Translations under genes and position numbers: made by a program | The notes under the pieces: model-generated | What the model was told of the DNA's origin: nothing | Seen by the model: the letters and a program-made list of their open reading frames with translations, nothing else | Database searches by the model: none | Shown here: in pieces, positions 1 to 64,000 of the stretch | Layout: each line of letters opens with the position of its first letter | Numbering within the stretch: the stretch's first letter is position 1 | Origin: Devosia subaequoris | GTDB lineage: Bacteria > Pseudomonadota > Alphaproteobacteria > Rhizobiales > Devosiaceae | Direction: 5' to 3' | NCBI RefSeq assembly: GCF_014197055.1 | Contig: NZ_JACIEW010000001.1 | Location: 62,001-126,000 of the forward strand | DNA length: 64,000 bases

Positions 1-18
1 CATGGCGACTGAACTCAT
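1..18 (-). CDS. Start of a second ABC transporter ATPase (LivF-like), cut by the window edge
   Basis: Only the first six codons lie in the window (M-S-S-V-A-M). The ATG at 18 overlaps the stop codon of the preceding ATPase gene by one base (TGATG). A clear Shine-Dalgarno GGAGGAG sits seven bases upstream (26-32). HAAT transporters normally have two ATPases, LivG then LivF, so a LivF-like gene is expected here. That identity rests on context only. An in-frame ATG at 3 is an alternative start. Confidence 0.5.
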
Positions 19-782
19 CAGTGAGCTCCTCCGAGATAGGCTTCCTGAACCTTGGGATTGCCGCGTACTTCGTCAGGGGTACCATCAGCAATGATCCGGC
101 CCTGGGCGAGCACGGAAATTTTGTCGGCAAGCGAGAACACCACATGCATATCGTGTTCGATGATGACCTTGGTCATGCCGCGACTCTTGATCTTCTTGAG
201 AAGCTCAATGGTGGTGTTGGTGTCGTGACGGCTCATTCCCGCGGTCGGTTCATCGAGCAGTAGCAGGCGCGGGTGCTGGATCAGGCACATGGCCAGTTCC
301 ATGCGGCGCTTGTCGCCGCGGCTGAGGCTGCCTGCCTGCATGTCCCGGCGGTTGAGCATGCCCACATCCTCGAGCATGTGCTCGGCCTCCTCGCGAATGG
401 TCGTTTCACCGTCCAGGGCGCGCAGCATGTTGAGCGTGAAGGTGCCATCGCGTTTGGCAAAGGCGGGGATCATGACATTGTGCATGACCGACAGGTCGGA
501 GAAGATTTCCGGCGTCTGGAAGACGCGGGCGATGCCTAGCTGGTTGATCTGATAGGGTTTGCGGCCGGTCAGGATAGCGCCGTCGAACACCACCTGGCCG
601 CTGGACGGCGCCAGCTTGCCGATGATGACATTGAGCAGGGTCGACTTGCCTGCCCCGTTAGGACCGATGATGGCGTGGGTTTTGCCCTCCTCGACCTGCA
701 GATCGATATCGGCGAGGGCATGCAGGCCTCCGAACCGCTTGTGAACGTCCGCAACGTGCAGGACAACATTGGAATTTGCCAT
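18..782 (-). CDS. HAAT-family ABC transporter ATP-binding protein (LivG-like)
   Basis: 254-residue ATPase that would power uptake by the two permeases encoded upstream, on the cytoplasmic face of the inner membrane. Visible motifs: Walker A GPNGAGKST (residues 40-48), Q-loop Gln89, signature LSRGDKR (153-159), Walker B LLLLDEP (173-179), switch His210, and the family's typical end around AYLG. An open frame continues upstream, but ATG 782 is preferred: it has AAGGA about eight bases upstream, starts where homology starts, and follows the permease stop by only eleven bases. Third full gene of a minus-strand operon (binding protein, permease, permease, ATPase). It is LivG/UrtD-like; the substrate cannot be read from the sequence. 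Confidence 0.88.
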   Translation of the reverse strand: MANSNVVLHVADVHKRFGGLHALADIDLQVEEGKTHAIIGPNGAGKSTLLNVIIGKLAPSSGQVVFDGAILTGRKPYQINQLGIARVFQTPEIFSDLSVMHNVMIPAFAKRDGTFTLNMLRALDGETTIREEAEHMLEDVGMLNRRDMQAGSLSRGDKRRMELAMCLIQHPRLLLLDEPTAGMSRHDTNTTIELLKKIKSRGMTKVIIEHDMHVVFSLADKISVLAQGRIIADGTPDEVRGNPKVQEAYLGGAH

Positions 783-793
783 ATCGATTGTCC

Positions 794-1933
794 TTATTCT
801 GCGGGCTGTTGCTGGCGTGATTTGGCGCCGGGAGGGCCGGAGCGGCGGGCCGCCGCCGCGATGCGGCGCACGCCTTCCATGATCCCGCCGGGCAGGAAGA
901 TCACGATGACCACGAAGACCAGGCCAAGGGTGAGGTGCCAACCATCACCCACAAACTTGCTGGTCACCTTGACCACGACATCGGCAAGCCCTTCAGGAAG
1001 GAAGCCCCAGAACTGGGTCAGAATGTTGTCGTTGAGTGCCGAGAGAATATTCTCGAAATATTTGATGATCCAGGCACCGATCACCGGGCCGACCAGCGTT
1101 CCGACGCCACCCAGAATGGTCATCAGGACGACTTCGCCCGAGGCGGTCCATTGCATGCGTTCAGCACCGGCCAGCGGGTCAGTGACAGCGAGCAGAGCGC
1201 CAGCCAGACCCGCGTACATGCCCGAGATCACAAAGGCAGACAGGGCATAGGGCCGGGTGTTGAAGCCGGTGAACTGCATGCGCGTCTGGTTAGACTTGAT
1301 GGATTTGAGCATCATGCCGAATGGCGACCCTGCAACGCGCTGGGCAAAGAAGAACGAGAGGATCAGGAACCCGGCACAGAAGTAGAAACCGGCATAGCCG
1401 CCCAATTGCTGGCCCAGTAGGGTCGGGACGGGCTGGCCGACATAGGTCTGGCCGATTGCCGCGTCGAGGACACGGGGGTCGCTCAAAGTGAGCTGCAGGC
1501 CGGTTTCGCCATTGGTGATCGGTGTAAGCACCGAATAGGCGAGGTTGTAGCTCATCTGGGCGAAGGCCAAGGTCAGGATCGAGAAATAAATGCCCGAGCG
1601 CCGTAGCGAGAGGAAGCCGATTACCAGGGCAAACAGGCCCGAGATCAGAACGGCAAAGATCATGGCAGGGATGGCGTCGAGCGTCAGCAGTTTGAACGAC
1701 CAGACCGCAGCGTAGGAGCCGACACCGAAGAAAGCGGCGTGGCCGAAGCTGAGATAACCCGTGAGGCCGAACAGGATGTTAAATCCGACGGCAAAGATGC
1801 CATAGATCATGAAGCGCTGCAGCAGATCCGGATAGCCGGCGCCAAAGGGCGTGAGCCAGATCGGCATGGTCAGCACCACCGCGGTGAAGCCCAGTAGCAG
1901 CAACAGATCGTTGCGGGACATGAAATTGGTCAT
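794..1933 (-). CDS. HAAT-family ABC transporter permease (LivM-like)
   Basis: 379-residue polytopic inner-membrane protein with about ten hydrophobic segments. The region around residues 35-70 carries the LivM signature pattern ([20 protein letters not shown]). It would form the translocation path with the LivH-like partner, whose stop codon lies one base before this ATG, so the two are tightly coupled. The hydrophilic C-terminal tail is rich in Arg, Gln and Pro. LivM and UrtC proteins share this fold, so branched-chain amino acids, urea or short amides are all possible substrates. Confidence 0.87.
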
Positions 1934-1934
1934 G

Positions 1935-2966
1935 TCAGCTCTCCATCACACCGCGGCGGCCCATCAGACCACGCGGGCGAACCAGTAGAATAACAACGGC
2001 AACGAGATAGATGATGATCTGGTCGATGCCGGGAACGATGGCCTTGATCTGGGTCATGGACGCAAACGACTGCAAAATACCCAGGAGGAAGCCGGCGGCG
2101 ACGGCGCCGGGCAAAGAGCCCATGCCTCCTACAACCACCACGACAAAGGAGAGGACCAGGAAGTCCATGCCGAGATGGTAATTGGGCGGGAGCAGGGGCG
2201 TGTACATGACGCCTGCCATGCCTGCGACAACGGCGGCCAGGCCAAACATGATCGTGAAGCGCCGATCGATATTGATGCCCAACAGCCCAACTGTCTCGCG
2301 ATCCGCCATGCCGGCACGTACGACCATGCCGAAGGTGGTGAACTGGAGGAATGCGAACACGCCGCCGATGATGATTGCGGAGAACAGGAAGTAGATCAGG
2401 CGCCAGAGCGGATAGGTTATGACGTTGGCCTGGAAGCCAATCCAGGAGCCGATGTCAGCGGCACCGCGCAGATCGGTCGGCATGGGCTGGGGAATGGGGT
2501 TTGGCCCGAAGACAGATTTGATCACTTCCTGCGCCACGATGGCCAGACCGAAGGTCACCAGGATCTGCTCGGCATGGGGGCGCTTGTAGAAATGCTTGAT
2601 GATGCCGCGTTCCAGCGCAATGCCGACTAGCAGCATGATCGGGATGGTGATGAGGATCGAGAAGGGTACGGAGTAATTGACCAGAACCGCCCCGAAATCC
2701 CCAAACCAAGCCTGCACCAGGGGGGTGCGGATTTCCAGCGGCGCGCCCCAGGGCGATGTCTGGGTTGGGTCGATGGTAACAGTTTCAAGGGTCAGGAACT
2801 GGCGGAACATGACGGCACAGAAGGCACCAAGCATGAACAGGGCGCCATGGGCAAAATTCACGACCCCGAGTGTGCCGAACACCAGGGTAAGGCCAAGGGC
2901 GATCAGCGCGTAAGCAGCGCCTTTGTCGAGCCCGTTGAGAAATTGCAGAAAGATGACTTCGAACAT
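1935..2966 (-). CDS. HAAT-family ABC transporter permease (LivH-like)
   Basis: 343-residue membrane protein with the LivH/UrtB N-terminal pattern [20 protein letters not shown] (residues about 22-41). It has a periplasmic-looking insert near residues 60-100 and the usual C-terminal end MGRRGVMES. The start at 2966 is supported by GGAG seven bases upstream. It lies between the binding-protein gene, from which it is separated by a 160-base spacer with a strong hairpin, and the LivM-like gene. It would be the second half of the transmembrane pore of this importer. Confidence 0.87.
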
Positions 2967-3092
2967 TTGATGCTCCGCTAGTGACGAGGCTCTCTCGATC
3001 CCCGCGCAATGCCGTCATCGGATGTTCCGAAGACCCCGGTCTGCAGATGTGCAGGCGGGAGCACCCGGCGGACCGGGCGCTGGCGGACCTGA

Positions 3093-3118
3093 AGGGGCAA
3101 GGATCGCTCCTTGCCCCT
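3093..3118 (-). terminator. Strong intercistronic hairpin between binding protein and permease genes
   Basis: A perfect 11-bp inverted repeat (3093-3103 and 3108-3118, loop TCGC) lies just after the stop of the binding-protein gene. On the minus strand no T-tract follows, so it is more likely a 3' mRNA-stabilising stem or partial terminator than a full stop. Such stems commonly keep binding-protein mRNA in excess over permease mRNA. Confidence 0.6.
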
Positions 3119-3126
3119 CTATTGGT

Positions 3127-4485
3127 TTAGGCGCAGACGGGTGCCGGCTCTGCCGGACCAAGTTCACCGCCAAAGATCGAAGCGTCGTAGTCGACCGTAT
3201 CGCGTTGGACTTCCTGGACCACGTTGAGAACATCGTATTCGCTGGTAGGGGCATCATTGCCCTGCACAACGAGCACAGACTTCATGCACTGGTGGTCTTC
3301 GGCACGATAGAGCGTGCGGCCATTGCCCATGCCGTCGAACTCGTGGCCTTCCAGCGCCTTGATGACTTCGGGCGGATAGAAAGTGCCAGCGCGTTCCACC
3401 GCATCTGCATAAAGCAGGGTCTGCACGTAGCAGGTATGTGCGGCCTGGGACGGCGGCGAGCCGTAAGCAGCGCCAAACGATTTGGTGAAGGCGACGGAGC
3501 CAGGATCCTGCAGGTTCCAGTGCCAGTTCGAGGTGCCGTAGATGCCCTTGATGTTCTCACCGGCGCCCTTGGCCATCAGTTCGGAGAACAGCGGAACCAC
3601 GATCTGGAAGTCCTTGCCGTTCGCCTGGCGGTCACGCATGCCGAACTGGACCGCCTGAGTCAGCGAGTTCACCATGTCGTTGCCGTAGTGGTTGAGGATC
3701 AGAACGTCGGCACCGGAGTTGAGAACCGGGGTGAGGAACTGCGAGAAGTCACCGGCACCAAGCGGAGTGCGCACCGCCTCTACTGTTTCCCAACCGAGGC
3801 CTTCAGTGGTGTTCTTGATCGACTCTTCCTGGGTCCAGCCCCAGGTGTAGTCAGCGGTCAGGTGGTAGGCGCGGCGATCATTGCCGTAGGCTTCGCTCAG
3901 CACGGGACCTAGTGCCGTGCCGGACTGGTAGGCGTTGAAGAAGTGGCGGAAGCCGTAGCGCCGCTTATCCTTGCCGGTCGTGTCGTTGGAGTGCGTAAGG
4001 CCCGCCATGAAAATGACGCCCATTTCCTGGCAGAGACCCTGCACGGCAATGGCCTCGCCCGAGGACGAACCGCCGGTGATCATGATGGCGCCATCGCGCT
4101 CGATCATGCGGGTGGCACCGGCACGAGCGACGTCGGACTTGGTCTGACTGTCAGAGGTGACATAGCCAACCTTCTTGCCCAGGATGCCATTGCCCTTGAG
4201 CGCCGAGGGGGTCAGCACATTAATCAGGCCGCCGTCACCTTCCCCATTGAGGTGGGCGATGGCCAGTTCATAGGCCTTCTGCTCATCGGCACCTTCTTCC
4301 GCGTAGGCACCGGTCAAAGGCAGGTTGAGGCCAAGGGTGACCGTGTCGCCAGTGGGATTGTTGCAGAACTCCTGCGCCCAGGCCCCTTTGGTGAACATCA
4401 TCGGGGCGACGCCCGTACCGATAATGCCGGCCATACCAGTCTGCAGCAGCCTGCGGCGGGACATCCCGCTCTTCAATATTGTCAT
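3127..4485 (-). CDS. HAAT-family periplasmic substrate-binding protein, Tat-exported
   Basis: 452-residue type I periplasmic binding protein. The N-terminus has a twin-arginine signal (SRRRLLQTG, then a hydrophobic stretch ending GAWAQ near residue 38), so it is probably folded before export. The first mature strand (TVTLGLNLPLTGAYAEEGAD) is typical of LivK/AmiC/UrtA-type proteins, and GGSSSGEA fits the ligand cleft. Start 4485 has AAGGAGGAG upstream. First gene of the transporter operon, divergent from the ScfR-type regulator; the shared region holds palindromes. Ligand unknown: amino acids, short amides or carboxylates are possible. Confidence 0.87.
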   Translation of the reverse strand: MTILKSGMSRRRLLQTGMAGIIGTGVAPMMFTKGAWAQEFCNNPTGDTVTLGLNLPLTGAYAEEGADEQKAYELAIAHLNGEGDGGLINVLTPSALKGNGILGKKVGYVTSDSQTKSDVARAGATRMIERDGAIMITGGSSSGEAIAVQGLCQEMGVIFMAGLTHSNDTTGKDKRRYGFRHFFNAYQSGTALGPVLSEAYGNDRRAYHLTADYTWGWTQEESIKNTTEGLGWETVEAVRTPLGAGDFSQFLTPVLNSGADVLILNHYGNDMVNSLTQAVQFGMRDRQANGKDFQIVVPLFSELMAKGAGENIKGIYGTSNWHWNLQDPGSVAFTKSFGAAYGSPPSQAAHTCYVQTLLYADAVERAGTFYPPEVIKALEGHEFDGMGNGRTLYRAEDHQCMKSVLVVQGNDAPTSEYDVLNVVQEVQRDTVDYDASIFGGELGPAEPAPVCA

Positions 4486-4571
4486 CGATCTCCTCCTTAT
4501 GGCGCGGGGCGACCGATACATTGCCAGTCACTCACCGCCTGCCCAGTATTCGACACATTTGAAAATGACAG

Positions 4572-4650
4572 CAATAGGCTATTGTAATTCCAAGGAAAAT
4601 TTGTAAATTATTGTCCTGACAATATCATGCATCTGTCAATTCATTGACAG
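4572..4650. promoter_or_regulatory. Three palindromes in the divergent promoter region
   Basis: The 191-base region between the binding-protein and regulator genes contains three perfect inverted repeats: CAATAG-G-CTATTG (4572-4584), TATTGTC-CT-GACAATA (4609-4624) and CTGTCAAT-TC-ATTGACAG (4633-4650). The last two share TGTC/GACA half-site elements. Their position suits operators for a dimeric regulator acting on one or both divergent genes. I see no TTTGCAAA-type site of the kind reported for other ScfR proteins, so the bound factor is unknown. Confidence 0.5.
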
Positions 4651-4676
4651 AAGGGCTGTTCTGGGGAGGGAAGGCC

Positions 4677-6305
4677 ATGCGTGCGCCAATTGGGTTCAGG
4701 ATCAGCAACAGGCGGAAATCGCTCAAGATTTCGCAAGCCGCACTGGCGCGTCTGGTGGGCATATCGCCGAGCTATCTCAATCTGATCGAGAACAACAAAC
4801 GCGACGTGGGCGGTGCACTGCTGCAGCGCGTGGCGCTGCATCTGAACATCGACATCGACGATCTGACCGGGCAGGCCGAACAGAAGCTGCTGCAGGACCT
4901 GGAAGAGGCCTATGCCGAACCGATGGTTGAGTCGCTGCCGTTTCAGCCTGACGAGCGGCGGCAGATGGTGGCGCAGTATCCCGCCAGCGCACAGGCCATG
5001 ACACGATTGCACCGCGCCTATACCGAGGCGGTGGCCAGTGCTGATGCCTTTGCCGACCGGTTGCGCTCGGATCCTTTGCTGAGCCAATTGCTGCACCAGA
5101 TTCTGTCCGGGGTTACCGCAGTGCGCTCGAGCGCTGAAATTCTAGAAGAGGTTACGGACCTCGACGAGGGCGAGCGCGAACGATTCCTCGCCTCTATCGG
5201 ACGCGAAACCCGCAATCTTGGTGCGGTGGCACGCAATCTGATCGGCCACTTCGAGAATGCCAGCGCCAGCCGGCGCAACGTCTCAGCGGTGCGGGAAATC
5301 GATGACTTGCTCATCGAACGAACCAATTATTTCCCGGCGCTGGAAGTCGCAGCAGAGGGGCTGAGGGCGGACGTGGAGCGACACGGGCTGTTCGGGCTGG
5401 AAGGCCTCGTAACGGCGCTTGAGAGACAGTTTGGCGTGCGTATCACCATTGGAGGGGCGCCGCCATCTGGGCCAGCGGACTTTCCGGGACAGTATCGCTA
5501 TTTTCCCGAGATCGCGACCATGTGGTTGCAGGGCGCCACGACACTGGCCACGCGGCAGTTTCAGCTCGCCCGGCTTTATGGAGAGCTGGCCGCCGGATCG
5601 GTGATCGAGACGGAACTGGGTGAGGCTGCCCTGGCGTCTCCCGCGGCCCTGCGACTGGCGCGGCGGGCGCTTGGATCTTATCTGGCCGGCGCTATGGTGT
5701 TCCCGTATTCCGGTTTTTTGGGGCAGGCGGAGGCGACGGGATATGACATCGATCAGCTTCGCCAGACTTACTATGCCAGCTATGAGCAGGTGGCTCATCG
5801 GCTGGTCTCGCTTCGCCGCCCCGGTGAAGAGGGCGTGCCGTTCGGTTTTCTGCGCTCGGACCCGGCCGGCCGGCTCACCAAACACTTTCCGCTTCCGGGA
5901 TTGTTGCTGCCCTATTCGGGCCATGCCTGCCCGCTCTGGGCAATCTATGGCGCGTTTCGAACGCCTGACATGCCGGTGCGCCAGGTGGTGCGGTTCTCGG
6001 ATGGCTCGCGCTATCTTTTTGTTGCACGCACGGTACAGCGCCGGGCGGCGGCATTTCACGAGCCACCTGTGATGGCCTCGGTCATGTTGGCCTGCAACGT
6101 GCTGCACGCGGATAGAACGGTATACGCGCAAGGCCTGGACCTGGGTGACACCGGCGCTGATGTCGAGGTCGGCCCCACCTGCCGGCTCTGTACGCGTTCG
6201 AATTGCGCCAGCAGGCAGGAAGAGCCTCTGGCACCGGGCCCGGGGCGCGAAAATCTGCGTACGGCCTTGGTCCCAAATGGTTTTGCCCTTGGCGAGGGCG
6301 GGTGA
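4677..6305 (+). CDS. ScfR-family (short-chain fatty acyl) transcriptional regulator with HisKA-like insert
   Basis: 542-residue predicted cytoplasmic regulator. An XRE/Cro helix-turn-helix fills residues about 10-65. Residues 245-430 resemble the IrrE/M78 peptidase fold, but the HExxH position reads RLYGE (299-303), so it is not a peptidase. The C-terminus has the ScfR features GHACPLW (about 415-421) and a Cys cluster (502, 505, 510). Between HTH and sensor region, residues 136-190 resemble a HisKA hairpin, with His140 at the phosphoacceptor position. ScfR relatives I know of are about 470 residues, so the insert accounts for the extra length. ATG 4677 has GGGAGGGAAGG upstream; an in-frame TTG at 4644 is less likely. 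Relatives control propionyl-CoA, acetate or glyoxylate-cycle genes. Confidence 0.85.
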   Translation: MRAPIGFRISNRRKSLKISQAALARLVGISPSYLNLIENNKRDVGGALLQRVALHLNIDIDDLTGQAEQKLLQDLEEAYAEPMVESLPFQPDERRQMVAQYPASAQAMTRLHRAYTEAVASADAFADRLRSDPLLSQLLHQILSGVTAVRSSAEILEEVTDLDEGERERFLASIGRETRNLGAVARNLIGHFENASASRRNVSAVREIDDLLIERTNYFPALEVAAEGLRADVERHGLFGLEGLVTALERQFGVRITIGGAPPSGPADFPGQYRYFPEIATMWLQGATTLATRQFQLARLYGELAAGSVIETELGEAALASPAALRLARRALGSYLAGAMVFPYSGFLGQAEATGYDIDQLRQTYYASYEQVAHRLVSLRRPGEEGVPFGFLRSDPAGRLTKHFPLPGLLLPYSGHACPLWAIYGAFRTPDMPVRQVVRFSDGSRYLFVARTVQRRAAAFHEPPVMASVMLACNVLHADRTVYAQGLDLGDTGADVEVGPTCRLCTRSNCASRQEEPLAPGPGRENLRTALVPNGFALGEGG

Positions 6306-6345
6306 TTGCGATTTAGTAGCGCCATTCGCGGAGGGGAGACCGCGA

Positions 6346-6744
6346 ATGATGGGGGGAGTATTGGCTATCGACATTTTGATTGCCGAAGATGAGCCTAGCA
6401 TTCTGGAATCGCTCGACTTCATTTTGCGCCGAGCAGGATGGAGTGTGGAATCGGTCACCGATGGCGAAGCCGTGCTTGAGCGCGTGCGCCGCGAGCTGCC
6501 GCGCATCCTGGTGCTCGATATCATGCTGCCCAAGCGCAGTGGCTTCGACGTCCTCAAGCAATTGCGTTCCGAAGAGCCGACCAAGATCCTGCCGGTCTTG
6601 ATCCTGACCGCCAAGGGACAACAGCAAGACAGGCGCATTGCCGAGGAATTGGGCGCCGATGGTTTCGTGACCAAGCCCTATTCCAACGCGGAAGTGGTTG
6701 GAGCAGTACGCCAATTGCTGGGTGATGATGACCGCGCGGCGTAA
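6346..6744 (+). CDS. Receiver-only response regulator
   Basis: 132-residue CheY-like receiver with no output domain. Acidic pocket Glu14-Asp15, phosphoacceptor Asp58 (VLDIMLP), Thr88 and Lys110 (VTKPY) are all present, so it should be phosphorylatable. Two adjacent ATGs at 6346 and 6349 follow GAGGGGAG; homology starts at residue 7. It lies 40 bases after the ScfR-type gene and overlaps the next gene by 20 bases. The SLC5-histidine kinase 217 bases downstream is the obvious phosphodonor. With no DNA-binding domain it must act by protein contact or as a relay; the HisKA-like segment of the upstream regulator is a candidate partner (inference). Confidence 0.88.
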   Translation: MMGGVLAIDILIAEDEPSILESLDFILRRAGWSVESVTDGEAVLERVRRELPRILVLDIMLPKRSGFDVLKQLRSEEPTKILPVLILTAKGQQQDRRIAEELGADGFVTKPYSNAEVVGAVRQLLGDDDRAA

Positions 6745-6961
6745 GCTGGAGAGCGGGGTTTTCGTCTTTGCGATGTTCGGTGCGCTGCTGATTCTTCCGC
6801 CCCTGGTCTATATCTTCAATCATCCGATCCTGTTTTTCGGGATCCCACAGATCGTCGTCTATCTGTTCGGGGTCTGGGCGCTGATGGTTATCGGAGCCGG
6901 CGTCCTGACGCATTATCTGCCCCACGCCTCGGATGAGGATGGCCACGAAGGGGACGAGTGA
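6725..6961 (+). CDS. Small two-helix membrane protein ahead of the SLC5-kinase (possible symporter small subunit)
   Basis: 78 residues: a basic N-terminus (TARRKLESG), two hydrophobic helices (about residues 12-34 and 38-62), and a short acidic His-containing tail (DEDGHEGDE). The arrangement resembles the small DUF485/DUF4212 proteins encoded before SLC5-type symporters, such as YjcH before the acetate permease ActP, but I cannot confirm family membership by eye. It starts inside the receiver gene, and its stop overlaps the ATG of the SLC5-kinase gene, so the three are probably translationally coupled. Confidence 0.7.
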   Translation: MMTARRKLESGVFVFAMFGALLILPPLVYIFNHPILFFGIPQIVVYLFGVWALMVIGAGVLTHYLPHASDEDGHEGDE

Positions 6962-9660
6962 TGCTTTCGGCCGACTTCGTCATAATCACCGCAATCGTCT
7001 ATGTGGGGCTGCTGTTCGTCCTGGCCTATTTCGGGGACCGGCACACGCGCGCCAACAAGTCGTCATTCCTGCGCTCGCCTGCTGTCTATACGCTCTCGAT
7101 CTCGGTCTATTGCACGAGTTGGACCTTCTATGGCGCCGTCGGCAATGCCGCGCGCGGGGGGCTCGAGTTCCTGACCATCTATCTGGGGCCCACCATCGTT
7201 TTTGTCGGCTGGTGGTTCATATTGCGCAAGCTGGTCCGGATTGGCCGGATGCAGGCTATTACGTCGATCGCGGATTTATTGTCTTCGCGCTATGGCAAGT
7301 CGAGCCGGCTGGCCGTGCTGGTGACACTGATCGCCGTTATTGGCATCACCCCCTACATCGCCTTGCAGCTCAAGGCGATTACCGCCTCCATCCAGGTGGT
7401 TGCGGAATCGGCTGAGGGCGCGCGGGGCAGTCTTGTCGGCGTTGATGACGGTGCCCTGGCGTTCGGTATTGCTGCGGGCATGGCGCTGTTCACTATTCTG
7501 TTCGGCACGCGCAATGTCGACGCCAAGGAGCAGCACCATGGAGTGGTTGCTGCCATTGCGTTCGAGGCGGTGGTCAAGCTTGCGGCGCTACTGGCGGTCG
7601 GTGTGTTCGTCACCTTCGGTTTGGGTGGGGGCTTCGAATCGATCTATCGCGGCGCGGAGGCGGCAGGCATTGCGATCTATGAAGACGACCCCTTCGGCCC
7701 ACGCTGGGTGGCGATGACGGTGCTGTCGGCCGCTGCGATCATCTGCCTGCCGCGCCAGTTCCAGATCACCGTGGTCGAAAACGCCAACGAGGATCATCTG
7801 CGCGTCGCAGGCTGGGCCTTCCCCGCCTATTTGCTGCTGATGAGCGTCTTCACGTTGCCCATTGCGCTTTACGGCATGACGGTGATGCCGGAAGGTGCCA
7901 ATCCGGACATGTTTGTGCTGACGCTGCCGCTGTCCGAAGGGCAATCTGGCATTGCGTTGCTTGCCTTTATCGGTGGTTTTTCATCCGCTACATCAATGAT
8001 TATCGTGGCCTCGATTGCCTTGTCGATCATGGTGTCGAACCACATCATCATGCCGATCATCCTACGCTCGTCCAATGTCGGGCAGGGCGACGGGCAGGGT
8101 GTTCGGCGCTTGCTGCTATTGAGCCGACGGGTGTCGATCGGAGTGATCCTGACCTTGGGGTTTCTCTACTTTTCGCTGACCGGCGACGATGCTTTGGCGC
8201 CGATCGGGCTCATTTCGTTTGCCGGTGTCGCGCAGTTTCTGCCGGCCATCCTGGCGGGCCTCTACTGGCGCGAAGCGGCGCAGCGCGGGGCGGCGAGCGG
8301 CATTCTGATCGGGTTTGTCGTGTGGGCCTGGACCATGTTCCTGCCCAGTTTCGAAACGGTGCTGCCATGGGTGTCCGATGTCATGGAAAGCGGACCCTGG
8401 AGCATTGGGTTCCTGCGACCGGAGAATCTGTTCGGTCTGGATGGACTCGATCCGCTGGTGCACTCGGTGTTCTGGAGCCTGCTGCTCAACAGCGTTTTTC
8501 TGGTGCTGGGATCGCTAGTGTCCAGCCAATCGGCGCTCGAGCGTATCCAGGCTGCAGCCTTTGTGGATGTGTTCCGCCGCCGTCCTTTCGCCCATCGCGG
8601 TTTCATGCCCGGGTCTGCGACAGCGAATGATCTATATTTTGTTGCCGAGCGGGTGCTGGGCGAAAAACGGGCGGCGACACTGTTCGAGACTGCGGCGCAG
8701 GAGCGTGGTGTCGAACCGGCGATGCTGGAGCCGACGCCGGAGTTTATTTCCAAATTGGAGCGCGAACTGGCTGGATCCATCGGCTCGGCCTCGGCGCATG
8801 TGATGCTGGCAAAAGTGGTGGCCGGCGGCGACGTGTCGCTCGAAGAGATGATGCAGATGGCCGATGAAACCCAGCAGGTCATCGAGTACTCTCAGGAACT
8901 GGAAAGAACTTCGGCGGAGTTGCGGGTCACAGCTCGCAAGCTGGAAGATGCCAATGCGCAACTCCGCGAGCTGGACAGCCAGAAGGACGAGTTTCTTAGC
9001 CAGGTGAGCCACGAGGTGCGGACGCCGATGACCTCGATCCGTTCGTTCTCCGAAATCCTGATGGAGCCCGGGGAACTCAATGACGGACAGCGACAGCGCT
9101 TCATCTCCACGATCCACAATGAGAGCCTGCGCCTGACCAGGCTACTCGATGAAATTCTGGACCTTAGCGCGCTCGAACGGGGAGAACGAAGCTGGCAGAA
9201 TGCGCCGGTAAATGCGGAAGAGGCTCTGGATCGTGCCGTCGCGGTCTGCGACGCGTTGCTGCGGCAGAAGGGCATGCGCGTGGAGTTTGGCGAGCGGGCG
9301 CATACCACCATGGTCGACGGGGACAGCGACCGTCTCTGTCAGGTGTTCATCAACCTGATTTCCAATGCAGTTAAATACAATGATGCCGACCATCCCATGG
9401 TTCGCGTGAGTTCAACTGTGCGTGCGGGGCAGTTCGTGGTTGATGTGGCAGATAACGGTCCGGGAATCTCCAAGACCGATCGAAAGCTCATCTTCGAGAA
9501 ATTCTGGCGCGGCGTTGAAGGCGGCGGGGATCAGGGCGGTGCGGGCCTCGGCCTGGCGATCAGCAGGCAGATCGTAGCCAGGATGAATGGCACGCTGGAA
9601 CTGGTGCCCGGGCCCTTGCCAGGGGCGTGTTTCCGAGTGCGGTTGCCGGTGATCAAATAG
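6961..9660 (+). CDS. SLC5 (sodium:solute symporter)-STAC-histidine kinase fusion (CrbS/CbrA type)
   Basis: 899-residue sensor kinase. Residues about 1-525 form a 12-13-helix sodium:solute symporter module. A region near 560-655 fits the STAC linker described for SLC5-coupled kinases, followed by a coiled coil (about 640-675). HisKA has phosphoacceptor His684 (SQVSHEVRTP). The ATPase part has an N box (about 797-807), a DNGPGIS motif (about 831) and a glycine-rich GGAGLGLAIS. ATG 6961 has AAGGGGA upstream. Relatives CrbS and CbrA couple solute transport to control of acetyl-CoA synthetase or carbon-nitrogen balance; the solute here is unknown. Receiver and ScfR-type genes upstream suggest a small-carboxylate signal (inference). 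Confidence 0.9.
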   Translation: MLSADFVIITAIVYVGLLFVLAYFGDRHTRANKSSFLRSPAVYTLSISVYCTSWTFYGAVGNAARGGLEFLTIYLGPTIVFVGWWFILRKLVRIGRMQAITSIADLLSSRYGKSSRLAVLVTLIAVIGITPYIALQLKAITASIQVVAESAEGARGSLVGVDDGALAFGIAAGMALFTILFGTRNVDAKEQHHGVVAAIAFEAVVKLAALLAVGVFVTFGLGGGFESIYRGAEAAGIAIYEDDPFGPRWVAMTVLSAAAIICLPRQFQITVVENANEDHLRVAGWAFPAYLLLMSVFTLPIALYGMTVMPEGANPDMFVLTLPLSEGQSGIALLAFIGGFSSATSMIIVASIALSIMVSNHIIMPIILRSSNVGQGDGQGVRRLLLLSRRVSIGVILTLGFLYFSLTGDDALAPIGLISFAGVAQFLPAILAGLYWREAAQRGAASGILIGFVVWAWTMFLPSFETVLPWVSDVMESGPWSIGFLRPENLFGLDGLDPLVHSVFWSLLLNSVFLVLGSLVSSQSALERIQAAAFVDVFRRRPFAHRGFMPGSATANDLYFVAERVLGEKRAATLFETAAQERGVEPAMLEPTPEFISKLERELAGSIGSASAHVMLAKVVAGGDVSLEEMMQMADETQQVIEYSQELERTSAELRVTARKLEDANAQLRELDSQKDEFLSQVSHEVRTPMTSIRSFSEILMEPGELNDGQRQRFISTIHNESLRLTRLLDEILDLSALERGERSWQNAPVNAEEALDRAVAVCDALLRQKGMRVEFGERAHTTMVDGDSDRLCQVFINLISNAVKYNDADHPMVRVSSTVRAGQFVVDVADNGPGISKTDRKLIFEKFWRGVEGGGDQGGAGLGLAISRQIVARMNGTLELVPGPLPGACFRVRLPVIK

Positions 9661-9664
9661 GGGT

Positions 9665-10477
9665 TCAGCCCATTCCTTCGTCCGGGATGTTGAGCAAGTG
9701 ACCGCATGCCTTGCAGTGAACAGCATCGGGCTCATGGCGATGCAAGCCGCATTGGGGACAAGGGAAACTCACCTTGGCGGGGCGAAAAATGAGCTGGGCG
9801 AGCCGGACGAACAGCGAAATACCGACGATCATCACCACCACCGAGACGAGCTTGCCGAAAGTGCCGGGCAGGACGATGTCGCCAAAGCCGGTGGTGGTCA
9901 TGGTGGCGACCGTGAAATAGAGCGCGTCGACATAGCCGGCAATGCCGGAATCGCGCCGGGCAAAGGCGGTATAGACGAAGCCGGTGACGACGAAGATGAA
10001 GACCAGCAGGTTGATCACCGCCTGCATGGTGTCGCGATATTCGCCCAAACCCCGTTTTTCGAGCGGCCGCCAGACCATTCTGGAGCGCGACAAGGTCCAG
10101 AGCCGCAGGATGCGCAGGAAGCCCAGATTGAACAGCCAGGTGGGTGCGAGAAGCGTGATCAGGATGAAGATATCGATGATCACCGGCAATTGCCGCACCC
10201 AGCGTAGGGGATGGGTGGCGGCCAGGCCGCGCGCGATCAGGTCGATGGCGAGGATCGCGGCTATCGAATAGTCGATCCAGAGGAAGGTTTCGGTTTCGCG
10301 AAGCAATGGCGTGGCGATGAAAAAGGCAATGATTGCCAGATCGACCAAGAGGATAACGGTCTGGAATCGCAAGGCCTTTGCCGACTGCCCGTGGTAAAGC
10401 AGCCGCAATCTGGAGCGGAGCCTTTCAAACCCTGATTGGTTGGCATCTTCTGCGGGGGATCGTTCTGAGGAGGCCAC
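9665..10477 (-). CDS. Voltage-gated-type potassium channel with C-terminal zinc ribbon
   Basis: 270-residue six-helix ion channel. The S4-like helix (122-137) carries regularly spaced arginines. The pore loop has a variant filter TTTGFGD (194-200) where the classical sequence is TVGYGD. Uncommonly, a four-cysteine zinc ribbon ends the protein (C240, C243, C255, C258). The start is a GTG at 10477; no strong ribosome site is visible. The gene converges on the SLC5-kinase gene, with a four-base gap between stops. K+ selectivity is inferred from the filter. Confidence 0.85.
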   Translation of the reverse strand: MASSERSPAEDANQSGFERLRSRLRLLYHGQSAKALRFQTVILLVDLAIIAFFIATPLLRETETFLWIDYSIAAILAIDLIARGLAATHPLRWVRQLPVIIDIFILITLLAPTWLFNLGFLRILRLWTLSRSRMVWRPLEKRGLGEYRDTMQAVINLLVFIFVVTGFVYTAFARRDSGIAGYVDALYFTVATMTTTGFGDIVLPGTFGKLVSVVVMIVGISLFVRLAQLIFRPAKVSFPCPQCGLHRHEPDAVHCKACGHLLNIPDEGMG

Positions 10478-10572
10478 TCTGGCTCACTTCTTGTCGGCCG
10501 GTCGGGCGGACACCAAAGGATGTTTTGCCCTACAGTTCAAGTGGCTGGCGTTTGCCCGGTGCAGGTTGCGCG

Positions 10573-11325
10573 TCAACAATTTTTCGGATCAATGCATGGC
10601 TGATTTTGGACCGGGGCCCTGTGACCATTTGCTCCGTCCACCAGCGAGTCAGACGCGGATTGCGGTGGTGGCGCCAGGCATGCCTGGCCACCGGAAACCC
10701 GGAAGGGAGGCAAAAAGATCGATTGGATATTGGACAGCGGGAAATTTGGCACCACGCGATCACGCTCGTCATCTCGCCAGGTGAGGAGACTGGCGTTGCC
10801 ACCAGCCACGGCGCCTATGTCGCAGCGATTGGCGAGGTTGACACAATCAGAACCACGGCAAACGGTCAGAGCGCCCTCATAGAGCAGAATAAAGCTTTGG
10901 CCGCCTCCTACCGTCAAATCGAACTCGGTGCCCCGGACAGCGATGGAGGCTGTGGGTGTGTCGATGGAATAGGCCGCCTTTGGGCTATTGCCGGAAATGA
11001 AGCGGAATGTGCCGGCCAGGGCGTTGACTGCGAATTTGTCGGCGCCCGATCCGGCCAGCAGATAGGTTTCGATTTCAAGGGTGCTGCCGGGCCCGACCAC
11101 CAGCCGGGTCTGGTCATCGAATAACAATTGGACATTGCCTCGGGGACCGGTGACGATGGTCTCGCCCACTGTTACATCGGCGCCGATGACGAGAACGCGC
11201 TCGTTCGAAGCGGCGCGCGCCAAGGCGTCGGGCTTTACGCCAACGGCGGTGCCCTCGGCGGCAGCAAGTGCCGTCCCGGTCAGGCAGAGCGAAGAAATTG
11301 CAATATATGCAGCAAGTCTGTTCAT
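10573..11325 (-). CDS. Exported FecR-domain protein
   Basis: 250-residue protein with a Sec signal peptide (MNRLAAYIAISSLCLTGTALA) and a FecR-type domain (about residues 35-140: VGETIVTGPRGNVQLLFDD, then IAVRGTEFDLTV). FecR domains typically sense or scaffold in the periplasm. Here there is no adjacent sigma factor, anti-sigma helix or TonB receptor, so it is a stand-alone version. Four cysteines in the C-terminal third could form disulfides. ATG 11325 is preferred over 11337 because it has GGAT at suitable spacing and directly opens the signal peptide. Specific function unknown. Confidence 0.75.
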   Translation of the reverse strand: MNRLAAYIAISSLCLTGTALAAAEGTAVGVKPDALARAASNERVLVIGADVTVGETIVTGPRGNVQLLFDDQTRLVVGPGSTLEIETYLLAGSGADKFAVNALAGTFRFISGNSPKAAYSIDTPTASIAVRGTEFDLTVGGGQSFILLYEGALTVCRGSDCVNLANRCDIGAVAGGNASLLTWRDDERDRVVPNFPLSNIQSIFLPPFRVSGGQACLAPPPQSASDSLVDGANGHRAPVQNQPCIDPKNC

Positions 11326-11534
11326 GGTCGTATCCATTCAACTTTGCCGCTGAACGGGACATGAACCGTCCAGACCTCAGGAACATCTTAGCAGACGGGA
11401 GGAAATGGCGGAACGGGCAGGATCAACGCCGGCTGATTCACGCAGGATTTGCGCGATTGGTTGCCGCAGGCAGCGCAGCGCGCTATGTGCAGAACAAACA
11501 AGGACCGGCACCAGGCCGGGCAAAAGGGATCCCC

Positions 11535-12278
11535 ATGAAGCTTGCCTTCGTCATTCCCGCCTATAATGAAGAGGCGCTGATCGGCAAATGTCTTGAATCG
11601 GTGCTGGCGGAAATAAAGCGCTCCGGCGCCAATGCCGACGTGATCGTCGTCAACAATGCTTCGACCGACAGGACTGGCGAAATCGCGCGCAGCTTTACAG
11701 GCGTGCGGGTCGTCGACGAGCCCAAAAAAGGGTTGGTGAATGCGCGTGACGCCGGCTTTGCGGCGAGCGAAGGCTATGAGCTGGTCGCCAATATCGATAG
11801 CGACACCATTGTGCCCGAGGGGTGGCTCGATGTGGTGCTGCGCGAGTTCGCCAAGGATCGCGGGCTGGTCTGCCTTTCCGGCCCCTATGTCTATTATGAC
11901 ATGGCCATGCACAATCGTTTCCTGATCAGCATGTTCTATGGTCTGACTTACCTGATCTACATTCTCAACCGCTTCATCCTGCGGGTCGGATCGGTGGTGC
12001 AGGGCGGCAATTTCGTGTTCAAGCGCGCGGCCTGGGAGGCCGTTGGCGGCTACGATCGCAGCATCGATTTCTTCGGCGAGGATACCGATGTTGCAGTGCG
12101 CCTTTCCAAGGTTGGCGGGGTCAAATGGACCTACGCGCTTAAAATGAAGACTTCCGGCAGGCGGCTGGAGAAGGAAGGCGTGTTCCGTACAGCGGGCACC
12201 TATACGCTGAACTTTTTCTGGGTGACCTTCAAGGGGAAGCCAATGACCAAGGACTATACGGATATTCGGCCGCAATAG
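11535..12278 (+). CDS. Family 2 glycosyltransferase
   Basis: 247-residue GT-A fold glycosyltransferase. N-terminal VIPAYNEEALIGKCL is the nucleotide-sugar binding strand, NIDSDT (86-91) carries the DxD-type metal site, and FGEDTDVAVR near 173 supplies the catalytic acidic residue. The middle helix MFYGLTYLIYILNRF is hydrophobic and may associate with the membrane. The frame is open upstream to 11268, but homology starts at ATG 11535. It stands alone, divergent from the FecR gene, so donor and acceptor cannot be predicted. Cell-surface polysaccharide or glycolipid synthesis is the usual role. Confidence 0.85.
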   Translation: MKLAFVIPAYNEEALIGKCLESVLAEIKRSGANADVIVVNNASTDRTGEIARSFTGVRVVDEPKKGLVNARDAGFAASEGYELVANIDSDTIVPEGWLDVVLREFAKDRGLVCLSGPYVYYDMAMHNRFLISMFYGLTYLIYILNRFILRVGSVVQGGNFVFKRAAWEAVGGYDRSIDFFGEDTDVAVRLSKVGGVKWTYALKMKTSGRRLEKEGVFRTAGTYTLNFFWVTFKGKPMTKDYTDIRPQ

Positions 12279-12372
12279 GTTGAACACCACGCCAAGTGTC
12301 GATGGCTGGCGCTGAACGCGCAATGCGTTAAACTCCGAACAGCCACATGACGTGGCCGGAGTCGCCCGGCCG

Positions 12373-14355
12373 ATGAGTATATCGTCCCAGCTTCCGCCCA
12401 TCCCGCTGGCCATGGCCGGTGCCAGTCTGCGCGCCCTGGCTCAGGCCGCCGGGCAGACCGTGGAAGTTCGCGTGCTGTCTCAGACCGGCAAAGGTGCGAC
12501 CCAGGTGCAGATCGGGCGGCAGGTCTTGAGCCTCAACCTGCCGCAAAGTCATCCGGTCGGGGCAACGCTGACACTTGCGGTGCAGCAGACTGACGGCCAT
12601 TTGCAACTAACGCTCGAAGGCGTGCGCCTACCGGCTGGCGGCACGGCGCCGATATCCGGTGCGGGGCAGAATGCACCGGCAACACAGGTCCAACTCTCTG
12701 CAAGTGCACGGTCTGAGGGGCAGATCGAATTGAATCCCGCGACGAGGCCTTCCCGGCCGGGGGCGGTGCCTGCTGCAGCGAGCAATGGGGGCACGCCTGC
12801 TGCGCCGCTATCTTCACAGGTTCCTGCGCCTGCCATGGCGCCGCTGGCGCCATATGGGACAGGTGCAGTTCCGCAAGCCAGTCCCGCCAGCACTGCGCCC
12901 GTGACGTCAGTGGTCATTAGTGAGGCATCTGCTCCGGCCCCAACCGCTGCGCCGCCGCCGGGCGCAACCGCAACGCCGCAGGCGGTGACCGCAGCATCAA
13001 GCTCCGGGCCGGTTGATGCCGCAAATGGACCGCCAACGCAGATGGCACGTACCAATCCAACGTCTCTGCTGACGGGTAATATTGGGCTAGAGGCGGCAGC
13101 AGCGGGTCTTCGTGCGTCTGTGCAGCCTGCCGCTACGCCATTGTCCACATCGAGCGTTCCGGGTGCTTTTCCACCCTCTACAACGGCCCCAGCAGCGTCT
13201 GGGGCGGGGCCAGTGCCGCGTACTGAGATTCCCTACGCAGTGGCGGCGCCGGTAAGCGCATCGGGGCGGCCAGTGGTGGGTGTGGTGGGATCCGCGAGCA
13301 CTGGCTTGCCGCCGGTGGGGCAGGCGGTTTCATCGAGCATTGTGGGGCAGCATGCGCCGCCGCCCAATACGGCCGGTGTGCCTGCCGCTCAGGCGAACCA
13401 GGCGCGTCCAGTTCCGTTGCAGCCACAATCCCCGGTACCGACGAGTGCGCAGGCTGCGCTGGCGCAGATGGTGCAGCAGGCTCTGCCGCGACAGGATAGC
13501 GTGGTTGGGCTGACAACGGCCCTGACAGCTGCCCAAGGCAAGTTTGCGCTGCCTGAGCCAGTTGCCAAGGCCGCCCAGCAAGTGTTGGCAGCGCGAGTTT
13601 CGCTGGATGGCGGGCAAGCCAGCGGTGCCGTGCTCAAAGCTGCTGTGCTGAAGTCGGGGGTATTTCAAGAGGCCTTGCTGGCGGCGGGACAAGGCACCCA
13701 GGCAGCGGGCGATGCCAAATCGGCTCTGCTGGGCTTGCGGCAGAGCTTGGGCGCCTGGTTGGGGCAGCAGGCGCCAGTAGCGCAGGTTGCGGGTGTGGCG
13801 CCGCCACTGCGTGGACTGCCGCCGCGCGCAAGAGCAGGTGACGTCGGAACGCCGAACTTGCCTGATGACGTGCTGGAAGCAGGCAGGATGCTGCTGGAGC
13901 GGACCGAAGCGGCTCTATCGCGGGTGCGGCTGCACCAGAACGCCTCACTGCCCGACCAGAACGCGGCGCGCCAGGACACCCAATGGAGCCTGGACCTTCC
14001 GGTGGTGGTGGCGGGCCAGCAGCATTTGCTGCAGATGCAGATACACAAGGATCCCGAAGGCGCCGATGAGCGGGCCGAGGATCGCGGCTGGCAGATCCGG
14101 TTCGCCATCAACCTGTCCGACGATGGTGAAATCGGCGCGCAGATTTCGCTTCGAGGCGGAAGTGCGGGGGTGCTGCTTTGGGCGGAGCGGCCTGAAACGA
14201 GTGCTGCACTGTCGGCGGATGTCGAAGCCCTCAAGGAAGATCTTGCCGCGATCGGACTGAGACCGGGTGCGGTGGTGATACGGACCGGTGCGCCAGCAAC
14301 CCCCGCCCGGCCCGCGCCGTCTGCGTCCGGGCAGCATCTGGATGCCACACGATGA
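12373..14355 (+). CDS. FliK-like hook-length/secretion-switch domain protein
   Basis: 660 residues. The first 50-90 form a compact segment, residues about 95-420 are an Ala/Pro/Ser/Thr-rich low-complexity linker, and residues about 537-636 resemble the Flg_hook (FliK C-terminal) domain (QWSLDLPVVV, LQMQIHKD, WQIRFAINL). FliK measures hook length and flips the export switch by touching FlhB. The next gene, overlapping by four bases, encodes an FlhB-C-terminal-like protein. The pair matches the ylqG-ylqH arrangement of Bacillus, outside any flagellar cluster. Start: ATG 12373 or GTG 12352; neither is decisive. Confidence 0.7.
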   Translation: MSISSQLPPIPLAMAGASLRALAQAAGQTVEVRVLSQTGKGATQVQIGRQVLSLNLPQSHPVGATLTLAVQQTDGHLQLTLEGVRLPAGGTAPISGAGQNAPATQVQLSASARSEGQIELNPATRPSRPGAVPAAASNGGTPAAPLSSQVPAPAMAPLAPYGTGAVPQASPASTAPVTSVVISEASAPAPTAAPPPGATATPQAVTAASSSGPVDAANGPPTQMARTNPTSLLTGNIGLEAAAAGLRASVQPAATPLSTSSVPGAFPPSTTAPAASGAGPVPRTEIPYAVAAPVSASGRPVVGVVGSASTGLPPVGQAVSSSIVGQHAPPPNTAGVPAAQANQARPVPLQPQSPVPTSAQAALAQMVQQALPRQDSVVGLTTALTAAQGKFALPEPVAKAAQQVLAARVSLDGGQASGAVLKAAVLKSGVFQEALLAAGQGTQAAGDAKSALLGLRQSLGAWLGQQAPVAQVAGVAPPLRGLPPRARAGDVGTPNLPDDVLEAGRMLLERTEAALSRVRLHQNASLPDQNAARQDTQWSLDLPVVVAGQQHLLQMQIHKDPEGADERAEDRGWQIRFAINLSDDGEIGAQISLRGGSAGVLLWAERPETSAALSADVEALKEDLAAIGLRPGAVVIRTGAPATPARPAPSASGQHLDATR

Positions 14356-14624
14356 GCGCTGACGAACCCCTAAATCGAGCGCTTGCCGTAGCGCTGCATT
14401 ATGAGGAAGGTTCACAGGAGGCGCCGCGCGTCGTTGCCAAGGGGCGCGGGCTGGTGGCCGAAAAGATCGTTGCATTGGCCGGGGAGAACGGGGTGGTGAT
14501 TGAGGCCAATCCGGTTCTTGCCGAGGCGCTGAGCGGGGTGGAGCTGGACGAAAGCATTCCGATCGAACTCTATGACGCAATGGCCGTGGTGATCGGCTAT
14601 GTGCTTCGCCAGACCCGGCGGTGA
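14352..14624 (+). CDS. FlhB C-terminal-domain-like protein (YlqH/FhlB type)
   Basis: 90-residue soluble protein corresponding to the cytoplasmic C-terminal domain of FlhB without membrane helices: the ALAVALHYEEGSQEAPRVVA start, KGRGLVAEKI, and an IPIELYDAMAVVIGYV end. The NPTH autocleavage motif of FlhB is absent; the equivalent place reads ENGVVIEANP. Its ATG overlaps the stop of the FliK-like gene (ATGA), so they are co-translated. It could bind the FliK-like partner or compete at the export gate; the actual role is unknown. Confidence 0.8.
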   Translation: MSADEPLNRALAVALHYEEGSQEAPRVVAKGRGLVAEKIVALAGENGVVIEANPVLAEALSGVELDESIPIELYDAMAVVIGYVLRQTRR

Positions 14625-14681
14625 CCTTGCGGGAGCAAGGCGGGGTTCCCATGTCTGAGACCGAGATGATGGGAGAACGCT

Positions 14682-15203
14682 ATGCTGCGAGACGAAGACC
14701 AACACGCCATTGAGGATTTGTTTGAGCGCCTGCGCAGAGTGGAGCGCAATAGCGGTCCGCGCGATCGGGATGCCGAAGCCCTGATCTCGCAGCGAATGTC
14801 CGAGCATCCGGCGGCGGCCTATTACATGGCACAGACGATAATCGTGCAGGAAGCGGCCTTGCGGGACCAGCAGACCAGGATCGAAGCCCTTGAAGCGGAT
14901 GCCAAACGCCGTCCATCAGGATTCCTGGACAGTATTTTCGGTGATGATCCTGAAGAGCGAAGGTCTCCGCCAGCGACGGGCCAGCGGCAAGGCGGGCCAT
15001 GGGACCGGCCTGCCTCAGGCGGGTTTCTGGCTGGCGCCGCGCAGACCGCGCTGGGCGTGACCGGTGGCATGCTGCTGGGCTCGGCGATAGCCGGCATGTT
15101 CAGCGATCCAGCTCAGGCAGCGGCCCCTGAAGAGCCCCCGGCCGATGAGGGATTTGAGGGTGGGGATGATTGGGGCGGGTTCGATATTGGCGGCGATTTC
15201 TAG
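14682..15203 (+). CDS. DUF2076 family protein
   Basis: 173 residues. The N-terminal helical part (residues 1-70: DEDQHAIEDLFERLRRVE, then YYMAQTIIVQEAALRDQQ) is the hallmark of DUF2076. A Pro/Gly-rich linker follows, then a short Gly/Ala-rich hydrophobic stretch (about 112-135) and an acidic Asp/Gly/Trp C-terminus. The start at 14682 is preceded by a GGGAGA box. Function is not established for this family; membrane or envelope association is suggested by the hydrophobic stretch. Confidence 0.8.
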   Translation: MLRDEDQHAIEDLFERLRRVERNSGPRDRDAEALISQRMSEHPAAAYYMAQTIIVQEAALRDQQTRIEALEADAKRRPSGFLDSIFGDDPEERRSPPATGQRQGGPWDRPASGGFLAGAAQTALGVTGGMLLGSAIAGMFSDPAQAAAPEEPPADEGFEGGDDWGGFDIGGDF

Positions 15204-15206
15204 GCG

Positions 15207-15680
15207 CTAGCGCACGCGGCGCTTTTCATAGAACTCATTGCCGCCAGCTTCGAGGACATAGAACATATTGTTGTATGGGAAGCGCAGGCCTGCGGTGTGG
15301 AAATGCTGCGCGGCCTGAACGCCCGGATGTCGGGCGCCGGACAGCACTTGATCGGCGACCCGGGACGCAAGCACTGCACCGCTGTCGGTCATCGGCCTGG
15401 TGAGAACTCCTTGGGCGAACTGGTTCTTCTGGCCCACTACGCCGCAGACCGATTTGGGATAGCGAGGATCATTCAGGCGATTCATCACCACTGTGCCCAC
15501 GGCCAGCATGCCTTCGGCGCTGGATCGGTTGGATTCGAAATACATGGCGCGCATCATGCATTCCTTTTCGCTCAGTCGCCCCATGCCCAAGTTCATCCCG
15601 GCAATACCACAGCCCGCGAGGCTAGCAAGGGCCACAGCGGCCACGATCGCGCGCAGCATAGCATTATTGAACTGGCGCAT
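15207..15680 (-). CDS. Lipoprotein cell-wall hydrolase (SleB/Hydrolase_2 family)
   Basis: 157 residues. A lipoprotein signal peptide ends in LAGC, so Cys24 would be lipidated and the enzyme anchored in the envelope. The mature part has the Hydrolase_2 pattern: MRAMYFESNRSSAEGMLAVG with the candidate catalytic Glu in YFES, then VVMNRLNDPRYP and an AAQHFHTAG stretch. Relatives cleave peptidoglycan (SleB/CwlJ group). ATG 15680 with GGAG seven bases upstream is chosen over the upstream start at 15713. It converges on the DUF2076 gene. Confidence 0.85.
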   Translation of the reverse strand: MRQFNNAMLRAIVAAVALASLAGCGIAGMNLGMGRLSEKECMMRAMYFESNRSSAEGMLAVGTVVMNRLNDPRYPKSVCGVVGQKNQFAQGVLTRPMTDSGAVLASRVADQVLSGARHPGVQAAQHFHTAGLRFPYNNMFYVLEAGGNEFYEKRRVR

Positions 15681-15773
15681 TGGGGCGCTCCGGGATCGTG
15701 GCGAAAGTGGCATGTGACCCGAGAGTGCGTGCGCAGGCTTAAAGAAGTACTGAGCGGGACAGTTAACCAGCGC

Positions 15774-16094
15774 TTAGCGTCGGTTGAGCAATCGCATGAG
15801 CAGCAAGGCCGTCCCCGCCAGAGCAATGGCCGGTACCGGATCGCGACGAATCATACCGGCACCCTTCCGCGCCTCCTGGCCGGCCAGTTGAGCAAGCTCA
15901 CTGGTTTGGGTGGCGACAGCCGAGCCAATATCGTGCAACTGGTTGCCCCAATGGTTCGCAGCCTGTCCGGTCTGCCGTGACAGCGATTGTCTGATACCAT
16001 GGACGTCGCGTCGCATAGCGTGCAATTGGGCTTCCAGGCTATGCGGATCGTGCCGCTGGAGGCCAAGTTGCGTCAGCAAAGTATTGAGGGACAT
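15774..16094 (-). CDS. Small membrane-anchored protein (DUF883/ElaB-like architecture), predicted EcfG-controlled
   Basis: 106 residues: an amphipathic, coiled-coil-prone N-terminal part (residues 15-75, rich in Gln, His, Arg) and a single C-terminal membrane helix (about 86-102, PAIALAGTALLLMRLL) ending in NRR. This tail-anchored layout resembles DUF883/ElaB/YqjD proteins, some of which are stress-induced inner-membrane proteins; the sequence match is weak by eye. A near-perfect EcfG promoter lies 24 bases upstream of the ATG (16118-16143), suggesting the general stress regulon. Confidence 0.7.
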   Translation of the reverse strand: MSLNTLLTQLGLQRHDPHSLEAQLHAMRRDVHGIRQSLSRQTGQAANHWGNQLHDIGSAVATQTSELAQLAGQEARKGAGMIRRDPVPAIALAGTALLLMRLLNRR

Positions 16095-16117
16095 GGTGTG
16101 CTCCGTATTTGCCGATC

Positions 16118-16143
16118 AACGGTTGGGCTATTAGGGCGGTTCC
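16118..16143 (-). promoter_or_regulatory. Predicted EcfG (general stress sigma factor) promoter
   Basis: On the minus strand, GGAAC (16143-16139) and CGTT (16121-16118) are separated by exactly 17 bases, matching the alphaproteobacterial EcfG consensus. The -10 element is 23 bases from the ATG at 16094, giving a short leader. This is the only such match I found by eye in the intergenic regions. Confidence 0.6.
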
Positions 16144-16198
16144 ACGCCCTTGAACTGCCGAAACTCAGCGCCATCTTGTTGAGACGGAAAGGAACCGC

Positions 16199-16522
16199 AT
16201 GAGCAAGAGCACAGATCGCCTGAACCGGCTGTTTGATCGTCTGGAAAGGCGCATTCCCGGTCTGGCCGCTGGCTGGCTGGCACGCTTGCGACGCCCGGGC
16301 GCGCGTTGGATTCGCATTCCACTCGGCGTTGTCCTGGTGCTGGGCGGCATCTTCAGCTTCTTGCCAGTTCTGGGCATCTGGATGCTGCCACTCGGCCTGT
16401 TGCTGTTGGCGGTCGATCTGATTTTCCTGCAAGGGCCGGTGAATACGGCTGTGTTGCGTGGGAGCCGATGGTGGACCAATTGGCAGCGGGGGCGACGCGA
16501 CAAGAAGCGCAACGGGAAATAG
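16199..16522 (+). CDS. Small membrane protein of the PGPGW type
   Basis: 107 residues with a basic N-terminus, two adjacent hydrophobic helices (about 41-58 and 62-78: LGVVLVLGGIFSFLPVLGIW, then LPLGLLLLAVDL) and a strongly basic C-terminus (RRDKKRNGK). The pattern resembles small PGPGW-type membrane proteins sometimes mis-annotated as tryptophan-synthase-like. GAAAGGAA provides the ribosome site. It is divergent from the tail-anchored protein gene. Function unknown. Confidence 0.7.
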   Translation: MSKSTDRLNRLFDRLERRIPGLAAGWLARLRRPGARWIRIPLGVVLVLGGIFSFLPVLGIWMLPLGLLLLAVDLIFLQGPVNTAVLRGSRWWTNWQRGRRDKKRNGK

Positions 16523-16524
16523 CG

Positions 16525-17118
16525 TCAGGCCCCGAGGCCGTAGTGGTCTTCAATGAGGTCCACGGCTGCGGCGAGCCGCTCATCGACAATGTGAAGATAT
16601 TGCGTCCAGTCGGCCATGCCTGCGACCTCGGCCTTGCCGTCGGAAATTCCGCGCAGGGCCAGGAGAGGGATGTCGAACGCCTGGCAGGCCCGTAGTATGG
16701 CGAAGGTTTCCATGTCCACCATATTTTCCGACACCGAATCATAGGCCGCGCCGGAGACGACATTGGCACCGGTGGACAGCGTCGCGGGCACCAGGCCGGG
16801 CACGAGTGGTTCGAGCGGCAGGGTTGCCGGAAGATCTAGGAATGGTGTTACGCCCTTGGAGAAGCCGAGAGCCGAGGCGTCCATATCGCGGTAGGACACC
16901 GAAATGGCCTGATAAACGGCGCATTGCTCAAGGCTGCGAGATCCCGCCGAACCAAGCGAAACCACAAGTTCCGGCGGGTTGGCGGCCATGCACGCAATGA
17001 TGCGTGTGGCGTTTACGGCAGCCTCTACCGGACCCACGCCTACCATGTGTGGCGTGATGCGCGCGCGTAGATGGGGGCCGTATTCCGGCTCCGCTGCCAT
17101 GAGGTAAAGGATCGGCAT
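16525..17118 (-). CDS. 5'-methylthioadenosine/S-adenosylhomocysteine nucleosidase-like protein
   Basis: 197 residues, PNP/MTAN phosphorylase-like fold. All three catalytic acids of MTAN can be placed: Glu10 (MAAEPE), Glu137 (VDMETFA) and Asp160 (RGISDG). The VVSLGSAGS motif (52-60) forms the glycine-rich base/ribose pocket. It would hydrolyse MTA or SAH, removing the by-products of polyamine, homoserine-lactone and methylation reactions. It is about 35 residues shorter than E. coli Mtn, mostly in the central region, so substrate range may differ. The stop lies two bases from that of the convergent PGPGW gene. Confidence 0.8.
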   Translation of the reverse strand: MPILYLMAAEPEYGPHLRARITPHMVGVGPVEAAVNATRIIACMAANPPELVVSLGSAGSRSLEQCAVYQAISVSYRDMDASALGFSKGVTPFLDLPATLPLEPLVPGLVPATLSTGANVVSGAAYDSVSENMVDMETFAILRACQAFDIPLLALRGISDGKAEVAGMADWTQYLHIVDERLAAAVDLIEDHYGLGA

Positions 17119-17243
17119 GGCGCAACTTCTAACACGGTCGTCGGGGGCGCCAAGCCTGTTGTTCCAATGGTTGGCGCGCGGTCAGCAAAAAGAAGGTGAT
17201 TGGCCGCAAGAGATGTAGACCCGCGGCCAGCCGTTTGGGGCAA

Positions 17244-17423
17244 TCATGCGGCCTTGCTGACTTTCTTGTTTCGTGCCGCACGTTTGCGCGGCGGCTTGAT
17301 TGACTTGGCGGCCTCGGAAGCGATTTCTGAAACGGCCTTGAACCAATAGGCCTGGTCCTGACCTTCGGGACGGCCATCAGCCTCCCACATCGCATAGGCG
17401 CGGCGTTGGACTTGTTCGTGCAT
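17244..17423 (-). CDS. DUF2934 small protein
   Basis: A 59-residue gene: MHEQVQRRAYAMWEADGRPE at the N-terminus, then a GQDQAYWFKA helix, ending in a Lys/Arg-rich tail (PPRKRAARNKK). The pattern RRAYxxWExxGRPEGxxxxxW is diagnostic of DUF2934. A perfect AAGGAG lies eight bases before the ATG. The basic tail suggests nucleic-acid binding, but no function is established. Stand-alone gene between the nucleosidase and MFS genes. The 277 bases upstream to 17700 hold no other recognisable gene. Confidence 0.85.
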   Translation of the reverse strand: MHEQVQRRAYAMWEADGRPEGQDQAYWFKAVSEIASEAAKSIKPPRKRAARNKKVSKAA

Positions 17424-17700
17424 TTCAGCACTCCTTGATGGATTGGGCGAGCAGAGCGTGCGCGCGCTTGGTTTATGAATGGTAAATTATCACCTGATGC
17501 GGACGCATTGCGTCTAGGTCGGCAGCGCGTGATAGAGTTTGTCGCTGTGGTGTCGAAGACATCCACGATGGATCGTCAGTGATGATGCGATGCTGCACTT
17601 TGCTGCTGCCGATATTCGTCAGCAGGCGTTGCCAGGCATCAAATCAGGCACGGAAGGCCGCCCCCATCTCGGGCTGGCTACCAGCAGGGATGGGTCGATA

Positions 17701-19050
17701 ATGAAGCCATTTCATCAAGTTCTCGCCAACAATCTCGTCGCCAACGTCACCAATTTCACGGTGTGGTTTGCCATAACCTTCTGGGTATTTTTGGAAACCA
17801 AATCGGTGTTCGCAACCGGCATGATCGCCGGTTTCTATCTGGTCTTCACGGCCGGGTTCGGTTTCTGGTTCGGCTCTATTGTCGATCATAACGCCAAGAA
17901 ACACGCCATGCTCGCCTCCAGCGTAACGTCGGCGCTGTTCTACCTGTTGGCGTTGGGCATGTTGCTGGCTGAGCCCGAGGGGGCGTTCCGAGATCCCTAT
18001 GGCTGGTATCTATGGGGTTTTGTTCTTCTGGTGATGCTGGGGGTTATCGCGGGCAATATCCGCTCAATTGCCTTGCCCACGCTGGTCACCATCCTGATCG
18101 CCGAGAACGACCGAGACAAAGCAAATGGGCTGGTCGGCATGGTGACAGGCATCGGATTTCTCACCACCTCGGTGATATCAGGCTTTCTGGTTGCCTATGC
18201 CGGCATGTTTGGGGTGATGGTGCTCGCCCTTGGCTCGACGGGGCTGGTTTTTCTGCATTTGAGCCTGGTGCAGATTGACGAGGGCAGAGCGTCGCCCAAT
18301 CCTGACGTGCCGCCCGAGCCCAAGCGAGTGGATATTGCCGGGACCATAAGGGTCGTGGCTGCAGTGCCGGGACTGTTCGCCCTGATCTTTTTTGCTTGCT
18401 TCAACAATTTTCTCGGCGGCGTCTTCATGGCCCTGCTTGACGCCTATGGCCTGTCGCTCGTGCCGGTGGAGGTGTGGGGGCTGACTTTTGGCGTGCTTTC
18501 GATTGCCTTCATCCTGAGCGGGATCATCATTTCCAGAACAGGATTGGGCACGAATCCATTGCGTACCCTATTGATGGTCAACGCCATCATGTGGGTTGGG
18601 TGCAGCGTATTCACCATCCAGTCCTCGTTTTGGCTGTTGGCGGCTGGCTGCTTCTTATGGATGTTCCTGGCGCCTTATGCCGAGGCTGCTGAGCACACAA
18701 CTCTGCAAAAAGTGGTGCCATTGGAGCGGCAGGGCCGGGTGTTTGGCTTTGCCCAATCGGTCGAACAATCCGCGTCGCCCCTTACGGCATTCCTCATTGG
18801 TCCGTTGACGCAGTTCATGGTCATTCCGTTCATGACGGATGGTGCGGGGGCAGACGCGATTGGGGGCTGGTTCGGAACTGGGCCGGAACGCGGCATAGCG
18901 CTCGTATTCACCATTGCCGGCCTGGTTGGCCTGCTGGTCACCATTTTTGCGTTCAATTCGCGCCATTATCGAGACCTTTCCGCGGCTTATGCCCGGGGCA
19001 TGGACGACGACGGCGAAGGTGGCGGGGCGGCTGTGGCCAACCCCGCCTGA
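17701..19050 (+). CDS. Major facilitator superfamily transporter
   Basis: 449-residue inner-membrane protein with about 12 hydrophobic helices and a typical cytoplasmic loop after helix 2 (GSIVDHNAKKH). A hydrophilic central loop (about 188-215) separates the two six-helix halves. The Gly-rich acidic tail (DDDGEGGGAA) is cytoplasmic. The long open frame upstream to 17539 lacks homology, so ATG 17701 is chosen. The substrate cannot be assigned; there are no co-transcribed metabolic genes. Confidence 0.85.
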   Translation: MKPFHQVLANNLVANVTNFTVWFAITFWVFLETKSVFATGMIAGFYLVFTAGFGFWFGSIVDHNAKKHAMLASSVTSALFYLLALGMLLAEPEGAFRDPYGWYLWGFVLLVMLGVIAGNIRSIALPTLVTILIAENDRDKANGLVGMVTGIGFLTTSVISGFLVAYAGMFGVMVLALGSTGLVFLHLSLVQIDEGRASPNPDVPPEPKRVDIAGTIRVVAAVPGLFALIFFACFNNFLGGVFMALLDAYGLSLVPVEVWGLTFGVLSIAFILSGIIISRTGLGTNPLRTLLMVNAIMWVGCSVFTIQSSFWLLAAGCFLWMFLAPYAEAAEHTTLQKVVPLERQGRVFGFAQSVEQSASPLTAFLIGPLTQFMVIPFMTDGAGADAIGGWFGTGPERGIALVFTIAGLVGLLVTIFAFNSRHYRDLSAAYARGMDDDGEGGGAAVANPA

Positions 19051-19247
19051 TCGGGAACGTGCGGGTTCCGCAGGGGCTACTTCGTTTGATGCCCTATCCG
19101 CCGTGTCAGCGGAAAAGCCATAGCCACATGGCTGCAGCCAGACCGATGACGGACAGAGCGCGCGCATTTCCACGTGAACAAGCGAAATTTATCCGCCGTA
19201 TTGCTGCCTGCCTTGCCCGGGCGTCCGCGGGGCCACATATTCATGTC

Positions 19248-19967
19248 ATGAGTGAAAAAAATCCGGCTCGCCGCGCCGATGCGGTGACGCCAAAAACCAA
19301 TGTTCGGGACGAGGTGTCTGCCTTTGTGCAGAAGGTGGGGCTTATGGCCCGCCCCAATGCAGCGGAGGATGGGCGGCTTTTGTTCGGCATGGATGCGACC
19401 ATGAGCAGGCAGCCCACCTGGGACATGGCAGTTTCCCTGCAGGCAGGCATGTTCGAGGCCATCCCCAAGGACGCGCATCTGCAGGTGCAATTGATTTACT
19501 TTCGGGGGTTGGGCGAATGCCGAGCCTCGAAATGGGTTCTCGATGCCAACGCTCTGGCCCGCCTGATGAGTACGATTTCCTGCCAGGGTGGCAATACGCA
19601 GATTGGGCGGGTGTTCTCGCACGCCCGGGATGAGCACAAGAGGCGGCGCATCAGTGCAGTGGTCTATGTCGGTGACGCAATTGAAGAGAATGTGGATGCG
19701 CTTTGCGCCAAGGCGGGGGAGCTCGGTGTGATGGGGCTGCCGCTGTTTGTGTTCCAGGAGGGGCATGACAGCCGGGTGGAGGCGGCCTTTCGGGAGTTTG
19801 CACGGCTCTCCAAGGGAGCCTATGCGCGGTTTGACAGCTCGGCGCCGCAGCAGCTCGCCGATTTGCTCAAGGCCGTGGCGGCCTATGCCAGTGGCGGACG
19901 GGCGCAACTCAAGCTGCAATCGAGCGGTGCGGCGCGGGCCCTGCTAAGCCAGATCGAGAAACAATGA
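19248..19967 (+). CDS. VWA-fold protein paired with a J-domain membrane protein
   Basis: 239 residues, cytoplasmic. The LLFGMDATMS segment resembles a MIDAS metal site (D-x-T-x-S), and the strand-helix pattern through VVYVGDAIEEN and LPLFVFQEG fits a von Willebrand A-like fold. The last 40 residues are helical. The stop overlaps the start of the next gene (ATGA), which encodes a membrane protein with a DnaJ domain, so the two probably work together. The pairing is familiar to me from other alphaproteobacteria, but the role is undefined. ATG 19248 is preferred to the long upstream extension. Confidence 0.7.
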   Translation: MSEKNPARRADAVTPKTNVRDEVSAFVQKVGLMARPNAAEDGRLLFGMDATMSRQPTWDMAVSLQAGMFEAIPKDAHLQVQLIYFRGLGECRASKWVLDANALARLMSTISCQGGNTQIGRVFSHARDEHKRRRISAVVYVGDAIEENVDALCAKAGELGVMGLPLFVFQEGHDSRVEAAFREFARLSKGAYARFDSSAPQQLADLLKAVAAYASGGRAQLKLQSSGAARALLSQIEKQ

Positions 19968-20671
19968 GCTGGGTATTTCTCGGCGTCCTGATCCTGATCG
20001 GCATCGCGTGGCTGGTCTATGCACTGCGCAATATGGATCGGCGCCTAGTAATGCGCGGGCTGCGCTGGATCGTCGGCGGTGGCGCCGGGCTCATTGCGGC
20101 AGCTGCGCTTCTCTTCCGGCGTATCGATATCGCCATGATCCTGGGCGCGGTCGCTGCATCGGTGCTGCTGCACGGCCGGCTGGGGCAATTCTCATTCGAC
20201 AGCGTCGGTTCGGGGCCTTCGAATGTGTCCAAGGTCCGCAGCCGGTATCTGGCCATGGAACTGGACCATGACACGGGTGAGCTGACGGGCAGGGTGCTGG
20301 ATGGGCAATTTGCCGGCTGGGACCTGATGGATTTGGACGAAGCGGAGACGCGCGCCCTGATCGAGGAGATCGGGCGCGATTCAGAGAGCGTCAATCTGCT
20401 TGAGAGCTGGCTCGACACCAATCGTGCCGGGTGGCGAGAATATTTTGCCGAAAACGGCGCCTCGAGAGCCGATAATGGACGATCAAACGGTGCTGCCGGT
20501 GACCCGGTGGCCGAGGCCTATGCTGTTTTGGGGTTGGAACCCGGCGCCTCCGACGAGGAGATCAAGGCGGCGCATCGTGAATTGATGAAGGGCGTGCATC
20601 CCGACAGAGGCGGCTCAGAATTTCTGGCCGCCAAGATCAATGAGGCGCGAGACTTCCTGCTCGGACGATGA
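19964..20671 (+). CDS. Membrane-anchored J-domain (DnaJ-like) protein
   Basis: 235 residues. Three hydrophobic stretches near the N-terminus (about 2-20, 33-50, 54-70) anchor it; the C-terminal 60 residues form a J domain with the HPD motif (KGVHPDRGG) required to stimulate DnaK. A single membrane anchor plus terminal J domain resembles TIM14/DjlA-type co-chaperones, which recruit Hsp70 to a membrane site. Translationally coupled to the VWA-like gene upstream, whose product may be its client or partner (inference). Confidence 0.82.
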   Translation: MSWVFLGVLILIGIAWLVYALRNMDRRLVMRGLRWIVGGGAGLIAAAALLFRRIDIAMILGAVAASVLLHGRLGQFSFDSVGSGPSNVSKVRSRYLAMELDHDTGELTGRVLDGQFAGWDLMDLDEAETRALIEEIGRDSESVNLLESWLDTNRAGWREYFAENGASRADNGRSNGAAGDPVAEAYAVLGLEPGASDEEIKAAHRELMKGVHPDRGGSEFLAAKINEARDFLLGR

Positions 20672-20696
20672 CCCCAGCGACATGAATGCTGTCGTT

Positions 20697-21896
20697 TCAG
20701 TCGGTTGCCCTGAGCCCATGGCGCTGACCATGCGCAACCCAGGTTGCCAAAGGCACCATTGCCAGCCCGGCCCAACCATAGGCCGGCAGTATGCCGACGC
20801 CCTCTGCCAGAAAACCGAAGGCCAGTGTGCCCAGAATGCCCGAGATATTTTCCGCCATGACCAGGGCGGAAGTCGTGGTGGCGCGGCTTTTGCCTTCCAT
20901 GACGCGATGAAAGCGGGCCTCGGCCAGAACGCTAAGCGGCGCCATGAGCACATAGGCCAGGCACAGCAGCAGCACGAACCACGGGGAGGTGCCGATTGAA
21001 GACAGGAGCAGCAGTCCGCCGCCGAGGAGCGGAAGCAACCACGCCAACCAGGGCCGTCCAGCCAGACGGTGGGCATAGATGCTCGCCGCAGCATAGAAAA
21101 ATTCCACCGCCGCGCCGGCAATACCCCAGGCCCAGACCGGAAGATCGACCGCAAGATAGTAGATCTGGTCGAACTCTTCGATGAGCTCGAAGATCACGAG
21201 ACCGACCGCGATATAGGTGGTGACGAAGCGCAAATCGGCGTGTCGGCGAAACTCCATCGCGGCTTCGGCAAAGTGCGATAAATAAGTGGCCGGGGTTTCG
21301 ACCGGTTCGGGGGCGGCGGCACCGCGACGCGTGTCGCGCAACCAGAAGGCGAGGAAGGACGCGAGCAATAGTGGCGGTAGGGAAAGCCACAGGCCCCAGT
21401 CGAAGCTGTAATAGGCGACAATTCCACCCAGCAACGCGCCAGAGCCGATGCCGAGCTCCTCAGCGGCATTGTCGCGGCCCAGCACCTTGTCGAAGTCTAC
21501 TACGCGGCCTTCGTGTTCCATTCGTTCGTACAGCAGCGCCTCTCGAGAGCCCGATTGCAGGGCCTGGGCGAGGCTCCAAAACAGAAAGCCGAGCGCATAG
21601 AGCCAAAAGTTGCCCGCAGCGGCGATCCAGAGCAGGAAGGTCAGCGCCTTGAACAGTGGCGCAGAGACCAGGAGCCATCGCCGGTCAAAGTGGTCCGAGA
21701 GTGCGCTTGAGGGCATCTCCAGCACGATCGCGGTGGCGGACCAGAAGGCCAGTAACAGTCCGATTTCGGTTAGCGACAGGCCCTCAAGCTGAAACAGCGC
21801 CGTGTAGAAGGCATAGGCGAGGATGAAGTCAAACAGGAAAGCATAGGCGTAGTAGAGCCCGAGGAAGCGACGGAGGTCTGAGGACGAGCTGGACAT
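20697..21896 (-). CDS. Major facilitator superfamily transporter
   Basis: 399 residues, about 12 hydrophobic helices. An early motif resembling the MFS loop 2-3 signature is visible (SSALSDHFDRRW, about residues 60-71). The open frame extends further upstream, but ATG 21896, preceded by AGGAT, fits the start of the first helix (FLGLYYAYAFLFDFILAYAF). It converges on the J-domain gene. Drug or metabolite efflux is likely, but no substrate clue is present. Confidence 0.82.
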   Translation of the reverse strand: MSSSSSDLRRFLGLYYAYAFLFDFILAYAFYTALFQLEGLSLTEIGLLLAFWSATAIVLEMPSSALSDHFDRRWLLVSAPLFKALTFLLWIAAAGNFWLYALGFLFWSLAQALQSGSREALLYERMEHEGRVVDFDKVLGRDNAAEELGIGSGALLGGIVAYYSFDWGLWLSLPPLLLASFLAFWLRDTRRGAAAPEPVETPATYLSHFAEAAMEFRRHADLRFVTTYIAVGLVIFELIEEFDQIYYLAVDLPVWAWGIAGAAVEFFYAAASIYAHRLAGRPWLAWLLPLLGGGLLLLSSIGTSPWFVLLLCLAYVLMAPLSVLAEARFHRVMEGKSRATTTSALVMAENISGILGTLAFGFLAEGVGILPAYGWAGLAMVPLATWVAHGQRHGLRATD

Positions 21897-22091
21897 CGTG
21901 GCGATCCTGTTTCGCTCGTCCAAGGATTGCATATCCAGACACTGGTGGGCACCAGCGATAGCCAGATGGATCAGATTATTGCTGCGATTATGAGTCTGAT
22001 GCGCGATGAGCAGGCGTGACTGCAATTTGGCGTCTTCGGTCTAGGCTCGCTCGGTGAGCCATGCTAAACCGTCCGCAAATCGACGCCATAT

Positions 22092-22508
22092 ATGCGGAAT
22101 CGAAAATTGGCCCAGACCGGTATCAAGCAGTTCCTGACCGAAATCTTCTCGTGGTGGGGTGGTAACACCTGGGGCACGCGCCTCTGGATCCGCCGTTTCG
22201 GCGACTATGTCGGGTCCGATGAATTTGGCAATCGCTATTATCAGGACCGCAAGGCCAATCGACGCTATGTAACCTATGCTGGCGGTTTTGCTGACGCATC
22301 GGCCATTCCGCCCGGCTGGCACGGCTGGATGCATCATCGGTCCGATGTGGCACCTGCCAATGCAAAATATGAGCCGCATCCCTGGGAGAAGGCGCATCAG
22401 CCCAACCTGACCGGGACGGCCGCCGCCTATCGTCCCGATGGCAGCCTGCTCAACAAGGGCGAGCGTCCGCGGGTGACCGGCGATTACCAGGCCTGGTCGC
22501 CCGAATAA
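22092..22508 (+). CDS. NDUFA12-family complex I accessory subunit
   Basis: 138 residues of the B17.2/NDUFA12 family: TWGTRLWIRRFGDYVGSDE, then GNRYYQDRK and RRYVTYAGG, PPGWHGWMHH and the C-terminal HPWEKAHQPNLTGT. This supernumerary subunit of NADH:ubiquinone oxidoreductase is shared by alphaproteobacteria and mitochondria and sits on the matrix/cytoplasmic side of the complex. No strong ribosome site is visible before ATG 22092. It is followed by the DUF2155 gene, a pairing common in alphaproteobacteria. Confidence 0.93.
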   Translation: MRNRKLAQTGIKQFLTEIFSWWGGNTWGTRLWIRRFGDYVGSDEFGNRYYQDRKANRRYVTYAGGFADASAIPPGWHGWMHHRSDVAPANAKYEPHPWEKAHQPNLTGTAAAYRPDGSLLNKGERPRVTGDYQAWSPE

Positions 22509-22531
22509 GGGGTCGCGGTTTGCGGCAGTCC

Positions 22532-22936
22532 ATGAAAATTCTGCTTCGGCCGCTCCTGATAGCGGCCGTTTTGCCCTTTGTACCTACGGTGCAGGCGCAG
22601 CCGGTAGCCAATCCGATTGCGACCTTTGCCGGCCTCGACAAGATTACCGGTCGAATTACGCGCTTCGATGTCTATGTCGATGAAACAGTTCTGTTTGGCG
22701 CGCTCGAGCTCACGCCGCGCGCCTGCTACGATCGCCCCAAGAGCGACACGCTGCAGCGCACATCTGCTTTTCTTGAGGTCAATCAGATGAGCCTGGACGG
22801 CACCGGGGAGCGGATATTCACGGGCTGGATGTTTGCCGATAGTCCGGCGCTCAACGCGGTGGACCACGCGGTCTATGATGTGTGGCTCATCGAGTGCAAG
22901 ACGTCGACCAACGTGCCTCCGCCCGACGCGCGCTGA
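22532..22936 (+). CDS. Exported DUF2155 protein
   Basis: 134 residues with a Sec signal peptide (MKILLRPLLIAAVLPFVPTVQA) and a DUF2155 core: FAGLDKITGRITRFDVYVDE, FGALELTPRACYDRP, AFLEVNQM, FTGWMFADSP and VWLIECKT. Two cysteines may pair in the periplasm. ATG 22532 is chosen over an upstream TTG because the signal peptide starts there. Periplasmic, function undefined. It lies 23 bases after the NDUFA12 gene and probably shares its transcript. A 7-bp stem at 23022-23039 follows before the convergent aminoglycoside phosphotransferase gene. Confidence 0.85.
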   Translation: MKILLRPLLIAAVLPFVPTVQAQPVANPIATFAGLDKITGRITRFDVYVDETVLFGALELTPRACYDRPKSDTLQRTSAFLEVNQMSLDGTGERIFTGWMFADSPALNAVDHAVYDVWLIECKTSTNVPPPDAR

Positions 22937-23081
22937 TTTGCGCCGACCGCGTGTTCATTTTGGACGCGTTCTCCCAATGCCGCAACACACAGTAGCTCTT
23001 GGAGATTGCTCTAACAGGACCTCCGGCGGAGTCGCCGGATACCGGTGATCGCATGACGATGTTGGCGCTTAATCCGGGGCA

Positions 23082-23858
23082 CTAGAACATTTCGTCCAGG
23101 GTGCAATAGAAGCGAAACTTGGTTTCGTCCCATGTTGCGCCATAGGCGGCGAGAAAGGGCGCGATGTGCTCCGGGCCGATATTATCCCTGATGCTGCGAC
23201 AAGCGATGGCCAAATCCTGCCAGACATCTGCGATCCCGAGGCGTCCGCAATCGACCATGCCGGAAAAGCGACCATCGACGGCGAGGATATTGGGCGTGCA
23301 TGCGTCGCCATGGGTGAGGATGGCGTCGCCTGTCTCGGGGCGGTTAGCATGGAGCCATTCAAGCACCTGTTCGCCGGTCCACCCCAGGCGCTCGGCGTCG
23401 AAATCTGTCTCGTCGACGAGACCGGCTTCGAGGCGCTGTTCGGCAAGGGCCAACCGTGTTTCAATGCAGTGGTCAAATGGACAAGTGGTCGGATCCAGCG
23501 CATGCAGACGTTTCAAAGCCTGGGCGTAGGCTCGGACGACGACCTCCGGTTGATTGGCGTAGTGCGTAAGGTCGTCGCCGGGAACGGCGCTCATCAGGAG
23601 CCAAAGGCGATCATTGCCCTGTTCGGCGTCTACCACGCGTGGAGCCTTGAAGCCCATGCGAGTCAGCCAGTTGAGGCGCTCGATCTCCCCCGGTAGTTCC
23701 CCAAGCGGGTGACCGGTTTCGGCCTTGAGGAAGACCGAGTTGCCGTCGCCAAGGACGATGCGCCAGACGTCGCAGGTTGATCTGCCAATGGTAACTTTGG
23801 TCCAGGTCAGATCGCTTAGTGGGCTCAGGCTTTCGGGCAGGTCGTCAGGTTTGGTCAT
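23082..23858 (-). CDS. APH(3')-II-like aminoglycoside 3'-phosphotransferase
   Basis: 258-residue kinase-fold enzyme with full family motifs: Lys45 (VFLKAE) for ATP, the Brenner motif HGDACTPN (183-190) with catalytic Asp185, and VDCGRLG (202-208) with metal ligand Asp203. Stretches CPFDH, EAGLVD and GRFSG closely recall APH(3')-IIa (nptII product, 264 residues). It would phosphorylate the 3'-OH of kanamycin/neomycin-type drugs in the cytoplasm; the real substrate is untested. Its ATG lies inside the end of aat (14-base overlap), implying translational coupling. It sits in an otherwise housekeeping block (aroQ-accBC-aat / DUF2155-NDUFA12), suggesting insertion. Confidence 0.88.
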   Translation of the reverse strand: MTKPDDLPESLSPLSDLTWTKVTIGRSTCDVWRIVLGDGNSVFLKAETGHPLGELPGEIERLNWLTRMGFKAPRVVDAEQGNDRLWLLMSAVPGDDLTHYANQPEVVVRAYAQALKRLHALDPTTCPFDHCIETRLALAEQRLEAGLVDETDFDAERLGWTGEQVLEWLHANRPETGDAILTHGDACTPNILAVDGRFSGMVDCGRLGIADVWQDLAIACRSIRDNIGPEHIAPFLAAYGATWDETKFRFYCTLDEMF

Positions 23859-24486
23859 TGCTGTCCCAAGCGCTCCAATCGCCTTCGCGCTGCAGAGCGA
23901 GGCTGAGGCGATCTTCATATTCGGTTCGGGGGATTTCGATACCGCCGAGCGATTCGAGGTGATCTGTGAGGAACTGCGTGTCGAGCAGTTCATAGCCACC
24001 GGCCTTCAGACGGTCGACCAGGTGCGCCATGGCCATTTTGGAAGCATTGGTGCGGCGGTGGAACATGGACTCGCCGAAAAATGCCGCGCCGATCGCCAGG
24101 CCATAGAGACCACCCACCAGGTCATCGCCGTCCCAGACTTCCACCGTATGGGCAATGCCGCGCCTGAATAGTTCGCCATAGACAGAGCGGATTGTACTAT
24201 TGATCCAAGTGGTCTGGCGGTCATCGCCAACGGTGGCACAGCCCTCGACAATGCCGTCCCAATCGGTATCGACTCGGATGGCCCAGCCGGAATTGCGCAT
24301 GGCCTTTCGCAGGCTCTTGCTGGCATGAAAACCATCGAGTGGCATGATGCCGCGCAGATCAGGGCTCACCCAGAAGAGATCTGTGTCGGTCGCATCCTCC
24401 GCCATCGGAAAGATCCCCGCCTTATAGGCGCGAACGATCAGTTCTGGCGTAATGTCGACGGTGAAAGGATCTGTCTGGCGGGCCAT
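23845..24486 (-). CDS. aat: Leucyl/phenylalanyl-tRNA-protein transferase
   Basis: 213 residues. Family landmarks: AYKAGIFPMAED near the N-terminus, FWVSPDLRGIMPLDGFHASK, GLYGLAIGAAFFGESMF (about 127-143), and a DTQFLTDHLESLGG end. It transfers Leu or Phe from charged tRNA to N-terminal Arg/Lys of proteins, creating N-degrons that ClpS passes to ClpAP; clpS and clpA are also in this window (40862-43630). It is separated from accC by a hairpin with a T-rich tail, so it may have its own promoter. The 3' end overlaps the phosphotransferase start. Confidence 0.95.
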   Translation of the reverse strand: MARQTDPFTVDITPELIVRAYKAGIFPMAEDATDTDLFWVSPDLRGIMPLDGFHASKSLRKAMRNSGWAIRVDTDWDGIVEGCATVGDDRQTTWINSTIRSVYGELFRRGIAHTVEVWDGDDLVGGLYGLAIGAAFFGESMFHRRTNASKMAMAHLVDRLKAGGYELLDTQFLTDHLESLGGIEIPRTEYEDRLSLALQREGDWSAWDSNDQT

Positions 24487-24498
24487 GTTCTAAAGATA

Positions 24499-24518
24499 AG
24501 GGGCGCCTACGCGCCCCT
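24499..24518 (-). terminator. Rho-independent terminator-like hairpin after accC
   Basis: A stem of eight pairs (24499-24506 and 24511-24518, loop of four) lies directly after the accC stop; on the minus strand it is followed by TTATCTTTA. It probably limits transcription from accB-accC into aat. Confidence 0.6.
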
Positions 24519-24523
24519 CAAGC

Positions 24524-25870
24524 TCATGCCTTGTTTGCGGCCAGGAATTTTTCCAGCCAATGGATGTCGTAATTGCCCGTGATAATGTCGGGTTCCTTAA
24601 TCAGGCGCTGGAACAGGGGCAGGGTGGTCTTGACGCCATCCACCACAAATTCGTCCACCGCGCGGCTAAGTCGCTTGAGGCATTCTTCGCGCGTGCGGCC
24701 ATAGACAATCAGTTTGCCGATCAGCGAGTCGTAGTAAGGCGGGATCTTATAGCCCTGATAGACCGCCGAATCGACGCGTACGCCGACGCCACCGGCGGGG
24801 TGGTAGAAAGTGATGGTGCCCGGCGACGGCGCGAAAGTCTGCGGGTCCTCGGCATTGATGCGGACTTCAATGGCATGGCCATAGAACTGCACCTGATCCT
24901 GCGTCATCGAGAGCTTTTCGCCTGAGGCAACCTTGATCTGCTCATAGACGATGTCGATGCCGGTGATGCGTTCTGTAACCGGATGCTCCACCTGCAGGCG
25001 CGTGTTCATTTCGATGAAATAGAACTCGCCGTTCTCGTAGAGGAACTCGACGGTGCCGGCGCCAGAATATTTCAGCTTGCGCATGGCGGCAGCGCAAATC
25101 TCGCCGATCTCGTCGCGTTCCTGGGGAGAGATAGTGGGCCCGCCGGCCTCTTCCCAGACCTTCTGGTGACGCCGCTGCAGAGAACAGTCTCGCACGCCCA
25201 AATGGACGGCGTTGCCCTGACCGTCGCCCAGCACCTGCACCTCGATGTGGCGCGGCTTGCCGAGGTATTTTTCCATATAGACCGAGTCATTGCCAAAAGC
25301 GGCCTTGGCCTCAGTACGGGCTGTAGACCAAGCTTCGAGCAGATCCTTTTCGGACTTGGCCACCTTCATGCCGCGGCCACCACCACCTGCGGTCGCCTTG
25401 ATCAGCACGGGATAGCCGATTTCCTTGGCAGTCTTCTTGGCGTCGGCGTCGGTTTCGACGGCGCCGGCAGAGCCAGGGACCACGGGAATGCCCAATTCCA
25501 CCGCCGTCTTTTTGGCCGTGATCTTGTCGCCCATGATCTCGATATGGTGAGCCGAAGGACCAATAAAGGTCACGTTGTGCTCTGTCAGGATCTTGGCGAA
25601 ACGGGCGTTTTCGGACAGGAAACCATAGCCGGGGTGCACCGCATCTGCGCCGGTGATCTCGCAGGCCGCCATGATGGACGGAATATTGAGGTAGCTGTCC
25701 TTGGCCGCATTGGGGCCGATGCAGACGCTTTCATCCGCCAGGCGCACATGCATTGCATTGGCGTCAGCGGTCGAGTGTACCGCAACGGTCTGGATACCCA
25801 TTTCCTTGCAGGCGCGCAGGATGCGCAGGGCGATTTCGCCGCGATTGGCGATCAGAACCTTATGGAACAT
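24524..25870 (-). CDS. accC: Biotin carboxylase subunit of acetyl-CoA carboxylase
   Basis: 448 residues, the usual length. Biotin-carboxylase N domain (KVLIANRGEIALRI), ATP-grasp with the glycine-rich loop GGGGRGMKV (about 164-172), and the metal/bicarbonate region (EFLYENGEFYFIEMNTRLQV; about 274-293). It carboxylates biotin on AccB, the first step of malonyl-CoA and fatty acid synthesis. ATG 25870 has AAGGGGA upstream, and the gene follows accB by ten bases, so they are one operon. Confidence 0.97.
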   Translation of the reverse strand: MFHKVLIANRGEIALRILRACKEMGIQTVAVHSTADANAMHVRLADESVCIGPNAAKDSYLNIPSIMAACEITGADAVHPGYGFLSENARFAKILTEHNVTFIGPSAHHIEIMGDKITAKKTAVELGIPVVPGSAGAVETDADAKKTAKEIGYPVLIKATAGGGGRGMKVAKSEKDLLEAWSTARTEAKAAFGNDSVYMEKYLGKPRHIEVQVLGDGQGNAVHLGVRDCSLQRRHQKVWEEAGGPTISPQERDEIGEICAAAMRKLKYSGAGTVEFLYENGEFYFIEMNTRLQVEHPVTERITGIDIVYEQIKVASGEKLSMTQDQVQFYGHAIEVRINAEDPQTFAPSPGTITFYHPAGGVGVRVDSAVYQGYKIPPYYDSLIGKLIVYGRTREECLKRLSRAVDEFVVDGVKTTLPLFQRLIKEPDIITGNYDIHWLEKFLAANKA

Positions 25871-25880
25871 GGTCGTCCCC

Positions 25881-26381
25881 TTACTCGATGACGACGAGCG
25901 GTTCGCCATATTCTACCGGCTGGGCGTCTTCCACGAGAATGCGGGTAATTGTACCCGAACGGTGCGCCGGAATCTGGTTCATGGTTTTCATCGCCTCGAT
26001 GATCAGGATGGTCTGACCCTCGGACACCTTGGTGCCGACCTCAACGAATGTTGGCTTGCCTGGCTCGGGAGAGCGGTAGGCTGTGCCGACCATGGGAGAG
26101 GTCAGAGTACCCGGGTTGGACGCCAAGTCCTCGGCAGCGGCAGGGGCAGCGGACGGAACCGAGCCGGAGGGCGCGCTGGGAGCGGTTGGTGCGGCAGCAG
26201 GTGCCGGTGGCGCCATGTACTGCATGGGCGCTTGCGCATAAGTCGGCGTGTCGTTGGGGTAGGAGCGGGTGACGCGAACCCTCAGATCTTCCTGCTCGAT
26301 TTCGATCTCGGCAAGGTCTTCCTTGTTGAGTAGTTCGGCGATGGCGCGGATCAGATCCTGATCCACCGATGACTTGGTCAT
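25881..26381 (-). CDS. accB: Biotin carboxyl carrier protein of acetyl-CoA carboxylase
   Basis: 166 residues: an N-terminal helical part, a Pro/Ala-rich flexible linker (about 45-85) and a C-terminal biotinyl domain with EAMKTMNQI, whose Lys is the biotinylation site (the E. coli protein has EAMKMMN). The flexible linker lets the biotin swing between AccC and the carboxyltransferase. First gene of accB-accC; aroQ ends 33 bases upstream in the same orientation. Confidence 0.96.
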
Positions 26382-26414
26382 TCTGTCGGTCTCCCGGCTT
26401 CTCGTCTTGAAGCG

Positions 26415-26852
26415 TTATTTGAGTTTATCGGCCAAGGCCATGAGGGCCAGTCTATATCCAAGCGTGCCAAAGCCGCAAATGACGCCGAAGGCCACCGACG
26501 ACACATAGGAATGGTGCCTGAAGGCCTCGCGCTGATGGATATTGGTCAAATGCACTTCAGCCACCGGCAAGCTCACGGCCCTCAGAGCGTCCTGTATGGC
26601 AACAGAAGTGTGCGAATATGCGGCAGGATTTATGAGAAGGCCGTCGGCCGTGGTTCGGGCATCCTGGATCCAGGTGACCAGCTCACCCTCATGATTGGAT
26701 TGCCGGAAATCGAGGCTCAGCCCCAGTTCTGCCGCTGCTGCGTGACAGAGGGCTTCGACGTCCTTGAGCGTTTCGGCCCCATAGGTTTCCGGCTCGCGCG
26801 TGCCGAGCAGGTTGAGGTTCGGGCCATTGAGGACGAGAACGCGTTTTGTCAT
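26415..26852 (-). CDS. aroQ: Type II 3-dehydroquinate dehydratase
   Basis: 145 residues, the standard length. [20 protein letters not shown] at the N-terminus carries the lid residues. [15 protein letters not shown] (about 55-69), [12 protein letters not shown] and the [17 protein letters not shown] region hold the active-site Asn, His and Arg residues. It catalyses the third step of the shikimate pathway. ATG 26852 is preferred over the longer frame. It lies in the dsbA-like/aroQ/accB/accC series, all on the minus strand. Confidence 0.96.
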
Positions 26853-26980
26853 GATCCATGCCTTGTGCACCGGCCCTTCCGGCCAGCGCAAGGGCGGTTA
26901 CACGAAATGCACCGAAAAGACCAGAGCTACCAAAGCTTCGCCACGATCGGGACTACGAGGTTTGGACGTCCGGGGCGGGG

Positions 26981-27841
26981 TCAGCTACACTGGGTCTTCC
27001 CACATTCTCGCATGTCGGCGATGCGCGCCCGCAATTCATCGGCCCCAATGGCGCCTGGAATGATCTCGTTGCCGATGATGTAGGTTGGGGTGCCGGTGAT
27101 CCCCAAGGCCTGGGCGATTTCATAGGAAGACTGGATGGTTTGGGCGACGCGGGGATCGCCCATTTGCAGTTCGAGTTCAACAGGCGACAGGCCGAGGTCC
27201 TGAGCGGCGGCGAGGGCCACGGATTTGTCGATCTTGCCGCGGCTGGTGAACAAGGCGGAGTGGAAATCCCAGTAGTTCGCGTCGCTCTCGCCGACCAGCA
27301 CACCGATTCGCGCGGCATCGATGGATTCATTGGAGAGGATAGGGAATTCCTTGAGGATGATCCTGAGATTGGGATCCTCAGCAAGCAAGGTGGCCATATC
27401 GGGCAAGGCAGCGCGACAATAGCCGCAATTATAGTCGAAGAATTCGACCAGGGTGACATCGCCATCGGGATTGCCCAGAACGATCTGGTCGGGCGCGTTG
27501 AAAATCTGGTCCCGGAACTCGGCCAAGGCGGTTTCGGATCGCGCCGCCTCTTCGGCGCGCAGGGTCTGCTCAAGAGCGGTGGAGGCGCGCTGCAATACCT
27601 TGGGGTCATCAAGCAGGAACTGCTCGATCATGGGATTGAGCACAGCAGGATCAATGCTGGCGACCTCAGGTTCAATCGGCTCGGCTTCAACCTGAGCTGC
27701 CTGATCCTCCAGCATTTGCTCGACGATGGCGCGAACCGCGACTTCATCCATTTGCTGGGTGGGCTGATTGAAATAGCCATAGCCCAGAGCACCGGCGAGA
27801 ATTCCGGCGACGGCAGCGAGAAGGATAGTCAGGCGGTTCAT
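26981..27841 (-). CDS. DsbA-family thiol:disulfide oxidoreductase (Com1-like)
   Basis: 286 residues. An N-terminal signal anchor (LTILLAAVAGILAGALGYGY), an acidic helical region (30-115), then a thioredoxin fold with CxxC site C139-G-Y-C142 and cis-Pro in GITGTPTYIIG (about 252-262). Probably acts in the periplasm on disulfides of exported proteins. The N-terminal helical extension is shared with Com1/ScsC-like proteins, some of which oligomerise through it and behave as isomerases. Two further cysteines sit at the C-terminus (ECGKTQCS). Divergent from the aminotransferase gene. Confidence 0.88.
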   Translation of the reverse strand: MNRLTILLAAVAGILAGALGYGYFNQPTQQMDEVAVRAIVEQMLEDQAAQVEAEPIEPEVASIDPAVLNPMIEQFLLDDPKVLQRASTALEQTLRAEEAARSETALAEFRDQIFNAPDQIVLGNPDGDVTLVEFFDYNCGYCRAALPDMATLLAEDPNLRIILKEFPILSNESIDAARIGVLVGESDANYWDFHSALFTSRGKIDKSVALAAAQDLGLSPVELELQMGDPRVAQTIQSSYEIAQALGITGTPTYIIGNEIIPGAIGADELRARIADMRECGKTQCS

Positions 27842-27991
27842 TATTGGGCTCCAGGCGAGTCAGTCCGGTCTTGTTTAGCAGACCTTTGTCTGTAGTGGCA
27901 CGGGACAGTGGCTCGCCGACTTGCAAGACCATCAATTGTTGTTGAGAAACCGGGCACTTCGCGCTAGGCCCGAGTCAGAATCGGAGCTCGC

Positions 27992-29143
27992 ATGACCAAT
28001 CCCCCCGACGGCCTCAAGCCGTTCTTCGCCATGGATATTCTCAAACGCGCCAAGCAGTTGGAAGCGCAGGGGAGCACTGTGTGCCATCTTGAGGTCGGTG
28101 AACCGGGTGCGCCGCCGGCACCGCGGGTGCTTGAGGCGGTTGCGCGGGCTTTGCCGGAGCCGCAGGGGTACACCAATGCAAAGGGCCTTAACGGGCTGCG
28201 CGAGGGCCTGGGGGGGTATTATGAACAGCAGCATGGCGTGGATGTCGATGCGGAGCTGATCGTGGCGACGATGGGGTCGTCGGCGGGGTTCATTCTCGCC
28301 TTCCATACAGCGTTCCAGCCGGGTGCCCGCATCGCCATCACCCGTCCGGGCTATCCTGCCTATGTGAACACTTTGCTCGGGCTTGGCTTCGGTGTCGTCG
28401 AAATTCCCGTTTCGGCGGACAGTGGATGGCGGTTGACTGGCGCGCAAATCGCAGCGGAGCATGCGCGCCAGCCATTCGATGGACTGCTTTTTGCCAGCCC
28501 GGCCAATCCGACTGGGGCGTCGGTGAGCCGCGAGCAGCTTGCCGACATTGTTGCCACCTGCGCGCGGTTGGGTGTCACGCTCATCTCCGACGAAATCTAT
28601 CATGGCCTCGATTATTCGAGGCCGTCCGTCAGTGCTCTGGAGCTGACCCGAAATGCCATCATCATCAACAGCTTCTCGAAATATTACTGCATGACCGGAT
28701 GGCGCATTGGCTGGATGGTGTTGCCGGAAGCGTTGATCCGACGGGCAGAGATCTTGCAGCAGAACCTGTTTATCTCAGCGCCGACGCTAAGTCAGATCGC
28801 GGCCAGTGTGGCCTTGGGGGAGCGTGACTATGCGGAAGGGCAGAAGGCGCGCTATGCCCGGAACCGACAGGTTCTGGGGCAGGGTTTGCGTGAGCTTGGC
28901 TTTGACTTGCCGGCGGATGGCGATGGCGCGTTTTACGGCTATGCCGGGATCGGTCAGTTTTCCAATGACGCCATGGACTTTTGCCTGACCATGCTGGACC
29001 GGGCCGGGGTTGCGGCAACACCGGGCATTGATTTTGACCGGACCGATGGCAATGGTTTTGTTCGCTTCAGCTATGCAGGCACATCTGAGACTGTAGAAAA
29101 AGCTCTGGAACGCATGCGGGAATTTCTGCGGGCAGGCGGCTAA
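27992..29143 (+). CDS. Class I/II PLP-dependent aminotransferase
   Basis: 383 residues, fold-type I. The PLP lysine lies in NSFSKYYCMTGWRIGW (Lys near 230). FASPANPTGASVS and ISDEIYHGLDY are the cofactor-contact motifs, and the C-terminal FVRFSYAGTSE Arg would bind the substrate carboxylate. Related to aspartate/alanine-type aminotransferases (MalY/AspC group); the amino donor is not predictable. ATG has GGAG upstream. The GNAT gene follows by two bases. Confidence 0.9.
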   Translation: MTNPPDGLKPFFAMDILKRAKQLEAQGSTVCHLEVGEPGAPPAPRVLEAVARALPEPQGYTNAKGLNGLREGLGGYYEQQHGVDVDAELIVATMGSSAGFILAFHTAFQPGARIAITRPGYPAYVNTLLGLGFGVVEIPVSADSGWRLTGAQIAAEHARQPFDGLLFASPANPTGASVSREQLADIVATCARLGVTLISDEIYHGLDYSRPSVSALELTRNAIIINSFSKYYCMTGWRIGWMVLPEALIRRAEILQQNLFISAPTLSQIAASVALGERDYAEGQKARYARNRQVLGQGLRELGFDLPADGDGAFYGYAGIGQFSNDAMDFCLTMLDRAGVAATPGIDFDRTDGNGFVRFSYAGTSETVEKALERMREFLRAGG

Positions 29144-29145
29144 GG

Positions 29146-29649
29146 ATGGGCGCAATTCCGACCTTGCACACTGAACGGTTGGTGCTTCGGCCACCGGTGA
29201 TGGCGGATTATCCCGCCTATGCTGCGTTCATGGCATCGGACCGGTCACGTCTGATGGGCGGGCCACATGTCCGTTGGGCGGCGTGGGGCATGTTCACCAG
29301 CGACGTCGCCATGTGGGAACTCTATGGCCACGGCGCATTGATGATCGAGAGCAGGGCGAACGGCGATTGCGTTGGTCAGGTGGGGATCAATCACGGTCCA
29401 ATGTTCCCGGAAAAGGAACTGGGCTGGATGCTCTACGCGGGTTCCGAGGGCCAGGGCTTTGCAACCGAGGCCGGTGGTGCCTTGAAGGACTGGGCGCTTG
29501 AAACGCTCAACCTCAGCACGCTGGTGAGCTATTTCGATCCGGAGAACTACAAATCGATGGCGGTTTCCGCGCGCCTCGGCGGCGTGCGGGATGACAATGC
29601 TGTACCGCAGGATGAGGGTGACGTCGTGTACCGGTATTTTTCCGAATAG
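29146..29649 (+). CDS. GNAT-family N-acetyltransferase (RimJ/RimL-like)
   Basis: 167 residues. Starts with the RimJ/RimL pattern LHTERLVLRPPVMADYPAYA; the acetyl-CoA strand region is ELGWMLYAGSEGQGFATEA (about 85-103), and SYFDPENYKSMAVSARLGGV is the conserved helix near the C-terminus. It would acetylate an amine, possibly a small molecule or protein N-terminus; target unknown. Begins two bases after the aminotransferase stop, so they form an operon. Confidence 0.87.
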   Translation: MGAIPTLHTERLVLRPPVMADYPAYAAFMASDRSRLMGGPHVRWAAWGMFTSDVAMWELYGHGALMIESRANGDCVGQVGINHGPMFPEKELGWMLYAGSEGQGFATEAGGALKDWALETLNLSTLVSYFDPENYKSMAVSARLGGVRDDNAVPQDEGDVVYRYFSE

Positions 29650-29691
29650 TGAGGGGAGATCTTTGGCCACGATCAAGAGGCCAAGAAAGAA

Positions 29692-29711
29692 GGGCGGCCC
29701 GGAGGCCGCCC
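29692..29711. terminator. Bidirectional terminator between GNAT and RNase E genes
   Basis: Perfect 8-bp GC stem GGGCGGCC/GGCCGCCC (29692-29699, 29704-29711) with a four-base loop. On the minus strand it is followed by TTCTTTCTT, making a good RNase E terminator; on the plus strand the tail CTATTTATG is weaker. Confidence 0.75.
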
Positions 29712-29721
29712 CTATTTATGC

Positions 29722-32409
29722 TTAACCGAGGCCGAGGCGGCGCTGCCACCAACCAACCTTCTTTTTCTTGGCAGGCTCAGATTCACCTTCACCTTCACCT
29801 TCACCTACGCTCTCAGCAGGCGCGGTAGCCTCCTCGGCCGGCGCGGCGCTCGAGGTGACGACGACGCCCTCGGGCGGCAGTTCCTTTTTCACGCGACGAG
29901 TGCGCGCGGGCTTTTTCTCCTCTGCGGCATTGTCGTCGGCCGTGGGAGTGTCGGCAGTGGCAGCTTCGGCAACCGCCGGTTCTGGCGCTGCTTCAGTTGC
30001 TTCTGCCTTGGGCTTGCGTGTGCGAGGCTTACGCTTTGGCTTTTCTGCCGGCTTTTCTTCGGTCACCGGTTCAGCTGATGCCTCATCGGAACTGGCCGCA
30101 ACCGGAGTGGTTTCGGCGGGGGCCGATTCCTCGGTTTCGGTAACCTTCTTGCGACGGGTCCGCTTGGGCTTCGCTACTGGTTTTTCTTCGGCAACAGGTG
30201 CTTCCTCGGTGGTCGATTCGGCATTTACCTCGACGTGGTCGACAACCGCATCTTCAGGGGCTGAAACGGCGGCCTCTGCAGTTTCGGTTTCGGCCTCACC
30301 GTTCTGATCACGGCGATTGCGTCGACCACCCCGACGGCCACGGCGGCGTCGGCGGCGTGTTTCGCCATCGCTGTCGCCTTCAATGGCCTGGCGGGCTGCT
30401 GCATCCTCACCGCCGGTCTCGTCATCCTCGGCGGCGCTATCAGCGACACTATCCTGATCGGAGTTGCCCTCAGAGGACTGCTGAGTCTGCTGGTCACCAT
30501 TGCGACCACCGCGACGGCGCCGACGGCGCCGACGGCGTCCGGATCCCTCGCCTTCGCTGGAATCGGCGGGTCGCGTCTCGGCCTCTTCGGCTTCGACTTC
30601 GACTTCAGCGACGTCGTCGTCTTCCTCTGTATCCTCGATGACGGCGCTATCCACCCGCACATGGGCGGCAGCGCGCTGGTCAGCATAGGCCGAAATGCGC
30701 GTTTCACCCTTTTCGATGGCGAACTGGTGGCCCGTCATCTTGCTGTCTGCAGTGATTGTGATCGAGAGCTTGTTGCGGGCTTCGAGCTGCGAAAGGGTAT
30801 CGCGCTTGAAGTTGAGGATATAGAGCGCAACCTCGACCGGAACGCGGACATTGATCGACTGGCCCTGCTTGCGCAGCACGTGATCCTCAATGTGGCGCAT
30901 GATCATCAGCGCCAGGCTTTCAGTGGAACGCACGAGGCCGGTGCCGTCGCAGATCGGGCACTTGTGGGTCGAGCTTTCCACGACGCCAAAGCGGATGCGC
31001 TGACGGCTCATTTCCATCAGACCGAAATGGGAGATGCGGCCCACCTGGATGCGGGCGCGGTCATCCTTCAGGCAGTCCTTGAGCTTGCGCTCGACCGCCC
31101 GGTTTGACCGGTTTTCCATCATGTCGATGAAGTCGATGACGATGAGCCCGGCCAGATCGCGCAAGCGCAACTGCCGAGCAACTTCGTCAGCTGCTTCCAG
31201 ATTGGTCTGGAGGGCGGTGTCTTCGATATTGTGCTCCTTGGTGGAGCGGCCCGAGTTCACGTCGATGGAGACGAGCGCTTCGGTCGGGTTGATGACGATG
31301 TAGCCGCCAGAGGGCAGGGTAACCGTCGGCGAGAACATCTGGTCGAGCTGGGCCTCGACGCTGTACTTGGAGAACAGCGGCTGCTCTTCGCCGTAGGGTT
31401 TTACGTTCTTGGCGTGGGACGGCATGATCATCTTCATGAAGTCCTTGGCCTCGCGATAAGCTTCATCGCCAGCCACCAGAACTTCGTCGATGTCCTTGTT
31501 GTAGAGGTCGCGGATGGTGCGCTTGATGAGCGAACCTTCCTCATAGACCAGGCACGGCGCCGAGCTTTCCAGCGTCAGCGTACGCACGCTTTCCCAAAGG
31601 CGCATCAGATATTCGAAGTCGCGCTTGACTTCGGCCTTGGTGCGCGAAGCACCGGCCGTGCGCAGGATCACGCCCATGCCCTGCGGTACTTCCAAATCGG
31701 CCGTGATTTCCTTCAGGCGCTTGCGGTCGGCAGCATTGGTGATTTTGCGCGAGATGCCGCCACCGCGCGCGGTATTGGGCATCAGCACCGAATAGCGACC
31801 GGCAAGAGACAGATAGGTGGTCAGAGCCGCGCCCTTATTGCCGCGCTCTTCCTTGACCACCTGCACCAACATCACCTGGCGGCGCTTGATGACTTCCTGG
31901 ATCTTGTAATGATGACGGCGCTGCTGGCTCGCGCGACGGCGCTCCGGCACCTCTTCAAGGGCATCCCTACCACCAACCGACTCGACGGGCTCGCTGTCGG
32001 CCGGCGCCTGTTCGATGTGCTCAGCATCGCCGGGTTCCTGCGGATCGGCATCTGCGTCTGGCTCGGTTACCCCAGTGGGCAACGAGATGGATTCATCGGT
32101 GTCTTCGCCGTGATCATCCTCGTGCTCTTCGTCGCGCAGCAGTGCTTCGCGGTCGGCAACAGGAATCTGATAGTAGTCGGGGTGAATTTCGGAGAAGGCA
32201 AGGAAGCCATGGCGATTGCCGCCATATTCGACGAAGGCCGCCTGCAGGCTCGGCTCAACCCGCGTGACTTTCGCGAGGTAGATGTTGCCCCGCAACTGTC
32301 GGCGGGTCGCTGATTCGAAATCGAACTCCTCGAGCCGGTTACCGGTGGTAACGACAATCCGTGTTTCTTCCGGGTGGATGGCATCCACCAGCATTCTTTT
32401 GGTCGCCAT
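29722..32409 (-). CDS. rne: Ribonuclease E
   Basis: 895 residues. N-terminal S1 domain (about 25-190) interrupted by a long acidic insert (about 85-150), a feature of alphaproteobacterial RNase E. The catalytic core (about 200-560) includes VSIDVNSGRST with DNase I-like metal residues and the zinc link CPICDGTG. Residues 600-895 are disordered and alternately acidic and Arg-rich (runs of 7-8 Arg), with Lys/Pro repeats: the RNA-binding and degradosome scaffold. ATG 32409 has GGAG upstream. Encodes the main mRNA-decay and rRNA-processing endonuclease. Confidence 0.96.
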   Translation of the reverse strand: MATKRMLVDAIHPEETRIVVTTGNRLEEFDFESATRRQLRGNIYLAKVTRVEPSLQAAFVEYGGNRHGFLAFSEIHPDYYQIPVADREALLRDEEHEDDHGEDTDESISLPTGVTEPDADADPQEPGDAEHIEQAPADSEPVESVGGRDALEEVPERRRASQQRRHHYKIQEVIKRRQVMLVQVVKEERGNKGAALTTYLSLAGRYSVLMPNTARGGGISRKITNAADRKRLKEITADLEVPQGMGVILRTAGASRTKAEVKRDFEYLMRLWESVRTLTLESSAPCLVYEEGSLIKRTIRDLYNKDIDEVLVAGDEAYREAKDFMKMIMPSHAKNVKPYGEEQPLFSKYSVEAQLDQMFSPTVTLPSGGYIVINPTEALVSIDVNSGRSTKEHNIEDTALQTNLEAADEVARQLRLRDLAGLIVIDFIDMMENRSNRAVERKLKDCLKDDRARIQVGRISHFGLMEMSRQRIRFGVVESSTHKCPICDGTGLVRSTESLALMIMRHIEDHVLRKQGQSINVRVPVEVALYILNFKRDTLSQLEARNKLSITITADSKMTGHQFAIEKGETRISAYADQRAAAHVRVDSAVIEDTEEDDDVAEVEVEAEEAETRPADSSEGEGSGRRRRRRRRRGGRNGDQQTQQSSEGNSDQDSVADSAAEDDETGGEDAAARQAIEGDSDGETRRRRRRGRRGGRRNRRDQNGEAETETAEAAVSAPEDAVVDHVEVNAESTTEEAPVAEEKPVAKPKRTRRKKVTETEESAPAETTPVAASSDEASAEPVTEEKPAEKPKRKPRTRKPKAEATEAAPEPAVAEAATADTPTADDNAAEEKKPARTRRVKKELPPEGVVVTSSAAPAEEATAPAESVGEGEGEGESEPAKKKKVGWWQRRLGLG
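29782..29805. repeat. Four-copy hexamer TTCACC in the 3' end of rne
   Basis: Four perfect head-to-tail TTCACC units encode the Gly-Glu repeat near the C-terminus of RNase E. Copy-number change would keep the reading frame and only alter the length of the acidic tail. Confidence 0.8.
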
Positions 32410-32970
32410 AATGAACTCCGCGCACCCGCGCGCCGACAAATGGACGCCGGGAGGCCGGCTTCCTGTTCGTGGCGCATTGCGGGGCGAATAGGTTTGATAT
32501 TGAGTGGCGCGAACCTCTCACGTTCAGCGCCGAAGACTGTGCGGTCTGGGCCGGCAAACAGGGCGAAGCAAAGCGGCAATCGTTCGTGTCGATCGCGTCG
32601 CGCTCAGTTCGCCAGCGGGCCATATGACCTCTTCCTATTGGGCATCAGGCTTGTGGCCTGCTGCCGTCCGGCCCGGTCTGGACCGAAATTCGTTGGTGCA
32701 GGGCGTTGAAACCGCAACTTCAGTCTCGGGTCATAGAGGGCAGCCATCTGCCCTGAACACGACCCCGAAACACACGCACCTACACATTGATCGTGTAGAA
32801 AAGTTGCGCCGCAATGGCAACAAGAAAGTCAAATCTGGCCCGTATGACCAGATTTGATGCCTGGAATGTTGGCCATAGTTGCAAATCATCGCATAAGGCA
32901 TGGTCTGCCGAAGAATCGCCGCATCCTGGCGTCACGGAGATGCTCGGAATCTAGGAGCCCGGCCACAATC
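32410..32970. other. Long divergent intergenic region: rne leader and amidase upstream region
   Basis: 561 bases between the rne ATG and the probable TTG start of the amidase. On the minus strand a long rne leader of perhaps 350-400 bases is likely, as leaders regulate rne in other bacteria. Within it, an ATG at 32623 preceded by AGGAAGAGG opens a 94-codon frame that runs past the rne start to 32339. Near 32829-32857 there is a 10-bp inverted repeat (CAAATCTGG ... CCAGATTTG) with a nine-base loop. No recognised RNA family was found. Confidence 0.5.
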
Positions 32971-34200
32971 TTGACCCGACAATCACTGATTGGCCTTGCA
33001 TTTGGCCTGTTTGCCCTGCTGGGCCTGTCCACAATCGCTGCTGCGCAGGACGCTGCGGCTTTGCCGCCCTTGCCCAATGTGATCGATGCGCGCGTTACAG
33101 TCGCGCCTGAGCGCGCACGGCTGGTGGTCGATCTGGCAGACCGGACCGAGTTTTCCTTTGTCTCGCTCGATGAACCGCGCCGCCTGGCCATCGATGTCCG
33201 GGCAGGGACGTTCTCAGTTCCAGAACCAGTGGGAGACCTCGCCGAAGACGGCCTGGTTTCAGCCTATGCCATCGAACAGGCGGCGGCCGACAGAGTGCGC
33301 ACCACGCTGACGCTGGCCGGTCCAGCCCAGGTGCAGCAGGCCTATGTGCTGGACGCATTCGAGGACCAGCCGGCCCGGCTGGTGGTCGATATTATCCCAG
33401 CAACAGAGGAAGAGTTTGCAGCCAACGTCGAGCGAGACCTTGCCGCGTCTGAAACGGCGTTGCCTGCCGCATCGACACCGGCCGGCGGTTCGGAATTGCC
33501 CATAGCCACCCGTCCCCTGGTGATCATCGATCCAGGTCACGGCGGGATCGACAGCGGCGCCGAAACCGCCGACGGGGTCAAGGAAAAGGACATCGTACTG
33601 GCCTTCTCCTTGCGTCTGCAGGAACTTCTGGTTGAGTCCGGACGGTTTGATGTGGCGCTGACACGCGAGGATGATTCCTATTTGCGCCTCGAAGAGCGGG
33701 TAGATCTGGCGCGAGCCAACAAGGCGGACCTGTTCATTTCGATTCACGCGGACAGCTTTCAGCAGCCCGAAATTCGAGGGGCCAGCGTCTACACACGGGA
33801 CGAGAACGCTACGGACGTCCTCGACAAGGTGTTGGCAGATAATGAAAACGCGTCCGATGTGATCGCCGGCTTTGCCATGCCACAGACCATGGCGCCCGAA
33901 GTCGTCGACATCCTGCTCGACCTGATGCGACGAGAGATGCGCGTGCAGTCCTATATGGCCGCGCAGTCCATCGTGCATCAGTTGGAGCCCAGTGTTGCGC
34001 TTCGACGGTTCCCGGTCCGGCGGGCCGATTTCTTTGTACTCCAGGCGCCCGACGTGCCCTCGGTGTTGTTGGAGCTGGGCTTTTTGTCCAATGCCAATGA
34101 CATTGCCAATCTGATGCAGTCGGATTGGCGCGACCGAACAGCCGAGGCCATCGCGCGCGGTGTCTCGACCTATTTTGACAGCCTTGAGGAAGAGCTGTGA
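32971..34200 (+). CDS. N-acetylmuramoyl-L-alanine amidase with AMIN domain (AmiC type)
   Basis: 409 residues from TTG 32971: Sec signal peptide (LIGLAFGLFALLGLSTIAAA), AMIN domain (about 30-145) for septal/peptidoglycan targeting, and a zinc amidase_3 domain (about 180-405) with IDPGHGGIDSGA, the Glu of EKDIVLAF, FISIHADS and LLELGFLSN. It splits the bond between MurNAc and stem peptide during daughter-cell separation. The start is uncertain: an open frame runs to 32854, but the signal peptide begins right after TTG 32971, with AGGAG 13 bases before it. PBP1A follows 70 bases later. Confidence 0.9.
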   Translation: MTRQSLIGLAFGLFALLGLSTIAAAQDAAALPPLPNVIDARVTVAPERARLVVDLADRTEFSFVSLDEPRRLAIDVRAGTFSVPEPVGDLAEDGLVSAYAIEQAAADRVRTTLTLAGPAQVQQAYVLDAFEDQPARLVVDIIPATEEEFAANVERDLAASETALPAASTPAGGSELPIATRPLVIIDPGHGGIDSGAETADGVKEKDIVLAFSLRLQELLVESGRFDVALTREDDSYLRLEERVDLARANKADLFISIHADSFQQPEIRGASVYTRDENATDVLDKVLADNENASDVIAGFAMPQTMAPEVVDILLDLMRREMRVQSYMAAQSIVHQLEPSVALRRFPVRRADFFVLQAPDVPSVLLELGFLSNANDIANLMQSDWRDRTAEAIARGVSTYFDSLEEEL

Positions 34201-34270
34201 TGCGATGCGCGTCGCGACTCTGCTACGCTTTCAAGCTGACCACTCCACCGGCACAAGGCAGGTGATCTAG

Positions 34271-36754
34271 ATGCTTCGATTGCTTGGCTGGCTTTTTGGA
34301 TTTGGCATGTTCCTCGCCCTTGGCGGGGTTGCGGCTGGTGCGGTCTATCTGGCGGCGGTCAGTGCGCAATTGCCGGATTATACTGTTCTGCAGGATTACC
34401 AGCCCCCAGTCACGACACGCGTTCATGCGGCCGATGGCACGCTGCTGGCCGAGTATGCCCGTGAACGGCGCCTGTTCCAGCCGGTGGAAACCGTTCCGCC
34501 GCTCGTGGTGCAGGCGTTTCTCTCGGCGGAGGACAAGGACTTTTTCAGTCATAACGGCATTGCGATCGATGGCGTGGTGCGCGCCGTGCGGGACAATGTG
34601 CTGGCGCGGCTGGATGGAAATAATTCCATTCAGGGTGGCGGTTCGTCGATTACCCAGCAGGTGGCCAAGAACTTTCTGCTGACATCCGAGCAGACGTGGG
34701 ACCGCAAGATCCAGGAGGCCATTCTGGCGCTGCGGATCGAGTCGACCTTCGGCAAGGACAAGATCCTCGAACTCTACCTCAATGAGATATTCCTCGGGCT
34801 GAACTCATATGGCGTGGCTGCGGCGGCGCTCAACTATTTTGACAAGGCGCTCTATCAGCTCACCCTGCCCGAGGCGGCCTATATCGCTGCCCTGCCCAAG
34901 GGACCGAACAACTATCACCCATTTCGCCGGACCGAGGCAGCCGTCGAGCGACGCAACTGGGTGATCGATCGCATGGTCGAGAATGGCTATGTCACCTATG
35001 AAGAGGCCTTTGTCGCCAAGCAGGAGCCGCTCAACGTCATTCCGCGCGCTGCGGGTAGCCAGCTTTACTCGGCTGAGTATTTTACCGAGGAAGTGAGGCG
35101 CGAGCTGGCCAAGCTCTATGGCGAAGATCAGCTTTATGGTGGCGGTCTTTCCGTGCGCACCACGCTTGAGCCGCGTTTACAGGAATATGCCCGACGGGCG
35201 CTGATGGACGGGCTGATCGAATTCGATCACGGGCGTGGCTTTCGCGGACCCGTCGCCAGCGTAGAAATCGGCGAGGACTGGGGACTGGCCGTTGCTGGCA
35301 TCGAACCGCTTAGCGATGTGCCGGAATGGCAGCTTGCGGTCGTGCTGGAGGTGGGTAACAACGAAGCGCGAATTGGTCTCAGACCCGATGACGATGTGGA
35401 TGGCGCGGTGGCGGCCGATCGGATCGAGGGTGTCTTATCCGGGCCGGAAATCCGGTGGGTGTCACAGGCCGTCCAGAACATCCTCAATGTCGGTGATGTA
35501 GTCTATGTCTCGCAGGTGGCGGGCAAGGACGGTATCTACACGCTGGAACAGGTGCCTGAGATCGAGGGCGCGCTGGTGGCGATGGACCCGCGGACCGGCC
35601 GAGTGCTGGCGATGGTCGGCGGTTTTTCCTTTGCTGAAAGTGAGTTCAATCGCGCGACGCAGGCCCTAAGACAGCCGGGGTCGTCCTTCAAGCCGATCGT
35701 CTATGCGGCGGCGCTCGACAACGGCTATACGCCGGCCTCGGTGGTGCTGGATGCACCGGTGGAAGTGCGCATGGGCGATGGCTCGGTATGGCGGCCGGAG
35801 AACTATTCGCAGGAGTTCTATGGCCCGCAGACGTTGCGGCGTGGCATCGAGCGCAGCCGAAACGTGATGACGGTGCGTCTGGCGCGCGATATCGGCATGC
35901 CGCTGATTGCCGATTACGCGCAGCTCTTCGGCATCTATGACAATATGCAGCCGGTGCTGGCGATGGCGCTGGGGGCCGGGGAAACCACGGCGCTGCGCAT
36001 GACAGCCGCCTATGCGACTATTGCCAATGGCGGGCGCAAGATTGTGCCAACGCTGATCGATCGCATTCAGGATCGCTATGGTGCCACGGTGTACCGTCAC
36101 GATCAGCGGCTTTGCGAAGGATGCGAAGCGCAAGATTGGCAGGGGCAGGGCGAGCCGCGCATCCTCGATAACCGGCAACAGGTACTTGATCCGATGACGG
36201 CCTATCAGATCACCTCGATGATGGAAGGGGTGATCCTGCGCGGCACCGGCACGGCGGCCCGCGCACTTAACCGGCCGGTGGCCGGCAAGACGGGGACGAC
36301 GAATGACTACAAAGACGCCTGGTTCGTCGGGTTCACGCCGGAATTGGCGGTGGGCGTCTATGTCGGCTACGACCAGCCGCGATCCATGGGGTCCTCCTCC
36401 ACGGGTGGTGGCATGGCCGTGCCGATCTTTACAGACTTCATGGCAAATGCCCTGCAGGGAAAACCCGCGACGCCGTTCAATGTGCCGGCTGGCATGAGCA
36501 CGGCCTGGATCAATCCCAGCACGGGAGTAAAGGCGTTCGAAGGTGAGTCCGCAATCGCGGAGGCGTTCAAACCGGGAACCGGACCTAACCTGATGACTTC
36601 GGTGATTGGTCTGGATGTGCAGGCATTTGACGCCATGCAGCGCGAGCAAATGATGCAGCAACAATATGGTGGTTCGTTCCGGACCACCCAGCCCAGTGGC
36701 GGCGGCACATTCCTTGATCCAAGCCTTAGTGCCCCTCAGAGCCTGACGGACTGA
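34271..36754 (+). CDS. mrcA: Penicillin-binding protein 1A (bifunctional class A)
   Basis: 827 residues. N-terminal membrane anchor (about 5-30); glycosyltransferase-51 domain (about 50-230) with AEDKDFFSHNGI and GGSSITQQVAKN; an OB-like insert; and a transpeptidase domain (about 420-760) with serine motif GSSFKP, SRN and KTGTTNDYKDAWF. It polymerises and crosslinks peptidoglycan in the periplasm. ATG has AGGTGA upstream. The gene follows the amidase, so wall synthesis and cleavage are co-located. The C-terminal 60 residues are Gln/Met/Ser-rich and probably disordered. Confidence 0.96.
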   Translation: MLRLLGWLFGFGMFLALGGVAAGAVYLAAVSAQLPDYTVLQDYQPPVTTRVHAADGTLLAEYARERRLFQPVETVPPLVVQAFLSAEDKDFFSHNGIAIDGVVRAVRDNVLARLDGNNSIQGGGSSITQQVAKNFLLTSEQTWDRKIQEAILALRIESTFGKDKILELYLNEIFLGLNSYGVAAAALNYFDKALYQLTLPEAAYIAALPKGPNNYHPFRRTEAAVERRNWVIDRMVENGYVTYEEAFVAKQEPLNVIPRAAGSQLYSAEYFTEEVRRELAKLYGEDQLYGGGLSVRTTLEPRLQEYARRALMDGLIEFDHGRGFRGPVASVEIGEDWGLAVAGIEPLSDVPEWQLAVVLEVGNNEARIGLRPDDDVDGAVAADRIEGVLSGPEIRWVSQAVQNILNVGDVVYVSQVAGKDGIYTLEQVPEIEGALVAMDPRTGRVLAMVGGFSFAESEFNRATQALRQPGSSFKPIVYAAALDNGYTPASVVLDAPVEVRMGDGSVWRPENYSQEFYGPQTLRRGIERSRNVMTVRLARDIGMPLIADYAQLFGIYDNMQPVLAMALGAGETTALRMTAAYATIANGGRKIVPTLIDRIQDRYGATVYRHDQRLCEGCEAQDWQGQGEPRILDNRQQVLDPMTAYQITSMMEGVILRGTGTAARALNRPVAGKTGTTNDYKDAWFVGFTPELAVGVYVGYDQPRSMGSSSTGGGMAVPIFTDFMANALQGKPATPFNVPAGMSTAWINPSTGVKAFEGESAIAEAFKPGTGPNLMTSVIGLDVQAFDAMQREQMMQQQYGGSFRTTQPSGGGTFLDPSLSAPQSLTD

Positions 36755-36836
36755 GCGCGGTATTTGTGCACACCGCGAATTGGTAGACGAGGAGTTGTTG
36801 CACTGTCGCTGCTAGTGAGCTAGGAACCCAGCCCGT

Positions 36837-36920
36837 GCCCCTCTGGCGGAATGGTAGACGCAGAGGACTCAAAATCCTCCGCTGCGAGGCGTGCCGGTTC
36901 GAGTCCGGCGGGGGGCACCA
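36837..36920 (+). tRNA. tRNA-Leu (anticodon CAA)
   Basis: 84 bases including an encoded CCA end. Acceptor stem GCCCCTC pairs with GGGGGGC (one T-G wobble), followed by discriminator A. The anticodon stem GAGGA/TCCTC (36863-36867, 36875-36879) encloses loop CTCAAAA, giving anticodon CAA (36870-36872) for UUG. A class II variable arm (CGCTGCGAGGCG) and T-arm GCCGG-TTCGAGT-CCGGC are present. A long variable arm and discriminator A fit leucine. Confidence 0.96.
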
Positions 36921-37141
36921 CATTCTGCATCATTTGTTCGCATCAGATTGAGCCCGCCCGGCAGTTGACGCCCTCCGGGCCTGCGGCGTGCAGAAGCGCC
37001 AGCCATTGCCCAGTCTCCAGCGCCCGTCCAGCCGGCACCGTGAGGCGGTGTGAATTGGTCCCCCCGGCGGTCTGAATATCGCTCAGTCCAGCCGGCTTCG
37101 GGGTTCCAGGCCGTGGCCCGGATTGAAGCTGGAGTCGCTGC

Positions 37142-38503
37142 ATGAACCCGTTGTCGGCCGGACCGCTCTGGCAGCGTTTCAGCCTGTTCCTGATTCCATT
37201 GATGGCCTCGAATATCCTGCAGGCCCTGTCAGGCACCATCAACTCAATCTATGTCGGCCAGTTGATCGGCGTGGAGGCCCTTGCGGCCATTGCCACATTC
37301 TTTCCGCTGATGTTCTTCCTGATGAGTTTCATCATCGGGCTCTCGGCTGGCTCGACGGTTCTGATCGGCCAGGCTTGGGGCGCCAAGAACATCGACAAGG
37401 TCAAGCAGGTGGCCGGCACGACCTTAGCCGCAGCAATCGCCCTGGGGCTGCTGGTCGCCATTGGCGGTGGGATCTGCGCGGAACAGATCCTGGTCGCGTT
37501 GGGCGCTCCGGATAACATCCTGTCTCTTTCGGTGGGCTATGCACGCATTGCCCTGATCGGCATGCCCGGCTTCTTCGTTTTTCTGGTTGTAACGTCCGTC
37601 CTGCGGGGGGTGGGCGATACGATCACGCCGCTGTTTTCGCTGATCATGTCGCTGCTGGTGGGGCTTGTGGTCACGCCCGCGCTGATCCTGGGATGGTTCG
37701 GCCTGCCGCAGATCGGCGTCAATGCGGCCGCCGTGGCGATGATCTCGGGCTTCGTTTCAGTTCTGGTTTTCCTGTTCTTCTATATGCGTGCTCGCAGCAT
37801 GCCCCTGGCGCCGGACAAGATCCTGCTGGCGGCCATGCTTCACCCGGATATCAAGCTGCTGGCGCTGATCCTGCGGCTGGGCATTCCGGCCGGGCTGCAG
37901 ATGGTGATCGCGTCCAGTGCCGGTATCGTCGTGGTTGGGCTGGTCAATCGCTTCGGGTCAGATGCGACGGCGGCCTATGGGGCGCTGGGGCAGTTCATGA
38001 GCTACGTGCAGTTCCCGGCCATGTCGATCGGCATCGCGGCCTCGATTTTCGCGGCCCAGGCGATCGGCGCGCGGCAGAACGACCAATTGGCCGCGATTGC
38101 CCGGGTCGCCTTGACTCTCAACCTCGTCGTAACGGGCGGGCTGATCGTGCTGGCCTATCTGTTCAGCCAGCACGTTGTAGCGCTGTTCATCATGGACCCT
38201 GCGGTCGTCGACCTCACCGAGTCGCTGTTGCACGTCGTGCTGTGGAGCATTGTCTGCTTTGGCTGGAGCATGGTCTTTTCGGGGATCATGCGAGCCAGCG
38301 GCACGGTCTATGTGCCCATGATACTCTCGGTGGCGTGTATTCTGCTGGTCGAGTTGCCCGGCGCGATCTGGCTGAGCCGGACCAGTCTCGGGCTGACCGG
38401 CATCTGGGTGGCCTATGCGGCTTCTTTCACTACCATGATGTTGCTGCAGGGATTCTGGTACCAGTTTGTCTGGAAGCGCAAGGAAATCGTGGCGCTGGTT
38501 TGA
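37142..38503 (+). CDS. MATE-family multidrug/metabolite efflux transporter
   Basis: 453 residues with 12 predicted helices in two six-helix halves. The first helices carry the family pattern (LMASNILQALSGTINSIYVG), followed by SAGSTVLIGQAWGAKNIDKV; the second half repeats it (SSAGIVVVGLVNRFG, then SIGIAASIFAAQAIGARQND). It exports cationic drugs or metabolites in exchange for Na+ or H+. ATG 37142 has GGAG upstream. The 221 bases between the tRNA gene and this start contain several GC-rich stems but no recognised riboswitch. Confidence 0.9.
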   Translation: MNPLSAGPLWQRFSLFLIPLMASNILQALSGTINSIYVGQLIGVEALAAIATFFPLMFFLMSFIIGLSAGSTVLIGQAWGAKNIDKVKQVAGTTLAAAIALGLLVAIGGGICAEQILVALGAPDNILSLSVGYARIALIGMPGFFVFLVVTSVLRGVGDTITPLFSLIMSLLVGLVVTPALILGWFGLPQIGVNAAAVAMISGFVSVLVFLFFYMRARSMPLAPDKILLAAMLHPDIKLLALILRLGIPAGLQMVIASSAGIVVVGLVNRFGSDATAAYGALGQFMSYVQFPAMSIGIAASIFAAQAIGARQNDQLAAIARVALTLNLVVTGGLIVLAYLFSQHVVALFIMDPAVVDLTESLLHVVLWSIVCFGWSMVFSGIMRASGTVYVPMILSVACILLVELPGAIWLSRTSLGLTGIWVAYAASFTTMMLLQGFWYQFVWKRKEIVALV

Positions 38504-38521
38504 GGCGCCACGGTTTGATCC

Positions 38522-38794
38522 TCAGTGTTCGCCAAGCGTCATACGCAGGGCGCGCAAGCCGTCTGGGGAAAAGACGTCGATCTCCACACGGGCAGGGTTG
38601 TGGGCCATGCGGCGAGTCCGTGCGGACAAGGCCATGACCACGCCAAGCAGGTCGCCGACCGAGCGTTTCTGGCGCGGCAACATACGGTCCGTCATGCCAC
38701 TAAGTGCCTTGTTGCGCACTTTCATGTCCGGTGAGGCGAGAGGTGAACGACCAATGAAGTTGGCCAGTTCGACAAGAGCACTGCGTTCACTCAT
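38522..38794 (-). CDS. Small hypothetical protein
   Basis: 90 residues, soluble and basic in the middle (RMLPRQKRSVGD). The order is an N-terminal helix (ALVELANFIGR), a basic segment and a strand-rich end (ARVEIDVFSPDGLRALRMTL). ATG 38794 has GGAG seven bases upstream, which supports real translation. I do not recognise a family. It converges on the MATE gene and lies on the same strand as the carboxypeptidase gene 160 bases upstream; that spacer (38795-38954) has GC-rich stems but no gene. Confidence 0.6.
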   Translation of the reverse strand: MSERSALVELANFIGRSPLASPDMKVRNKALSGMTDRMLPRQKRSVGDLLGVVMALSARTRRMAHNPARVEIDVFSPDGLRALRMTLGEH

Positions 38795-38954
38795 TGGGCT
38801 ACTCCATACACAAGCACCAATTGCTTCCCCATGGACCAGGGAGTTCCTGATCCGGTAGCCCGGCCAGCGGTTGGTTCCGCCGTGCCGGATCGTCTTAAGT
38901 CACGCATCGGAACGGTCCGAAAGTCGCGTCGCACTTTCGGGTCCGATGCCTGCG

Positions 38955-40520
38955 TCAGCCCTGCATCGCCAGGCAGGCCAGATCCTGGTCCTTGAGGCGA
39001 TTGCACATGTCGGTCGCTGCATCTCTGTCACCGAAGCCCACGAAACGGGCGCGGTAGAACACCTGGCCGTTCTTTTCGAACCGCTCGACGTAGGAACGGA
39101 AGTCGCCGAGTGAGCCGACCTTGCCGGCAGCATCGGACAACATGGAGCGGGCGCTGTCTTCGGACGGACCGGCACCGATCTGCACAATCCAGCCACTGAT
39201 TGGGGCCGCGTCGGCAACAGAACCCGAATGCATCAGATCAACCGGCTGTCCGGCGCCACCGGATACATTGGCGGGCGGCAGCAGGGGCGTGGAAGCAGGC
39301 GTCTGGCCGAGAGCTGCCGGCGGCGCGCCCAGATTATAGGTTTCGCTGAGCCATGCACCGATGACGTCCTGGCTGGGATAAGCGGGCGCCGCCTGAGTTG
39401 GCGCCGCCAGTACATTGGCGGCCTGAACCGCAGGAGAAAGCCCCAGGTCGGCTGGAACCGGGGTCGGTAGCGTCACAGGAGCAGCAGAAGCCGCGGCGAC
39501 TTGCGGTGCCTGCTGAGGCTGTGCACCATTAGCAGCGACCAGGGCGGCAAGGCGGAAGTCCGGCATTGGCGTGGGCATGGCGAAGGTCGGCTTGCGCGGC
39601 TGGGCGAGGGCGAACTGGGTGTTGCCCTGGCGGCCCGGCACTGGAACCATGGCGGTCTGCAAATAGTCGCCACGGCGGCCCTTGGAGAGATAGCTTGAGA
39701 CCAGCTGGCGGACCTTTTCATCACGTGAAGCTGCTGAGTTGAAGCCGAAGGCAACGACGATGATGTGGCGATTGTCCTTGCGGGCCGCGGTCAGGAGGTT
39801 CGAGCCCGCTGCATTGATGTAGCCGGTCTTGATGCCGTCAACGGCGCCCATATAGCCCAACACACGGTTGTGGTTGCCATAGGTCTTGCCGCCATAGCGG
39901 AACGAGGTGGTCTGGAAGAGCTCGTAATATTGAGGGTAGTGCTGATAGATCGCCATGCCCAGGATGGCCTGGTCGCGAACAGTCGTGATCTGGCGGCCAT
40001 CCGGCAGGCCGGAGGCATTGCGATAGGTGGTGCTCGACATGCCCATCGCGCGGGCAGTGGCGGTCATGCGTTCTGCGAACTTGGATTCTGTGCCGGAGAT
40101 ATGCTCGGCGATGACGCGGGCCATGTCGTTGGCCGAAAGCGTTACCAGCGATTTCATTGCGTCCTCGACCGTAATGGTCGAGCCGGCCCGGAGGCCCAGC
40201 TTTGTGGGAACGGCAGATGCGGCGTGGCGAGACACGGTCATCTTTGTCGACAAGCTCAGGTTGCCGGCCTGCAGTTCCTGGAACAGCACGTACAGCGTCA
40301 TAACCTTCGCTACAGACGCCGGATAGCGCCGCGAGTCGGCTTCATGTTCGTAGAGAACTTTGCCGGACTTGGCGTCGACAACCACGCCGGCATATTTGCG
40401 CAGGTTCTCGATGGCATGGGTGGGCGCCGCGGCAGACAGGCCAAGGGCGAAGGTCACAAGAATGGTGGCGACAGCACGCAAAAAGGCGGTGCGCCAGGGG
40501 GTCTTTGCCAGGAAAATCAC
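38955..40520 (-). CDS. D-alanyl-D-alanine carboxypeptidase (PBP5 family) with SPOR domain
   Basis: 521 residues: signal peptide ending PTHA (near 36), peptidase S11 domain (about 38-270) with SVAK, SAND and KTGYINAAG motifs, a Pro/Ala/Gln-rich linker (about 280-430), and a C-terminal SPOR domain (about 435-521, WIVQIGAGPSEDSARSML) that binds denuded septal peptidoglycan. It trims the terminal D-Ala of stem peptides. GTG 40520 with GGAG seven bases upstream is preferred to TTG 40532. It lacks the PBP5 C-terminal membrane amphipathic helix; the SPOR domain may replace it for localisation. Confidence 0.92.
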   Translation of the reverse strand: MIFLAKTPWRTAFLRAVATILVTFALGLSAAAPTHAIENLRKYAGVVVDAKSGKVLYEHEADSRRYPASVAKVMTLYVLFQELQAGNLSLSTKMTVSRHAASAVPTKLGLRAGSTITVEDAMKSLVTLSANDMARVIAEHISGTESKFAERMTATARAMGMSSTTYRNASGLPDGRQITTVRDQAILGMAIYQHYPQYYELFQTTSFRYGGKTYGNHNRVLGYMGAVDGIKTGYINAAGSNLLTAARKDNRHIIVVAFGFNSAASRDEKVRQLVSSYLSKGRRGDYLQTAMVPVPGRQGNTQFALAQPRKPTFAMPTPMPDFRLAALVAANGAQPQQAPQVAAASAAPVTLPTPVPADLGLSPAVQAANVLAAPTQAAPAYPSQDVIGAWLSETYNLGAPPAALGQTPASTPLLPPANVSGGAGQPVDLMHSGSVADAAPISGWIVQIGAGPSEDSARSMLSDAAGKVGSLGDFRSYVERFEKNGQVFYRARFVGFGDRDAATDMCNRLKDQDLACLAMQG

Positions 40521-40861
40521 CCGGTACTCCAATTACTCAATCGGGCAACTGGCCCGTACGCTACTCGTTTGACGCAGGAAGAATTCGCGTGTCCCCAAAC
40601 CGGTAAAATTCATCCTTTTCAGAGGTTAGGGCGGTGCCGTTACGAATCCGTAAAATGCAATCATTTTTTGGCCGAGCGTCTGTTTGGTGCAACAGGGAGG
40701 GTGGCACAGCACCGTCTGGCAGCACGGAATTGCCGGGCTGGGGGCAGTCGCCAGGGGCGCTCACATTTTCGGGAAGCGATGGCCCTTAACATAAGGCCGA
40801 TTTTGCCTACATAATGGGTCCAACCAACTGCTTCGTTTCCTCTGGCGACAGAGCGACTGCC
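40521..40861. other. Divergent intergenic region between carboxypeptidase and clpS
   Basis: 341 bases with no supportable gene. It must hold promoters for both directions. A TACATAAT box at 40809-40816, about 45 bases before the clpS ATG, is a possible -10 element. A TTACG/CGTAA inverted repeat lies near 40639-40652. I see no recognised RNA. Confidence 0.4.
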
Positions 40862-41281
40862 ATGACTGTGACTCCCATGCTGCTCAAAGAAAATGTGCCG
40901 TCCGCAAGCCGGTTTTCGTCGCCATCGCGCGTTCACGCCGGACCCAAGGATGGTGAGCCTGGCCGCCCCGGTGGGAACGATGCGGATTTCGAAACCGGGA
41001 CGGTGACCAAGACGCGTCCCAAAACCAAAAGGCCGAACCTATATCGGGTTCTGCTGCTCAACGACGACTACACGCCGATGGAATTCGTCGTTCTGGTGCT
41101 GCAGGACGTCTTCAACAAGTCACGCGAAGACGCCATGCGCATCATGCTGCACGTCCACCAGAAGGGGGTTGGTGAGTGCGGCGTATATCCATACGAGGTC
41201 GCCGAAACCAAGGTGACCCGCGTGATGGATACGGCACGCAAGAACCAGCATCCGCTGCAATGCGTGATGGAAAAACAGTAG
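40862..41281 (+). CDS. clpS: ClpS adaptor for ClpAP, with N-terminal extension
   Basis: 139 residues from ATG 40862 (or ATG 40877). The conserved core (about 55-139) has [16 protein letters not shown] for binding N-degron residues, the helix [20 protein letters not shown], and [15 protein letters not shown]. The first 50 residues are a disordered Pro/Gly/Arg-rich extension, longer than the roughly 106 residues of the E. coli protein. It delivers N-end-rule substrates, including those made by Aat, to ClpA. clpA follows by nine bases. Confidence 0.94.
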
Positions 41282-41290
41282 GAACATCAT

Positions 41291-43630
41291 ATGCCCTCAT
41301 TTTCGCGCGGACTCGAAAAGGCCCTGCACCAGGCGATGAACCTGGCCCGTGAGCGCAACCATGAGTTCGCCACGCTCGAGCATCTGCTTCTGGCCCTGAC
41401 AGACGATCGCGATACCCTGGCCGTACTGACCGGGTGCGACGTCGATATCGACGCGCTCAAGAGCGACCTCGAAGATTTCATCAATGAAGAACTGGACAGC
41501 CTGATTGTGCAGAACGGGCAGGATGCCCGGCCGACCGCTGCTTTCCAGCGCGTGATCCAGCGCGCCGTGATCCACGTTCAGTCCTCGGGTCGCGAAGAGG
41601 TTACGGGTGCAAATGTGCTCGTTGCCATCTTTGCCGAGCGCGAGAGCCACGCCGCCTACTTCCTCGAACAGCAGGACATGAGCCGGCTCGACGCGGTCAA
41701 CTTCATCTCCCACGGCATTACCAAGTCCGGACCGAGCGAAGAGCGCAAGGTGCACGGTGCCGAAGAGGGGGATGGACACTCAGAAGGTGGTGCGGAGGCG
41801 AAGAAGAGTTCGGCGCTGGCCGATTTCTGCGTCAACCTCAATGAGAAGGCCCGTGCCGGAAAGATCGACCCGCTGATCGGCCGCGACACCGAGTTGCGCC
41901 GGACCATCCAGGTGTTGTGCCGTCGTTCGAAAAACAATCCGCTCTATGTCGGTGATGCTGGTGTAGGAAAGACGGCTATTGCCGAAGGCCTGGCGCGCAA
42001 GATCATTGAGGGCGACGTGCCCGAAGTGCTCAAGGAAGCCGTCATCTATGCGCTCGATATGGGTGCGCTCTTGGCCGGTACACGCTATCGCGGCGACTTT
42101 GAGGAGCGGCTCAAGGCGGTGATGAAGGAGCTCGAGAAGATGGCCAATGCGGTGCTCTTCATCGACGAAATTCACACCATGATCGGTGCCGGTGCCACTT
42201 CTGGCGGCGCGCTCGATGCCTCGAACCTGCTCAAACCTGCCCTGGCAAGCGGGGCGATCCGTTGCATCGGCTCGACCACCTACAAGGAATACCGCCAGTT
42301 CTTCGAGAAGGATCGCGCTCTTGTGCGGCGCTTCCAGAAGATTGACGTGAATGAGCCGACCGTTCCGGATGCTATCGAGATCGTCAAAGGCCTGCGGCCG
42401 TATTTCGAAGAGTTCCACAAGCTCAAATACACCGATGATGCTCTCAAGGCCGCGGTGGAGCTGAGCGCGCGCTATATCACGGACCGCAAATTGCCGGATA
42501 AGGCGATCGATGTGATCGACGAGACCGGGGCAAGCCAGATGCTGCTGCCCGAGGATAAGCGCAAGAAGACGATCGATGTCGAGGATATCGAGACCACGAT
42601 TGCTTCAATTGCGCGCATCCCGCCCAAATCGGTGTCCAAGTCCGATGCCGAGCTGCTTTCGGGACTGCAACAGAGCCTCAAGACCGTGGTGTTCGGGCAG
42701 GATGACGCCATCACCGCGCTGTCATCGGCCATCAAGCTGGCGCGTGCCGGCTTGCGGGAACCGGAGAAGCCGATCGGTTCGTATCTGTTTACCGGTCCCA
42801 CTGGTGTGGGCAAGACAGAGGTTGCCAAGCAACTGGCCGACACGCTCGGTGTTGAACTGCTGCGCTTTGACATGTCCGAATATATGGAACGCCACACGAT
42901 CAGCCGATTGCTCGGGGCGCCTCCGGGCTATGTCGGGTTCGATCAGGGCGGGCTGCTGACCGATGGCGTTGACCAGCATCCGCATTGCGTGGTGTTGCTC
43001 GACGAGATCGAGAAGGCCCATCCGGACCTTTACAACGTGCTGCTGCAGGTGATGGACCACGGCAAGCTGACCGATCACAACGGCAAGGCGGTGGATTTCC
43101 GCAATGTCATCCTGATCATGACGTCCAATGTCGGTGCGGCAGAACTGGCGCGCGCACCGATCGGCTTTGGCCGTAAGCGCGAACAGGGCGACGACGAAGA
43201 GGCGATCAACCGCACCTTCAGCCCAGAGTTCCGCAACCGCCTGGATGCGATCATCTCGTTCGCGCCGCTGCCGCGTGAAGTGGTGCGTCGCGTGGTGGAG
43301 AAGTTCGTGCTGCAACTCGAAGGTCAGTTGGCCGAGCGTGGGGTGACCATCAACCTTACGCCCGAGGCGGCCGACTGGCTGGCCGAGCATGGCTATGACG
43401 AGCGCATGGGTGCCCGCCCGCTGGGCCGGGTGATCCAGGAGCACGTCAAGAAGCCGCTGGCCGATCAGGTGCTGTTCGGCGAATTGGTCAATGGTGGTTC
43501 GGTAACAGTGGCGGTGGTGGGTGAAGGCCCCGAAGCCAAGCTAGAGCTGGTGGCGGTGCCGCCCCGGCCGGCCAAGCCCAAGGCATTGCCGAAACCCAAG
43601 AAGCCGAAGGCGACTGCGGACAAGAACTGA
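41291..43630 (+). CDS. clpA: ATP-dependent Clp protease ATP-binding subunit ClpA
   Basis: 779 residues, AAA+ unfoldase. The N-terminal repeat domain (1-145) binds ClpS. D1 (about 165-400) has Walker A GDAGVGKT and Walker B VLFIDEIHT. D2 (about 460-740) has GPTGVGKTEV and CVVLLDEIEKAHPD. The IGFGRK near 617-622 matches the IGL/IGF-type loop that docks on ClpP. The Lys/Pro-rich tail (after 750) is longer than in E. coli. ATG 41291 follows AGGA. A strong terminator follows. Confidence 0.97.
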   Translation: MPSFSRGLEKALHQAMNLARERNHEFATLEHLLLALTDDRDTLAVLTGCDVDIDALKSDLEDFINEELDSLIVQNGQDARPTAAFQRVIQRAVIHVQSSGREEVTGANVLVAIFAERESHAAYFLEQQDMSRLDAVNFISHGITKSGPSEERKVHGAEEGDGHSEGGAEAKKSSALADFCVNLNEKARAGKIDPLIGRDTELRRTIQVLCRRSKNNPLYVGDAGVGKTAIAEGLARKIIEGDVPEVLKEAVIYALDMGALLAGTRYRGDFEERLKAVMKELEKMANAVLFIDEIHTMIGAGATSGGALDASNLLKPALASGAIRCIGSTTYKEYRQFFEKDRALVRRFQKIDVNEPTVPDAIEIVKGLRPYFEEFHKLKYTDDALKAAVELSARYITDRKLPDKAIDVIDETGASQMLLPEDKRKKTIDVEDIETTIASIARIPPKSVSKSDAELLSGLQQSLKTVVFGQDDAITALSSAIKLARAGLREPEKPIGSYLFTGPTGVGKTEVAKQLADTLGVELLRFDMSEYMERHTISRLLGAPPGYVGFDQGGLLTDGVDQHPHCVVLLDEIEKAHPDLYNVLLQVMDHGKLTDHNGKAVDFRNVILIMTSNVGAAELARAPIGFGRKREQGDDEEAINRTFSPEFRNRLDAIISFAPLPREVVRRVVEKFVLQLEGQLAERGVTINLTPEAADWLAEHGYDERMGARPLGRVIQEHVKKPLADQVLFGELVNGGSVTVAVVGEGPEAKLELVAVPPRPAKPKALPKPKKPKATADKN

Positions 43631-43654
43631 CGCTTGTATTGCAATCAAGTTTAG

Positions 43655-43682
43655 AAGGGCCGGAAGCGATTCCGGCCCTTTT
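43655..43682 (+). terminator. Rho-independent terminator after clpA
   Basis: Perfect 11-bp stem AAGGGCCGGAA/TTCCGGCCCTT (43655-43665, 43670-43680), loop GCGA, ending in a short T run (43679-43682). It may also serve the convergent DUF1275 remnant. Confidence 0.85.
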
Positions 43683-44231
43683 CACGTTGCCGATTTGCCG
43701 GCCCAAAGATGAGCGATCGCAAAGGCTGTATAGATTGCCACCGGCACAAACAGTGTGTGGATGCCGGTGAAGCGATAGAGCAGGGCGCCAAATGCTGCGC
43801 CGCCCAACAAGTCAAACCAGATCGCCAAATGCTGCAACCAGCGCAGTTTGGGCGCGGCTCCCCAGAGCGCCAGAGCCAGATCCTGACCTGCCATGTAAAG
43901 CGTGCCGGTGACGAAGGTTGCGCCGAGCCGGACGACCCCGCGCATGGGCAGAATAGCGTTTTGTGCCCCGGCCGTCGCAGCGAGAACAAGCATGGCCCGA
44001 CAGGGCGGAAAGCCGATCAGGACGAGCACCAGGGTCAGGGCGACACCAAACAGGGCAGCGAAGCTAACCGCTGCCGGAGGAGCCATCAACCAACGCGGCG
44101 CCGGCCTGGGTCGTGTTGCCACTCATGAACGAGGTGAAATAGCCGCCCAGTTCGATGAATCCTGCCGCGTCAACAAGGCCTGCCGTGGCGGTCAGTACCA
44201 TGCCGAGGGCGAGGTGACGGGATGGGGTCAT
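43682..44231 (-). pseudogene. Frameshifted and internally deleted DUF1275 (YoaK-like) membrane protein gene
   Basis: Starting at ATG 44231, one frame encodes the family N-terminus (ATAGLVDAAGFIELGGYFTS, then FMSGNTTQAGAALVDG) and stops at 44064. The overlapping frame, ending at 43682, encodes the C-terminal part (TAGAQNAILPMRG, ATFVTGTLYMAGQDL, LLGGAAFGALLYR). Both belong to one DUF1275 protein. Joined, they total about 180 residues against the usual 220-230. The deficit lies where helices 2-3 should be, so about 100 bases seem deleted with loss of frame. The remnant is seven bases after the HIT gene in the same direction. Confidence 0.75.
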
Positions 44232-44238
44232 GGCCGTG

Positions 44239-44655
44239 TCAGAGATGGGCTGCGATGTCTTTGGCGAGGGTGGCCAGTTCTGCGTCGTCGGCCTTCCCGC
44301 CGCCATGGGCGCCCAACGCCACGCCGTCATAGACCGGGATGATATGGAAATGCAGGTGGAAAACGGTTTGCCCCGCAGGGGCTTCGTTGAACTGGGCGAG
44401 ACGCACCCCATCGGCATTGGTGGCAGCCTTGACGGCTCTGGCAACGCGCTGAACCAGCGGCATGACGGATGACAAAGTGGCCGGATCGGCGTCGAGCAGA
44501 TTGCGCGATGCGGCTTTTGGAATAAGGAGGGTATGTCCCTTGGATTGGGGAAATATGTCCATCATCACCAGCGCATTTTCGTCCTCATGAACCTTGTGGC
44601 AGGGCAACTCGCCCTTGAGGATTTTTGCGAAGATGTTTGCGGGGTCATAGGTCAT
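44239..44655 (-). CDS. HIT-family nucleotide-binding protein
   Basis: 138 residues, Hint/PKCI subgroup: FAKILKGELPCHKVHEDEN at the N-terminus, ALVMMDIFPQSKGHTLLIPK, and the histidine triad HLHFHIIP (about 101-108). It probably hydrolyses AMP-linked amines or dinucleotides. ATG 44655 is chosen because homology starts there, not in the long upstream frame. It heads a two-gene unit with the DUF1275 remnant. Confidence 0.93.
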   Translation of the reverse strand: MTYDPANIFAKILKGELPCHKVHEDENALVMMDIFPQSKGHTLLIPKAASRNLLDADPATLSSVMPLVQRVARAVKAATNADGVRLAQFNEAPAGQTVFHLHFHIIPVYDGVALGAHGGGKADDAELATLAKDIAAHL

Positions 44656-44728
44656 GCGGTGTACTCCTGCTGCCTGGTAGGCATGGCAAGGGATTGGCAT
44701 GCGGGTCAAGGCCGAGAATGGCTGAAGA

Positions 44729-45904
44729 CTATCGCTCCTGGCGCTCGCCCTTACGGAACGGCGTGAAGCCCTCAAGCAGTTCCTGCTGCTGTTCAATGGC
44801 TGGACGCTCGTCATCGAGATAGTGAGCAACGGCGTTCCTGAGACCCGGATGAGCAATCCAGTGAATTGAGTGGGTCAATACGGGTTCGTAGCCGCGCGCC
44901 AGCTTGTGTTCGCCCTGCGCACCAGCTTCGACAACGGCCAGCTTGTGGGCAATGGCATAGTCGATGGCCTGATAGTAGCAGACTTCGAAATGCAGGAACG
45001 GCACGTCGCGGGTGGCGCCCCAGTTGCGGCCATAAAGCGTGTCCTCGCCACGGAAGTTGATGGCACCGGCAATCGGGGTGTCGCCTTCGTAGGCCAGCAT
45101 CAGCACAACGCGATCGGCCATGTACTGGCCGAGCAGAGAAAAGAACGTGCGATTGAGATAAGGGCGGCCCCATTTGCGGGCGCCGGTGTCTTCATAGAAG
45201 GCATAGAAAGCATCCCAGTGATGCTCCTGCAGATCGCTGCCCGAAAGCCAGCGAACTTCCAGGCCATCGGCCAGCGCATCTCGGCGCTCCCGGCGGATGG
45301 TCTTGCGCTTGCGGGACGAAAGGGTTTCGAGGAATTCCTCGAAACTTCCGTAGTTCCGATTGTGCCAATGAAACTGGGTATCAACGCGGCGCAGCCAATC
45401 GAGTGACCCCGCCAGCTCGGCCTCCAGTTCTGGCACGAAGGTGAGATGAACCGAGGATGCGTCATGCCGTCCGGCCAATTGCTGGGCCGTTGAAAGGAGC
45501 GCGGCCTGTGCTTCCAGACTATGTGAGGGCACCAGCAGCTTCGGGGCGGTCGCCGGTGTAAATGGCACCGAGCCCTGCAGTTTCGGATAGTAATGGCCGC
45601 CGGCCCGCTCGAGCGCATTGGCCCAGCCATGGTCGAAGACATATTCGCCCATGGAGTGCGATTTCAGGAATAGCGGTAGGAGGCCGACTGGTGTGTTCGT
45701 TCCGTCGGTGAGCAGGATGTGCTGGGCCTGCCAGCCGGTCTGGCCGGTGGCGCAGCCGGACTCCTCAAGTGCCAGGAAGAAGGCGTGATCAAGAAACGGA
45801 TTGTCGACTGCGCCATCGGTGGCGGGCGCCATACCGTTCCACACCGAAGCTGGAATGGATGCGGTGCTGGGATGGATAGTGGCAGTGTATTGGGTTTCGG
45901 ACAC
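44729..45904 (-). CDS. FemAB/GNAT-like peptidogalycan biosynthesis family protein (DUF482)
   Basis: 391 residues from GTG 45904. Matches the GNAT-fold DUF482 group: DNPFLDHAFFLALEESGC, FDHGWANALERAGGHYYPKL, HWHNRNYGSFEEFLETLSSR and RKWGRPYLNRTFF. The C-terminal half FRGEDTLYGRNWGATRDVPF resembles acyltransferase chemistry. The family is often labelled peptidogalycan biosynthesis, without experimental proof I can cite. The start is uncertain: GTG 45904 lacks a clear ribosome site and TTG 45973 is the alternative. It follows the RidA gene on the same strand. Confidence 0.8.
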   Translation of the reverse strand: MSETQYTATIHPSTASIPASVWNGMAPATDGAVDNPFLDHAFFLALEESGCATGQTGWQAQHILLTDGTNTPVGLLPLFLKSHSMGEYVFDHGWANALERAGGHYYPKLQGSVPFTPATAPKLLVPSHSLEAQAALLSTAQQLAGRHDASSVHLTFVPELEAELAGSLDWLRRVDTQFHWHNRNYGSFEEFLETLSSRKRKTIRRERRDALADGLEVRWLSGSDLQEHHWDAFYAFYEDTGARKWGRPYLNRTFFSLLGQYMADRVVLMLAYEGDTPIAGAINFRGEDTLYGRNWGATRDVPFLHFEVCYYQAIDYAIAHKLAVVEAGAQGEHKLARGYEPVLTHSIHWIAHPGLRNAVAHYLDDERPAIEQQQELLEGFTPFRKGERQER

Positions 45905-45978
45905 TTCGTTGGCAGGCCTTGGAACGTGTCTGAGCGATATGGGGAGACGGTGCCCCGGTCGCAACCGGGGCAATGGTG

Positions 45979-46437
45979 CTAAACCTCGACGACTGCCTCG
46001 ATCTCGACGGCTGCGCCCATGGGAAGAGCAGCTACGCCGAATGCAGCACGGGCGTGCTTGCCCTTGTCGCCCAACACGTTAACCAGAAGGTCGGAGGCGC
46101 CATTGGCCACCAGATGCTGTTCGAAAAAGTCGGAAGTCGAGGCCACAAGGACCGTCAGCTTCACGATCTTCTTGATCTCGTGCAGTGGTACGCCGGCCGT
46201 GTGCTCAATCTGGGCCAGAATGTTGACGGCGCACAGTTCGGCGGCATTGCCACCCTGAACGACGTTCATGTTGTCACCCAGGAGGCCCTGCACTACGCCA
46301 TTCTCGTTGCTGGAGAGCTGGCCGGAAACATAGAGCAGGTTGCCGCTACGATTGACGGGCACATAACTGGCCACTGGTGCCTTGGGTGCGGGCAGCTCAT
46401 AGCCATATTCGCGGAGCTTTTCGATCGGGTCGGTCAT
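45979..46437 (-). CDS. RidA/YjgF-family protein
   Basis: 152 residues of the RidA fold: GNLLYVSGQLSSNENGVVQG, AAELCAVNILAQIEHTAG, KIVKLTVLVASTSDFFEQH and ARAAFGVAALPMGAAVEIEA. The Arg of HARAAFG is at the position that binds the carboxylate of enamine/imine intermediates in deaminating members. This longer subgroup (about 150 residues) is less well characterised than the 128-residue RidA. The ATG overlaps the dinB stop by four bases (coupled). Confidence 0.9.
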   Translation of the reverse strand: MTDPIEKLREYGYELPAPKAPVASYVPVNRSGNLLYVSGQLSSNENGVVQGLLGDNMNVVQGGNAAELCAVNILAQIEHTAGVPLHEIKKIVKLTVLVASTSDFFEQHLVANGASDLLVNVLGDKGKHARAAFGVAALPMGAAVEIEAVVEV

Positions 46438-47768
46438 TTGGTCTTGCCTTCGAGGTCGTCTGCTTCTTCTTCGGATATCGGGCCCAGAGGAGTCGTGGCC
46501 CTAGTGCTATATAGCTTGCCGCGAACAACGGCGGTACGCCCAAATCTGGTGCGAACCTTATCCATGGCCCGCTCGGCGGCAGCTTTTCTTGCAACCTGGG
46601 GTTCCAGCAAGTCGCCGGGGTCTGATCCGTCTGCTGGGGCCAAGCCCGAAACCCCGATGCCGATGAGGCGAAACGGCGTGCCGTCCACCTCCCGCGTCAG
46701 TAGGCTCGTGCCTGTCTCGTAGAGAACATTGGCAAGCTGTGTTGGCATCATCAGGTGTCGAGCGCGTGTGCGCAACTTAAATCCGGCTGTCTTGAGCTTG
46801 ATTGTGACCGTGTCGCCGACGAGACCCTTTGCCTTGAGGCGCTCGGACAGGCGCTCCGAACATTGCAGCAATTGGGTGGACAACTCTTCAAGCCCAGCCA
46901 GATCGCGGAAAAAGGTAGTCTCTGAGGACACCGTCTTAATGTCCCCTTCGGTGGAAACGCGCCGAACATCCTGACCCTGCGCCAGCCGCGCCAGCCGGGC
47001 GCCAGATTCTCCATAGAGCCGGATGAGGCGTACGGGGTCTTCGTCCTGAAGCTGGCCTATGGTGTGGTAGCCGTCCTTTTTGAGGGTCTCGTAAAACACC
47101 TTACCAACGCCGAAGATCAGGTTGATGGGCTTCGGGGCAAGGAACTCCAGCGTTTCGGCAGCACCGATGACGGCAAAGCCTCGGGGTTTGTCGAGATCGG
47201 AGGCGATTTTCGCGAGGAACTTGTTGTGGCTGAGGCCCACTGAGATTGTGACGCCGATTTCCTGCTCGATGGTCCGGACAAAGCGGGCCAGACTGAGGGC
47301 AGGGGGAGCCTTGTGCACGCGCTCGGTTCCGGTCAAGTCAAGAAACGCTTCGTCGATGGATATCGGCTCGACCAATGGCGTCAACGTATCCATGTGCCGC
47401 CTGATCTGGCGGCTGACATCGACATATTTCGCCATATTGGGTTTGACCACGACCGCGTCGGGACAAAGCTCGAGCGCCTTGAACATGGGCATGGCCGAGC
47501 GCACACCCGATTGGCGGGCGATATAGCAGCAGGTGGAGACGACGCCACGTTGGCCGCCGCCGATGATCAGTGGCTTGTCGCGCAGCGAGGGGGCGTCGCG
47601 TTTTTCCACGGAGGCGTAGAAGGCGTCGCAGTCAACATGAGCAATCGAGAGGTCAAAGAGTTCTTCATGGTTGCGCAAGCGCGGCGAGCCGCACGCCGGG
47701 CAGCGGCTCGGGACGGCCGGTGAGGAACCCGCCTGCAGGCAATCGCGGCAAAACCAATCGGTTGCCAT
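46434..47768 (-). CDS. dinB: DNA polymerase IV (Y family) with N-terminal zinc ribbon
   Basis: 444 residues. An N-terminal four-cysteine ribbon (C7, C10, C23, C26) precedes the polymerase, an extension I know from Hyphomicrobiales DinB. Palm motifs IAHVDCDAFYASVE and SIDEAFLDLT carry the catalytic Asp/Glu. HNKFLAKIASDLDKPRGF, the helix-hairpin-helix PKPINLIFGVG and a little-finger domain follow. Translesion synthesis; usually under LexA, but I found no clear operator upstream because the start lies two bases after the DUF3572 gene. The C-terminal β-clamp motif is not obvious. Confidence 0.94.
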   Translation of the reverse strand: MATDWFCRDCLQAGSSPAVPSRCPACGSPRLRNHEELFDLSIAHVDCDAFYASVEKRDAPSLRDKPLIIGGGQRGVVSTCCYIARQSGVRSAMPMFKALELCPDAVVVKPNMAKYVDVSRQIRRHMDTLTPLVEPISIDEAFLDLTGTERVHKAPPALSLARFVRTIEQEIGVTISVGLSHNKFLAKIASDLDKPRGFAVIGAAETLEFLAPKPINLIFGVGKVFYETLKKDGYHTIGQLQDEDPVRLIRLYGESGARLARLAQGQDVRRVSTEGDIKTVSSETTFFRDLAGLEELSTQLLQCSERLSERLKAKGLVGDTVTIKLKTAGFKLRTRARHLMMPTQLANVLYETGTSLLTREVDGTPFRLIGIGVSGLAPADGSDPGDLLEPQVARKAAAERAMDKVRTRFGRTAVVRGKLYSTRATTPLGPISEEEADDLEGKTK

Positions 47769-47769
47769 G

Positions 47770-48048
47770 TTATTCAACTCTATTCAGGCGATACCAGACG
47801 CGCATGAACTGTTCAGGCGTGATGCCGGAGTTTGCGCATAGGGCGAGTAGAATCGGTTCATTTGAGGCAAAATAGTCAATAAGGCCGTGTTGCAGCCGAT
47901 CCGATCCAATGGCGGCGCGCAAGGCGTCGGGAGTGAGACCGGCATGCTGCATGAAACCAAGCAGTTCTTCCGGATTTTCCGCAAGGTATCCCAGGCACAT
48001 GTCCGCCAGGGCAGAAATATTGAGCGCGGAGCGGTCGGTTGCTGGCAC
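47770..48048 (-). CDS. DUF3572 family protein
   Basis: 92 residues, all-helical: ISALADMCLGYLAENPEELL, a helix pair LTPDALRAAI, and the end FMRVWYRLN typical of DUF3572. It lies one base before dinB on the minus strand and is divergent from divK. This gene is commonly found beside divK in Hyphomicrobiales, but its function is not established. The 130-base spacer to divK must contain both promoters; I could not identify a convincing CtrA site. Confidence 0.85.
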   Translation of the reverse strand: MPATDRSALNISALADMCLGYLAENPEELLGFMQHAGLTPDALRAAIGSDRLQHGLIDYFASNEPILLALCANSGITPEQFMRVWYRLNRVE

Positions 48049-48178
48049 GAGGCGGTCTCACTTGGTGTTTTGTTAGAGTTTGAATGCTAGCCCAGTTTGC
48101 AGGTGATTGCGAAGGTCTGCCTGACGGCCGACCAGAGTTTTCCGGCCCGGGCGCCCTGCGGTGCCCAAGCGAGGTAGA

Positions 48179-48550
48179 ATGCCCAAGACTGTGATGATCG
48201 TAGAAGACAACGAGCTGAACATGAAGCTCTTCAACGATCTGCTGGAATCGCGCGGATATGCGGTGATCCAGACGCGCAATGGCATGGAGGCCCTGGATCT
48301 TGCCCGGGCGCATATGCCGGACCTGATCCTGATGGATATCCAACTGCCGGAAGTCTCGGGGTTGGTGGTCACCAAATGGCTCAAGGATGACGACGCGCTC
48401 GCCCATATTCCTGTGGTGGCCGTGACGGCCTTTGCGATGAAGGGCGATGAGGAACGCATCTTGCAGGGCGGCTGCGAGGGTTACATTTCCAAACCGATCT
48501 CGGTGTCTCACTTTCTGGAAACCATTGCGCACTACATTGGTCCCGCCTGA
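48179..48550 (+). CDS. divK: Cell-fate response regulator DivK
   Basis: 123-residue single-domain receiver: [15 protein letters not shown], phosphoacceptor Asp in [13 protein letters not shown] (about Asp53), Thr in [12 protein letters not shown] and Lys in YISKPIS. In Caulobacter and rhizobia, DivK is phosphorylated by DivJ, dephosphorylated by PleC, and controls CtrA through DivL and CckA. ATG 48179 is preferred, with GAGGTAGA just upstream. pleD follows 86 bases later, the conserved pairing. Confidence 0.94.
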
Positions 48551-48636
48551 TCGGCGCCATGGGATGGATGGCCGGTCGCGGCGAGCTTGAGGCCAGCCGG
48601 GACTGCTGGCAGGCCGTTTAAATCCGGGGTAGTGCA

Positions 48637-50007
48637 GTGACCGCGCGTGTTCTTATCGTCGACGATATTCCAACCAATGTTCGCCTGCTCGAGGCGCGGT
48701 TGAGTGCGGAATACTATGAGGTTTTGACCGCCAGTTCCGGCGCCCAGGCGCTTGATATCTGCGATAGCCAGGATGTCGACATTGTCCTGCTGGACGTGAT
48801 GATGCCGGAAATGGACGGGTTCGAAGTCTGCCGTCGTCTCAAGGCCAATCCCAAGACACATCATTTGCCCGTCCTGATGATCACGGCGCTCGACCAGTCC
48901 TCGGACCGAGTTCAGGGGCTCGAAGCGGGCGCCGACGATTTCCTGACCAAGCCGGTGGACGACACCCAGCTCATGGCGCGGGTCAAAAGTCTGGTGCGAC
49001 TGAAATCGCTGACCGATGAACTGCGCGCGCGCGCGCTGACCGGGCAGCAAATCGCTATTGAAGACGCGCTGCGCGCTATGGACAGCATTTCGGCCAGCGA
49101 AGGTTCGGTCCTGATTATCGATACCGACAGGCGGCACGCTGAACGCATCCAGGGCTATCTCACCCCGGATCACAAGGTGGATATTCTGACCGAACCGGCA
49201 GACGCGGTGTTTCAGGTGGCCGGGGGTGGATACGAGCTGGCGCTGGTCAGCATGAGTCTGGATAGCTTCGATCCGCTGCGGGTCAGCTCTCAAATTCGTA
49301 CCGTGGAGCACGCGCGGAATCTGCCGATTATCCTGATGGCCGACGTAGCCGACAAGCCGCGCGTGGTTCGGGCGCTCGACCTGGGTGTCAATGACTATAT
49401 CAGCCGTCCTGTGGAGCGAAATGAACTGCAGGCGCGGGTGCGGACCCAAATTCGCCGACACCGCTACGCGATGGAACTGCGCGAGAGCGTCAACAACACC
49501 ATGGCCCTGGCCGTCACAGATGAACTGACCGGTCTTTATAATCGACGCTATTTCGACCGCCACCTCAATGTGATGCTCCACAAGGCACAGGAGCAGGATC
49601 GGGACATCGCCCTGATGATCCTGGACATCGACCACTTCAAGGCAGTGAACGACAACCACGGTCACGATGTGGGTGATGCGGTGCTGCGCGAATTCGCCGC
49701 CCGTCTCAAGCGCAATATTCGCGGTGTGGACCTGGCCTGCCGGTTTGGTGGCGAAGAGTTCGTGGTTCTGATGCCCGACACGGATACGGGGCAGGCCGAA
49801 GCGGTTGCTGAACGGGTGCGCCAGTCAATGGTGGAAAAACCATTCGATGTTGGGCCTGCCCGTCCGCTTTCGGTTACAGTTTCTGCCGGTGTGGCTCTCA
49901 AGGAAAGCCAGGCTGATACGCCGGAGACCCTCGTCAAACGGGCCGATGTGGCGCTGTACCGGGCCAAGCGCGAGGGCCGGAACCGGGTCATATTCGACGC
50001 GGCGTGA
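48637..50007 (+). CDS. pleD: Diguanylate cyclase response regulator PleD
   Basis: 456 residues: receiver 1 (1-120, phospho-Asp in VLLDVMMPEMDG, Lys in FLTKPVD), a divergent receiver 2 (about 150-275) that serves as dimerisation adaptor, and a GGDEF domain (about 290-450) with active site GGEEF. The inhibitory I-site RxxD (RGVD) lies five residues before it, so product inhibition is expected. It makes c-di-GMP at the pole to control the motile-to-sessile switch. GTG start with GGGG upstream. Follows divK. Confidence 0.95.
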   Translation: MTARVLIVDDIPTNVRLLEARLSAEYYEVLTASSGAQALDICDSQDVDIVLLDVMMPEMDGFEVCRRLKANPKTHHLPVLMITALDQSSDRVQGLEAGADDFLTKPVDDTQLMARVKSLVRLKSLTDELRARALTGQQIAIEDALRAMDSISASEGSVLIIDTDRRHAERIQGYLTPDHKVDILTEPADAVFQVAGGGYELALVSMSLDSFDPLRVSSQIRTVEHARNLPIILMADVADKPRVVRALDLGVNDYISRPVERNELQARVRTQIRRHRYAMELRESVNNTMALAVTDELTGLYNRRYFDRHLNVMLHKAQEQDRDIALMILDIDHFKAVNDNHGHDVGDAVLREFAARLKRNIRGVDLACRFGGEEFVVLMPDTDTGQAEAVAERVRQSMVEKPFDVGPARPLSVTVSAGVALKESQADTPETLVKRADVALYRAKREGRNRVIFDAA

Positions 50008-50132
50008 CGGCAGTTAGCTAAACTGCCCGCTATTAGGGTTATTTGTTATAATTAACAACCGGTTGATGCAGTTCCGGTGCGGGATTCGCTTGGCCTTTTA
50101 TCGGGTTGGGACTAGGTTCTCATCAGACGGTC

Positions 50133-50279
50133 TTGGGAGATATCCCAATGCCGCTCGCTCCCTACGGTCCATCTCAGGTCCGCCGCAACTCCTGAGTTCC
50201 GTAGGGCGGTTGGTCCGGACGCGGACAGAGTGGCCTCTTCGACATGCCGCTCCGGACCAGCCACTCTTCCTCCAGAGTG
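50133..50279. ncRNA. Possible structured RNA or palindromic mosaic element
   Basis: Four consecutive stem-loops by direct base pairing: TTGGGA/TCCCAA (50133-50148); a two-part stem CCCTACGG/CCGTAGGG (50160-50167, 50199-50206) enclosing CTCAGG/CCTGAG (50173-50178, 50191-50196); a long stem 50208-50219 with 50251-50262, continued by GCGG/CCGC; and CACTCT/AGAGTG (50262-50267, 50274-50279). I do not recognise an RNA family. It could be a small RNA, a long leader/trailer, or a REP/RIME-like repeat; strand is undetermined. Confidence 0.4.
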
Positions 50280-50387
50280 AGACGCATTGTGCAAGTCATC
50301 AGTGGACGCGGTGGCGCGCCATTCGTTATGCATTGGCCCAAAGGCGCTTGTGCGAGGGATGGGGATGCGGACGCTGCATACAAAGCA

Positions 50388-50415
50388 AAACCCCCGCAAT
50401 CGCTTGCGGGGGTTT
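50388..50415 (-). terminator. Strong terminator after rpmG
   Basis: 12-bp perfect stem AAACCCCCGCAA/TTGCGGGGGTTT (50388-50399, 50404-50415), loop TCGC. On the minus strand it is followed by a T-rich TTTTGCTTTG, as expected for rpmG. It could also stop plus-strand transcripts from the upstream structured element. Confidence 0.85.
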
Positions 50416-50439
50416 GTTCATTTCAAACAGGAAGCAAGA

Positions 50440-50607
50440 TTACTTGATCTTGGCTTCCTTGAACTCGACATGCTTGCGCACAACCGGGTCGTACTTCTTG
50501 AACGAGAGCTTCTCGGTCTGGGTACGCGCGTTCTTCTTGGTGACGTAGAAAAAGCCGGTATCGGCCGTCGAGACGAGCTTGATCTTGATGGTGGCGGCCT
50601 TGGCCAT
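50440..50607 (-). CDS. rpmG: 50S ribosomal protein L33
   Basis: A 55-residue gene: [20 protein letters not shown], then [20 protein letters not shown] and [15 protein letters not shown]. This is the complete, canonical bacterial L33 of the large ribosomal subunit. It lacks the zinc-binding cysteine pairs, so it is the zinc-independent form. AAGGA lies eight bases upstream of ATG 50607. A consensus-like promoter and a strong terminator bracket it as a single-gene unit. Confidence 0.97.
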
Positions 50608-50667
50608 TTCTGAAGTCCTTCACAAAGCGAAAGGCGCTGCAGCGGGGCAGCGCCGGAATTTGGGCGC

Positions 50668-50695
50668 AAACTACGGATTTGCTAGCCGTTGTCAA
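50668..50695 (-). promoter_or_regulatory. rpmG: Probable housekeeping promoter of rpmG
   Basis: On the minus strand TTGACA (50695-50690) and TAGTTT (50673-50668) are separated by 16 bases, about 60 bases upstream of the rpmG ATG. The -35 is a perfect consensus match. Confidence 0.55.
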
Positions 50696-50720
50696 GTGAT
50701 TGGATAGAGCGGAGGTAGGA

Positions 50721-51137
50721 ATGAGTGAACCAAGGTCGCTGCTGAGCAAATTGCAGGTGCAGTCGGGTTATCGCCTATGGCTGGTGAATGTTCCACGCGA
50801 CATAGCCGAGGAACTGAGTGCCGGGGCGGAGGTGGAACTCGTTTCGGGAGGCGAACCGCATGACGGCGTTCTGGCATTCTTCGATTCGTCGGAGGAAGTG
50901 AAAGTGTTGAGCGACCGAATTCTGGAGGGCATGGCGGAAACAGGACTAGTGTGGGTCGCATATCGTAAGGGAACCGCCGGGCGCGCGTCGGGTTTGAGTC
51001 GGGACGTCGGTTGGGAACCACTCGCTGAAGCAGGATGGCGCCCCGTTCGACAGATCGCAATCGACGCGGAATGGTCGGCATTGCGTTTCCGGCCCAAGCA
51101 TCTGGTCAAGGCCAAGCCAGGCTCGCAGTTCGCTTAG
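50721..51137 (+). CDS. DUF3052-like small protein
   Basis: 138 residues, soluble α/β. The pattern LQVQSGYRLWLVNVP, then LVWVAYRKGTAGRASGLSRD, AEAGWRPVRQIAIDAEWSAL and the end LRFRPKHLVK resembles DUF3052-like proteins. ATG 50721 with GGAGGTAGGA upstream is a strong start. It diverges from rpmG and converges on the DUF983 gene, overlapping it by four bases at the stops. No biochemical role is known to me. Confidence 0.75.
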   Translation: MSEPRSLLSKLQVQSGYRLWLVNVPRDIAEELSAGAEVELVSGGEPHDGVLAFFDSSEEVKVLSDRILEGMAETGLVWVAYRKGTAGRASGLSRDVGWEPLAEAGWRPVRQIAIDAEWSALRFRPKHLVKAKPGSQFA

Positions 51138-51529
51138 TCGCGCTGTCCAGTGCCGAATCCGTACATGCGATTGGCCCATTGCAGACCAATAATGGCCCCC
51201 TTGATTGAGGGCAGCATGGCCAGCGGCAAGACAATGGCCAGCGGCACCATGGTCACCACATAGGTGATGGGCTGGACATGATAGGTCATGTCCAGGTGCA
51301 GCATCAGGAAGATGATGATGTGGCCCACAATGGTGATGGCGATGTAGGGTGGAAAATCGTCGGCGCGATGGTGGCTGAGCTCCTCGCCGCAAACATCGCA
51401 TTGCGCGGCCGTCTTGAGATAGGCGCGGAACATCTTGCCCTGCCCACAATGGGGGCAGCGGCACAGGGTGCCGCGCCACATGGCGTTAGGCACGCTGCGC
51501 TCGTCGAGAACACGGGTCTGATCAGTCAT
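51134..51529 (-). CDS. DUF983 zinc-ribbon membrane protein
   Basis: 131 residues: an N-terminal four-cysteine ribbon (RCPHCGQGKMF, then CDVCGEEL) followed by two membrane helices (about 62-82 and 87-107). The HHRADDFPPYIAI stretch is typical of DUF983. It follows rnr by three bases on the same strand. Neighbourhood with rnr is common in alphaproteobacteria; function unknown. Confidence 0.88.
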   Translation of the reverse strand: MTDQTRVLDERSVPNAMWRGTLCRCPHCGQGKMFRAYLKTAAQCDVCGEELSHHRADDFPPYIAITIVGHIIIFLMLHLDMTYHVQPITYVVTMVPLAIVLPLAMLPSIKGAIIGLQWANRMYGFGTGQRD

Positions 51530-51532
51530 CAG

Positions 51533-53812
51533 TCACCTCTTTCTCCGACCTTTGGGGCCGAAGCTCTTTGGTGGGCCTTTTCTCATGCGCTTGCCAGATG
51601 GCGGATTGCCGCGCTTGCCTTCGGACAATAGCTCGAAACGAAGCGCTCCAGCTACCGGCGCAGCCTCAAGCAGACGCACTTCCACCCGGTCCCCCAGGGT
51701 AAAGGTTTCGCCTGTGCGCTCGCCAATCATGGCCTGGCGCTCCTGGACAAAGCGGTAGTAGTCCTGGCCGAGAGTCGAAGCCGGGATGAAGCCGTCTGCG
51801 CCGGTTTCAAGCAGGCGAATAAAGAGGCCCGAGCGCGTGATGCCTGAGACCCGGCCCATGAAACGGGCGCCGATGCGTTCCGCGAGAAACTGGGCGAGGA
51901 GGCGGTCGGAGGTTTCACGCTCGGCCAGCATGGCGCGGCGCTCAGTGGCCGAAATGTGCTGGCCGATGCCAGTGAGCTTGCTCGCTTCCTGGTCGGTCAG
52001 GCCGTCATCACCCAGACCCAAGGCGCTTACCAGGGCGCGGTGAACGATCAAGTCGGCATAGCGGCGGATAGGCGAAGTGAAATGGGCGTAGCGGTCGAGA
52101 TTGAGACCAAAATGCCCGTAATTCTCGGCTGAGTACTCGGCCTGCGCCTGGCTGCGCAGCACCATCTCACTGACTTGCTCGATATTCCCAGCCTTGCGCG
52201 CCTGATGGAGAATACCGTTGAAGTCGGATGCGCGCACGCTGTCCGATTTCTTGACGGCAATATCGAGGCTACCCAGAAATTCGCGCAGAGCCTGGAGTTT
52301 TTCGGAGGAAGGCTCGTCGTGCACGCGATAGAGGAGTTCGCTGCGTTTCTGCTCCAGTGTTTCGGCGGCCGCCACATTGGCGGCAATCATCATCTCTTCG
52401 ATAAGCCGGTGCGCATCCAGGCGCTCGGGCACGTGAATGTCTCGCACCAGCCCCCTCTCATCGAGCAGGATCTTGCGTTCCGGCAGGTCGAGGTCGAGTG
52501 GGCCGCGCTGATCACGGGCCGAGGCCATAGCCGTATAGGCATCCCACAGAGGCCTGAGGATGGGATCAAGCAATGGGCCTGTCTGGTCGTCTGGATTGCC
52601 GTCGATTGCCGCCTGGGCCTGTTGGTAGGACAGCTTAGCGGCCGAGCGCATGAGAATGCGGTGGAAGCTGTGGCTCTTCTTGCGGCCGTCAGCGCCGAGC
52701 ACCATGCGTACGGCGAGGGCCGCGCGGGGGACGCCTTCCTTGAGCGAACATAGTTCGTTGGAAATGCGCTCGGGTAGCATGGGGACCACGCGGTCCGGGA
52801 AATAGACCGAATTGCCACGCAGATAGGCTTCGCGATCCAGCGCGGTGCCTGGGCGAACATAGGCCGCTACGTCGGCGATGGCGACTGTAACGATATAGCC
52901 ACCCTGGTTTTTCTCGTCATCGTCCGGGGCGGCGTGGACCGCGTCGTCGTGGTCCTTTGCGTCTGCCGGATCGATGGTGATGAGCGGCAGTTCGCGCCAA
53001 TCTTCGCGACCTTTGAGGGTGGCTTCCTTGGCCTCTTCCGCCTCGCGGATCACGCTTTGCGGAAAGACATGGGGAATTTCGAGGTTGTGGATGGCGATCA
53101 GCGAGATTGCGCCTTCGGAATGCGGATTGCCGATAACCGAGGTGACACGGGCACGCGGGATCATCAGGCGGCCGGAGAATTTCACCTCCACTTCCACCAG
53201 ATCCCCATCTGCAGCATCGCCAAGATCGCCCATGGCAATGCGCATCTCTTTCTGCTTGCGGTCCACCGGAATCAACCGGGCGCCGTCGTCATCCTTGCGG
53301 ACGATGCCAATATGGGCGCGCCGCGGCTTGTCGAGCACCTTCATCGGCTTGGCGGTGTAGTCAGGAACAGCGTCTTCTCCGGCATCGATCCGGGCCAGGA
53401 TGCGGTCACCGGGGGCAGGAACGACGCGGGCATGCGGGCCAACCAGCACGCGGACACGCGGCATTTCGCCTTCGTCCGGGTTCCACTGCGCCGGGAAGGC
53501 GTGCAGGTCATCGGGGTCGGCGTCGCCGGGAATATCGAGCACGGTAACGTGGGGCAGGGCGGCCGTGCGGCGGAGCGCCTTGCGGGTGCGCGTGATAACG
53601 CCTTCACCTTCAAGCTCGGCCAGCATGGCCTTGAAGGGTCGTCGCAGGTCGCCGCGAATGCCGAAGACCTTGGCCAGATCGCGCTTGCCCTTGATATTGT
53701 CTTCCTGAGCCAGGGCCTCGAGCAATTGCTCGCGCGTGGGGAGCCGCTCGGCCACGGGCAGCCGCGGGCGTTTGGGACCGGAGGTGTTCTTGGGTTTTAT
53801 GGATTTGGCCAT
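51533..53812 (-). CDS. rnr: Ribonuclease R
   Basis: 759 residues, RNase II/R family: N-terminal winged-helix/cold-shock regions (about 20-250), RNB catalytic domain (about 265-600) with metal-binding aspartates in DPADAKDHDDAVHA, and a C-terminal S1 domain (about 645-730). The basic Lys/Arg/Gly-rich tail (KRMRKGPPKSFGPKGRRKR) helps unwind structured RNA. A 3'-5' exonuclease for structured mRNA and rRNA decay. Upstream gene of a pair with DUF983. Confidence 0.95.
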   Translation of the reverse strand: MAKSIKPKNTSGPKRPRLPVAERLPTREQLLEALAQEDNIKGKRDLAKVFGIRGDLRRPFKAMLAELEGEGVITRTRKALRRTAALPHVTVLDIPGDADPDDLHAFPAQWNPDEGEMPRVRVLVGPHARVVPAPGDRILARIDAGEDAVPDYTAKPMKVLDKPRRAHIGIVRKDDDGARLIPVDRKQKEMRIAMGDLGDAADGDLVEVEVKFSGRLMIPRARVTSVIGNPHSEGAISLIAIHNLEIPHVFPQSVIREAEEAKEATLKGREDWRELPLITIDPADAKDHDDAVHAAPDDDEKNQGGYIVTVAIADVAAYVRPGTALDREAYLRGNSVYFPDRVVPMLPERISNELCSLKEGVPRAALAVRMVLGADGRKKSHSFHRILMRSAAKLSYQQAQAAIDGNPDDQTGPLLDPILRPLWDAYTAMASARDQRGPLDLDLPERKILLDERGLVRDIHVPERLDAHRLIEEMMIAANVAAAETLEQKRSELLYRVHDEPSSEKLQALREFLGSLDIAVKKSDSVRASDFNGILHQARKAGNIEQVSEMVLRSQAQAEYSAENYGHFGLNLDRYAHFTSPIRRYADLIVHRALVSALGLGDDGLTDQEASKLTGIGQHISATERRAMLAERETSDRLLAQFLAERIGARFMGRVSGITRSGLFIRLLETGADGFIPASTLGQDYYRFVQERQAMIGERTGETFTLGDRVEVRLLEAAPVAGALRFELLSEGKRGNPPSGKRMRKGPPKSFGPKGRRKR

Positions 53813-53972
53813 GACTGAAGTGTTTCTGAAAACTGGCCCTTATGTAGGGGATCGGCGCCGCTTTGCCAAACCAGGCGTGCCACGCGGTGGTGCGCAAATC
53901 GGTTCACCCTCTTGTGACATCGGGCATTGAGAGGCTAGACCTTGGCGCAACGCCGTGAGGAGGGGTCGTTTC

Positions 53973-54581
53973 ATGCCCGCCGAAATATTGCCGCTGATCT
54001 TTGCACTCGTGCTGGGCTATCTCTCAGGCTCGATTCCGTTTGGCCTGATCCTGACCCGGGCGGCAGGTATGGGCGACATCCGTTCCATCGGTTCGGGCAA
54101 TATCGGCGCGACCAATGTGCTGCGGACCGGTAACCGCCCCATTGCGGCAGCGACGCTGGTGCTCGATGCGCTCAAGGCTGTCGCTCCCATCCTTATCGCC
54201 CGCTATTACTGGGGCGAAGACGCTGCGCGGTTTGCGGCGCTCGGCGCCTTCCTCGGCCACTGCTTTCCTGTCTGGATCGGTTTCAAGGGCGGCAAAGGTG
54301 TGGCCGTGATGATCGGCTCCCTGCTGGCGCTGAGCTGGCCCGCCGGGCTGATCTTCTGCGCGGTATGGCTGTTGATCGCCTTTACCCGCAAAGTCTCGTC
54401 GCTGGCTGCACTGACGGCCGCAGCGACGGCGCCAATCTTTGCCTATGTATTCAATGGTGAGCGGTTGGCACTAGTGGTTACCGGGTTGGCACTGTTGCTG
54501 TTCTTCCAGCACCGGGAAAATATCGCCAGGCTGCTCAAGGGGACCGAGCCGACCATTGGCGGCGACAAGAAGGCGGGCTGA
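53973..54581 (+). CDS. plsY: Acyl-phosphate:glycerol-3-phosphate acyltransferase PlsY
   Basis: 202-residue membrane enzyme with five or six helices and the three PlsY motifs: [12 protein letters not shown] plus [12 protein letters not shown] (about 36-47), [17 protein letters not shown] (about 98-114), and a C-terminal [17 protein letters not shown]. It acylates glycerol-3-phosphate to start phospholipid synthesis. ATG 53973 with GAGGAGGGG upstream is chosen. Its stop overlaps the dprA ATG (TGATG). Confidence 0.95.
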
Positions 54582-55705
54582 TGCAGGCCGGGCGGGTGAC
54601 CAGAGAACTGACGCCCGCTCAACGCATCGCCTGGTTGCGGTTGATCCGCACCGAAAATATCGGACCGGTGACTTTCCGGCAGTTGCTCAACCGGTTCGGA
54701 TCGGCGGAGGCGGCACTGGAGGCGCTCCCAGAGATCAGCGCCAAGGCCGGGCGCCCGATGCAGGCGATCAGCCAGGGGCGGGCCGAGGACGAGATTGCAG
54801 GCCTCGATCGCTATGGCGCCCGGCTGGTGGGGCAGGGCGAGCCGGGCTATCCCGACCATCTGTTGCAGATTTCAGGTGCCCCGCCATTGTTGACCCTCGC
54901 CGGTGGCGAGCGGCTCGATTGGCGTCGCACGGTCGGTATTGTTGGCGCCCGGAATGCGTCTAGCGCCGGGGTGAGAATGACCCGCATGCTGGCAGGTGAT
55001 CTCGGGATAGCCGGCTACAGCGTCGTATCGGGACTTGCGCGGGGTGTTGATACGGCAGCACATCGGGCCAGTCTGGAGTCAGGCACGATCGCCGTCCTCG
55101 CGGGGGGCTTCGATCGCATCTATCCCGAGGAGAATATTCCCCTAGCGCACGACATTCTCGACAATGGCGGGGCGCTACTAACCGAGATGCCGCTCGGCTG
55201 GGAGCCTCGTTCCCGTGATTTTCCCAGGCGTAACCGGCTGGTTTCGGGTCTGTCACTGGGCGTGGTGGTGGTCGAGGCTGCGAAGCGCTCCGGCTCGCTG
55301 ATCACCGCCCGGCTGGCCCTGGAACAGAATCGCGATGTCTTTGCGGTGCCCGGCTCGCCACTCGACCCAAGGGCTGAGGGGGGCAATCTGCTGATCCAGC
55401 AAGGCGCTCGACTGGTCACCAGTGCAGCGGATATCATCGAGGTGGTCAGCAGCGCCGACCCGGCTCGCCACGCCTTGTTCGAACCGGAATGGCGACCGGA
55501 CGAGGCCGCCGAGCAGAGTGAACCGGCGCCGGATGACCGGGGCAAATTGCTGCAGGCGCTGAGCACGACGCCGGTGGATGTCGATGAGTTGATCGGTCAA
55601 ACCGGCATCGCGCCGCAGGCGATGCAGATCCTGCTGCTCGAACTCGATATTGGTGGGCAGATCGAGTGGTCGAGTGGGCAGTTGGTGGCGCTGCGCTATA
55701 GCTAG
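54581..55705 (+). CDS. dprA: DNA-processing protein DprA
   Basis: 374 residues: N-terminal SAM-like helices, a Rossmann-like DNA_processg_A domain (about 80-290) with VGIVGARNASSAGV, SGLARGVDTAAHRA and VVEAAKRSGSLITARLA, and a C-terminal winged helix (about 320-374). It binds single-stranded DNA and loads RecA during transformation. Translationally coupled to plsY, a frequent alphaproteobacterial order. The stop overlaps that of murB by four bases, tail to tail. Confidence 0.94.
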   Translation: MQAGRVTRELTPAQRIAWLRLIRTENIGPVTFRQLLNRFGSAEAALEALPEISAKAGRPMQAISQGRAEDEIAGLDRYGARLVGQGEPGYPDHLLQISGAPPLLTLAGGERLDWRRTVGIVGARNASSAGVRMTRMLAGDLGIAGYSVVSGLARGVDTAAHRASLESGTIAVLAGGFDRIYPEENIPLAHDILDNGGALLTEMPLGWEPRSRDFPRRNRLVSGLSLGVVVVEAAKRSGSLITARLALEQNRDVFAVPGSPLDPRAEGGNLLIQQGARLVTSAADIIEVVSSADPARHALFEPEWRPDEAAEQSEPAPDDRGKLLQALSTTPVDVDELIGQTGIAPQAMQILLLELDIGGQIEWSSGQLVALRYS

Positions 55706-56736
55706 AGAAAGATCGGTTCTTCGTGCAGTTCGATGCCGAACCTGGCGTGGACTGTCTGCTTGATATGGTTGGCAAGGGCCGCAATGTCGGCCTGTTGCGC
55801 GCCGCCGTGATTGACCAGAACCAGCGCGTGACGCTCGGATATGCCCACCGGACCCATGCGGTGGCCCTTGAGGCCGGAATGCTCGATCAGCCAGCCCGCC
55901 GAGAGTTTTACCCGGTTGTTGGCCTGTGGATAGCAGGGGGCTGAGGAGAACTCTTCCAGTACAGGAGCGGCTTCGGCGGTGGTCACGACCGGGTTCTGAA
56001 AGAAAGAGCCGGCATTGGGCGTCACCCGCCAGTCCGGAAGCTTGCTGGTGCGCAACGCAATGACACGGTGCATGACTGCCTGCGGGTTGATCTCTTTCGT
56101 GTCGGCGAGATCAGAGAGGCCGGCGAACGCCAGATTGGGTGCCCAGGATGTGGGCAGGGTGAAGCGGACAGCAAGCACGACATACCGGTTTGGCTGCCGC
56201 TTAAACGCACTGTCGCGATAGCCGAATGCACAGTCGTCTTTTTCGAAGGTCACAGTGGTGCCAGATGCGCGGTCATAGGCGGTCAGGGAGCAGAAGATGT
56301 CGGCCAGTTCAGCTCCATAGGCGCCGATATTTTGTACCGGTGCAGCGCCTACCGTGCCTGGAATGAGCGCGAGGTTCTCAAGGCCACCTAGCCCCTGCTG
56401 TACGGTCCAGCGGACGAAATCATGCCAGGTTTCACCTGCTGCGGCCTCGACCATAATGGCTTCGCTGCTCTGCTCGATGATCGATCGGCCACGCAGCGCG
56501 AGAAGGGCGGTGATGCCGTCGAAATCGGGCGCCAGCACGACATTGCTGCCCCCGCCAAGCACCCGCACCGGCAAGTTCTGCGTCGCGGCATAGTCGAAAA
56601 GCGCCGGCAGTAGTTCGGGCTCGTCAATCATCAAGCCGAAGCGCGAGCGGGCCCGCAGCGCCAGGGTGTTGTGGGCGGTCAGGTCAAAATCGGGAATCAG
56701 GGCAGCAGCGATGTCGGTCATTGGCCGCATAGACAT
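55702..56736 (-). CDS. murB: UDP-N-acetylenolpyruvoylglucosamine reductase, E. coli-type (type I)
   Basis: 344 residues, close to the 342 of E. coli MurB. FAD-binding VLGGGSNVVL, GLENLALIPGTVGAAPVQNI with the Tyr loop, RDSAFKRQPNRYVV, catalytic Ser in NAGSFFQNPVV, PQANNRVKLSAGWLIEHSGL and terminal EEPIFL (Glu) are in place. These are type I features; alphaproteobacterial dcw clusters normally hold a shorter type II MurB. So it may be a second, transferred MurB. ATG 56736 or GTG 56739 with GAGGGA upstream. It reduces enolpyruvyl-UDP-GlcNAc to UDP-MurNAc using NADPH. Confidence 0.93.
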   Translation of the reverse strand: MSMRPMTDIAAALIPDFDLTAHNTLALRARSRFGLMIDEPELLPALFDYAATQNLPVRVLGGGSNVVLAPDFDGITALLALRGRSIIEQSSEAIMVEAAAGETWHDFVRWTVQQGLGGLENLALIPGTVGAAPVQNIGAYGAELADIFCSLTAYDRASGTTVTFEKDDCAFGYRDSAFKRQPNRYVVLAVRFTLPTSWAPNLAFAGLSDLADTKEINPQAVMHRVIALRTSKLPDWRVTPNAGSFFQNPVVTTAEAAPVLEEFSSAPCYPQANNRVKLSAGWLIEHSGLKGHRMGPVGISERHALVLVNHGGAQQADIAALANHIKQTVHARFGIELHEEPIFL

Positions 56737-56805
56737 CACTTTTGCGGTCCCTCAAGCAAGAGAGAATACGGCCCCGGCATGGATGCGCGGGGCCGTAGAC
56801 GAGCT

Positions 56806-57837
56806 TCAGCGTCCGCCTTCGATCTTGCGGTGGCGCTGGTTAGTGCCGCCGGTCCCATAGGGATAGTCTGCCATATCCGGCTTGCTGACCGCGCTCAGGC
56901 GATCCAGTTCCTCAGCGGTCAGGGTCAGGTCCGCGGCGCCAAGATTGTCGTTGAGCTGCTGTTCGGTGCGGACGCCCAAGATCACCGAGGTCACTGCTGG
57001 CTGTGCGGCTGTCCAGGCGAGCGCAACCTGCGCCATGCTGACGCCGCGCGCCTTGGCGATGTCTTCGACGGCCCCGATGATGTCCCAGGTGCGCGACTGA
57101 GCATTGCGGGCCTCATAGGCCTCCATGCCACGCTTGGGGTTTTCACCGAGGCGACTGATGCCGGTGGGCATCTGGTCGCGCTTGTATTTTCCCGAGAGCC
57201 AGCCGCCACCGAGTGGAGACCAGGGTAGCAGACCCATATTGGCGTCCTGGCAGGCCGGGACGATCTCGTGCTCGATGTCGCGAACGAGCAAATTATATTG
57301 GGGCTGCAGGGTTACAGGAGGCGCAAAGCGGTGAAGTTTGGCGATCCAGACAGCCTTGGTGAGCTGCCAGCCAAGGAAATTGGAGAAACCGTAATAGGCG
57401 ATCTTGCCCGCACCGATAGCGTCATCGAGAAAGCGCAGAGTCTCCTCGATGGGCGTCAGGGCGTCCCATGCATGCATCTGGTAGAGGTCGATCTGCTCGA
57501 CCCCGAGCCGGCGCAGCGACGCTTCGAGGGCTTCGGACAGGTGCTTGCGCGACAGCCCAATATGGTTGGGGCCGTCACCCATCGGAAAGCGGCCCTTGGT
57601 GGCGATGACCAGGTCCCGCAGCTTTTTCGTCTTGAGCCAGCGCCCGACGATTTCTTCGGAGGTACCTGCAGAATATACGTCAGCGGTATCGAGGAAATTG
57701 CCACCGGCCTCGACATATCTGTCCATCAGGGTGTGGGCGGTGGCTTCGTCGGATTCAGCGCCGAAGGTCATGGTACCCAGGCAGAGATGAGAGACGACGG
57801 CCCCACTGTTTCCAAGCTTGCGATAGTCCATAGTCAT
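56806..57837 (-). CDS. Aldo/keto reductase
   Basis: 343 residues, (β/α)8 barrel: MDYRKLGNSGAVVSHLCLGT, then NFLDTADVYSAGTSEE with catalytic Asp/Tyr, Lys in VIATKGRF and His in YQMHAWD. NADPH-binding region near VILGVRTEQQLNDNLGA. Belongs to the bacterial Tas/YajO-like AKR group reducing carbonyls; physiological substrate unknown. ATG 57837 has AGGAGG five bases upstream. It lies upstream of murB on the same strand, 69 bases apart. Confidence 0.9.
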   Translation of the reverse strand: MTMDYRKLGNSGAVVSHLCLGTMTFGAESDEATAHTLMDRYVEAGGNFLDTADVYSAGTSEEIVGRWLKTKKLRDLVIATKGRFPMGDGPNHIGLSRKHLSEALEASLRRLGVEQIDLYQMHAWDALTPIEETLRFLDDAIGAGKIAYYGFSNFLGWQLTKAVWIAKLHRFAPPVTLQPQYNLLVRDIEHEIVPACQDANMGLLPWSPLGGGWLSGKYKRDQMPTGISRLGENPKRGMEAYEARNAQSRTWDIIGAVEDIAKARGVSMAQVALAWTAAQPAVTSVILGVRTEQQLNDNLGAADLTLTAEELDRLSAVSKPDMADYPYGTGGTNQRHRKIEGGR

Positions 57838-58026
57838 CTCTCCTCCTGTAGAATTGCAGGCAGCGTACCTTCTCCGGTGGGGGCCGGGGCGCGTCTCACA
57901 CAGCAATATTGGTGTTGTCGAAGGCGCAGAACGCGCCTCTCCAACCGTGCATGTATGGAAGATGAGATGCAAGCCTTTTATCGCATTAGTACGATGAAGT
58001 GAAAGTGACTGCTGCAGCGCTGCCCG

Positions 58027-58055
58027 TTGACACCGGCATCCGCCTTCACCATGTT
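58027..58055 (+). promoter_or_regulatory. topA: Possible promoter of topA
   Basis: TTGACA (58027-58032) and CATGTT (58050-58055) with a 17-base spacer, about 40 bases upstream of the topA ATG. The -35 is a consensus match; the -10 is weak. The rest of the 256-base spacer from the aldo/keto reductase holds no convincing gene. Confidence 0.4.
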
Positions 58056-58093
58056 GCGCGCTCTTTGAGCTAGCAGTTGCGGAAAGCTAATCC

Positions 58094-60745
58094 ATGAAGG
58101 TCGTCGTCGTTGAAAGTCCGGCTAAAGCCAAGACAATCAACAAATATTTGGGCAAGGACTACGAGGTCCTGGCCAGCTTCGGCCATATCCGTGACCTGCC
58201 GGCCAAGGATGGATCGGTTCGACCGGACGAAGATTTCGCCATGTCCTGGGTGGTCGACACGGCGGCAAAAAAGCGCATCTCTGACATTGCTTCGGCGCTC
58301 AAGGGCGCTGACGGGTTGATCCTGGCGACTGACCCGGATCGCGAAGGCGAGGCAATTTCCTGGCATATTCTGGATGTCCTGCGCGCCAAAAAGGCGCTCA
58401 AGAAGGATACGCCGGTACAGCGCGTGGTGTTCAACGCGATTACCAAGGATGCGGTTACCGCTGCCATGGCTGCGCCGCGGGAGATCGATATGCCCTTGGT
58501 CGATGCCTATCTGGCACGCCGGGCCCTTGATTATCTCGTAGGCTTCACACTGTCGCCGATCCTCTGGCGCAAGCTGCCGGGCTCGCGCTCGGCCGGGCGT
58601 GTGCAGTCGGTAGCGCTGCGTCTGGTTTCCGACCGCGAGCGTGAAATCGAGAAGTTCAAGGCCGATGAATATTGGTCTGTTGAGGCTCAGCTGGCACAGG
58701 GTGGCAAGAACTTCCTGGCGCGGCTATTCGCCGTCGATGGCAAGAAGTCCGACAAGCTCGACATCAAGTCCGGCGACGATGCTGCGACGCTCAAGAAGCT
58801 GATCGAAGCCGGTCAGTTCAATGTAGCCAATGTCGAGAAGAAGCCGACCAAGCGCAATCCCTATGCACCGTTCACCACATCGAGCATGCAGCAGGATGCG
58901 TCTTCGCGGCTGGGCCTGTCGCCGAACCGGACGATGCAGATTGCCCAGCGTCTCTACGAGGACGGGTTGATTACCTATATGCGTACCGACGCGGTGCAGA
59001 TGGCGCCAGAGGGCATTGCGATGGCGCGCTCTGTGATCGGGAAATATTTCGGCGCGGAGTATCTGCCTGAAAAGGCCCGCATTTATCAGTCCAAGGCCAA
59101 GAATGCGCAGGAAGCGCACGAGGCCATTCGCCCCACCGACATGTTCAAGCGCCCCGAGAGCCTCAATCTCGACGCGGACCAAGCCAAGCTTTACGGCCTG
59201 ATCTGGAAGCGGACGCTTGCCAGCCAGATGACATCGGCCGAGATTGACCGCACTTCGGTGGATATCGCTGTCAACGTGCCTGGTCGGGCGGTAACTTTGC
59301 GCGCGACCGGATCGGTAGTGAAGTTCCCGGGCTTTCTGACCCTATACGGGGTGGAGGCCAAAACCGACAATGACGGCGATGGCGATGAGGAAGGCCGCGA
59401 ATTGCCGCCTCTGGCTGTCGGCGACAAGCCTGAGCTGAAGAAGGTGGAGATCGAGCAGCACTTCACCCAGCCGCCGGCGCGTTTCACTGAAGCCAGCCTG
59501 ATCAAGAAGATGGAAGAGCTGGGCATTGGCCGTCCGTCGACCTATGCGGCGACCCTGACGACGCTCAAGGACCGCGACTACGTCAAGCTCGAAGGCAAGG
59601 CGCTGCATCCCGAGGATCGCGGGCGCATTGTGACTTCGTTCCTGGAGAGCTTCTTCTCTCGCTACGTCGAGTACGATTTCACGGCTCAACTGGAGGAGCA
59701 ACTCGATCAGGTCTCGGCCGGTGAGTTGGACTACAAGGTGTTGTTGCGGGATTTCTGGACGGGCTTCACCGCTGCGACCGAAGAGATCAAGGATCTTCGC
59801 GTATCCGAAGTGCTGGACGCACTCAATGACATGTTGGCAGACCACATTTTCCCGGCCAAGGAAGATGGTTCGGACCCACGCAAGTGCCCTACTTGCGGGA
59901 CCGGCATGCTGTCACTGAAGCTTGGCAAATTTGGAGCCTTTATCGGCTGTTCGAATTATCCGGATTGCAAGCACACCATGCAGCTGTCCGACGCAGCCAC
60001 CGGCCAGTCTTCCGAAGCGGCTGTGGGTGACGGTGTTCTCGGGACCGATCCGGCCAGTGGCGAGGAAGTGTTCCTCAAGTCCGGGCGTTTCGGGCCATAT
60101 GTACAATTAGGTGATGGCAAGGAGCCCAAGCGTTCTTCACTGCCCAAGGGGTGGGACGCTGCCAGCATGACGCTGGAAAAAGCCCTGCAACTGCTTGCCC
60201 TGCCGCGCGAGGTTGGCCTGCACCCGGAGACGGGTCTGCCCATCTCGGCCGGGCTGGGCCGCTATGGCCCCTTCCTGCTACATGACGGCAAATATGCCAA
60301 TCTGCCGGACGTGGAAGAGGTTTTCACCGTGGGGCTCAATCGCGCCGTTGATCTGATCGCCCAGAAGGCGGCCAGTGGTGGTCGGGGCGGGCGGGGTGCG
60401 GCTGTGCCGGCGATCCAGACCTTTGAACACGACGGGGGGCCAATCACTGTGCGGGCGGGTCGCTATGGTCCGTATGTCAATCAGGGCAAGATCAACGCGA
60501 CCCTGCCTAAGGACCTCAAGCCTGAAGACGTCACGGTGGAGCAGGCAATCGCACTGATTGCCGCGCGTGCCGAGGCGACTGGCGGCAAGAAGCGCGCCCC
60601 TGCCAAGAAGGCGGCTGCCAAGAAACCAGCGGCCAAGAAGGCGCCAGCAAAGAAGGCGCCAGCAAAGAAGGCTCCGGCAAAGAAAGCCGCAGCGAAAAAG
60701 CCGGCTGCAAAGAAGATCGCGAAGTCGGAAGACGTACCGTTCTAA
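58094..60745 (+). CDS. topA: DNA topoisomerase I (type IA)
   Basis: 883 residues. Toprim domain (1-140: VVESPAKAKTINKYL, ATDPDREGEAISWHI), catalytic core with active-site Tyr in GLITYMRTDAVQ (about 298), one four-cysteine zinc finger (about 598-625, CPTCGTGML ... CSNYPDCKH), topoisomerase C-terminal repeats with LKSGRFGPYVQLG and RAGRYGPYVNQGK, and a Lys/Ala/Pro-rich tail of about 50 residues. It relaxes negative supercoils. The tail resembles histone H1-like domains and probably aids DNA binding. Confidence 0.97.
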   Translation: MKVVVVESPAKAKTINKYLGKDYEVLASFGHIRDLPAKDGSVRPDEDFAMSWVVDTAAKKRISDIASALKGADGLILATDPDREGEAISWHILDVLRAKKALKKDTPVQRVVFNAITKDAVTAAMAAPREIDMPLVDAYLARRALDYLVGFTLSPILWRKLPGSRSAGRVQSVALRLVSDREREIEKFKADEYWSVEAQLAQGGKNFLARLFAVDGKKSDKLDIKSGDDAATLKKLIEAGQFNVANVEKKPTKRNPYAPFTTSSMQQDASSRLGLSPNRTMQIAQRLYEDGLITYMRTDAVQMAPEGIAMARSVIGKYFGAEYLPEKARIYQSKAKNAQEAHEAIRPTDMFKRPESLNLDADQAKLYGLIWKRTLASQMTSAEIDRTSVDIAVNVPGRAVTLRATGSVVKFPGFLTLYGVEAKTDNDGDGDEEGRELPPLAVGDKPELKKVEIEQHFTQPPARFTEASLIKKMEELGIGRPSTYAATLTTLKDRDYVKLEGKALHPEDRGRIVTSFLESFFSRYVEYDFTAQLEEQLDQVSAGELDYKVLLRDFWTGFTAATEEIKDLRVSEVLDALNDMLADHIFPAKEDGSDPRKCPTCGTGMLSLKLGKFGAFIGCSNYPDCKHTMQLSDAATGQSSEAAVGDGVLGTDPASGEEVFLKSGRFGPYVQLGDGKEPKRSSLPKGWDAASMTLEKALQLLALPREVGLHPETGLPISAGLGRYGPFLLHDGKYANLPDVEEVFTVGLNRAVDLIAQKAASGGRGGRGAAVPAIQTFEHDGGPITVRAGRYGPYVNQGKINATLPKDLKPEDVTVEQAIALIAARAEATGGKKRAPAKKAAAKKPAAKKAPAKKAPAKKAPAKKAAAKKPAAKKIAKSEDVPF
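60598..60719 (+). repeat. Degenerate tandem repeats encoding the Lys-rich TopA tail
   Basis: Imperfect repeats of 12-15 bases built on GCCAAGAAG/GCGCCAGCAAAG encode repeated AKK-A and APAKK units. The tract is internal to topA and in frame. Copy number may differ between strains. Confidence 0.75.
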
Positions 60746-60796
60746 GGTCACGGTGGCCCGGCAGTGTTGCTCCCGCGGGGGTGACCCTGTTGGTGG

Positions 60797-61843
60797 TCAG
60801 CCTATCGTGCGCTTGAGCACATCGAGCCAATTCTCGAGCGCGATCTTGCGGACCAGTTGCTCGCCATAGCCCTTGTCGAGCAAGGCCTGAAGCAGCTTGG
60901 GGACGCCGGTGATGTCGCCAATTTCCGCCGGCATCATGGCGCCATCAAAATCGCTGCCCAGGGCCACCCCGTCTTCCCCCAATGCCTCCACAAGCGCATC
61001 GATATGGCGGACCATAAGATCAATGGGCGTGTCGGCAAGAAAGCGACCGTCGGGGCGGAGGAAGCCGGTGGCGAAGTTGAGGCCAACAACGCCGCCGCTC
61101 TCTCGGATTGCCGCCAACTGCCAATCGGTCAAATTGCGTGTGCAGGGACTGATGGCGTGGACATTGGAATGGGTAGCGACGAGCGGCTTGCTGGAGATGG
61201 CCGCGACATCGCGAAAACCGGCGGCGTTGAGGTGGCTGAGGTCGATGAGGACGCCGCGCTGATCGCAAAGGCGCACCAGTTCCTTGCCCGCATCGCTCAA
61301 CCCCGGTCCAATATCGGGATCGGCATTGTGGCGAAACGGAACGCCGGTGCCAAAGGCATTGGCGCGGCTCCAGGTGATGCCGATTGACCTCAGGCCGGCG
61401 CCATGAAGGACCTCAAAGGCGCGGAAATTTGTGTCGATGGCCTCGGCGCCCTCGATGTGAAAGATGGCTGCCAGCTTCTCTTGCGCAATTGCTGCACGCA
61501 GGTCAGCGACTGTGCGGCAGACTTTCAGCGCGCCGGCGCGCTCGAGTTGGAAGAGCAGAGCGGCCATGCCGAAGGTCGATTGCTGGGCGTCGGCGAGGTC
61601 GAGTTGCGGAGGCAATTCGCCCTTGGCGTGGTCCGGCGCGGCGGCAATCTGGGCGATGTGGGCCTTGAGCGGTGGTGGGAACATGGCGAAGAAGCCGCCT
61701 GCCATGCCCGCAGATTGGGCACGGGGCAGGTCGATGTGACCCTCCTGGCCCCCTTTGATGAACATGTCCAGCTTGTCTTCGCGGACATGATCGAGCAGGC
61801 GCAGCAAAGTGTCGTTGTGACCGTCAAAAAATGGAATGGTCAC
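60797..61843 (-). CDS. Membrane dipeptidase (renal dipeptidase family, peptidase M19)
   Basis: 348 residues. Zinc site FDGHNDTLLRLL at the N-terminus, IFHIEGAEAI with the bridging Glu (about 131), LIDLSHLNAAGF and VATHSNVHAI with metal His, and ALGSDFDGA near 297. No signal peptide, so probably cytoplasmic here. It hydrolyses dipeptides, including some D-amino acid dipeptides. Overlaps the pyrC-like stop by four bases, so the three minus-strand genes pyrB, pyrC-like and dipeptidase form an operon. Confidence 0.92.
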   Translation of the reverse strand: MTIPFFDGHNDTLLRLLDHVREDKLDMFIKGGQEGHIDLPRAQSAGMAGGFFAMFPPPLKAHIAQIAAAPDHAKGELPPQLDLADAQQSTFGMAALLFQLERAGALKVCRTVADLRAAIAQEKLAAIFHIEGAEAIDTNFRAFEVLHGAGLRSIGITWSRANAFGTGVPFRHNADPDIGPGLSDAGKELVRLCDQRGVLIDLSHLNAAGFRDVAAISSKPLVATHSNVHAISPCTRNLTDWQLAAIRESGGVVGLNFATGFLRPDGRFLADTPIDLMVRHIDALVEALGEDGVALGSDFDGAMMPAEIGDITGVPKLLQALLDKGYGEQLVRKIALENWLDVLKRTIG

Positions 61844-63138
61844 GCCGCGTCCTCATGCACGAATACGCTCTCGCCCCCGACCAGGGTGCGCATGATCTTA
61901 CCCTGCATGCGGGCGTCCTCGAAACTGGTATTGCGCGAGCGGGAGCGGAAGCTCTTCTCGGTGACCTGCCAGGGATAGTCGAGATCGATAAGGATCAGAT
62001 CTGCCGGAGCGCCCCGGGCGATGCGCCCGGATTCGAGGCCGAGGATCTCAGCAGGCCGGCAGGTCATGGCGCGCAATATGGTCATCAACTCGACATCACC
62101 GGAATGGACCAGTCGCAGCGCAGCGGACAGCAAGGTCTCCAGACCGATTGCGCCGTTGGAGGCTTCCGCGAAGGGCTGGCGCTTCACCTCGGTATCCTGG
62201 GGGTCGTGGTCTGAGTGGATGGTGTCGATGGTGCCGCTGCGCAGCGCCTCGATCATGGCTTGCCGGTCGTCTTCGCTGCGCAGGGGCGGGGTGAGCTTGA
62301 AATAGGTGCGGTAACGGCCGATGTCGTTTTCGTTCAGGCACAGATGGTTGATCGAGATACCAGCGGTAACCTTGTCGTTGCGCGTCTTGGCAGCTTTGAG
62401 CAGCTCGGCCGATCCGGCGGTCGAAATCTGGCCGGCGTGATACCGCACCCCGGTCAGCGCAGCTAATTGGAGGTCGCGAGAAAGTGGGATGGTTTCGGCC
62501 TCGCGCGGGATGCCCCTCAGGCCAAGAACGGTGGCGAACAGGCCTTCATTCATCACGCCATCACCCACGAGTTCGGCGTCGGCGAGGTGGTGGACAAAGG
62601 GCAGGTCGAAATTGGCGGCGTAGCCCATGGCGCTGCGGAGCAGTGACGTCGACTGGATGGACTGGGCGCCATCCGTCAGACAGACCGCCCCGGCGTCCTT
62701 GAGTAGGCCATACTCGGTGATTTCCTTGCCCTGAAGCCCTTTGGTAATGGCGGCAGCGGGCAGGACGCGTGCGGGCGATTGGGCCTGGGCGCGGCGGATG
62801 AGAAAGTCGACCAGGGCACCATCATCGACTGTGGGTGTGGTGTCCGGCATCATTACGAAGCTGGTGACGCCTCCGGCGACCGCTGCTGCGCCGGCAGAGG
62901 CGAGGGTTTCGCGATATTCCTTGCCGGGTTCCCCGACAAAGACACGCATGTCGATCAGGCCGGGTGCCAGAACCAGCCCGCGCGCGTCCAGCAGCTCAGC
63001 TCCATCGGGGACGCCAACGGGTCCGCCGATGGCGAGATCGCCAATGCGGCCATCTTCGACCAGCACTGCTCCGAGCTGGTCAGTCCCGGAGGCCGGGTCA
63101 ATGATCCTGGCATTTTCGATAATGAAGGGGCGCGTCAT
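61840..63138 (-). CDS. Dihydroorotase homologue lacking the metal-binding HxH (pyrC'-type)
   Basis: 432 residues of amidohydrolase fold, dihydroorotase class I. Where active enzymes have D-x-H-x-H, this protein has D63-M-R65-V-F67, so both metal histidines are replaced. The later DHAPH-type motif reads SDHDPQ. It is therefore probably catalytically inactive, like the PyrC' partner that holds PyrB dodecamers together in Pseudomonas-type ATCases. Overlap of four bases with pyrB supports stoichiometric production. A separate active dihydroorotase should exist elsewhere in the genome. Confidence 0.88.
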
Positions 63139-64000
63139 GGTTGGTTCCTTGCCGGCAGCAGGGCATCAAGCACGGCCATACGGACCGCCACGCCCATTTC
63201 GACCTGATCTGTGATCACCGCGCGGGCGCTATCGGCAATGGCCGGGTCGATCTCGACGCCGCGGTTCATCGGGCCGGGATGCATGACGATGGCGTCGGGC
63301 CTGGCGCATGCCAGCTTGGCTTCGTCGAGGCCATAGAAGCGGTAATATTCGCGCACCGAGGGGATCATCTTGCCATTGGCCCGTTCGTGCTGCAGCCGCA
63401 GCATCATGACCACGTCGACGCCTCTGAGCCCCTCTTCCATGTTGGTGAAGACCTCTGTCGCCAGATGTTCGATGCCCGCAGGGAGCAGGGTGCGCGGGGC
63501 GATGACACGGGTGCGGACATTCAGCGCGCCGAGTAGGAGCAGGTTCGAGCGGGCAACGCGGGAATTGGCTATGTCGCCGCAGATGGCGACGGTCAGGCCT
63601 GCAAGCGTTCCCTTGTGGTTACGGATGGTCAGGGCGTCGAGCAGCGCCTGTGTGGGATGCTCGTGTGCGCCGTCACCTGCATTGACGACCGAACAACCGA
63701 CCTTCTGGCTGAGGAGTTCGACGGCACCGGCCGCCGAGTGGCGTACCACCAGCACGTCGGGGCGCATGGCATTGAGCGTGGCGGCCGTATCTATGAGCGT
63801 CTCGCCCTTGGAAACGGACGAGGTCTTGACCGACATGTTGACCACCAGCGCGCCAAGTCGCTTGCCGGCAATCTCGAAGGAAGACTGGGTTCGGGTCGAG
63901 GGTTCGAAGAAAAGATTGATCTGGGTTTTTCCCGAAAGCGCCGGGAGCGATTTTCGCTCCTGGCGGGAAATGTCGATCATCCGTTCGGAGCGGTCGAGCA
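63135..64000 (-). CDS. pyrB: Aspartate carbamoyltransferase catalytic subunit (N-terminus outside window)
   Basis: 288 residues visible; the reading frame is open to the window edge, and the N-terminal 25-30 residues lie outside. Carbamoyl-phosphate motif [13 protein letters not shown], loop [11 protein letters not shown] (80s loop), [22 protein letters not shown] and [10 protein letters not shown] with the 240s loop end are present. It condenses carbamoyl phosphate and aspartate, the committed step of pyrimidine synthesis. No pyrI-type regulatory gene is visible; the downstream partner is the inactive dihydroorotase homologue. An internal ATG at 63980 is not the real start. Confidence 0.95.

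Follow-up and report, generated by a model that had tools for sequence, protein, structure and literature searches.

Many bacterial receivers possess no output domain, and the partners of such receivers are hard to find. In HPt, ChpT, and Spo0B, a DHp-like or helical module meets a receiver without kinase activity, and the histidine of the module is required. Receivers can also be read by a degraded DHp. In Caulobacter, DivL reads DivK~P without phosphotransfer, and the phosphoacceptor position is dispensable for binding (PMC4211667). SLC5/STAC kinases such as those of CrbS/CrbR, RpuS/RpuR, and CbrA/CbrB, in which an SLC5-type transporter domain is fused to a histidine kinase, are linked to carbon-source use. 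In S. fredii, the partners of these kinases are response regulators of the LuxR family that themselves carry a DNA-binding domain (PMC9100948). The ScfR regulators MtPrpR, RamB, and PccR contain HTH, IrrE-like, and ScfRs domains, and MtPrpR binds acyl-CoA and a [4Fe4S] cluster through a C-X2-C-X4-C motif (PMC6765138). For Paracoccus, one paper mentions in passing that an ScfR-like gene (Pden_1785 or Pden_2985) neighbors a two-component system, and does not study it (PMC10370305). Among the matches listed in searches of an open-access library, which leaves out most subscription papers, no description was found of a DHp within an ScfR regulator or within the exonuclease treated below.

The locus of interest is located in the window, the whole 64,000-nucleotide stretch of Devosia subaequoris DNA that was analyzed; related loci of D. 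indica and D. marina are 94% and 95% identical to it, respectively. It encodes a 542-aa ScfR-type regulator (4677..6305, plus strand) with an HTH domain (HTH_3 in Pfam) at about residues 1-70, an inserted hairpin at residues 133-198 (5073..5270, plus strand), an IrrE/M78-like domain at about 273-376, and the C-terminal ScfRs domain at 379-518. Residues 179-514 matched MtPrpR with E = 1.5e-46. Downstream on the same strand are a receiver-only response regulator (6346..6744; Pfam Response_reg, E = 1.1e-25), a short hydrophobic ORF without a Pfam match (6728..6961; 77 aa from a putative ATG start at 6728), and a 900-aa protein (6958..9660) composed of an SLC5-type N-terminal transporter domain and, by Pfam, HisKA and HATPase_c domains, which is the composition of an SLC5-histidine kinase of the CbrA/CrbS type. 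Residues 8-464 of this SLC5-kinase matched PDB 10ed_A with E = 9.4e-70; the entry is titled only “histidine kinase,” and we take it to be CbrA. Pfam SSF gave no match, and no model of the STAC domain was among the Pfam or NCBIfam results. In contrast to the S. fredii partners, the receiver lacks an output domain, and DNA-binding regulator and receiver are encoded as two proteins. Divergently oriented genes for a Liv-type ABC transporter (794..4521, minus strand; Pfam) encode a substrate-binding protein (3127-4521) and two permeases (1935-2966 and 794-1933). The divergent intergenic region contains the inverted repeat CTGTCAA-TTCA-TTGACAG at 4633-4650, 5′ of the regulator start, as a possible operator.

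On the ligand side, the domains of the window regulator are those of the ScfR/IsaR regulators, and its Cys418 plus C502-X2-C505-X4-C510 match the [4Fe4S] ligand pattern given for MtPrpR (PMC6765138). By likeness to MtPrpR, the regulator is probably an acyl-CoA sensor with a predicted [4Fe4S] cluster. What sets it apart from the ordinary ScfRs examined is the hairpin and the neighboring genes for the receiver and the SLC5-kinase, both of which these ScfRs lack.

The core of the hairpin (residues 136-190; 5082-5246, plus strand) had been aligned without gaps to the HisKA domain of the SLC5-kinase (8998-9162) in a preliminary description made from the sequence, and the hand count of about 18 identities in 55 positions given there was confirmed as 18/55. 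BLASTP of the hairpin against the kinase segment yielded 17/43 identical residues, with E = 3e-12 for the single comparison. The local score of 97 has to be compared with a maximum of 47 in 2000 segment shuffles and with 54 for the second-ranked HisKA domain among the 28 that were found in this genome. A profile of the inserts ranked the linked SLC5-kinase, with its HisKA/DHp at 8980..9183 (plus strand, Pfam), first at 55.6 bits and the runner-up among these 28 domains at 17.4 bits; without the Devosia rows, the values were 54.8 and 17.3 bits. When the 35-member insert profile was aligned by hhalign to seven other HisKA domains of the genome, the probability was 95.5% (E = 1.4e-8), and a control profile from another helical part of these regulators reached 0.3%. 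Homology to HisKA/DHp (PF00512) extends over the hairpin at the profile level, so that the similarity for which the preliminary description had proposed a profile comparison was indeed present. A chance or generic coiled-coil resemblance was ruled out by the shuffles, the ranking of the 28 HisKA domains, and the control segment, and the likeness of the hairpin to the kinase DHp is real and far above chance.

Similarity to HisKA was also seen independently of the neighboring kinase. Pfam HisKA hit the window regulator at the right place with E = 0.14 and 12.6 bits, below the cut-off of 26.9 bits, and PF00512 matched 26 of the 35 profile members at E <= 1, the best with 1.1e-6. The NCBIfam model of the CreC kinase matched residues 136-190 with E = 8.9e-5, far below the whole-protein cut-off of this model. 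The structure model of the full-length regulator was poor (mean pLDDT 46.7); at low confidence, modeling predicted helices at residues 133-158 and 164-198. The model of the hairpin segment (pLDDT 63.8) had no fold match at E <= 0.001, and in the list of matches without significance, the DHp domains of HK853 and SrrAB were on ranks 2 and 4, with syntaxin 6 on top. Both models were of too low quality to serve as the fold comparison proposed in the preliminary description.

All six ordinary ScfRs that were aligned, including two paralogues that this genome encodes (loci L073 and L074; 469 and 470 aa), had a gap at the position of the hairpin, in agreement with the earlier suggestion that it is an inserted module. 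None of the 20 ordinary ScfRs examined by neighborhood matched the segment, and none of these 20 neighborhoods, in stretches of 6 to 16 kb, contained the pair of a receiver-only protein and an SLC5-kinase. The preliminary description had named as a refuting case that most ScfRs share the segment without linked kinases; the ordinary ScfRs examined had neither the segment nor a linked kinase. A segment common to all ScfRs was rejected for those examined (6 aligned, 20 by neighborhood). Other two-component genes were near 3 of the 20 controls: a regulator of 236 aa at L166 and longer regulators at L177 and L178.

Within the order, 199 genomes were searched and 110 gave any match. The relatives were of two kinds, those with full-length matches or matches of the N-terminal ~230 residues and ordinary ScfRs, in which the match covered chiefly the last 310 residues. 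Searching 385 genomes of the class with the insert profile gave 60 genomes with a match; the insert was in a regulator-length frame in 45 of them, the own genome included, and 43 of 43 fetched frames carried the ScfR domain. Of 398 genomes of the phylum searched in the same way, 62 had a match, 28 of these genomes were outside the class and contained kinase-length frames only, and the inserted regulators among the matches listed were all within the same class. The hairpin marks a subfamily of alphaproteobacterial ScfR regulators, mostly of one clade. In the hairpin tree, which is approximate with its ~61 columns, a group of 63 taxa (59 de-replicated regulators, three kinases, and one other HisKA domain) had an ultrafast bootstrap of 93, the grouping of the 59 regulators with the other HisKA domain had 28, and the largest purely regulator clade, 54 regulators, had 86. 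The tree was little informative about other kinases because the length filter retained just 10 of the 28 genomic HisKA domains. These ~61 columns suggest a single origin of the inserts. Recent copying of the neighboring kinase in Devosia was ruled out, since the inserts form one group and the Devosia-free profile ranks the kinase equally high. In three Devosia comparisons, the dN/dS of the insert (0.04-0.06) was similar to that of the ScfR domain (0.04-0.08), indicating purifying selection.

Variants of the inserted regulator were also seen. Those of L055, L154, L155, and L247 were shorter (431-439 aa), and the two that were scanned, L055 and L247, had HTH and ScfRs domains by Pfam and no detectable IrrE/M78-like domain. 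The regulator at L248:7591-8980:- seemed to be split into one ORF with the HTH and the hairpin and another with the ScfR part, due to a break or a sequencing error.

For the analysis of the neighborhoods, 78 inserted regulators were used. Of these, 35 came from the window, the scan of the genome contig, and the order search; the class search contributed 43 of its 45, with G456 and the own copy omitted. In 62 of the 78, the regulator was followed directly and on the same strand by genes for a receiver-only response regulator and an SLC5-kinase; 60 of these were found by the automatic rule and L049 and L065, with the receivers in long overlapping ORFs, were added. Compared to 0 of 20 controls, this gave a Fisher p of 2e-11 with relatedness ignored. 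In L066, the contig ended after the receiver. The remaining 15 of 78 loci were not contiguous: the neighbors were on the opposite strand (L158 and L162), the pair was about 10 kb away (L125, L126, L161, and L163), an interval of about 4 kb was present (L146), a kinase occurred without a detected receiver (L122) or a receiver without a kinase in the examined stretch (L106 and L116), the contig was short (L127), or the examined stretch contained no partner (L117, L152, L153, and L164). In the genomes of L241/L242 and L244/L245, the receiver and SLC5-kinase genes were together and the inserted regulator was located elsewhere on the contig. The columns of the phospho-Asp and the catalytic Lys were kept in 98 of 98 related receivers.

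Covariation was evaluated with 60 of 66 pairs left after removal of near-duplicates. For insert and receiver, the share of the top 60 pairs located in the chosen receiver band was 0.22, compared to a null of 0.09 (sd 0.04) and a uniform expectation of 0.18; it was 0.27 for kinase and receiver. The pairs named beforehand were near background, with mean z values of 0.23 and 0.50.

Residues were counted in 100 inserts, the 78 above plus 22 distinct new ones of the 32 aligned from the phylum search, whose regulators were used for these counts only, apart from six loci in the neighbor counts given below; 80 SLC5-kinase DHps aligned in the same register served for comparison. The His, the following Glu, Arg at H+3, and Pro at H+5 were each present in 80 of 80 SLC5-kinases, and the four together in none of the 100 inserts. 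Arg H+3 was kept in 8 of 100, and in the window protein Gly145 takes the place of the classical proline, the lack of which had been pointed out before. Glu follows the His in 22 of 100 inserts and Glu or Asp in 28; since Glu stands here in 14 of the 22 phylum-search inserts, the loss of the acid is not uniform. The inserts do not share the invariant set of residues of a catalytic HisKA phosphoacceptor site, and the regulator gave no HATPase match in Pfam at E <= 10 that would represent an ATPase (CA) domain. In contrast, Arg H+10 (91/100), Ser H+11 (94/100), Ile H+15 (100/100), Thr, Ala, or Ser at H+7, and Ala, Ser, or Thr at H+8 were kept. In helix 2, Arg-Phe and Glu-Ser were mostly kept, and its end had diverged. 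The HK853 residues A268, A271, and T275, which are among the positions named in the PDB title of the rewired HK853-RR468 structure, correspond to H+8, H+11, and H+15 in our own mapping. Much of the predicted receiver-facing helix is retained in the inserts.

The lack of a complete autophosphorylation residue set in any insert bears on the possibility of a direct contact, in which the hairpin would pair with the DHp of the kinase or receive its phosphoryl group straight from the kinase, with no part for the receiver. That this kinase contains the HisKA domain of the genome closest to the insert, and that the genes are usually in one run, would agree with such a contact. It is nevertheless very improbable, considering also that a receiver with an intact active site stays beside the kinase even when the regulator is encoded elsewhere (L242 and L245).

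The His of the kinase phosphoacceptor site aligns with His140 (codon at 5094..5096, plus strand), as the preliminary description had stated; its designation as a phosphoacceptor, however, is not established for the insert: most inserts lack the residues that flank the His in the kinase, and 9 of 100 have another residue in place of the His. It was kept in 91 of 100 inserts (69 of the 78 plus 22 of the 22 further distinct ones). The exchanges were to Leu in L059, a relative of the same genus, and to Gln in L070, both with intact operons. The other seven were all in non-contiguous loci (L125, L126, L152, L153, L161, L163, and L164), five of them (L125, L126, L161, L163, and L164) without Arg H+10 as well. 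His loss in 7 of 15 non-contiguous compared to 2 of 63 linked regulators corresponds to a p value of 7e-5, relatedness being ignored. Its concentration in regulators that are not adjacent to the pair means that the His probably matters in most of them, and it seems to be important in most members yet not indispensable.

This distribution of the His, the joint loss of Arg H+10 in five members, and the Glu or Asp behind the His in part of the inserts would agree with a phosphorelay in which the receiver passes its phosphoryl group to His140, the hairpin being an HPt-like acceptor and the regulator being switched by phosphorylation of the His. The same data hint at a chemical role and speak to this extent against a mere docking site. 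The intact operons with Leu or Gln instead of His, the loss of the kinase's His-flanking residues from most inserts, and the lack of the His in all of the exonuclease segments described below make this phosphorelay unlikely. In HPt, ChpT, and Spo0B, by comparison, the His is needed; the inserts do not all have it, and their module forms part of a transcription factor.

A second protein with such a module was found at receiver and SLC5-kinase loci. Many of these loci lack an inserted regulator and have in its place a long ORF (679-900 aa, putative starts), in which PAS and DEDDh exonuclease domains were detected in the cases scanned. This applied to 7 of 9 loci of the class (L128-L136) and 7 of 9 loci fetched from outside it (L231-L234, L236-L238). 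Examples are L131:4151-6229:+, L135:4164-6266:+, and L236:2999-5113:+; with 16 more, they are located between or beside the receiver and the SLC5-kinase. In L158, L160, and L162, an inserted regulator and an exonuclease-type ORF were both present. Seventeen of these 19 ORFs contained a degraded DHp between the PAS and exonuclease domains; L158 and L162 had no segment in the examined stretch. By hhalign, the 17 segments aligned to HisKA with 95.7% and to the regulator insert with 97.6% (E = 3e-12). Single exonuclease proteins matched Pfam HisKA with E values of 0.006-0.01 (L236 and L131) or not at all (L135, L240, and L231). The best HisKA match of the segment in the own genome was again that of the SLC5-kinase (42.3 bits; next, 34.5 bits). 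The phosphoacceptor column had no His in 17 of 17 segments, and Arg H+3 was kept in 17 of 17. A degraded DHp in two unlike proteins beside the same kind of receiver would be well explained if the hairpin binds the receiver, and the exonuclease would be an output of the two-component locus.

Alternatively, the hairpin may be a four-helix-bundle module that only dimerizes the regulator, with the receiver not being involved. DHp domains generally dimerize, and 15 of 78 regulators are not adjacent to the pair, though the partners are in some cases nearby or elsewhere in the genome. MtPrpR, an ScfR relative, acts as a tetramer (PMC6765138). Dimerization alone would account neither for the linkage nor for the fact that the hairpin resembles the linked kinase in particular, nor for a module of this type in an exonuclease beside the same kind of receiver, and is regarded as quite improbable.

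Some short ORFs (putative genes) contained little beyond a DHp hairpin with an intact HELRTPL-type motif: L137:6050-6283:- (77 aa), L139:5915-6178:- (87 aa), L140:6292-6765:+, and L251-L261. Hairpin matches in frames of <=323 aa occurred in 11 of 31 genomes of one family. A 163-aa ORF at L138:5546-6037:- ends in a HisKA-like hairpin (Pfam E = 8e-9), and its genome (G381) also contains an inserted regulator.

The hairpin is thus read, as the reasonably probable interpretation, as a pseudo-DHp that has lost the function in kinase catalysis and serves as a docking module for the orphan receiver. The reasons are the homology of the hairpin, its linkage to the receiver and the kinase, the intact receivers, the kept receiver-facing residues, and the dN/dS of the insert, and in addition the His-free DHp in the exonuclease at equivalent loci, the Leu in L059, and the precedent of DivL. 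Docking of a receiver had been one of the roles considered in the preliminary description and gained support from homology, linkage, and the retained helix, while the part concerning a phosphoacceptor is unproven. Against docking, the similarity between hairpin and kinase DHp could stem from common descent alone.

Following this docking interpretation, a DHp most like that of the SLC5-kinase, and probably derived from it, would have entered an ancestor of the ScfR regulator, behind the HTH and ahead of the part that senses acyl-CoA. The SLC5-kinase would sense an external substrate, probably a short-chain carboxylate, and phosphorylate the receiver, which may then dock in its phosphorylated form on the hairpin of the regulator as it would on the DHp of the kinase. 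Docking together with acyl-CoA binding in the ScfR domain may change the assembly or the DNA binding of the regulator. Candidate targets are the divergent ABC transporter operon and, where present, acetyl-CoA synthetase. Of 84 loci with an inserted regulator, 77 contained an ORF resembling the Liv substrate-binding protein, and 12 (stricter cut) or 13 (looser cut) contained acetyl-CoA synthetase; the upstream stretch of the own genome that was searched contained no acetyl-CoA synthetase. A two-input control of the uptake and activation of short-chain acids, with predicted substrate and targets, is the likely role of the regulator, which probably combines an outside signal through kinase and receiver with an inside signal through acyl-CoA.

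The closest precedent is DivL, with the likeness that a degraded DHp would be the site at which a phosphorylated receiver gives its input. In DivL, this DHp belongs to a complete pseudokinase that also has PAS and ATPase domains, whereas a lone hairpin in a DNA-binding acyl-CoA regulator is found here, and the phosphoacceptor His replaced in DivL is present as His140 in the window protein. The docking model predicts a phospho-dependent binding of receiver and hairpin for which His140 is dispensable. Whether the pseudo-DHp is a general output adaptor, such that CheY-like receivers of SLC5-kinases dock on hairpins grafted into an acyl-CoA regulator and a PAS-exonuclease, with the stand-alone mini-DHps maybe as a third kind in one family, is evenly balanced. 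If this were true, the receiver would have, as its output interface, a copy of its own input kinase, and the usual flow from kinase to receiver would be reversed. A kinase-derived hairpin in an effector would be a readable sequence mark for the partners of receivers without an output domain. Such a hairpin would further illustrate how a two-component system became connected to a one-component sensor of metabolites, so that outside and inside signals are combined, and the DivL principle, so far one of pseudokinases, would then apply to transcription factors as well.
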